Part shown: in pieces, positions 1-23,510 of the stretch
Layout: each line of letters opens with the position of its first letter
How positions within the stretch are numbered: position 1 is the stretch's first letter
Source: a virus
Length of the DNA: 23,510 nucleotides
Strand: one strand, 5' to 3'
IMG/VR virus record: IMGVR_UViG_3300034190_000859
Span: 1-23,510 of that record
The notes under the pieces: generated by a model
What the model was told of the DNA's origin: nothing
The model's database searches: none
What the model saw: only the letters and a program-made list of their open reading frames with translations
Program-made: the position numbers and the translations under genes

Positions 1-42
1 AACGAGAACACCAGAAACAGCGATCGCGAGAGGTTTGATCAT
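1..42 (-). CDS. Partial CDS, hydrophobic N-terminus of an unknown protein
   Basis: Only the first 14 codons lie in the window, beginning at an ATG at 42-40 and running off the left edge in frame. The visible start is MIKPLAIAVSGVLV, a short charged head followed by a hydrophobic stretch, as at the beginning of a membrane segment or signal peptide. It lies 11 bases after the stop of the 41-aa gene upstream. No good ribosome binding site is seen. A holin or another lysis or membrane protein is possible at this place in a phage genome, but that is a guess from position. Whether the frame stays open cannot be seen here. Confidence 0.4.
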   Translation of the reverse strand, partial: MIKPLAIAVSGVLV

Positions 43-53
43 CGGAAGAATGA

Positions 54-179
54 TTAGCGTTTGCCTTGCCCACGGTAGGGTTTTTTGTCTCCCGTAGGTC
101 TTGAGTGTTGACCATTTCCTTGTGTGGTCTTTTTAGGCTTGCCGACAACAAAGGTCTGACCGTTCAGAGACTTTGCCAT
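54..179 (-). CDS. Small basic protein of 41 aa, cyanophage-type, function unknown
   Basis: A 41-codon frame starts at ATG 179-177 and ends with TAA at 56-54. The product begins MAKSLNGQTFVVGKPKKT and ends KPYRGQGKR; it is rich in Lys, Arg, Gly and Gln and has no cysteine or membrane segment. I recall proteins with the same SLNG, VGKPKKT and YRGQGK blocks near the fibre genes of cyanophages, so I take it as a real gene although it is very short. Its ATG overlaps the TGA of the preceding gene as ATGA, which supports the start and suggests coupled translation. Function is unknown; the charge would fit nucleic-acid or anionic-surface binding, but nothing proves it. Confidence 0.7.
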   Translation of the reverse strand: MAKSLNGQTFVVGKPKKTTQGNGQHSRPTGDKKPYRGQGKR

Positions 180-370
180 CAGTATCCGTCAGTGGACTGA
201 AGTGTGTTGTACTTCTGGGCTAGGCCAGTAAACAAACCATGTTGCGGGTGATCTGCCCTATCACGGCCATCAAGGAAAAATAATTCCTCAAGCCATAAGG
301 TGCGACTGCGCATTGCATCGACATCCTCCGCTCCAGGCTTAGCGGCAATCATCGGGTCAGGACGTTGCAT
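179..370 (-). CDS. Small conserved phage protein of 63 aa, function unknown
   Basis: The start chosen is ATG at 370-368, which overlaps the TGA of the preceding gene as ATGA; a TTG four codons upstream is less likely. The product is acidic to neutral. It has a central LEELFFLDGRD block (about residues 28-38), then DHPQHGLFTGLAQKY (about 40-54). I recall a LEEL-(Y/F)-DGR-HP-H-LYTGL pattern from short cyanophage proteins encoded next to tail genes, so conservation is likely though no function is known to me. No signal peptide or membrane segment is visible. It lies between the 107-aa protein and the 41-aa basic protein in one tightly packed row. Confidence 0.7.
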   Translation of the reverse strand: MQRPDPMIAAKPGAEDVDAMRSRTLWLEELFFLDGRDRADHPQHGLFTGLAQKYNTLQSTDGY

Positions 371-693
371 CAGGCTGCCCAAGGAGTGCCAGACCCTTTG
401 GTTGGGGTGCGCTTTTCGGTGAGCTGTGCATCCAAGGCAGCATGGATTTCAGACACCTTTTCTTCACCGCCAATCTTGGCTTGTGCCCAGCTGATGGCTT
501 GCGCTTCGGTCACGCTGTCGTAAGGAATCATGTCCTCAGAGTCAACAGCGTCAAGACCAACAGAGCCATACGCCCCAACGGAATACACACCGTCTTCAGT
601 CACAGCAGACACGGTGTAATGAAGCGTGGTGATCATGCCATCTGCAAGATTGCGGTCGCACTGACCAACCTTCCAGGTGTAGGTGTTAGCCAT
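370..693 (-). CDS. Conserved phage protein of 107 aa (DUF7936-like), function unknown
   Basis: Start at ATG 693-691, stop TGA 372-370. The N-terminus MANTYTWKVGQCDR, the middle VYSVGAYGSVGL, a TEAQAISWAQAKIG stretch near residues 62-75, and a terminal LDAQLTEKRTPT block match a family I recall as very common next to cyanophage tail genes and usually named DUF7936. The first half looks beta-rich and the second half helical. It is the first gene after a strong promoter-like sequence and a GC-rich hairpin in the gap after the S74 fibre. No Shine-Dalgarno sequence is visible before the ATG. Its place suggests an accessory tail or adsorption role, but this is inference from position. The frame is clear; the family name is from memory. 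Confidence 0.8.
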   Translation of the reverse strand: MANTYTWKVGQCDRNLADGMITTLHYTVSAVTEDGVYSVGAYGSVGLDAVDSEDMIPYDSVTEAQAISWAQAKIGGEEKVSEIHAALDAQLTEKRTPTKGSGTPWAA

Positions 694-727
694 CAGAAAA
701 AAGCTTTCGGTTTACTGTAACTGGGAC

Positions 728-747
728 GCCCCGCGTTGCCACGGGGC
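728..747 (-). other. GC-rich hairpin in the leader before the 107-aa gene
   Basis: A perfect 6-bp stem, GCCCCG pairing with CGGGGC, encloses an 8-base loop. On the minus strand it lies about 18 bases after the expected start of transcription from the promoter at 772-800 and 34 bases before the ATG at 693. No T run follows directly on either strand; the nearest is six T at 701-696, about 26 bases further on. It is thus a poor intrinsic terminator and more likely a leader structure for mRNA stability or translation, or the end of the fibre message by a factor-dependent route. Confidence 0.5.
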
Positions 748-771
748 TGAAGTGTAGGGATCTTGCGCCGA

Positions 772-800
772 ATTATCAAACTATCGCTGAGTAGTGTCAA
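772..800 (-). promoter_or_regulatory. Candidate sigma70-type promoter driving the small-gene row
   Basis: On the minus strand TTGACA at 800-795 is a perfect -35 hexamer. It is followed by exactly 17 bases and then GATAAT at 777-772, which differs from the -10 consensus at one base. It lies just after the fibre stop codon at 811-809, in one of the few real intergenic gaps, and points toward the genes at 693 and below. Transcription would begin near 765, giving a leader of about 72 bases that contains the hairpin at 728-747. Eleven of twelve positions match at ideal spacing. The site is predicted from sequence only. Confidence 0.6.
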
Positions 801-808
801 AGACTTCT

Positions 809-2701
809 CTAGTTGGCTTCAAGTACAGAAACTCGTGCCTTCAGTGATTCGATCTCACCAATGGCTTCCTGCAATGCAGCAGTCAGCAGAGGCACCAACT
901 TGGACTGGTCGATGCCTTGATAAACAGGATTGCCATCATCATCAACTTCGTTATGCGTTCCAGTAACTGCTTCTGGTACGACAGTCTGTGCTTCGTGTGC
1001 AAGAAAACCATCGACTGTTGTTTCAGCATCAGCGATGAAGTTGAAACGCTTAGGTGCAAGTTGCTTGACACGAGTAATACCGTCAGCAATATCAACAACA
1101 TTTTCTTTCAGACGGTGGTCGGAAGAGGTGTTATAGGCGGTGGCACTTGCACTTGTTGAAATAGAGCCTACAACGCCATTAGTGTTTGAAAATGAAATAT
1201 GATGTCTTAAACTCGTTGAACCAGCTGCGCATTCGATTGCGACATCTCCAGAATTGCTACTGGTTGTTGTTACAACGCCAACTCTTGAAGTTGTCTTCCA
1301 ACTAGCACTAGCGTAGGTAGTGCTGCTTGTGCCTAGAAGAATGCGACCACTGGATTGAATCCTCATCCGCTCAGTCGGAGAGCTATTCGTAGACGCAGTA
1401 GTGGAGAACACTAGGCGGGTTGGTTTATCTCCTGTTGCGTGATCAAGATCTGCCTCCGCTGCCATAAAGGCACACGATTGGTAGGTGCCATCCGAATCAT
1501 TACCGAAAAACTCAATACGGCCTAAAGTATTACCACTAACTGTAGACGTATCGTTGCGAGCAAGTGCAATAATGCTTCCTGCGTTGCTTTGAGCGATCTG
1601 AAGCGGAACACCTACGCCTGTCGTAACTGGACTAGACGTGCCAACTAACAGCCTGCCCGAGCTGTCGATTCGCACCCGCTCGTTATTACCGCCAGTTAGC
1701 AATCGAATACTTCCAGAAGTATCCGTTGAAGCCAATGTCACGTCATCATCTGCACCATATAAGTAGCCTTTTTGAACACCAGCTTTAGCAAACCAATAAA
1801 TGCCTCCAGTAGATCCACTGGCTGTAACGCCAGTAAAGCCTGCGCTTGTCAAGGCCGAAGTAGTGCCAATCCCAACGTTGCCTGTCGTTAATATCGAATT
1901 GCCACTGCTACTGCCGACATCTAAAACAGTATTGGTAGCGCCATTGTTTGCGTTTCCTTGGTTAATTGTCAATGTTTTGGAATCAGACGATCCAGCATTT
2001 TCAATTTCAAATGCGCGTGCGCCTGACGAATTAACCGTTAATTTTGCATCGCCAGTACTCGTGCCAATCCCTACGTTGCCCGAGCTGTCGATAAACAACC
2101 TCCCCGTGCCATTAGTCGAGATGGCTACTTGGTCCGCTCCAGGGGAGTAAATGCCGGTGTTGGCATCACCGTCAAAGCTAAGATCAGGCGCACTTGCACT
2201 TGCTGCATTGTCAAGCAACAACGCACCAGTCATGGTGTCGCCGCTGACATTCACAAATTCACCGGCTTCACTGCGCCATGCAGTGCCGTCGTAAATCTTC
2301 AGTACATAATTACCGCCAGTAGTATCTAGCCATTGCTCACCTTTTTCGACACCTTGCTGGCCAGAAACGGTGCCATCACCTGTTGTCGTTCCAGTGGCGG
2401 TAAAAATAACGCCGACGGTATTTGCGCTTGCACCGACCAAGGTGAAGTCAGACGTGCCAACCGTCAAAATCTGATAAACCGTCCCAGTGACAAGCGCGGT
2501 CGCTGCAACACTGTCCGGTGATGAATTTGGTGCGCTGGTGCCGATATGCACCGGACCAACTTTTACCAAATCGCCGTTGCTGTCCTTAAAGAACAAGCCA
2601 GGTGATGCTTCATTCGTATTGATCGCAATCTGACCCGCCGACATCACAGTCGGAATAGGGCGCTTGTTTGCAGTGCCGCTACGAAGATGTTGGAGGGCCA
2701 T
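809..2701 (-). CDS. Tail fibre/spike with C-terminal S74 intramolecular chaperone
   Basis: This 630-aa protein starts at ATG 2701-2699. Residues 1-60 are an N-terminal module typical of phage fibres (MALQHLRSGTANKRPIPT). Residues 67-116 carry a TSDFTLVGASANTVG..FTATG module also present in the tail hub gene. Residues 120-145 hold a GEQWLDTTGGN..YDGTAWR motif. The shaft has repeated GNVGIGT and SSGRLLVGTSS strands, as in long beta-helical fibres. The last 104 residues are a Peptidase S74 domain: S527 in SDHRLKENV with K532 five residues on, the spacing of the Ser-Lys pair of endosialidase chaperones. Self-cleavage before S527 would release the chaperone after trimer folding. It ends with a short helical LKARVSVLEAN tail. 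It is probably a receptor-binding fibre; the receptor is unknown. Confidence 0.92.
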   Translation of the reverse strand: MALQHLRSGTANKRPIPTVMSAGQIAINTNEASPGLFFKDSNGDLVKVGPVHIGTSAPNSSPDSVAATALVTGTVYQILTVGTSDFTLVGASANTVGVIFTATGTTTGDGTVSGQQGVEKGEQWLDTTGGNYVLKIYDGTAWRSEAGEFVNVSGDTMTGALLLDNAASASAPDLSFDGDANTGIYSPGADQVAISTNGTGRLFIDSSGNVGIGTSTGDAKLTVNSSGARAFEIENAGSSDSKTLTINQGNANNGATNTVLDVGSSSGNSILTTGNVGIGTTSALTSAGFTGVTASGSTGGIYWFAKAGVQKGYLYGADDDVTLASTDTSGSIRLLTGGNNERVRIDSSGRLLVGTSSPVTTGVGVPLQIAQSNAGSIIALARNDTSTVSGNTLGRIEFFGNDSDGTYQSCAFMAAEADLDHATGDKPTRLVFSTTASTNSSPTERMRIQSSGRILLGTSSTTYASASWKTTSRVGVVTTTSSNSGDVAIECAAGSTSLRHHISFSNTNGVVGSISTSASATAYNTSSDHRLKENVVDIADGITRVKQLAPKRFNFIADAETTVDGFLAHEAQTVVPEAVTGTHNEVDDDGNPVYQGIDQSKLVPLLTAALQEAIGEIESLKARVSVLEAN

Positions 2702-2748
2702 CCTTATCGCCTATTGCTAGGCCGGAAATAACCCTCCCAGTTTAGAGA

Positions 2749-5700
2749 TCAATATGTGCCGTCATCAAGCTGGGACGTCAAAGCGACCGTACCGGTCAAA
2801 TCGGGCAGCGTGACGGTATGGTCAGCCGTTGGGTCTGCCACCGCAAGTGTTGTCTCAAACGCATCATCCGTTGGACCTTCAAAAACAAATGACCCAGTGT
2901 TGCTAATCAACACCTGGCCCGTAAATGTTCCGCCAGCTTTTGGAATAGCCAATGCGGCGAGGTCATACGCAGTCTTGACCCCGTTTGGTGTTGCCGCAGT
3001 GGTCGTGCTAGATGAAGCAATTCCATCAGTAAGCTGCAAGACACCAACAGCACTTGTTGTGCCGGTGCTAATTGTTAGCGCAGGCGTTGTCGTTCCACTG
3101 GTTACACCAAGCGGCGCAGATACCGTGACTTCAGTGACCGTACCAACCTGATTGGCGATCCACTCAAGGCCAGTCGTTTCGCTGCTGTTTGCACTGAGGA
3201 TATAGCCGTTTGTGCCAACAGCGAGTTTGTTAAGCGTCGTCGAAGCACTGGCCGCAATCAGATCACCCTTGGCGTAAGAAGCGATATTGGTGCCGCCACG
3301 ATTAACGTCCAACACGCCGCCAGTCATGTTGTCTACATCGCGGCACTCATTGCTGACTTCCTCCAATGCAGCTTGCACATTCGTAGAGCCAAGACTTGCA
3401 GCAGGAACAAACGCAACGTTGCTCGCAGTTTGCGCGGTATAAGTGCTGGAAACATCAATTTCTAACCATTCGCCACCTGTCGAAAGCAGAAGGTCAGGCG
3501 GAGCAAGCGCAACCGTTGGGGCAGGTGCTGTGCCAGTGCCGGACTCAGAAACAACAAGGTAATAATTTGAGTTAGTGCTGCTAGCACTTGGCAAACCAGT
3601 GCCAACACTTAGGCCAATTGCCGTACCATCAGTGGTGACGCTGGCAACTTGGTTGGTACTTGCGTCATAAGTTCCAGCCAGAATAATTGCGCCAGCAGAA
3701 ATGCCAATTGACTGCCAGACGTTGCCGTCCCACATGAAAAAATTCTTATCAAGTGGGTTAAAATGCAGCTGGCCAATAAATGAAGCGCTAGGCAGCGTTT
3801 CTCCAATAGATGATGTAGACCTGTCGGCAAGCTTTACGGCTGTAACCGCGCCCGAAGCAATAAAGTCAGAGGTAAAAGTGCCGCTGTTGATTTTTGATGT
3901 ATCTAGGTTTGGAATATCACTGGCGACCAAATCAGCAGCCGCCGTAATATGACCTTGAGCATCAAAAGTAATTCCGCTTTTGGTTGCTCCAGTGACGCTA
4001 TTACTGTGATTTAAAGTGCCACTGCTGACGGCAAGTCCAGTGCCTGGCTGGATAACACCCTTGGTGGATGCAGTCGCGTCCGGCAAATCATCGGGCACCA
4101 ACGCTCGGAATGTTGGAGCGGCATCTGCGCCTGAGGCAGGACCAACAAAAACGCTGTTAGCGGTTTGCGTATCTAAACTAAGGGTTAGATTTGCAGTAAA
4201 TGCATCAGGGTTATTAACAACAACCGACAACGGAGTTGAGTCGGTGATCGTTACAGATTGAATCCCGGCCTCTTGCGTCCAAGCCGTGCCATCCCAGCGA
4301 TAAGCAATGCTAGTGCTGGTGTTAAACCAACCCTGACCAGTAAACGCACCTGTGCCAGAAGGCGTTGCAGCACTAACGATGCAAGTTGATTGATCGCCTA
4401 GCTTGTCTTCGTTAACAGAAGAATCATTGATTTTTGACGTTGTGACTGAACTGGCTTGTAAATTGCCTGCGGCAATAATATCGCTAGCCAAAGTGGTCGC
4501 AAAAGATCCGGTGCCGCTGCCAGTAACAGCGCCGGTAAGCGTAATTGTTTGATCACCAGTGTTTGTGCCTGAACTGGTGCCAGAAAATGTTGAGCCGTTG
4601 GTCCAAGTGCCAGTTGCAACAGCAAGATCTCCTAGGCCCAATGTTGCGCGCTGATCAGCAGTAGTTGCATCCGCAAGCAAATCTCGACCGGCTGAAGTGC
4701 AGGTGATTTCCTCGAAATTGCCAGCGCCTGCAGTGCTACGACCCAGAATTACGTTTGTGCTGGTTGAATTTTGCAGCTTGGCAAACGTGACGGCATCATC
4801 ACTAAGAGCAGAAGTATTGACAACACCTGTTCCAAAACTTGTTGCAAAACTGCCGGTGCCAGATCCAGTTACAACGCCCGTCAGAGTAATCGTTTGATCA
4901 CCTGTGTTGGTGCCGCTGCTGGTTCCTGCAAACGATGATCCGTTTGTCCATGTACCAGTGGCAAGGGCAATATTGCCCAACCCAAGGCTGGAGCGTTGCG
5001 CTGCCGCGTCTGCTCCGGCAATCAACGTCCTACCCGCTGCAGTACAGGCAATCTCTTCAACGGTTCCGCCGCTGGCAGTGCTACGCCCTAAGACAACATC
5101 ACTTGTAGATGTGTCTTGGATAATGTCATAGGTAACAGCGTCAGAAGCAAGCTCTGTTGTACCGACAACGCCAGCAGAAATAGCTACAGCAAACGAACCA
5201 GTGCCGGAACCAGTTACATCGCCCGTAAGCGTGATCGTTTGATCACCCGTGTTTGTTCCGCTCGTAGTACCGGAGTGCGTACCGGAAAACGTACCATCTT
5301 GAGTCGCAAGCGTCCCAAGGCCAAGGGTCGTGCGCTGTGCTGCAGCATCAGCATCATCAAGCAATGCACGACCTGCTGTTGTCAGGCTATAAACCGCATA
5401 AGTATCAGATGCAGTTAAATAAACGCTTTGATCAGCTGCCGTCGTAAGTCCTGCGATCGACTCAAGGCCAGCGTCATAAGCCTGAACATCGACGCCAATT
5501 TCAACACCAAGATTGACCCTAGCGTTGACAGCATCAGATGCGCCAGTACCACCATCGGCAATCGTCAGATCAGTGATGCCAGTAATAGTGCCGCCGGTGA
5601 TCGTGGCGCTGCTAGAACTCAGGTTTGCAGTAACCGTTCCAAAGGTGACAGAATCGTCAGTGTCGATGCCAAGAGTTGTGCGCTGAGCAGCGGTATCAGC

Positions 5701-6051
5701 ATCATCCAGCAAGGCTCGACCTGCTGCAGTGCAAATAATCTCTTCAACAACACCAACCCCAGCAGTCGATCGACCCAATAATCGATCAGTTGCCGTTACA
5801 TTTTGAATCTTGGAATAGGTAACACTATCATCGGCCAGCGCAGTGGTGCCAATCTTTGTCGTGCTGCTTTGATCAAGCTTGTCAAGATCAATTGAGCTGG
5901 CATCAACCAAGTCGAGACCAGCATCAACAAGGTTCTTTGCCGTGACCTTTTTGGTCTCAGAACCGCTGATGTCAGCGATGGGCAAGACATCATTAGCCGC
6001 AACACCAGCCTTGCTCAGCTCGTTAAGTTGCGTTATGCGTTGATCAGCCAA
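2749..6051 (-). CDS. Large repeat-rich tail fibre protein, 1100 aa
   Basis: The frame runs from TTG 6051-6049 to TGA 2751-2749. No ATG or GTG lies between this TTG and the upstream in-frame stop. A GAGG stands 8 bases before it, and the first residues (ADQRITQLNEL.., then DVLPIADISGSETKKVTAKNLV) are a common fibre N-terminus, so TTG is the likely start. The product is low in aromatic and charged residues and rich in Thr, Ser, Gly, Ala and Val. Residues about 90-520 contain repeats of about 115 aa with LGRSTA, CTAAGR, AQRTTLGLG and SGTNTGDQTITLTG blocks. Two G-W/H-FN...WDG..W motifs lie near 575-595 and 800. No enzymatic domain is seen. It is probably a side or tip fibre; which one cannot be told from sequence. 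Confidence 0.88.
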   Translation of the reverse strand: MADQRITQLNELSKAGVAANDVLPIADISGSETKKVTAKNLVDAGLDLVDASSIDLDKLDQSSTTKIGTTALADDSVTYSKIQNVTATDRLLGRSTAGVGVVEEIICTAAGRALLDDADTAAQRTTLGIDTDDSVTFGTVTANLSSSSATITGGTITGITDLTIADGGTGASDAVNARVNLGVEIGVDVQAYDAGLESIAGLTTAADQSVYLTASDTYAVYSLTTAGRALLDDADAAAQRTTLGLGTLATQDGTFSGTHSGTTSGTNTGDQTITLTGDVTGSGTGSFAVAISAGVVGTTELASDAVTYDIIQDTSTSDVVLGRSTASGGTVEEIACTAAGRTLIAGADAAAQRSSLGLGNIALATGTWTNGSSFAGTSSGTNTGDQTITLTGVVTGSGTGSFATSFGTGVVNTSALSDDAVTFAKLQNSTSTNVILGRSTAGAGNFEEITCTSAGRDLLADATTADQRATLGLGDLAVATGTWTNGSTFSGTSSGTNTGDQTITLTGAVTGSGTGSFATTLASDIIAAGNLQASSVTTSKINDSSVNEDKLGDQSTCIVSAATPSGTGAFTGQGWFNTSTSIAYRWDGTAWTQEAGIQSVTITDSTPLSVVVNNPDAFTANLTLSLDTQTANSVFVGPASGADAAPTFRALVPDDLPDATASTKGVIQPGTGLAVSSGTLNHSNSVTGATKSGITFDAQGHITAAADLVASDIPNLDTSKINSGTFTSDFIASGAVTAVKLADRSTSSIGETLPSASFIGQLHFNPLDKNFFMWDGNVWQSIGISAGAIILAGTYDASTNQVASVTTDGTAIGLSVGTGLPSASSTNSNYYLVVSESGTGTAPAPTVALAPPDLLLSTGGEWLEIDVSSTYTAQTASNVAFVPAASLGSTNVQAALEEVSNECRDVDNMTGGVLDVNRGGTNIASYAKGDLIAASASTTLNKLAVGTNGYILSANSSETTGLEWIANQVGTVTEVTVSAPLGVTSGTTTPALTISTGTTSAVGVLQLTDGIASSSTTTAATPNGVKTAYDLAALAIPKAGGTFTGQVLISNTGSFVFEGPTDDAFETTLAVADPTADHTVTLPDLTGTVALTSQLDDGTY
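4480..5760 (-). repeat. In-frame tandem repeats of about 345 bp within the 1100-aa fibre gene
   Basis: The block encoding SGTNTGDQTITLTG recurs with its GCCGGT/GCCCGT edge at 4531, 4876 and 5221, spaced exactly 345 bp (115 codons) twice. The CTAAGR-LL-AD-AQR block recurs near 4692, 5037, 5376 and 5724, spaced 345, 339 and 348 bp. Copies are diverged at the DNA level, mostly at third positions, while the protein motifs are kept. This fits old duplication followed by selection on the protein, with room for length change by recombination between copies. Confidence 0.85.
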
Positions 6052-6090
6052 AGCCCCAGCCTCGCACTTAGAAGGACATGTGCCTTTATT

Positions 6091-6966
6091 TTAGTCCGTA
6101 TCCTCCTGCAGCAAATAGTTGAGGGATTGCTCAACGCGAATCCGATCGTCGTCTTCTTTGAGGATGTATTGAGACGGCTTGCCTGTCACCAGCCTGACAT
6201 CTCCTGTCGTCACGAAATCAATCGAACAACTGATGATGTCATCAGCAGCAACAGTTACACCAGAACTTGTGACAACTGCCGTCAAAAGGTAGAAAACATT
6301 GTCCACATTTGGATCGACCTCTTTGTCGGTCAAATACAAAGCCAAGTCAAACGCTGACCCAAGATCAACCCTTTGAATAAGTTGAATCAAAAGCTTAGGT
6401 GTTTCTTTGACTCCTGACGTAGTGCTGTCAAATGCACAGTCGATCCGACCAGAGCCGCTAATGATTCCAGCCGAATACTGCTGACGAAACTTATCGCTTA
6501 ATGCCGTTGAGTCGATCTGCTCTCGATCGCTTTGGAACTCATACCGCAAGACGTTGCCCAGCACGTTGAAGCCAACGTCTCTGACGGTAATCGTGACATC
6601 GATCGAGTCGCCAGTAAATGCCTCCAATGCAATTTCATTTGCCCTGGTGTTGTTAACAGCATCGGCAAAACTAGAAAACAGGCGCAAGCCGCCAGCGGCA
6701 TTCACATTGATAAAAGCGCTGAAGGTGTCTTGCGTTGTATTAGAGGACCAAGCGCTTGCTGGGATGAAGTCAAGACCCCTTGCGTCAGCAGTGACGATGT
6801 CAACCCTATCGCCAGTGAAAAGGTTATCAGTGGAGCCTTCAATGCCAACGCGATTCAACGTCAACGCAAGGTCATCTAAGGCGACACTGCTTGCAAGCTC
6901 GCCAATCGAAGGATCAGCTCCACGTCGAAGCCTGACGTTCCCTTTAGTGCCAAGAAAAAAGGTCAT
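6091..6966 (-). CDS. Expanded tail-tube-like protein, 291 aa
   Basis: The ATG at 6966-6964 overlaps the previous TGA as ATGA. The N-terminus MTFFLGTKGNVRLRRG matches the starts of the 149-aa and 146-aa tube proteins (MAFYRGEQGNVLFKHD and MAFYTGRTGSLVFNSK). Residues about 140-260 follow the rest of that fold: a YEFQSDREQIDSTAL strand, IISGSGRIDCAFD, ALYLTDK and VTSSGVTVAADDI...DFVTTGDV. Residues about 18-138 are an extra beta-rich insertion with LFTGDRVDIV, and about 261-291 form an acidic tail. It lies between the 146-aa tube-like gene and the large fibre, so it probably belongs to the tail tip or the fibre attachment site. The similarity was judged by eye from shared motifs; the exact role is inference. 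Confidence 0.72.
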   Translation of the reverse strand: MTFFLGTKGNVRLRRGADPSIGELASSVALDDLALTLNRVGIEGSTDNLFTGDRVDIVTADARGLDFIPASAWSSNTTQDTFSAFINVNAAGGLRLFSSFADAVNNTRANEIALEAFTGDSIDVTITVRDVGFNVLGNVLRYEFQSDREQIDSTALSDKFRQQYSAGIISGSGRIDCAFDSTTSGVKETPKLLIQLIQRVDLGSAFDLALYLTDKEVDPNVDNVFYLLTAVVTSSGVTVAADDIISCSIDFVTTGDVRLVTGKPSQYILKEDDDRIRVEQSLNYLLQEDTD

Positions 6967-7406
6967 CAGGAAATAACTTCAGTAAACTCTCCATTGACAG
7001 TAAATGTAATCGGAACAACGCTTAGCTCGCCAGTTGAAACTGAAACCGTTGCCGAGGTGATGAAAGCGTTGAACTTGATGTCGTCAGTGCTGCCAGTCCC
7101 GACGTTAAGCTCAAGTGTCACTTCTTCATTGTTTGTTCCAGCATCGATTGAGCCAATTTTCATTATTTTGCCCAAAAGAGCCGTGAATTGCGTGTAACTA
7201 TTTGGCTCGGTCCCTTCAAGCCTGTAATACATCAAAGTTGCGCTGCCGGTTGCGCCTTTCACGCCTGGCGTGAATGTATTTGACGTGCTTTCAATGGTGT
7301 TAGTGCTTAACAGCTCAACCGTCGTCTCAATCGACCAGTCACGGATCTTCGCTACTGGCTTGGAATTGAAAACCAAGGATCCAGTCCGCCCAGTGTAAAA
7401 AGCCAT
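6966..7406 (-). CDS. Tail-tube-like protein B, 146 aa
   Basis: Start at ATG 7406-7404, 27 bases after the tail hub stop; no clear ribosome binding site. The sequence opens MAFYTGRTGSLVFNSK, has DWSIETTVELLST near residue 23, GATGSATLMYY near 50-60, and ends ITSATVSVSTGELSVVPITFTVNG. Each block lines up with the 149-aa protein at 15722..16171 (SWSLSIEKDSLDA, GGSGTIEVFYE, ITGAEFSATVGELQVVTLTF). The size and all-beta pattern fit the tail tube fold. A normal siphovirus needs one major tube protein, and that is more likely the copy before the tape measure gene. This copy lies after the tail hub, so it may form a minor ring at the tip or fibre base. Confidence 0.78.
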   Translation of the reverse strand: MAFYTGRTGSLVFNSKPVAKIRDWSIETTVELLSTNTIESTSNTFTPGVKGATGSATLMYYRLEGTEPNSYTQFTALLGKIMKIGSIDAGTNNEEVTLELNVGTGSTDDIKFNAFITSATVSVSTGELSVVPITFTVNGEFTEVIS

Positions 7407-7433
7407 TGATCGCGTCGGGACATTGCGTTTAGC

Positions 7434-10400
7434 TTAGCTCACATCAAATTTAGAGGCACGGAAGTCCGCCACCTTAGCCCGCAAGCTATCGTCATTTGGA
7501 ATGTTTTCGATGACGGGATACTCAATAGCCTTGATCGCAACCTCCCCTTCTTCGTCGATTTCAATCTCCATCACACGATAAACACGTTTTTTTGGCTTCT
7601 CTTGGCCCATTACGAACATTTGGCCAGTATTGCCAGACAGACCTGAAGCGGTCCTAACGCCTGTTGCTCCATCAACAGACACAGAAGCCGACTTAGCGCT
7701 GACATTGCCAGTGGCGTTGTCATACAAGAGGAAGCTGTAAGTCCCAGCACTAAGGGAGTCCAGCAAAGGCGCGTTCAAGACGCCGCCATCTAAAACAATC
7801 CCAGAAGAGTACTTATCCCAATGGCGCAGACCAATATCGACATAGATAAAATCGCCAGGCTCAATCAATGCCTCTGAAGGGAACGTCTTAAACTCAATGC
7901 CTTGGCGGATGTGGCGTCGCTGATTGCAAAGCAGCTTTCCAAAAGCGATTGCCTGCTCTCTTTGCGTGACAAACTGACTAGCGTCAAAAGTCTCGCGAAC
8001 CGCCGGAACATTGTCTTTGATGACATTTTTGCGGCAAACTTGAACGCTTTTTTTCGAGCTAAAAACGTCGGACGCTTCATATTGCCTGTAAATTATTGAG
8101 ACAATAAGCTCCTCTGTCGCGGCCCCGTAATTCAAAAACTCTTCTTTATATGACCCTTCCAAAATGTTGCCTGCGGTAAAAAGCGCGGACACATTAAAAG
8201 CAATGGGCAGTCCATTCGATTCAGCAGCTTGCCCTGATGAATTAACCGGAACGGCTGGGACAAGAGTATCTTTGCCGTTTTTGCGAGCAAGCTCCAGCAA
8301 GCTAAATGCTGCCGCTTCTGCCCAGAACTCACGCCAAGAGCTTAAGTCCGCAATGACACCGTCCATATATAACCGGAACGCAGGATTGCCTGCAGCTTCC
8401 CTTGGGAAATTATTTTCTTTGCAAAAACGCTTCGCAAGCTTTAAGCCCTGGTCGTCGATGCTTGTCACATCAAGATAATGCCCGACTCCATTGGTCTTAT
8501 CTAGAACTGTATCAATGAAGATGTCGGGGGCGTAACTGCTTGACTTCGTAGGAGCATCGCTTGGATTTTCTACTGTTCGACAAAGCTTTCCTTTTGTGAC
8601 AAGCGCCGAAATGCTGCGCAAATCTTGAACGCCTCTCCCAGAAAAAAGGCCCAATGCCATCATGGTCATATTTTGATATTTCTTATCCATCCCGCTGTCT
8701 AGCTGCTGTTCAGTGACAGCAGTTAAAGCCACCTCTGGGCCAGACTCGGAGCTGAACTGAATTTGAGTATCTGAGTTAACAGAAAACATGTCCCATTCAT
8801 TTGTGTAAATAGGACCGCGCTCTGTTTCGTCTGGATAGTAACCCCTTAATTTGTCAAAATCGACTCTGCGTCCATGCCAAGATACGACAATCTTTCCGCC
8901 GTCGATCTCAAGGGTGCGCAATTGTTCCGTGTTTTCAATGTACGCAAATTTCGTAAACGGACGTGCACGATATTCAGCGCTTATGTCGTAAACCGGCTCA
9001 AACGTAAACTGCCATTTTTTCGCCGCTTGACTGTAAAACGTCAACTGACTATAAAAGTCAGCATTGCTTCCGCGCCTTAGAGCAAACACATAGCTGACAA
9101 GATTTGATGCCGTTTTGCTCCCGACCTCTTGGTAATACATGCGGAAAAAAACCATCCGGCTCTTGATGCCATTATCGGAAAGGTTGTATTCTTTAACCTT
9201 CCTCTCTCCATACTTCTTTTGGCGACCTGATATTCTGCGAAACAATCGCGATTTAAAGGAAAACTTGACTGCATTACACGCGCTCAACGTGTCGTAAGAT
9301 GCGATTTCTGCTTTGACTAAGCATTTCGCAAAGAAGGTGTTATCAAAAGACTGCGCGTATTCATCCCAGTCGGATAAAATGTCATTTATGTTATCCAAGG
9401 CTTGTTCTTTGTCTCTGATGACAGCCTTCATTGCTTGGCGAACAGCTTTCACTCCCACAGGGTCATCAACAAACTCGCCCGAAGGCAAGGCGTCCTGAAC
9501 GGCTTCAGTGTAATCAATGTCTCTATCAATAATTTTGGCGGCAAGATCATGCATGACCTCAAGATTTCTTTTGACGCGATTGTCAATTCTTGCTTGTCGC
9601 GTCGTCTCTCTGTCTCCAAGCCTCTTCAACTTGTCGTCGTATTCGCCGAGGAAGATAAACGTGTCAGCGTTTAACACGTTTCTCTTTGCGGCAGCATCTT
9701 GAAGAGCGCTGGATTTTAGCGTCGTGTTGCTCTTTTCAAGATTCGACCGATTCTCTTCGTTGGTTGAATAACTTGACTTGGTACTGGCTAATTTATCCCT
9801 TAAATCTTTTAGCTTTTCATCATTGGGGAAGACATCATAGTCGTCGCCGTTTGGGTTAAAATTAAGGCCGTTAAAATTAAAATAGTTAAAAACGCCGTTA
9901 CGGTCGATATAAAGGAAAGTGAAGAAAAGAATTTGGCCAGGCTTCATTGTTCCAAGGCTGGTGGGGCCGTCGACAATGTCTTTGCCATACCCCACAAAGT
10001 TAACTTTTGCTCCGCGATTGACAAAGGCAACTAGGTCTTCTTTGCTGACGCCGAAAGTTGCTTGTTTTTCTAAAATCTTTGCGTCAGGGTCGGCTCCATA
10101 ATAAATTCGGTTGCTTCTATCGCGTTGGATAAAAGCATTGTCGGCTTTTACGACCGTAAAATCCAAGCCATCATAAACACCTTCGTAAATAGCGTCCTTC
10201 AAGGCCCTTAAGGCTTTTCTTTGCTGACGCAATGCTCTGCGTATTGACCTCACCTTGATCACTGGTTTGTCATCGTTAAACTCATCTTTCAGAGTCTCCG
10301 TATAGGCAATCGAGCCAGCCTTAGAGAATTTATAACTGTCGTCTCCTACGACATAGGAAACTGTCTCGATTTCTTCGTTTTCAAGTTCAATCTCTGCGTT

Positions 10401-11885
10401 AAAGGTTTGCTCCCATTCAACAGTCTGCTGCCCTTTAAACGCAAGGCTCACAACTGGCGCGCTATCGTTTTTGATCACAATCGGATCTTTTCTAACACCA
10501 AAGGCCGCCGTACCAGTGCCAGTGCCCGGCCCCGTTGCAGTGAAAAATGTATCTACCTTGTTTTCGAGTGCTCCGATCAAGGTAAAGTCAGTTTGACTAT
10601 TTTTTTGCCCAAGACTAGCAATTCGATAAGTAACGTTCGCCTTGAGTTTAGTCGCAGTCAGCGTTTCACCTTCCTCTTTGTGCGGGTCAGACAGGATCGC
10701 TTGAGCTTGTTCAAACTGCTGCCGCAGCTCTCTATTTTCAGTTCTTGGCTCTTTCCGTCCATAATCAGTTGAAGGCGTTCGGCCGCTTTTGATGCATTTA
10801 AAATCAGCTGTTACGACGCCTTGATCAATACTTGTCGCGTTAGAAAGCGTAATCAGCTTGAACTTCGCCGTTCCAAGCATATAAGTTGCGCCAAAATCTA
10901 ACGTTTCAAGCATTTGACGCCGCATGTCTTCACCGGCTTTTTGTGGCTGCTTATCTCCGCCGCCCTCTCCAGCCTTTTCAAAAAACAGCTGAATTTTATC
11001 GTTTTCTTGGAAATTGCCTTGATTCGATGTCCATTTTCTATTGTCGAACTTTTCAGAAGGCATCTCGATCGAAATATTTGATTCCTCTCGCTTACCTTCA
11101 GTGTCTCGCGAGCGGACTTCGACGTTAATTGGAATAACATCAAAAACGCCTAAACTTGTTGCCGTTGAAGGCGTGTAAGCTTGGCTGAAACCCTTTTCCC
11201 TGCCATTATTAAACGCAACCAAGCAGGCTGGACGTGTTTCAGTGCTAGGCTTTAAGCGGGCGGGAAAAAACTCTTTGGATCCAAAGCCAGAAATCAACTC
11301 GCTGAATTTAGGGACACCCTCTGCGCCAGCGCTTTTACCAAAAATAAATACACTTTGGCTGCTCAGATCAGACATGCTGGTCTGACCAAAAGCAGTTCTT
11401 GTATAGTCAATTTCTTGAATTTGAGATGCGCCTAAAACAAGCAGCAGTTGCATGAACTGCGTTGATCCAAAATTTTCAATTGCAGACCATACCAATGAAC
11501 CAGAGACCCTGACATCTGCGTAAGGGTTTTGATTGGTGTAAACCAAATTGACTGGGTCGCCGTAACTTGCCAACTCTTGAGTGCTATTAAAGCCAAAAGT
11601 TGGCGCAAAGCGCTGCTCTCTGCTGCGACGTTGATCCTTGGGGGCGCTAGGGATATTTGGCTTGGGAGCAAGCAATGCCGCTCCAACCGAAAAAATTGCC
11701 CCAACAACAGTCAGAACAATTCCAACCGTGAAAGGATCGATGCCAGTGTTCCTAACGTCTAAGATCGTACCAGCCTTGTTATCCGCATACTCCTGTTGAA
11801 TCGCAACAAATTGCAAATACTCATCCTTGGTAATATCCAAGGCGTCGATCAGCTGGTGCTCATACGGAAGTAACTTGCGATCCAT
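7434..11885 (-). CDS. Tail tip / central hub protein, gpJ-like, 1483 aa
   Basis: The start is set at ATG 11885-11883, which overlaps the previous TGA as TGATG; a TTG one codon upstream is not needed. Residues 50-73 are a hydrophobic segment followed by LLAPKP, a common feature of gpJ-like hubs. Residues about 85-260 form the N-terminal hub region (TFGFNSTQELASYGDPVNLVY). Residues 409-462 hold a module shared with the S74 fibre. Residues about 680-850 are a charged helical, probably coiled-coil stretch. Residues about 1095-1240 resemble the conserved central gpJ region (APDIFIDTVLDK..., NPAFRLYMDGVIADLSSW). The protein would close the tail tube and contact the host. The order tape measure, M, L, K, J supports the call. 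Sequence divergence from lambda gpJ is high. Confidence 0.85.
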   Translation of the reverse strand: MDRKLLPYEHQLIDALDITKDEYLQFVAIQQEYADNKAGTILDVRNTGIDPFTVGIVLTVVGAIFSVGAALLAPKPNIPSAPKDQRRSREQRFAPTFGFNSTQELASYGDPVNLVYTNQNPYADVRVSGSLVWSAIENFGSTQFMQLLLVLGASQIQEIDYTRTAFGQTSMSDLSSQSVFIFGKSAGAEGVPKFSELISGFGSKEFFPARLKPSTETRPACLVAFNNGREKGFSQAYTPSTATSLGVFDVIPINVEVRSRDTEGKREESNISIEMPSEKFDNRKWTSNQGNFQENDKIQLFFEKAGEGGGDKQPQKAGEDMRRQMLETLDFGATYMLGTAKFKLITLSNATSIDQGVVTADFKCIKSGRTPSTDYGRKEPRTENRELRQQFEQAQAILSDPHKEEGETLTATKLKANVTYRIASLGQKNSQTDFTLIGALENKVDTFFTATGPGTGTGTAAFGVRKDPIVIKNDSAPVVSLAFKGQQTVEWEQTFNAEIELENEEIETVSYVVGDDSYKFSKAGSIAYTETLKDEFNDDKPVIKVRSIRRALRQQRKALRALKDAIYEGVYDGLDFTVVKADNAFIQRDRSNRIYYGADPDAKILEKQATFGVSKEDLVAFVNRGAKVNFVGYGKDIVDGPTSLGTMKPGQILFFTFLYIDRNGVFNYFNFNGLNFNPNGDDYDVFPNDEKLKDLRDKLASTKSSYSTNEENRSNLEKSNTTLKSSALQDAAAKRNVLNADTFIFLGEYDDKLKRLGDRETTRQARIDNRVKRNLEVMHDLAAKIIDRDIDYTEAVQDALPSGEFVDDPVGVKAVRQAMKAVIRDKEQALDNINDILSDWDEYAQSFDNTFFAKCLVKAEIASYDTLSACNAVKFSFKSRLFRRISGRQKKYGERKVKEYNLSDNGIKSRMVFFRMYYQEVGSKTASNLVSYVFALRRGSNADFYSQLTFYSQAAKKWQFTFEPVYDISAEYRARPFTKFAYIENTEQLRTLEIDGGKIVVSWHGRRVDFDKLRGYYPDETERGPIYTNEWDMFSVNSDTQIQFSSESGPEVALTAVTEQQLDSGMDKKYQNMTMMALGLFSGRGVQDLRSISALVTKGKLCRTVENPSDAPTKSSSYAPDIFIDTVLDKTNGVGHYLDVTSIDDQGLKLAKRFCKENNFPREAAGNPAFRLYMDGVIADLSSWREFWAEAAAFSLLELARKNGKDTLVPAVPVNSSGQAAESNGLPIAFNVSALFTAGNILEGSYKEEFLNYGAATEELIVSIIYRQYEASDVFSSKKSVQVCRKNVIKDNVPAVRETFDASQFVTQREQAIAFGKLLCNQRRHIRQGIEFKTFPSEALIEPGDFIYVDIGLRHWDKYSSGIVLDGGVLNAPLLDSLSAGTYSFLLYDNATGNVSAKSASVSVDGATGVRTASGLSGNTGQMFVMGQEKPKKRVYRVMEIEIDEEGEVAIKAIEYPVIENIPNDDSLRAKVADFRASKFDVS

Positions 11886-12259
11886 CAATCAACCCAGAAA
11901 TAGTGAGCCAATACACGGTTAACAGGCAATGAGATCACCCGCCCGCCAGGGGAGATGCAAACCAAACGTTGGTTTACAACCGTGCCAAGCGCTGGATTGT
12001 TCGTCTTGGAAATCAAGGCGACAGCACCATGTTTTGGCATTGTAAGTCGTTTCCCAACCTCAAGTAACCACCTTGCAATGCGAAAGCTTTTCAACGTGTC
12101 CGCCGTGTAGGTGTCATAAGCCCACTGAAAAGCTCCCTCGTATGGCCTCAGCCCCAAGCGCGTCCTAATTTCGCAGACCAATTGAAAGCAATCTGTCTTA
12201 CCGCTGCCATCGCTGGGTTTTGCGCCCCATTCATACTCAAGACCGATCAGGTCATTCAT
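11885..12259 (-). CDS. Tail assembly protein with NlpC/P60-like domain (gpK-like), possibly inactive
   Basis: This 124-aa protein starts at ATG 12259-12257, overlapping the previous TGA as ATGA. MNDLIGLEYEWGAKPSDGSGKTDCFQLV resembles the start of phage NlpC/P60 peptidases, with C24 at the nucleophile position. HGAVALIS (77-84) and ISPGGRVISLP (102-112) fit the following strands. The usual H-V-G motif before the fourth strand reads A90-L-G here, and the usual later histidine is C101, so the Cys-His-His set appears to have lost both histidines. Members of this family cut peptidoglycan or help tail tip assembly. The place between gpL-like and gpJ-like genes matches lambda gpK. The protein may be purely structural; a structure-based alignment is needed to settle the histidine. 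Confidence 0.72.
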   Translation of the reverse strand: MNDLIGLEYEWGAKPSDGSGKTDCFQLVCEIRTRLGLRPYEGAFQWAYDTYTADTLKSFRIARWLLEVGKRLTMPKHGAVALISKTNNPALGTVVNQRLVCISPGGRVISLPVNRVLAHYFWVD

Positions 12260-12726
12260 CGCAAGGACAAGACAGAATCAAGCGGCAGAATCCCAACGTT
12301 TTCTTCGTTCAATCGATTTGCCGGAAAATTGGACGCGACAGCGTCTGCCGCCGTATTGAAACGCAGCTCCACGGTCTCAGCGCTGAAGCTTGCCCCAAGG
12401 CCAACGTAACGCTCTGACGGGCCGTTGTTAGAAACGTTGCCACCTTCGTAGACAAAACGAGTGTTCAGTTCAAGAATGCTCTTCCGGTTGCCATTGCCTT
12501 GCTCTACAAGCCTAATGGCATATTCCGTACAAGGAAAAAGCACTTGAATTTGCGAGTTATCACCATTCAAACTTGAGACGCTTCCACTCACTTGAAATGG
12601 CGCAAAGCTGTATGACTCGGAAGCAAAAGTGCTTGTCGTATTGATGAAATAATTTTGATACCGATGAACAGTGCCGCTGTCGTCGGTGATCTTAAGATAT
12701 TGAACCATTCTGATCTGTGTGCTCAT
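12256..12726 (-). CDS. Minor tail protein, gpL-like, 156 aa
   Basis: The ATG at 12726-12724 overlaps the TGA of the gene before it as ATGA, and its own TGA overlaps the next start in the same way. The product has a beta-rich first half (IRMVQYLKITDDSGTVHRY, then ASESYSFAPFQVSGSVSS) and a middle with FPCTEYAIRLVEQGNGNRKSIL. Two cysteine pairs of the kind that bind an iron-sulfur cluster in lambda gpL are not visible; I see only one cysteine near residue 66. The assignment rests mainly on the gene order tape measure, gpM-like, this gene, NlpC/P60-like, gpJ-like, and on size. It probably builds the tail tip around the hub. No enzymatic motif is seen. Confidence 0.6.
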   Translation of the reverse strand: MSTQIRMVQYLKITDDSGTVHRYQNYFINTTSTFASESYSFAPFQVSGSVSSLNGDNSQIQVLFPCTEYAIRLVEQGNGNRKSILELNTRFVYEGGNVSNNGPSERYVGLGASFSAETVELRFNTAADAVASNFPANRLNEENVGILPLDSVLSLR

Positions 12727-13118
12727 GATGCTTCAAGCTCTCCAGACAGTTTGATGGCAACAGTGCTGATATTGTTAATGACTTGGGAAACCTCGGGGGG
12801 AGAAGCATATCGCCACTTAATGTTGGCATTGGGAGATTGAATCTTGCCCTTAAGGCCACTCGCCATCGCAGCAAACACCTCGTTTGGCAATGTAAAAGAA
12901 CTAAATGTCCCTTCAACGTTGATGTAGTGCTGCATGATCAAGTTAGCATTTGCATCTGAAATGTTCCTAAACTGCAAATCAAGCGAATATCCGGTCTGAA
13001 CATTGCCGAACGCTCTTCTGAACACAACGCCCGATAACGACGTGTAAGTCTTGCTCGGATAATCGCCCATCGAAAAGCTTCGCTGGGAAGGCTTGATCTT
13101 GGGGAATTGTTCAGACAT
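12723..13118 (-). CDS. Minor tail protein, gpM/distal-tail-like, 131 aa
   Basis: Start at ATG 13118-13116, overlapping the tape measure TGA as ATGA. Visible pieces are FPKIKPSQRSFSMGDYPSKTY near the N-terminus, a GYSLDLQFRNISDANANLI block (about 42-61), HYINVEGTFSSFTLP (64-78), and a WRYASPPEV...VAIKLSGELEAS end. The pattern of a short proline-rich start, an aromatic GY.L.L.F strand, a helix with residues like DANAN, and a G-F-SF-LP loop fits the minor tail proteins that follow the tape measure in lambda-like tails and in cyanobacterial prophages. It probably forms the ring that joins tube and tip. Being directly after the tape measure gene supports this; the exact family is uncertain. Confidence 0.68.
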   Translation of the reverse strand: MSEQFPKIKPSQRSFSMGDYPSKTYTSLSGVVFRRAFGNVQTGYSLDLQFRNISDANANLIMQHYINVEGTFSSFTLPNEVFAAMASGLKGKIQSPNANIKWRYASPPEVSQVINNISTVAIKLSGELEAS

Positions 13119-15154
13119 CAGGCGATACCAACTCGGGCGCGTGTTCGTGGGCTATTTTGCATCCTATCCAGAGTCATGTTCATGCCCCTGGTTGCGCCAT
13201 CATTAGCAGCTTGGCGCCTGGTTGTTGCCATCGCAAGCTCCAACTGCTCGCGGCTAACGTACTCAGTTCCGCCAATGTTAGTCGTCTCAAAAGTAAAGTT
13301 CATTGAGCTTGCGGCCCCAGCAGGGGAACGCCCCATCAGTCGGCGCATGTCTTCGTTAGAGCTAACCTGACCCGATTGTGACGGCATAAACAATTCTGGC
13401 CCACGCTCGCCAACTAAATAAGGGCGTCCGCCTTCCACAGGGCCACCGTTGGCTCGTCCAAAAATTGAACCCAACCCTGGAATGCTGCCCAGCAAACTGT
13501 TGACGCCAAATTGCAACAGAATCCTGCCGACATTACGCAAGACATCTGAAGCAATCTCAGACAGTTTTTTCGTGCCCTCAACAGCAGACGACAAGGCATC
13601 GACAATTCCCGTGGAGATTGTGTCACCAATGGATTTATATAGCTCTTTCATCTTGGCCGCCTCTTCTTCCATTGTATTCTGGAAAAACGCCTTAAATTCG
13701 CTCTGCGCTTTTTGCCTTTCCTCGACAAGCTTTATTGTTTCTCCAATAGAGTCAGCAGTTCTTTCAAAGACGTAATCCATAATCGCAGCTTGCTCTCGAT
13801 TTGATGCGATCAATGAATTATTGGCCAACAACTCTTCTTGTTGACCAGCTGCGGTTGTTGTCTTGATTCTGGCGGCAGCATCTTGCTTGTCATATTGAAT
13901 TTGCAACAGCTCGCGTTGCAAATCAGTTTCTTGCCTAGTCAGCTCCAAAGTGCGTTCTTGTTCTTGCAAAAGAACAGCACCAGCTTTCATTTGATCAGCG
14001 AGGATGTCCGCAGCGCTTTTGCCTCGGCCTCCGCCACCAGCAGTGCCGCCCAATAACTTAGGCACACTTAAATCAGGAGTCTTAGGCGCATCAGCAGCAG
14101 ATAAGCCAAAACCTGATTCAAACAATCTTGCTCTTTCGTTTCTCAAAGCCGCTCGTTGTTGCCCTGTCGGACGACCACCTTCTTTAATCCCAAGATTTAT
14201 ACGAGCCTGCTTATTGATAGCGGCTGCTCTCTCCATTCGCCGAAAAAGATTGTTAATTTGATTTGTAATTGTTGTCAAGAAATCGATGATTCCTTTGAAA
14301 ACAGGAGAAAGGAACTTGCCTATGTTTTGACCAAAGCGCTGTAAAGCGTCTTGCAATGTGGACAACTTGCCGAATAATGTGTCCGATTGAGCGATTGCGC
14401 CGTTTGCATATTTGCCGCCTTTTTCGGTCAACCTAATCAAAGCCACCTCTGCAGCCTTTGCGCTTATTTGGCCTTTTCGCAGAGCCGCGCTAAATTCTTC
14501 ACCTGTCATCCCGTACATCTTTCGCAGCTCATCTTGCAAAGCGACGCCACGTGCTTGCAGCTGCAACAGTTCTTCGCCTTGCAAGCGACCCTTGGCTTGA
14601 ATTTGACCAAACGCTGTAGCGATTCCGCCAAGATCAGCGCCCGTTGCGCCTGCAATATCAGCAAGACGCTTGGTTATCCCTACGACTTTGTCAGTTTCAA
14701 ATCCAAACGCCTTCATGCGTTTGGCCGTTTTAATCAGCTCTTGACTTGTAAAAGGCGTAACAGCGCCAAATGCTTGCAAGTCAGAAATTATTTCCTTCGC
14801 CGTCTTGAGCGATCCAGTCAAAACCTGCAGGCTTTTAGTTTGCCGCTCAAGCTCGCCAGCTTGCATAAACGCAAACCTCAAGCCAGCAATCGCCGAAGCC
14901 GCTACCGCTGCAATCGCTGCCGCTTTGCCAAATCCTTTAAAACTGGCCGTCGCTTTTCTTGCGCGATCTTGAATTTTTTTTAAAGCACTAACAGCTTTAT
15001 TCTTAGCGCGCTCAAAGGCTGGCCCAATTTTTTTGACCGAGCTTTTCAGTCGCTCGACCGCACGTTCTACTTTCTTGGTTGTTTGCTGTACTTTTCGCAG
15101 CGGGTTGACAGCCTTGGCGGCATCGACAATCAGTTGTACTGAAGCTTGTGCCAT
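13118..15154 (-). CDS. Tape measure protein, 678 aa
   Basis: Starts at ATG 15154-15152, 23 bases after the end of the chaperone extension. Residues 1-75 are basic and helical (KVQQTTKKVERAVERLKSSV). A hydrophobic stretch lies at about 78-97. Residues about 100-275 look like the tape measure N-terminal domain, with LTGSLKTAKEIISDLQAF, VTPFTSQELI and GRLQGEELLQLQARG. Residues about 375-530 are Gln/Glu/Arg-rich helices. A second hydrophobic region at about 540-565 is followed by the widespread C-terminal motif ANGGPVEGGRPYLVGERGPELF. It sets tail length and is ejected with the DNA. By the general rule of about 0.15 nm per residue the tail would be near 100 nm. The preceding chaperone gene and the following minor tail genes agree. 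Confidence 0.93.
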   Translation of the reverse strand: MAQASVQLIVDAAKAVNPLRKVQQTTKKVERAVERLKSSVKKIGPAFERAKNKAVSALKKIQDRARKATASFKGFGKAAAIAAVAASAIAGLRFAFMQAGELERQTKSLQVLTGSLKTAKEIISDLQAFGAVTPFTSQELIKTAKRMKAFGFETDKVVGITKRLADIAGATGADLGGIATAFGQIQAKGRLQGEELLQLQARGVALQDELRKMYGMTGEEFSAALRKGQISAKAAEVALIRLTEKGGKYANGAIAQSDTLFGKLSTLQDALQRFGQNIGKFLSPVFKGIIDFLTTITNQINNLFRRMERAAAINKQARINLGIKEGGRPTGQQRAALRNERARLFESGFGLSAADAPKTPDLSVPKLLGGTAGGGGRGKSAADILADQMKAGAVLLQEQERTLELTRQETDLQRELLQIQYDKQDAAARIKTTTAAGQQEELLANNSLIASNREQAAIMDYVFERTADSIGETIKLVEERQKAQSEFKAFFQNTMEEEAAKMKELYKSIGDTISTGIVDALSSAVEGTKKLSEIASDVLRNVGRILLQFGVNSLLGSIPGLGSIFGRANGGPVEGGRPYLVGERGPELFMPSQSGQVSSNEDMRRLMGRSPAGAASSMNFTFETTNIGGTEYVSREQLELAMATTRRQAANDGATRGMNMTLDRMQNSPRTRARVGIA

Positions 15155-15177
15155 ACCCGCTCAGCGATTCTTCCATG

Positions 15178-15713
15178 TTACCGCTGCCGCGCCCTTGCGC
15201 GATCCATTGCTTTCTTTTCCTCCTCCCCCTTCAACTCATAAAACGCCGCAAAATAAACAAGCTCCGCATCGGTCAACTCCGTGCGGAGCCTGCTGACAGT
15301 CATGCCTAGCTCGCAGGCCAAGAAGAACTCAAAAAAGGTCCAATTGTCCTGCTTTAGTCTTTTTTTACTTCGTCCAGGTCGGTCTCCTCGTCAAGCCCGA
15401 ACAAGAACAGCTCAAGCTCATTGAGCACTGACTCTGGTAATTCATGCTGAAGCTTGGCAGCATCACCGCTGTCAAAGGCTTTTGTTCCATCCTTAAGCTC
15501 GGCAAGCTGACACAGCATCTGCGTACTGATGTCCAATGCTTCTTCGCTATTCGCAAGGTTTTGAGCACGTTTGCGATCAGCTCGCGTGATCGGGCGAAAA
15601 TAAAGATCTAGGACATTTGCCCCGGCTTTGTTTTTAATGCTGAACTTGCGACGTTGGTTAAGGTCAAATGCCCCAACCAACAAATCAACTGTCCGAACAG
15701 CTTTGGAAGGCAT
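15178..15713 (-). CDS. Tail assembly chaperone GT, -1 frameshift fusion, about 178 aa
   Basis: If ribosomes slip -1 on the A run at 15366-15360, translation continues AGA CTA AAG CAG (from 15360) and stays open for 60 codons to TAA at 15180-15178. The added part reads WTFFEFFLACELGMTVSRL, then LTDAELVYFAAFYELKGEEE and a basic RARARQR end. A conserved-looking helical domain just before the tape measure gene, in -1 relation to the upstream gene, is the classic G-T design. The extension has no good start of its own; an ATG at 15303-15301 would leave out the first 19 residues. The T part would bind tail tube subunits and the G part the tape measure protein, as known for lambda. The slip itself is predicted, not observed. 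Confidence 0.85.
15354..15713 (-). CDS. Tail assembly chaperone G, unshifted product, 119 aa
   Basis: The frame runs from ATG 15713-15711 to TAA 15356-15354. The protein has a KFSIKNKAGANVLDLYFRPITRADR start region, a middle helix with AQNLANSEEALDISTQML, and an acidic end LFGLDEETDLDEVKKD. It lies between tail tube A and the tape measure gene, the standard place for gpG-like chaperones that coat the tape measure protein during tail assembly. The last sense codons before the stop form a run of seven A, where ribosomes can slip -1 to add a second domain. No Shine-Dalgarno is visible; the 8-base gap after the tube gene suggests coupling. The role is inferred from place, size and the frameshift design. 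Confidence 0.85.
   Translation of the reverse strand: MPSKAVRTVDLLVGAFDLNQRRKFSIKNKAGANVLDLYFRPITRADRKRAQNLANSEEALDISTQMLCQLAELKDGTKAFDSGDAAKLQHELPESVLNELELFLFGLDEETDLDEVKKD
15360..15366 (-). promoter_or_regulatory. Slippery heptamer for -1 ribosomal frameshifting
   Basis: On the minus strand the bases are seven consecutive A, read GTA AAA AAA GAC TAA in the chaperone frame, so the heptamer is A-AAA-AAA followed by G. This allows both tRNAs to re-pair after a -1 step, and the zero-frame stop follows only two codons later. I see no strong pseudoknot in the next 40 bases, only a weak imperfect inverted repeat near 15355-15335. A-rich heptamers can work without one, but the efficiency cannot be judged from sequence. 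Confidence 0.8.
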
Positions 15714-15721
15714 ACACTAAA

Positions 15722-16171
15722 TTAAGCAACAGAAGCGATTGCAATTGTTCCCTTAGTATCGAAAGTAAGGGTTACAACTTGCAGCTCGCCAACAGTAGCA
15801 CTGAACTCCGCGCCCGTAATTAAAATATCAAAAGTAATTTTTTCGCTTCCGCTGCCTTGACTGCCAGCGTCGTAAGTGTAAAGCTCGGCGCTTGCGTTTG
15901 TAGATTCTGTCGAAGAAGTCGTTAAAATCTCGCGAATTAAATCGCCTTTGCCATCGCCGGCAGCAGTCTTCTCGTAAAAAACTTCGATCGTGCCGCTGCC
16001 GCCAATTAGACCACCTACGCGATTGCGAAAGTCATTTCCAAAAACAGTTGCGTCAAGTGAATCTTTTTCAATCGACAGCGACCACGACTGAACAGCAGTC
16101 ACAACAGTCAAAGTGTCTGCAGAATCGTGCTTGAACAACACGTTGCCTTGTTCGCCACGATAAAAGGCCAT
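15722..16171 (-). CDS. Major tail tube protein A, 149 aa
   Basis: Start at ATG 16171-16169 with GAGG ten bases upstream. The sequence shows MAFYRGEQGNVLFKHD, an AVQSWSLSIEKDSLDATVF strand region (27-44), LIGGSGTIEVFYEKT near 55-69, a long loop, and ITGAEFSATVGELQVVTLTFDTKG near the end. The all-beta pattern and the size fit the stacked-ring tube protein of siphoviruses. The place directly before the chaperone and tape measure genes is where the major tube gene normally lies. Two other genes in the window, at 6966..7406 and 6091..6966, share its motifs; this one is the best candidate for the bulk tube because of its place and good ribosome binding site. Confidence 0.85.
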   Translation of the reverse strand: MAFYRGEQGNVLFKHDSADTLTVVTAVQSWSLSIEKDSLDATVFGNDFRNRVGGLIGGSGTIEVFYEKTAAGDGKGDLIREILTTSSTESTNASAELYTYDAGSQGSGSEKITFDILITGAEFSATVGELQVVTLTFDTKGTIAIASVA

Positions 16172-16173
16172 GG

Positions 16174-16596
16174 TCAGAGTTCCTCGATGGATTCAAAGGT
16201 CACACGGACCTGCGTCTGAAAATAGCCCTCAGGTGAAGCGGACAACACCTCTGGACCGACTGGAGCGTCGAAGTAAACCCCCGACACGATAACTCTATTG
16301 TATAGGTCGCGAATCCTTTTGGCGACAGCGTAGTTGTCGCCGGGCCCAACACCTTGCGGTGTAAAGATGTTCATGACAACAAGGCCAACCATTCGATTGT
16401 CAGAATTGACAGTTGCACCTTGACTCAAATATTGATTCGATCCAAACGAGGTTAAACATTGAACCCATGACGAACCTGGCGTTGGCTCATACGCCATGTT
16501 GTGAAACACAACTGGGATGACTGGACTGCCAGCAAGCTCTGTTGCTAGGCGCCCTTCAATCGTTGCCCTGATTGCGTTGAGATCAGCAGCAGCCAT
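16174..16596 (-). CDS. Tail terminator / tail completion protein, 140 aa
   Basis: The ATG at 16596-16594 overlaps the previous TGA as ATGA, and AGGAGG stands 8 bases before it. The product has an N-terminal helix with LNAIRATIEGRLATEL, a GSPVIPVVFHNMAYEP strand, a loop ending in WVQCLTSFG, a strand-rich middle (RMVGLVVMNIFTPQG), a helix with NYAVAKRIRDLYNRV and a final FQTQVRVTFES strand. This alternation of long N-terminal helix and mixed alpha-beta core matches gpU-like terminators and related proteins (DUF4128-like, recalled from memory) that cap the finished tail and join it to the head. Its place just before the tube gene is the usual one. The function is a family- and position-based call. 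Confidence 0.75.
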   Translation of the reverse strand: MAAADLNAIRATIEGRLATELAGSPVIPVVFHNMAYEPTPGSSWVQCLTSFGSNQYLSQGATVNSDNRMVGLVVMNIFTPQGVGPGDNYAVAKRIRDLYNRVIVSGVYFDAPVGPEVLSASPEGYFQTQVRVTFESIEEL

Positions 16597-16949
16597 CAGT
16601 TGCGCCTCCTAAAAGCTGCAATAAATTTAGGCACTTCATTGGTTGAGATTTCTTTCCCGATCAAATCAGGAAAGCCGGGCGTAGTGCCTTGACGTGTTCG
16701 ATACTTGCCGCCCCAAGACGGCGGCAAATTGTTTCCGTACAACACAGGCTCTGCGTATTCCATATTGTTTGTGATTTCAGCCTTGAACTTGCCAATGCTT
16801 GTTTGCCAAGCGTTGCGCAGGCGTCCGGTATCAACAGGCGTTTGCTCTTTAACCTGCTTTGTCCAGCTCAACGCTGTCAGCTTCACAACCTCTTGAACCT
16901 CTTCCTCCATCAGATCAGCGATCTGATTAATCCTGATCTGACGTGCCAT
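16596..16949 (-). CDS. HK97 gp10-like neck/minor tail protein, 117 aa
   Basis: Start at ATG 16949-16947 with GAGG eight bases upstream, two bases after the previous stop. The diagnostic part is a helix followed by EQTPVDTGRLRNAWQTSIG (about residues 35-53), then NNMEYAEPVLYGN, which is the TPVDTG-L...YA..-E-G pattern of the HK97 gp10 / phage minor tail protein family. A basic AFRRRN tail ends the protein. Members of this family lie in the neck between the head closure and the tail terminator genes, as here, and are needed for joining head and tail. No enzymatic motif is present. The family call is firm; the detailed role is less well known. Confidence 0.85.
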   Translation of the reverse strand: MARQIRINQIADLMEEEVQEVVKLTALSWTKQVKEQTPVDTGRLRNAWQTSIGKFKAEITNNMEYAEPVLYGNNLPPSWGGKYRTRQGTTPGFPDLIGKEISTNEVPKFIAAFRRRN

Positions 16950-16951
16950 TG

Positions 16952-17308
16952 TTATGCCCTCAACGTCAACTCATAAACCACAGCAGTGTTGTCCTGCTCA
17001 ATCGTTTCGGCGCGGATAATTTGATGCACCACATTGGCAATCACAACGCGATCCTTGGTTTCAGGAGCCGTTGCAAGATCATTCGCGGCAACCGTCAGCT
17101 TTTTGTCGCCAGCTTGGACAAGCTCATTTACCTCGCGAGCGTTAACGTCCTCAAGCACTCCTTTAATGTTGGTGTCGCTGATCGTTTCCGTGACTGAGCC
17201 GGTCGTAGCGTCATAAGCACCAGCGGTAACGTAACGAATCGTCACATCACCGCCAAGTTTGTTGACCACTTTGCTGGCCACTTTTTCTAAAGCCTTCGCG
17301 ATACTCAT
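16952..17308 (-). CDS. Head closure / head-tail stopper protein, 118 aa
   Basis: The ATG at 17308-17306 overlaps the previous TGA as ATGA. The protein has a short N-terminal amphipathic helix (IAKALEKVASKVVNKLG), then a beta-rich body: DVTIRYVTAGAYDATTGSVTET, IKGVLEDV, AGDKKLTVAAND, and a final VVIANVVHQIIRAETIEQD ... VVYELTLRA. The repeated pattern of strands with a GDKKL turn and a strand near the end that restates an I/V-R motif fits the small beta-barrel stopper proteins of siphovirus necks. It lies between the first connector and the HK97 gp10-like gene, the expected place. It would close the portal channel after DNA packaging. The assignment is by order and fold pattern, with moderate certainty. 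Confidence 0.72.
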   Translation of the reverse strand: MSIAKALEKVASKVVNKLGGDVTIRYVTAGAYDATTGSVTETISDTNIKGVLEDVNAREVNELVQAGDKKLTVAANDLATAPETKDRVVIANVVHQIIRAETIEQDNTAVVYELTLRA

Positions 17309-17553
17309 CAGGCTTCATAAGCAACGACAGTGCCACTCGTCAGCGTAATGCTCGTAACTTCAAGCCCTTCGATGCAAGCCGAAGCGCTGACGTTGATTCC
17401 ATTGATCGTTGACGATCCGTTTTCAGTGATTGCAGAAGATGTCATCGATGCAATCACCGAATCTTCAAGCGCCATAATCTTCACGAATCGGCCAGTCTGG
17501 GCGGATGTGTTCGTGATGATGGTCGCCTTGGTCGGCGCGTACCCATAACCCAT
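17308..17553 (-). CDS. Small beta-rich structural protein of 81 aa, function unknown
   Basis: Start at ATG 17553-17551, preceded by AAGGAG seven bases upstream, the best Shine-Dalgarno in this part of the window. The product opens MGYGYAPTKATIITNT, then has FVKIMALEDSVIASMTSS, a GSSTINGINVSASACIEGLEV stretch and a terminal TSITLTSGTVVAYEA. The LED-VIAS and TSITL-SG-VVAY blocks occur, as I recall, in short proteins of marine podo- and siphoviruses that sit near head or neck genes. No charged patch, membrane segment or catalytic motif is seen. It may decorate the head or neck. The strong ribosome binding site suggests it is made in quantity, which fits a virion component; this is inference. Confidence 0.65.
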   Translation of the reverse strand: MGYGYAPTKATIITNTSAQTGRFVKIMALEDSVIASMTSSAITENGSSTINGINVSASACIEGLEVTSITLTSGTVVAYEA

Positions 17554-17555
17554 GA

Positions 17556-18116
17556 CTAGCTCCTTCGGATGGCGACATTTCCTGGCCCACTAATTCTAAG
17601 GCCAGTCAAGAACCTTTCAAACATAGGCGGAACATGATCAGCACCAACCGCACCCGTTTTGTCAGGCGTAACGTCAATGCTGCCGATTTTGACGTTCTTG
17701 AAATCGTTAAGGCCACTCAGGCTGATGCCATCCTTTTCGCTGTGCAGATAAACCGCCAACTCGATTTGAGCGCGCTTAATCTGATCAGGGATTTCCGTGT
17801 CGGTAAAATAATCCTCTGAAATGCGAAACGGGAAGCCCGTTGCATAGGTATTGACATAAGTGTCAGGCTTACGAACGCCAGTGCGCGGCCACTGCAATGC
17901 CTGCGTGTCTGTTGCCCGTGCGCCCAAGAAACGCTCACGATCAAGGCGTTGCGTTGCTGCTGTTAACGCCCTGTTGCGACTGTCAGTATTGCCTGAATCC
18001 CATTTGGCCGCATCAGTGCTCAGCACCATTGCCTCAACGTAAGCGTCAGCCTCAGCCAGCGTTATGTAGCTGTTGGCGCTTGCGTCGCCCGCTGTTGCGT
18101 TGATTGTTACTGCCAT
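17556..18116 (-). CDS. Head-tail connector (adaptor; 'DnaT-like' family), 186 aa
   Basis: Starts at ATG 18116-18114 inside the end of a small overlapping gene. The N-terminus SANSYITLAEADAYVEAM is the typical opening of phage connector proteins often labelled DnaT-like ssDNA-binding. It is followed by a helix with NRALTAATQRLDRERFLG (about 48-65), ALQWPRTGVRKPD (73-85), and a helix with IPDQIKRAQIELAVYLHSE. The order ANSY, W-aaa-eR-L-aAt--ld, WPR, ip--ik-A--ela fits gp6-like adaptors that form a ring below the portal. It precedes the head closure gene. The DnaT-like name in databases should not be read as a replication function. The start is reasonable although no strong ribosome binding site precedes it. 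Confidence 0.82.
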   Translation of the reverse strand: MAVTINATAGDASANSYITLAEADAYVEAMVLSTDAAKWDSGNTDSRNRALTAATQRLDRERFLGARATDTQALQWPRTGVRKPDTYVNTYATGFPFRISEDYFTDTEIPDQIKRAQIELAVYLHSEKDGISLSGLNDFKNVKIGSIDVTPDKTGAVGADHVPPMFERFLTGLRISGPGNVAIRRS

Positions 18117-18222
18117 CGGGCTTCACAGTAGAAGTCTTTTTGACCGGCTCTACAGAGGCAGAGGCCGCCGCTTGCGCAGCAGCCTCACGCTCCTTAGCTC
18201 GCCGGAAAGCGAACAGACCCAT
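18052..18222 (-). CDS. Small basic protein of 56 aa overlapping the connector gene, function unknown
   Basis: A frame from ATG 18222-18220 to TGA 18054-18052 begins at the stop of the preceding gene (TGATG, one base shared) and runs 65 bases into the connector gene in another frame. The product starts MGLFAFRRAKEREAAAQAAA, continues with VEPVKKTSTVKPDGS and ends in an Arg/Lys/Gln-rich tail. A helical MGLF-RR--E--AA start followed by a Lys/Pro-rich tail is a common style for small phage proteins between head decoration and connector genes. It fills what would otherwise be a 105-base gap. There is no clear Shine-Dalgarno. I consider it likely real through coupling; the function is unknown. Confidence 0.55.
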   Translation of the reverse strand: MGLFAFRRAKEREAAAQAAASASVEPVKKTSTVKPDGSNNQRNSGRRKRQQLHNAG

Positions 18223-18587
18223 CAGGAGCTAGCGCCCTTCAGAGCCACAAAGTTGAGGACAATCGCCTCAGACAGCGAACCGCCAGACACGTTGCTCACA
18301 GTGATCGCAAAGGATCCTGCGGCAATGGTGTTGGCTTGAACCAGATAAGAACCAGCGGTGCCGCCAGAACCATGATTCACAACAACCACATCAGTGGCTG
18401 CAACTTCACTGTTGGTCACGGTGAAAGACACTTCAACGCCTGCTGCCAGGGCAGCGCCGTTCATCGTGATTTGACCAGAGGCAGTGTTCAGAGTCACGCC
18501 AGTGGATTTATCAGTGGCCTGAGTGACAGTGCCGCCGGTAGTCGGGCCGATCAGTTTGCCCGCTGTTGCCTCGAAAATGGATGCCAT
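18222..18587 (-). CDS. Probable head decoration / small capsid-associated protein, 121 aa
   Basis: Start at ATG 18587-18585 with GAGG nine bases upstream, 11 bases after the major capsid stop. The sequence is nearly all beta: GGTVTQATDKSTGVTLN (about 18-34), GQITMNGAALAAGVEVSFTVTNS (38-60), ATDVVVVNHGSGGTAGSYLVQAN and AGSFAITVSNVSGGSLSEAIVLNFVALKG. The TVTQAT-KSTGVTLN and ITMN-AALAAG blocks recur, as I recall, in many tailed-phage proteins of this size directly beside the major capsid gene. It is low in charge and has no cysteine. A role in decorating or stabilising the shell is inferred from place, size and fold pattern. An alternative is a short head fibre. Confidence 0.7.
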   Translation of the reverse strand: MASIFEATAGKLIGPTTGGTVTQATDKSTGVTLNTASGQITMNGAALAAGVEVSFTVTNSEVAATDVVVVNHGSGGTAGSYLVQANTIAAGSFAITVSNVSGGSLSEAIVLNFVALKGASS

Positions 18588-18598
18588 GGTTAGTTACC

Positions 18599-19621
18599 TC
18601 AGTCAAGGTTGCTTGTGTTGGTAACCCGCACGATTCCAATGTTGTTGGTCTCGTACACCTTGGTCCAGTTGCCCACGGTTTCCAGCTGTGCCCGAGTCGG
18701 GTTGGAAACAGCGGTTGACCACTTGGCACCAATCGGGTGGTACACATAGTGCAGATCGATTGACATGGCATCGCTCTTGGCGAGGATGTCACGATCAGTT
18801 TCGGTCTGCAGCCCAAGCTGTTCGCCAGAGCCAATGGAGCCCTGAGTGAACAGATAAGTGGCGTACTCAGTGTTGGGAGCAGCGCCAGTGCTCTGCAGAT
18901 CAGCAGACACGATCACACGCAGACCCATGAAGGTCGGAACTTGCACACTGCCAAAAGCAGGAGCAGTCGAACCTTGAGTTGCGCCGGTGTCAGGTGCACC
19001 AGTGTTGTCGTAGATGAAGTCGATCGCACGACGCTCCATCAGGTCGTAATAGACCTTGGGGTGCATGGCGATAGCGGTGAGCTTTTCACCTTGATCACCC
19101 AGCAGGGACTTGGCTTCGACAATCTGACGAGGGCCAAGAACAGTTGGGGTGTCGCCGGTTGCACCGTCAACAGTCAGACCCGCATAAGCAGCAGAGCTGT
19201 TGTCATCGACAGCGCCGAACACGCCAGCCAAACAGGACAGCAGATCCTTTTGACGCTGGTTGGCGATGTAATCAGCGATCTTGGCGCCAATGGCAGCCAT
19301 GGGATCAGAACCCGCAGCCAGAGCAGCCAGATCCCGGGACTCGAAAGCGCGACCACGATGCAGAACAGCAGCGACCTGCTTGTCTGCGGTGATCTTGCCA
19401 GGGATCAAGGATGAGCTATCGGTCAGACGCTCAAAATCGCCTGACAGGTTTGCCTTATAGAAAGGCACTTGGATGAAATCACCACCATCCTCTGCAGCAT
19501 TCAGCTCAGCCATTGGCTGCACCACACCGCTAGCCAAAAAGGCATCACGCTGAGTTGTCTGCTCAATGACGTAAGGAGTAAATACCTCAGGGATGATGAT
19601 GTCAGAGCGAAGAGTCGCCAT
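18599..19621 (-). CDS. Major capsid protein, 340 aa
   Basis: Start at ATG 19621-19619 with GAGG seven bases upstream. The N-terminus SDIIIPEVFTPYVIEQTTQRDAFLASG is the typical entry of a family of phage coat proteins, followed by DFIQVPFYKANLSGDFERLTD (49-69), LHRGRAFESRDLAALAAGSDP (86-106), a helix with DYIANQRQKDLLSCLAGVFG, an AIAMHPKVYYDLMER segment near 183-197, and IGAKW-TAVSNPTRAQL near the end. These pieces fit the order of N-arm, E-loop, spine helix and P- and A-domains of an HK97-fold subunit. No N-terminal prohead protease or delta domain is fused; a separate scaffold gene lies upstream. Good ribosome binding and a candidate promoter suit high expression. Confidence 0.92.
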   Translation of the reverse strand: MATLRSDIIIPEVFTPYVIEQTTQRDAFLASGVVQPMAELNAAEDGGDFIQVPFYKANLSGDFERLTDSSSLIPGKITADKQVAAVLHRGRAFESRDLAALAAGSDPMAAIGAKIADYIANQRQKDLLSCLAGVFGAVDDNSSAAYAGLTVDGATGDTPTVLGPRQIVEAKSLLGDQGEKLTAIAMHPKVYYDLMERRAIDFIYDNTGAPDTGATQGSTAPAFGSVQVPTFMGLRVIVSADLQSTGAAPNTEYATYLFTQGSIGSGEQLGLQTETDRDILAKSDAMSIDLHYVYHPIGAKWSTAVSNPTRAQLETVGNWTKVYETNNIGIVRVTNTSNLD

Positions 19622-19693
19622 GACAGATCCTCAAAAATGGTGTTTACGGTGTGGGCACGGCCCTAATTGGCTCAGCACGGCTTCGCCTTGGTT

Positions 19694-19723
19694 TTTATAT
19701 TAACGGTTTGCAGCAGCTTTCAA
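19694..19723 (-). promoter_or_regulatory. Candidate promoter before the major capsid gene
   Basis: On the minus strand TTGAAA at 19723-19718 and TATAAA at 19699-19694 are separated by 18 bases, each one base from the sigma70 consensus. The -35 lies in the last codons of the scaffold gene and the -10 directly after its stop. Transcription would begin near 19687, giving a leader of about 65 bases to the capsid ATG in an otherwise unexplained 78-base gap. Ten of twelve matches at 18-base spacing is only fair evidence, but the position suits extra transcription of the most abundant protein. Confidence 0.4.
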
Positions 19724-20377
19724 CCTTTCGTACAAATCCCGATCGGTACGGAACAACCGCGATTGTTCTGTCAGGTTGAATGAATCCTTGGAAAACGGAT
19801 TTTTTGTCCCCGGAGGAATGTCGCCGCCCATGCTGCGACCCGCAGGCGCACCGCTGCCTTGAGGCTTCGGCGCTTTCTGCATATAACTCGGCAACGTCTT
19901 GGCCCATTCACCAATCGGTTTGCGTTCGTAACCATTGACGACAACAACCGTGCCATCAGCCTCGCGTTCAATCTGATTTGGCTTTAGCAGCTCAGCTTTG
20001 AACACAATGCTTGGATCATGCACCACATCCGCCAACGCATTGTTTGCCGGTGCAATTAGCTCAAGCTCTCTGACCTTTGTTTCAAGCTCTGCAATGCGCT
20101 GGTCCTTCGCCTCCGTCGCCTCACGGAACTGCTGCTCCAAAGCCTGTCGGGCTTCGGTGTATCTGCCCTGTTTCTCCATGTCTGCTTGCTCCGCCTTAGC
20201 TTTGAAGTCCAGTAGCTCCTGAACGTCAACGCCATCGGGAACAGCCTTGATTGATTCCTTAAAATCCTTGTACTCTTTTAAAAGCTCTGCGTTTTTGCGA
20301 CGCATTGCATCCAGTTCAGATTGCCACTTTTGAGCATTAACATCTTGCTCCACGGGAGCAGTGTTTTCTTCAGACAT
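19700..20377 (-). CDS. Scaffolding protein, 225 aa
   Basis: The frame starts at ATG 20377-20375 and ends at TAA 19702-19700. Residues about 15-110 are Glu/Lys/Gln/Ala-rich heptad-like helices (QSELDAMRRKNAELLKEYK, YTEARQALEQQFREATEAK, RIAELETKVRELELI), a strong coiled-coil signal. The middle (115-170) is less charged, with VVHDPSIVFKAELLKPN and GYERKPIGEWAKTLPSY. The C-terminus has GSGAPAGRSMGGDIPPGTKNP and a basic RDLYERLKAAANR end. This layout, acidic coiled coil first and a short basic C-terminal helix for coat binding, is typical of phage scaffolds, and the gene directly precedes the major capsid gene. The protein would shape the procapsid and leave or be degraded. No serine protease motif is present. 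Confidence 0.88.
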   Translation of the reverse strand: MSEENTAPVEQDVNAQKWQSELDAMRRKNAELLKEYKDFKESIKAVPDGVDVQELLDFKAKAEQADMEKQGRYTEARQALEQQFREATEAKDQRIAELETKVRELELIAPANNALADVVHDPSIVFKAELLKPNQIEREADGTVVVVNGYERKPIGEWAKTLPSYMQKAPKPQGSGAPAGRSMGGDIPPGTKNPFSKDSFNLTEQSRLFRTDRDLYERLKAAANR

Positions 20378-20439
20378 GAATTAGCCACGGGCTAAATTGC
20401 CTCACCACTTTACTTTGCTTGTCCGATATACGGCAAACG

Positions 20440-20574
20440 TTATTTGCGTTTTGGTTTTTTCGACTTGCGCTTTCCAATCGGAACGCATTTGTCTTTTCCA
20501 TTTTTTGTGCCCGCAAAGCGATAGCCTGACCAGCAAGCTTTACCATCCGCGCCCTTTTTCTTTTGGCGTTTCAC
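20440..20574 (-). CDS. Small basic two-cysteine protein of 44 aa, cyanophage-type
   Basis: The start is GTG 20574-20572, overlapping the preceding TGA as GTGA, with a strong AAGGAGG nine bases upstream at 20590-20584. Stop TAA is at 20442-20440. The product reads KRQKKKGADGKACWSGYRF and then AGTKNGKDKCVPIG with a Lys/Arg-rich tail. C14 and C30 are the only cysteines. An ADGKACW-GYR-AGT--GKDKC pattern is familiar from small cyanophage proteins, so I take the gene as real despite its size. The cysteines could bind a metal or form a disulfide, and the charge suggests DNA, RNA or scaffold contact. It lies directly before the scaffold gene. Function is unknown. Confidence 0.78.
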   Translation of the reverse strand: MKRQKKKGADGKACWSGYRFAGTKNGKDKCVPIGKRKSKKPKRK

Positions 20575-20645
20575 TTTTTCTTGCCTCCTTTCTTTTTCTT
20601 GCCGACTGGTTTCTGGGGCTTTTTCGGACCGCTATAACGTGGCAT
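20571..20645 (-). CDS. Very small lysine-rich peptide of 24 aa
   Basis: A 24-codon frame runs from ATG 20645-20643 to TGA 20573-20571. It overlaps the preceding gene by one base (TGATG) and the next by four (GTGA), and a GAGG lies about nine bases before the start. The product begins MPRYSGPKKPQKPVGKKKK and ends GGKKK; ten of 24 residues are lysine. It also carries the strong ribosome binding site of the next gene, so it may act mainly as a coupling leader. No family can be named, and the reality of a stable product is uncertain. Confidence 0.45.
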   Translation of the reverse strand: MPRYSGPKKPQKPVGKKKKGGKKK

Positions 20646-20770
20646 CACTCAGCCTCTTTTACTGGCTCGACCTTAACGGTCTTTTTCTTTGCCGCTGCTT
20701 TTGCCTTCGGCGCAGCCTTTGGCTCCTCGCCTTGAACCGTAAACTGAAATTTACTGTGCAGCTTTGCCAT
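20645..20770 (-). CDS. Small lysine/alanine-rich protein of 41 aa
   Basis: The frame runs from ATG 20770-20768 to TGA 20647-20645, overlapping the end of the MuF-like gene by 20 bases. The product begins MAKLHSKFQFTVQGEE, which looks like one short strand, and continues as a Lys/Ala/Pro-rich tail (PKAAPKAKAAAKKKTVKVEP, then VKEAE). Such histone-tail-like proteins bind nucleic acid or pack in the head in some phages, but there is no direct evidence here. A GGAG lies too far upstream (about 16 bases) to be convincing, so re-initiation after the MuF-like gene is more likely. It is the first of three consecutive tiny lysine-rich genes. Confidence 0.5.
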   Translation of the reverse strand: MAKLHSKFQFTVQGEEPKAAPKAKAAAKKKTVKVEPVKEAE

Positions 20771-21947
20771 AGCGACGTTGCAACTGCTCCAAGGTTAGCT
20801 CTGATCCGTCCTCGCTTACAAATTTGCGGATAGCGTCGCTTGGGCCATATTTTCTCGCCAATCGATTGAAATATGGCACCTTTTCAGGGCCAAGGACATC
20901 GGCTTTGGTCTCTTTGCTTTGATTATGCAACCATTGCCCATACGTTTGATTTTCAGGAACTAAGCCATCTTTGCTCCGTCGCTTGCCAGGTTTTGGCGGC
21001 GTAATTTCTAACCCCTCGTAATCAATCAATGGCACGGTTGTTGACCTGCAATTGAAATGTTGCGGCGGTGTTGGCCCTTTGCCGTAATCAAACTCTTGGC
21101 CATCTAAGGCACGGCAAATGGGCGACGTTCTGCCATCTAACGTCGCAATATATCGGTAACGTTTCGTAATGCTTTGATTCGCCTCGTAAACCTGCTGGCT
21201 TGATGCGTTTGCAACTTGATTGACACTCGTCCGCACCAACGCCATCACTTGATGATTCGCGACAGACGTAACCTGGCCGCCAGCTTGCGCCAACTGTCGA
21301 ACGCTCTGTGCGCGCTGTCCAAACCGTAAACGACCCTTCAAGCGACGCGCCAACTTGTCCGTTGATTCGCCCGTCAGCAATCCATTTCGTACCGTCTTTG
21401 CAAATAGGTCAGCCTGCGATTCCGCTAAGCCGCGAAACGATTTTGCAAGCACCTTGCCGTTCGGCAATGTGATTACCGTGCCCTGCGCTGCCGTCAACGA
21501 AAACGCTTGCGGGGCTCCAGTCACAGCAGCCTGTAAATCATCACTCAGCGCAACCACGTTGATTGCTGTCGGATCAACAGTCGCGACAGATTGCGCAAAC
21601 TGAGGGCTAATTTGAATGCTGCGGATCTGATCACGCATCTCCAGCGGCAATGCCCTACGCAACTGATCCTCCACAAATTCAGATTGCAGCAACGACAATC
21701 CCTGCAGCTCTCCAACCGCTAGAACAGTGCTTGCCTCAGCCCAGCCGTCCAACGATTGCTTGAGCTGCGCCAAAATCACACGCAACCTTGCAGCCCGCGC
21801 AGGAGCAGACAACTCATCCAATGTTCGCAGCTGATCAACTGCATCAATAATCAGATCGTTGTAAGTAACGGCAACCCTTTTGGCGACACCATTACTAAAA
21901 CGATTGAGATCAACCGCATTTCGATATAGCGCCGCTGGTGTGCTCAT
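20751..21947 (-). CDS. Minor head protein, MuF (Mu gpF / SPP1 gp7)-like, 398 aa
   Basis: The start is ATG 21947-21945: it overlaps the previous TGA as ATGA and has GAGG five bases upstream. A longer form from an ATG seven codons earlier is less likely. Residues 1-240 are mostly helical. Residues about 256-300 carry the MuF core: RYRYIATLDGRTSPICRALD, GQEFDYG, then PPQHFNCRSTTVPL. The T-DGRT---C--LDG, PP-H-NCRC/S order with Cys and His is diagnostic. A C-terminal part follows with VPENQTYGQWLHNQ, FNRLARKYGPSDAIRKFVSEDG and LTLEQLQRRYG. Proteins of this family lie next to the portal and are thought to aid head assembly or be ejected with the genome. No toxin domain is fused. Confidence 0.88.
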   Translation of the reverse strand: MSTPAALYRNAVDLNRFSNGVAKRVAVTYNDLIIDAVDQLRTLDELSAPARAARLRVILAQLKQSLDGWAEASTVLAVGELQGLSLLQSEFVEDQLRRALPLEMRDQIRSIQISPQFAQSVATVDPTAINVVALSDDLQAAVTGAPQAFSLTAAQGTVITLPNGKVLAKSFRGLAESQADLFAKTVRNGLLTGESTDKLARRLKGRLRFGQRAQSVRQLAQAGGQVTSVANHQVMALVRTSVNQVANASSQQVYEANQSITKRYRYIATLDGRTSPICRALDGQEFDYGKGPTPPQHFNCRSTTVPLIDYEGLEITPPKPGKRRSKDGLVPENQTYGQWLHNQSKETKADVLGPEKVPYFNRLARKYGPSDAIRKFVSEDGSELTLEQLQRRYGKAAQ

Positions 21948-22237
21948 CCTTCCCTCAACCCAACGCATTCGGGGTCATCGATGCAAATGACTGACACATC
22001 GGCACCAGCGCGCAGCGCATTTCCGACAATATCGGAAAACTCCAAAATTACATCAGCGTTGTAAGTGTCAATTTTGCACTCACTGACGCCACAAACTTTG
22101 CCGCCGTCAAACCAAGTCACTCTGACGACAGCATAAAACTCATTTTCTAAATCTTGCTGTGAATAAAACAGCAGGCGCCGGATCGGCTCATTCGGCTCCT
22201 CCGGCTGCCGTTTGCATAACTTATCAAGCCAACTCAT
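21944..22237 (-). CDS. Unknown protein of 97 aa with five cysteines
   Basis: The start is ATG 22237-22235, with GGAG seven bases upstream; a TTG one codon earlier is possible but unneeded. It overlaps the portal end by 14 bases and the MuF-like gene by four. The sequence has a basic start (MSWLDKLCKRQPEEPNEPIRR) and a beta-rich body with YAVVRVTWFDGGKVCGVSEC, DADVILEFSDI-like strands and VSVICIDDPECVG. Cysteines fall at 8, 49, 54, 85 and 91, giving CX4C and CX5C pairs, which is unusual for a phage head gene. They might bind metal, but no known zinc motif is met. I do not recognise the family. Being between portal and minor head genes suggests a virion or assembly role. Confidence 0.8.
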   Translation of the reverse strand: MSWLDKLCKRQPEEPNEPIRRLLFYSQQDLENEFYAVVRVTWFDGGKVCGVSECKIDTYNADVILEFSDIVGNALRAGADVSVICIDDPECVGLREG

Positions 22238-23510
22238 CAACAGTCTCCGGCTGCGCTTCTGGCATTGTGGCTTCTGCTTCAGGCTCTTGCCTTGGCGTCG
22301 GCTGAATTGTTTCGATTAATCCGCCAGCCTGTGTCGCCTCTAGCTCGTTTTCAACGTCAAAGTCGTCGCCCAATACCTCGCCGGCTTCAAGCTGGAGCAA
22401 CAGGGTTTCCTGCGTGATCGTGCCAGCGGTGTAAAGCTGCAACAGCGCTTGGATCTCCTGCGGCTCTAGGCGAGTGCCCATGAAGTCACGATTAACAAGG
22501 CAGCTACCGGCGTTTGCTTCCTGCATATAGTCAGCGTGGAAGCGCAAGCAATTATCGATCATGTCTTGCATTTGCTGCGCGACAACCATCATTGTCGAGT
22601 CGCCTTGGCTGCGATCAATCCGCTTTGCCTCTGCAGTCTCTCCAACAAGCTTGGCGCCAAGGACAGCGGCGAGACCTAGTTCATTGATCTGTGACGCGAT
22701 CTGCTCAAGCCTGCGGAACTGCGCGTCGTAGCTGTTTCCTGCTGGCTCGATATATTGCGCGGCAGCACCTTCAGGCAATGCAAGCGCTTCACCTGGCCCT
22801 GCGCTGATCTCCTCCGCTGATGCTGGGAAGCCAAACAAAGCCAGCATCGGCACGGCACTGATATGCAGCTGATTACTTAGATCAGACTGGACTTGATAAT
22901 GCTGCAGGTTTAGCTCAGCGATGTCCGCTAGCGGTGGAATCGACTCCAACACGCCAAGCCGGTTTGAGTAAGCCACGCTGAACGGGATTTCACTCAAGCT
23001 TGTGCGGCCTTCATCGACAACACGAAACTCACCTTGATCGTCTTTCTGATGAATTTCAAAAGCGCCAGGCGTTAACACCCGCACCTGTTCAACTTGCTTT
23101 TCGCCGTATAGACCATCAGGAACAACGATCTTTTCAACGAGGCGAAGCTGCGTCAGTTCCTGCTTGCCGTCTTTCAACTCACTGCGCCAACCGATAATGT
23201 CGCGCGGTGTATAGCTCACCCAATATGGCCGACCGTTTTGACCAGCAGCGGGAGCATCAACCAAAACGCCAACATGCCCATAACGGATGCACTGGCGAGA
23301 AACAGCAAAAAGCCAGGTCTGTAAATCATTCCCCTGCAAGTCAACGTCAAATAGTTGCTCACGGATAGCGTCTGACACATCGTCAAGACGCACGGGCTTG
23401 CGCGTCAACATGCCCGCCAACATGCGTTCAAGCCTGACGTAATACGGCGCCAGAACAGAACGCGCCAAGCGATTGTCATAGCTGATATCTTGCTCCCTAG
23501 GCTCCTGCGG
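22224..23510 (-). CDS. Portal protein, DUF4055-type, N-terminus beyond the window
   Basis: The frame is open to the right edge, so 428 residues are visible and the true start lies outside. The residues just inside the edge, PREQDISYDNRLARSVLAPY, match the family pattern of EPRE-ED--Y-NRL-RAV. A TTG within this stretch at 23468 is therefore not the start. Further blocks are RLERMLAGMLTRKPVRLDD, a CIRYGHVGVLVDAP strand, then PPLADIAELNLQHYQVQSDL, which is diagnostic, then a helix with AKRIDRSQGDSTMMVVAQQM. The C-terminus is Glu/Pro/Gln-rich. It forms the ring at the packaging vertex that threads DNA and holds the neck. The terminase large subunit would be expected upstream, outside the window. 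Confidence 0.9.
   Translation of the reverse strand, partial: PQEPREQDISYDNRLARSVLAPYYVRLERMLAGMLTRKPVRLDDVSDAIREQLFDVDLQGNDLQTWLFAVSRQCIRYGHVGVLVDAPAAGQNGRPYWVSYTPRDIIGWRSELKDGKQELTQLRLVEKIVVPDGLYGEKQVEQVRVLTPGAFEIHQKDDQGEFRVVDEGRTSLSEIPFSVAYSNRLGVLESIPPLADIAELNLQHYQVQSDLSNQLHISAVPMLALFGFPASAEEISAGPGEALALPEGAAAQYIEPAGNSYDAQFRRLEQIASQINELGLAAVLGAKLVGETAEAKRIDRSQGDSTMMVVAQQMQDMIDNCLRFHADYMQEANAGSCLVNRDFMGTRLEPQEIQALLQLYTAGTITQETLLLQLEAGEVLGDDFDVENELEATQAGGLIETIQPTPRQEPEAEATMPEAQPETVDELA

Follow-up and report, generated by a model that had tools for sequence, protein, structure and literature searches.

Two tube-fold proteins encoded between the tail hub and the fibre of uncultured aquatic phages, and their possible role in fixing the fibre to the tail tip

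Three tube-fold genes in one tail gene cluster

The locus described here raises the question of why a phage tail gene cluster should encode, besides its tube protein, two further proteins that resemble it, both placed after the hub and directly before the fibre. The initial annotation had suggested that duplicated tube protein builds either minor rings of the tip or a collar for the fibre. The window (the whole stretch of DNA analysed) is a 23.5-kb virus fragment on which all structural genes lie on the - strand, in the order portal, Mu-F protein, scaffold-position protein, capsid, terminator and tube, followed by a chaperone-position protein, the tape measure, g131, g156, a small gpK-position gene and the hub, and past the hub by TTP2, TTP3, fib1 and a second fibre. 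The three tube-like ORFs are located as originally annotated, and the tail features on which the argument depends are as follows.

15722..16171, - strand: major tail (tube) protein, 149 aa, between the tail terminator and the tail assembly chaperone; phrog_10528 major tail protein, 5e-14
13118..15154, - strand: tape measure protein; PF20155, 2e-20
12723..13118, - strand: g131, minor tail protein at the distal-tail (gpM) position; phrog_15525, 4e-22
12256..12726, - strand: g156, at the gpL position, adjoining the small gpK-position gene; phrog_25799, 1e-12
11885..12259, - strand: small tail protein at the gpK (NlpC/P60) position, its role taken from gene position; weak matches only, to DUF6950 (0.007) and phrog_329 (0.028)
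7434..11888, - strand: tail hub at the gpJ position, 1484 aa, assigned from gene order with weak Phage-tail_3 and phrog_27845 tail protein matches
6966..7406, - strand: TTP2, first post-hub tube-fold protein, 146 aa, without an insert; hhalign with the tube and AlphaFold model
6091..6966, - strand: TTP3, second post-hub tube-fold protein, 291 aa; hhalign with the tube and AlphaFold model
2749..6051, - strand: fib1, fibre gene directly downstream of TTP3; phage fibre repeat PF03406, phrog_24210 tail fibre
809..2701, - strand: fib2, second fibre protein, with an endosialidase-type chaperone (S74) end; PF13884, phrog_18345

The TTP3 ATG shares one base with the TTP2 stop codon (junction TGATG), and the window's tube protein is 36-48% identical to the tube proteins of the cyanosiphophages MED4-117 and S-H1. 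A small repeat-like domain (Y.I...G..TDFT.IGA..N..G..FTATG.GTGTGT) occurs both in the hub (window 10506-10631, residues ~420-461) and in fib2 (2366-2476, residues ~76-112); in another locus (L215:1059-1610) it interrupts a tube protein behind strand 1, and it has the look of a module that moves among structural proteins.

The claim that the three proteins are paralogues held. Pairwise BLASTP linked the tube to TTP2 (4e-9) and to TTP3 (2e-5), with no similarity in the direct TTP2-TTP3 comparison (1.4). Profile-profile comparison with hhalign, using alignments of the three families assembled from the retrieved loci (64, 70 and 37 sequences), gave significant similarity among all three: E=1.6e-19 for tube-TTP2, E=5.7e-11 for tube-TTP3 and E=2e-4 for TTP2-TTP3, values that are single comparisons from shallow profiles. 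In an independent search of all ORFs, an HMM from one family detected the other families in the window at 2e-8 to 1e-15, and among 35 larger contigs the tube HMM detected one or more tube-fold genes in 34, usually both TTP2 and TTP3. Similarity among the three is far above chance. The shared motifs singled out in the annotation are also present, M1 (nearly always), G6 and G9 being invariant or nearly so across all three family alignments. As a negative control, the neighbouring g131 matched the tube profile only at E 0.41, which leaves g131 unsupported as a further sequence-detectable tube paralogue. TTP2 members gave weak-to-moderate matches to the tube families phrog_10528/phrog_1407, Phage_TTP_11 and Phage_tube_2, those to the Pfam families falling below Pfam gathering scores; a sequence search of solved structures returned no convincing match.

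The AlphaFold models of TTP2 (pLDDT 79) and TTP3 (pLDDT 71) both resemble solved tail tubes, Foldseek and VIA-align finding in each the beta-sandwich, flanking helix and long hairpin of the tail tube fold. The top Foldseek match of TTP2 was the lambda tail tube (gpV; 8k36, E=2e-6), and VIA-align gave Z 9.8 for its model against the monocin and Sf11 tubes. The TTP3 model gave Z 12.5 against the SaPI1/80alpha tube and 11.6 against the tube of the marine siphophage R4C; a search of a viral structure library with TTP3 yielded no informative named relative. As modelled, TTP2 is a plain single tube fold, and TTP3 is built of strand 1, an insert of ~115 residues, the remaining tube fold and an acidic C-terminal tail. 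The tube-homologous part of TTP3 comprises residues 1-15 and about 131-262, with the unrelated insert in between: its profile alignments to the tube and to TTP2 pick up again at residue 133-136, the tube alignment running to ~260, and its hairpin retains the tube pattern ..D/E..(L/I)D.T....F....G(L/I)I.GSG. The two added parts map as follows.

6577..6918, - strand: inserted domain of TTP3, following strand 1, about residues 17-130, delimited by the profile alignments and seen as a confident beta-rich stretch in the model
6094..6177, - strand: acidic C-terminal tail of TTP3, about residues 264-291 (..YILKEDDDRI..E...LLQE), conserved in family alignments

The tail has low pLDDT in the model and a median net charge of -6; the insert has no Pfam match. 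Other loci (L050:1-774, L061:283-1104, L114:150-923 and L333:4014-4823) encode tube proteins ~258 aa long in which ~105 residues are inserted behind strand 1, and this insert domain recurs at the C-terminus of a hub ORF of L271. Profile comparison of the inserts of the longer tubes (L050, L061, L114) with that of TTP3 gave no support for a shared domain. The site after strand 1 therefore accepts domains, since true tubes of other viruses carry a different insert at the same place.

Distribution and ancestry of the post-hub pair

Six scans of viral contigs, one of which alone yielded at least 582 stretches encoding TTP3, showed a nearly fixed gene order. TTP2 lies directly upstream of TTP3 in 239 of 244 distinct TTP3 genes (the other 5 are at contig ends) and is itself preceded by the hub (126), g131 (101), a tandem TTP2 (3) or a contig end (9). 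The gene that follows TTP3 is the fibre in 216 of the 244, a tandem second TTP3 in 1 and a contig end in 27, so that the fibre is the neighbour in 216 of 217 readable cases. The pair always follows the hub and never occupies the major-tail gene place between the terminator and the chaperone or tape measure. The Dit gene place, after the tape measure and before the hub, is filled by g131 or, in loci where that gene has been relocated, by g156. In about 100 loci (L178, L211, L239 and L050 among them) g131 is found between the hub and TTP2 instead of after the tape measure; we rejected the idea that it is an extra copy there and regard it as moved, since g156 then directly adjoins the tape measure. 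Tandem copies of TTP3 (L359) and of TTP2 (L350, L354, L355) were also seen. Ordinary tube proteins aside, no cultured carrier of TTP2, TTP3 or distant members was found among 50,697 phage records, and a scan of bacterial genomes gave a single contig, binned as Flavobacteriaceae, which is too weak to name a host. These uncultured aquatic phages are an abundant group, for which the pair makes a good marker.

The annotation had taken a single tube gene to be the norm for siphophages. That norm fails here: many relatives have two tandem tube genes before the chaperone, as in the cultured Synechococcus phage S-H1 (L157, 19558-20420), L201, L194, L238 and about 50 other loci, the tandem genes of relatives showing 36-46% versus 45-52% identity to the window's tube. 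The prevalence of such tandem genes would suit an explanation in which TTP2 and TTP3 are recent tandem duplicates of the resident tube gene, alternative subunits mixed into the tube with no special role. However, in a maximum-likelihood tree the tube, TTP2, TTP3 and the longer tubes formed four highly supported clades, with the tandem copies nested inside the tube clade and TTP2 and TTP3 separate from it; its long branches make any order of the splits tentative. Judged from these sequences, TTP2 and TTP3 are ancient clades and not fresh copies of the resident tube.

The pair also persists where the tube has been replaced by an unrelated protein. The viruses that carry the TTP2/TTP3 cassette have at least three head-and-tube sets unrelated to one another. 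One combines an HK97-type capsid-protease fusion with a lambda-type portal and a Phage_tube_2 tube; another has a PF09950 capsid together with a 192-aa gene that occupies the tube position (its tube role taken from position only). TTP2 and TTP3 are thus not tied to the resident tube, and we consider the recent-duplicate explanation very improbable. Of the proposed duplicated tube protein, the homology stands, and derivation from this phage's own tube is not supported, given the tree and the occurrence of the pair with unrelated tubes; TTP2 and TTP3 may instead have come with the tip. Head-tail recombination in this group is marked, one tail-tip cassette occurring with unrelated head and tube sets in L326-L330, L334 and L335 versus L331, L332 and L337. 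In L337 (5841-7882), genes read from the sequence as sugar aminotransferase-like and NAD-dependent epimerase-like adjoin the head genes of the carrier.

Co-inheritance with the fibre and competing roles

Rank correlations of pairwise identities across 51 dereplicated loci (the full set of 72 loci gave the same picture) divided the tip genes into two blocks. In one block g131, g156 and the hub co-varied at 0.82-0.90; in the other, TTP2 correlated with TTP3 at 0.62, TTP3 with the fibre N-terminus at 0.61 and TTP2 with the fibre N-terminus at 0.52, the part of fib1 involved being its N-terminal ~75 residues. The correlation of TTP2 with the hub was only 0.17, although the hub adjoins TTP2 in most of the 51 loci, and partial correlations gave the chain TTP2 - TTP3 - fibre, with TTP3 retaining some hub correlation beyond the fibre. 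As the loci share kinship, these correlations are descriptive, with permutation support of P=0.003 (299 permutations), and are not proof of contact. Between the two gene-order groups, as compared with within them, median identity dropped from 0.41 to 0.23 for the hub and from 0.51 to 0.25 for g156, whereas the within and between medians were flat for TTP2 (0.64, 0.67), TTP3 (0.56, 0.53) and the fibre N-terminus (0.67, 0.70). Thus, TTP2, TTP3 and the fibre N-terminus travel as one module. The contrast is weaker inside the main gene order alone (TTP2-hub 0.46, TTP2-fibre 0.52), and the strongest evidence is therefore the exchange across groups.

Exchange of TTP2, TTP3 and the fibre as a unit, across different hubs and tubes, leads us to favour, as somewhat probable, the explanation that TTP2 and TTP3 are tail-tip structural proteins that reuse the tube fold to fix the fibre to the tip. 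The contacts would run from the tip core (distal-tail protein and hub) to a TTP2 ring, from there to TTP3 and on to the fibre N-terminus, and the fibre would probably dock on the inserted domain and the acidic C-terminal tail that distinguish TTP3. Here we infer the presence of both proteins in the virion, their position and copy number and which surface touches what. The initial proposal, whether as tip rings or as a collar, fits all of these findings; co-inheritance favours its fibre-docking half, and the rings or collar are what the predicted fold suggests. Joint exchange of adjacent genes could arise through linkage alone, but linkage fails to explain the sharp break between the hub and TTP2. 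Also against docking, in cyanophage KBS-S-2A the hub is directly followed by a fibre whose first 41 residues are related, with no tube-fold pair, so this type of fibre can attach without TTP2 and TTP3.

The main rival to fibre docking, and a possible one, is that the two proteins form central minor rings, like T5 p140 or T4 gp48/gp54: hexamers lodged in the channel, with the last tube ring on one side and the distal-tail ring on the other, that act as tube initiators, their fibre linkage being secondary. The strong conservation of TTP2 (median 66%, higher than that of the hub) would equally suit a buried central ring. So would the whole tube fold kept in the models of both proteins, the tube pattern of the TTP3 hairpin, the membership of the pair in the tip cassette whatever the tube, and the fact that there are always two proteins, as with gp48/gp54 of T4 (PMC8718954). 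However, TTP2 and TTP3 move with the fibre and not with g131 and the hub, and one tip pair would need to fit several unrelated tube proteins. Furthermore, the cultured cyanosiphophages KBS-S-2A, S-H1 and MED4-117, with portal and capsid 65-75% identical to those of the window, have different tail tips and no TTP2 or TTP3; S-H1 among them also has a similar tube, chaperone and tape measure and a g131 relative, so that a tube of this kind can start without the pair.

More tentatively, fibre docking could take the form of a collar whose tube-fold rings lie outside the DNA channel, with TTP2 and TTP3 encircling the tip as an exchangeable socket that moves with the fibre between otherwise unrelated tips. 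It is improbable that TTP2 and TTP3 are tube-fold assembly factors or fibre chaperones that are not retained in the virion. They do adjoin the fibre and are inherited with it, but a literature search found no precedent for such factors, the tube-fold phage tail proteins known to us are structural, and conservation of TTP2 above that of the hub would be unusual for a fibre chaperone.

Comparison with known tail tips

The distal tail protein (Dit; gpM of lambda, pb9 of T5) is a tube-fold ring of the tip that carries adsorption proteins in some phages. In the window it is g131 that follows the tape measure, at the gpM gene position, and the Pfam and PHROG matches of TTP2 and TTP3 include no Dit/gpM family. 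The pair differs from the phrog_10528/phrog_1407, Phage_TTP_11 and Phage_tube_2 tubes in forming separate clades and in its post-hub position.

The anchoring of side fibres has been worked out in only a few siphophages. A module of two tube-fold proteins, kept constant as hubs and tubes are replaced around it, would explain the swapping of fibres between aquatic phage tails, and TTP2, TTP3 and the fibre make a defined protein set for testing fibre anchoring. That tube-fold proteins occur in tail tips was already known from T5 and T4. What appears to be new is a conserved post-hub pair, one member with an insert, exchanged with the fibre across hubs and tubes; it was not found in the literature or the 50,697 phage records searched, and other collections may hold it. 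A literature search for tube paralogues in siphophages beyond the T5, T4 and Mu cases found none.

gp48/gp54 of T4 (and the tube initiators of Mu) resemble TTP2 and TTP3 in being a pair of tube-fold proteins, which there form rings in the tail tip (PMC8718954; PMC10038345). T4 and Mu, however, are contractile phages with a distinct gene order, rings of the gp48/gp54 type start both tube and sheath assembly, and no sequence link of the pair to these proteins was found.

The annotation had envisaged a distinct tip design through duplicated tube protein, but T5 p140 is already such a case: it is a tube-derived ring in a siphophage tip and the seat of the p132 side-fibre collar, and p140 and p132 have been described as specific to T5-like phages (PMC10038345). 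p140 is a trimer that forms a pseudo-hexameric ring, with two tube domains per subunit, and the p132 collar has an Ig fold (PMC10038345), whereas TTP2 has one predicted tube domain and TTP3 one plus the insert, so that neither has the two-domain architecture of p140. The pair is also encoded after the hub, next to the fibre, and no sequence relation to p140 was detected. The likeness lies in a tube-derived tip protein that seats a fibre collar (PMC10038345), comparable with the fibre docking proposed here for TTP2 and TTP3. p140/p132 is the closest working precedent for such docking, and the movement of the module with the fibre suggests that here, too, a rebuilt tube ring holds the fibre on the tail tip.
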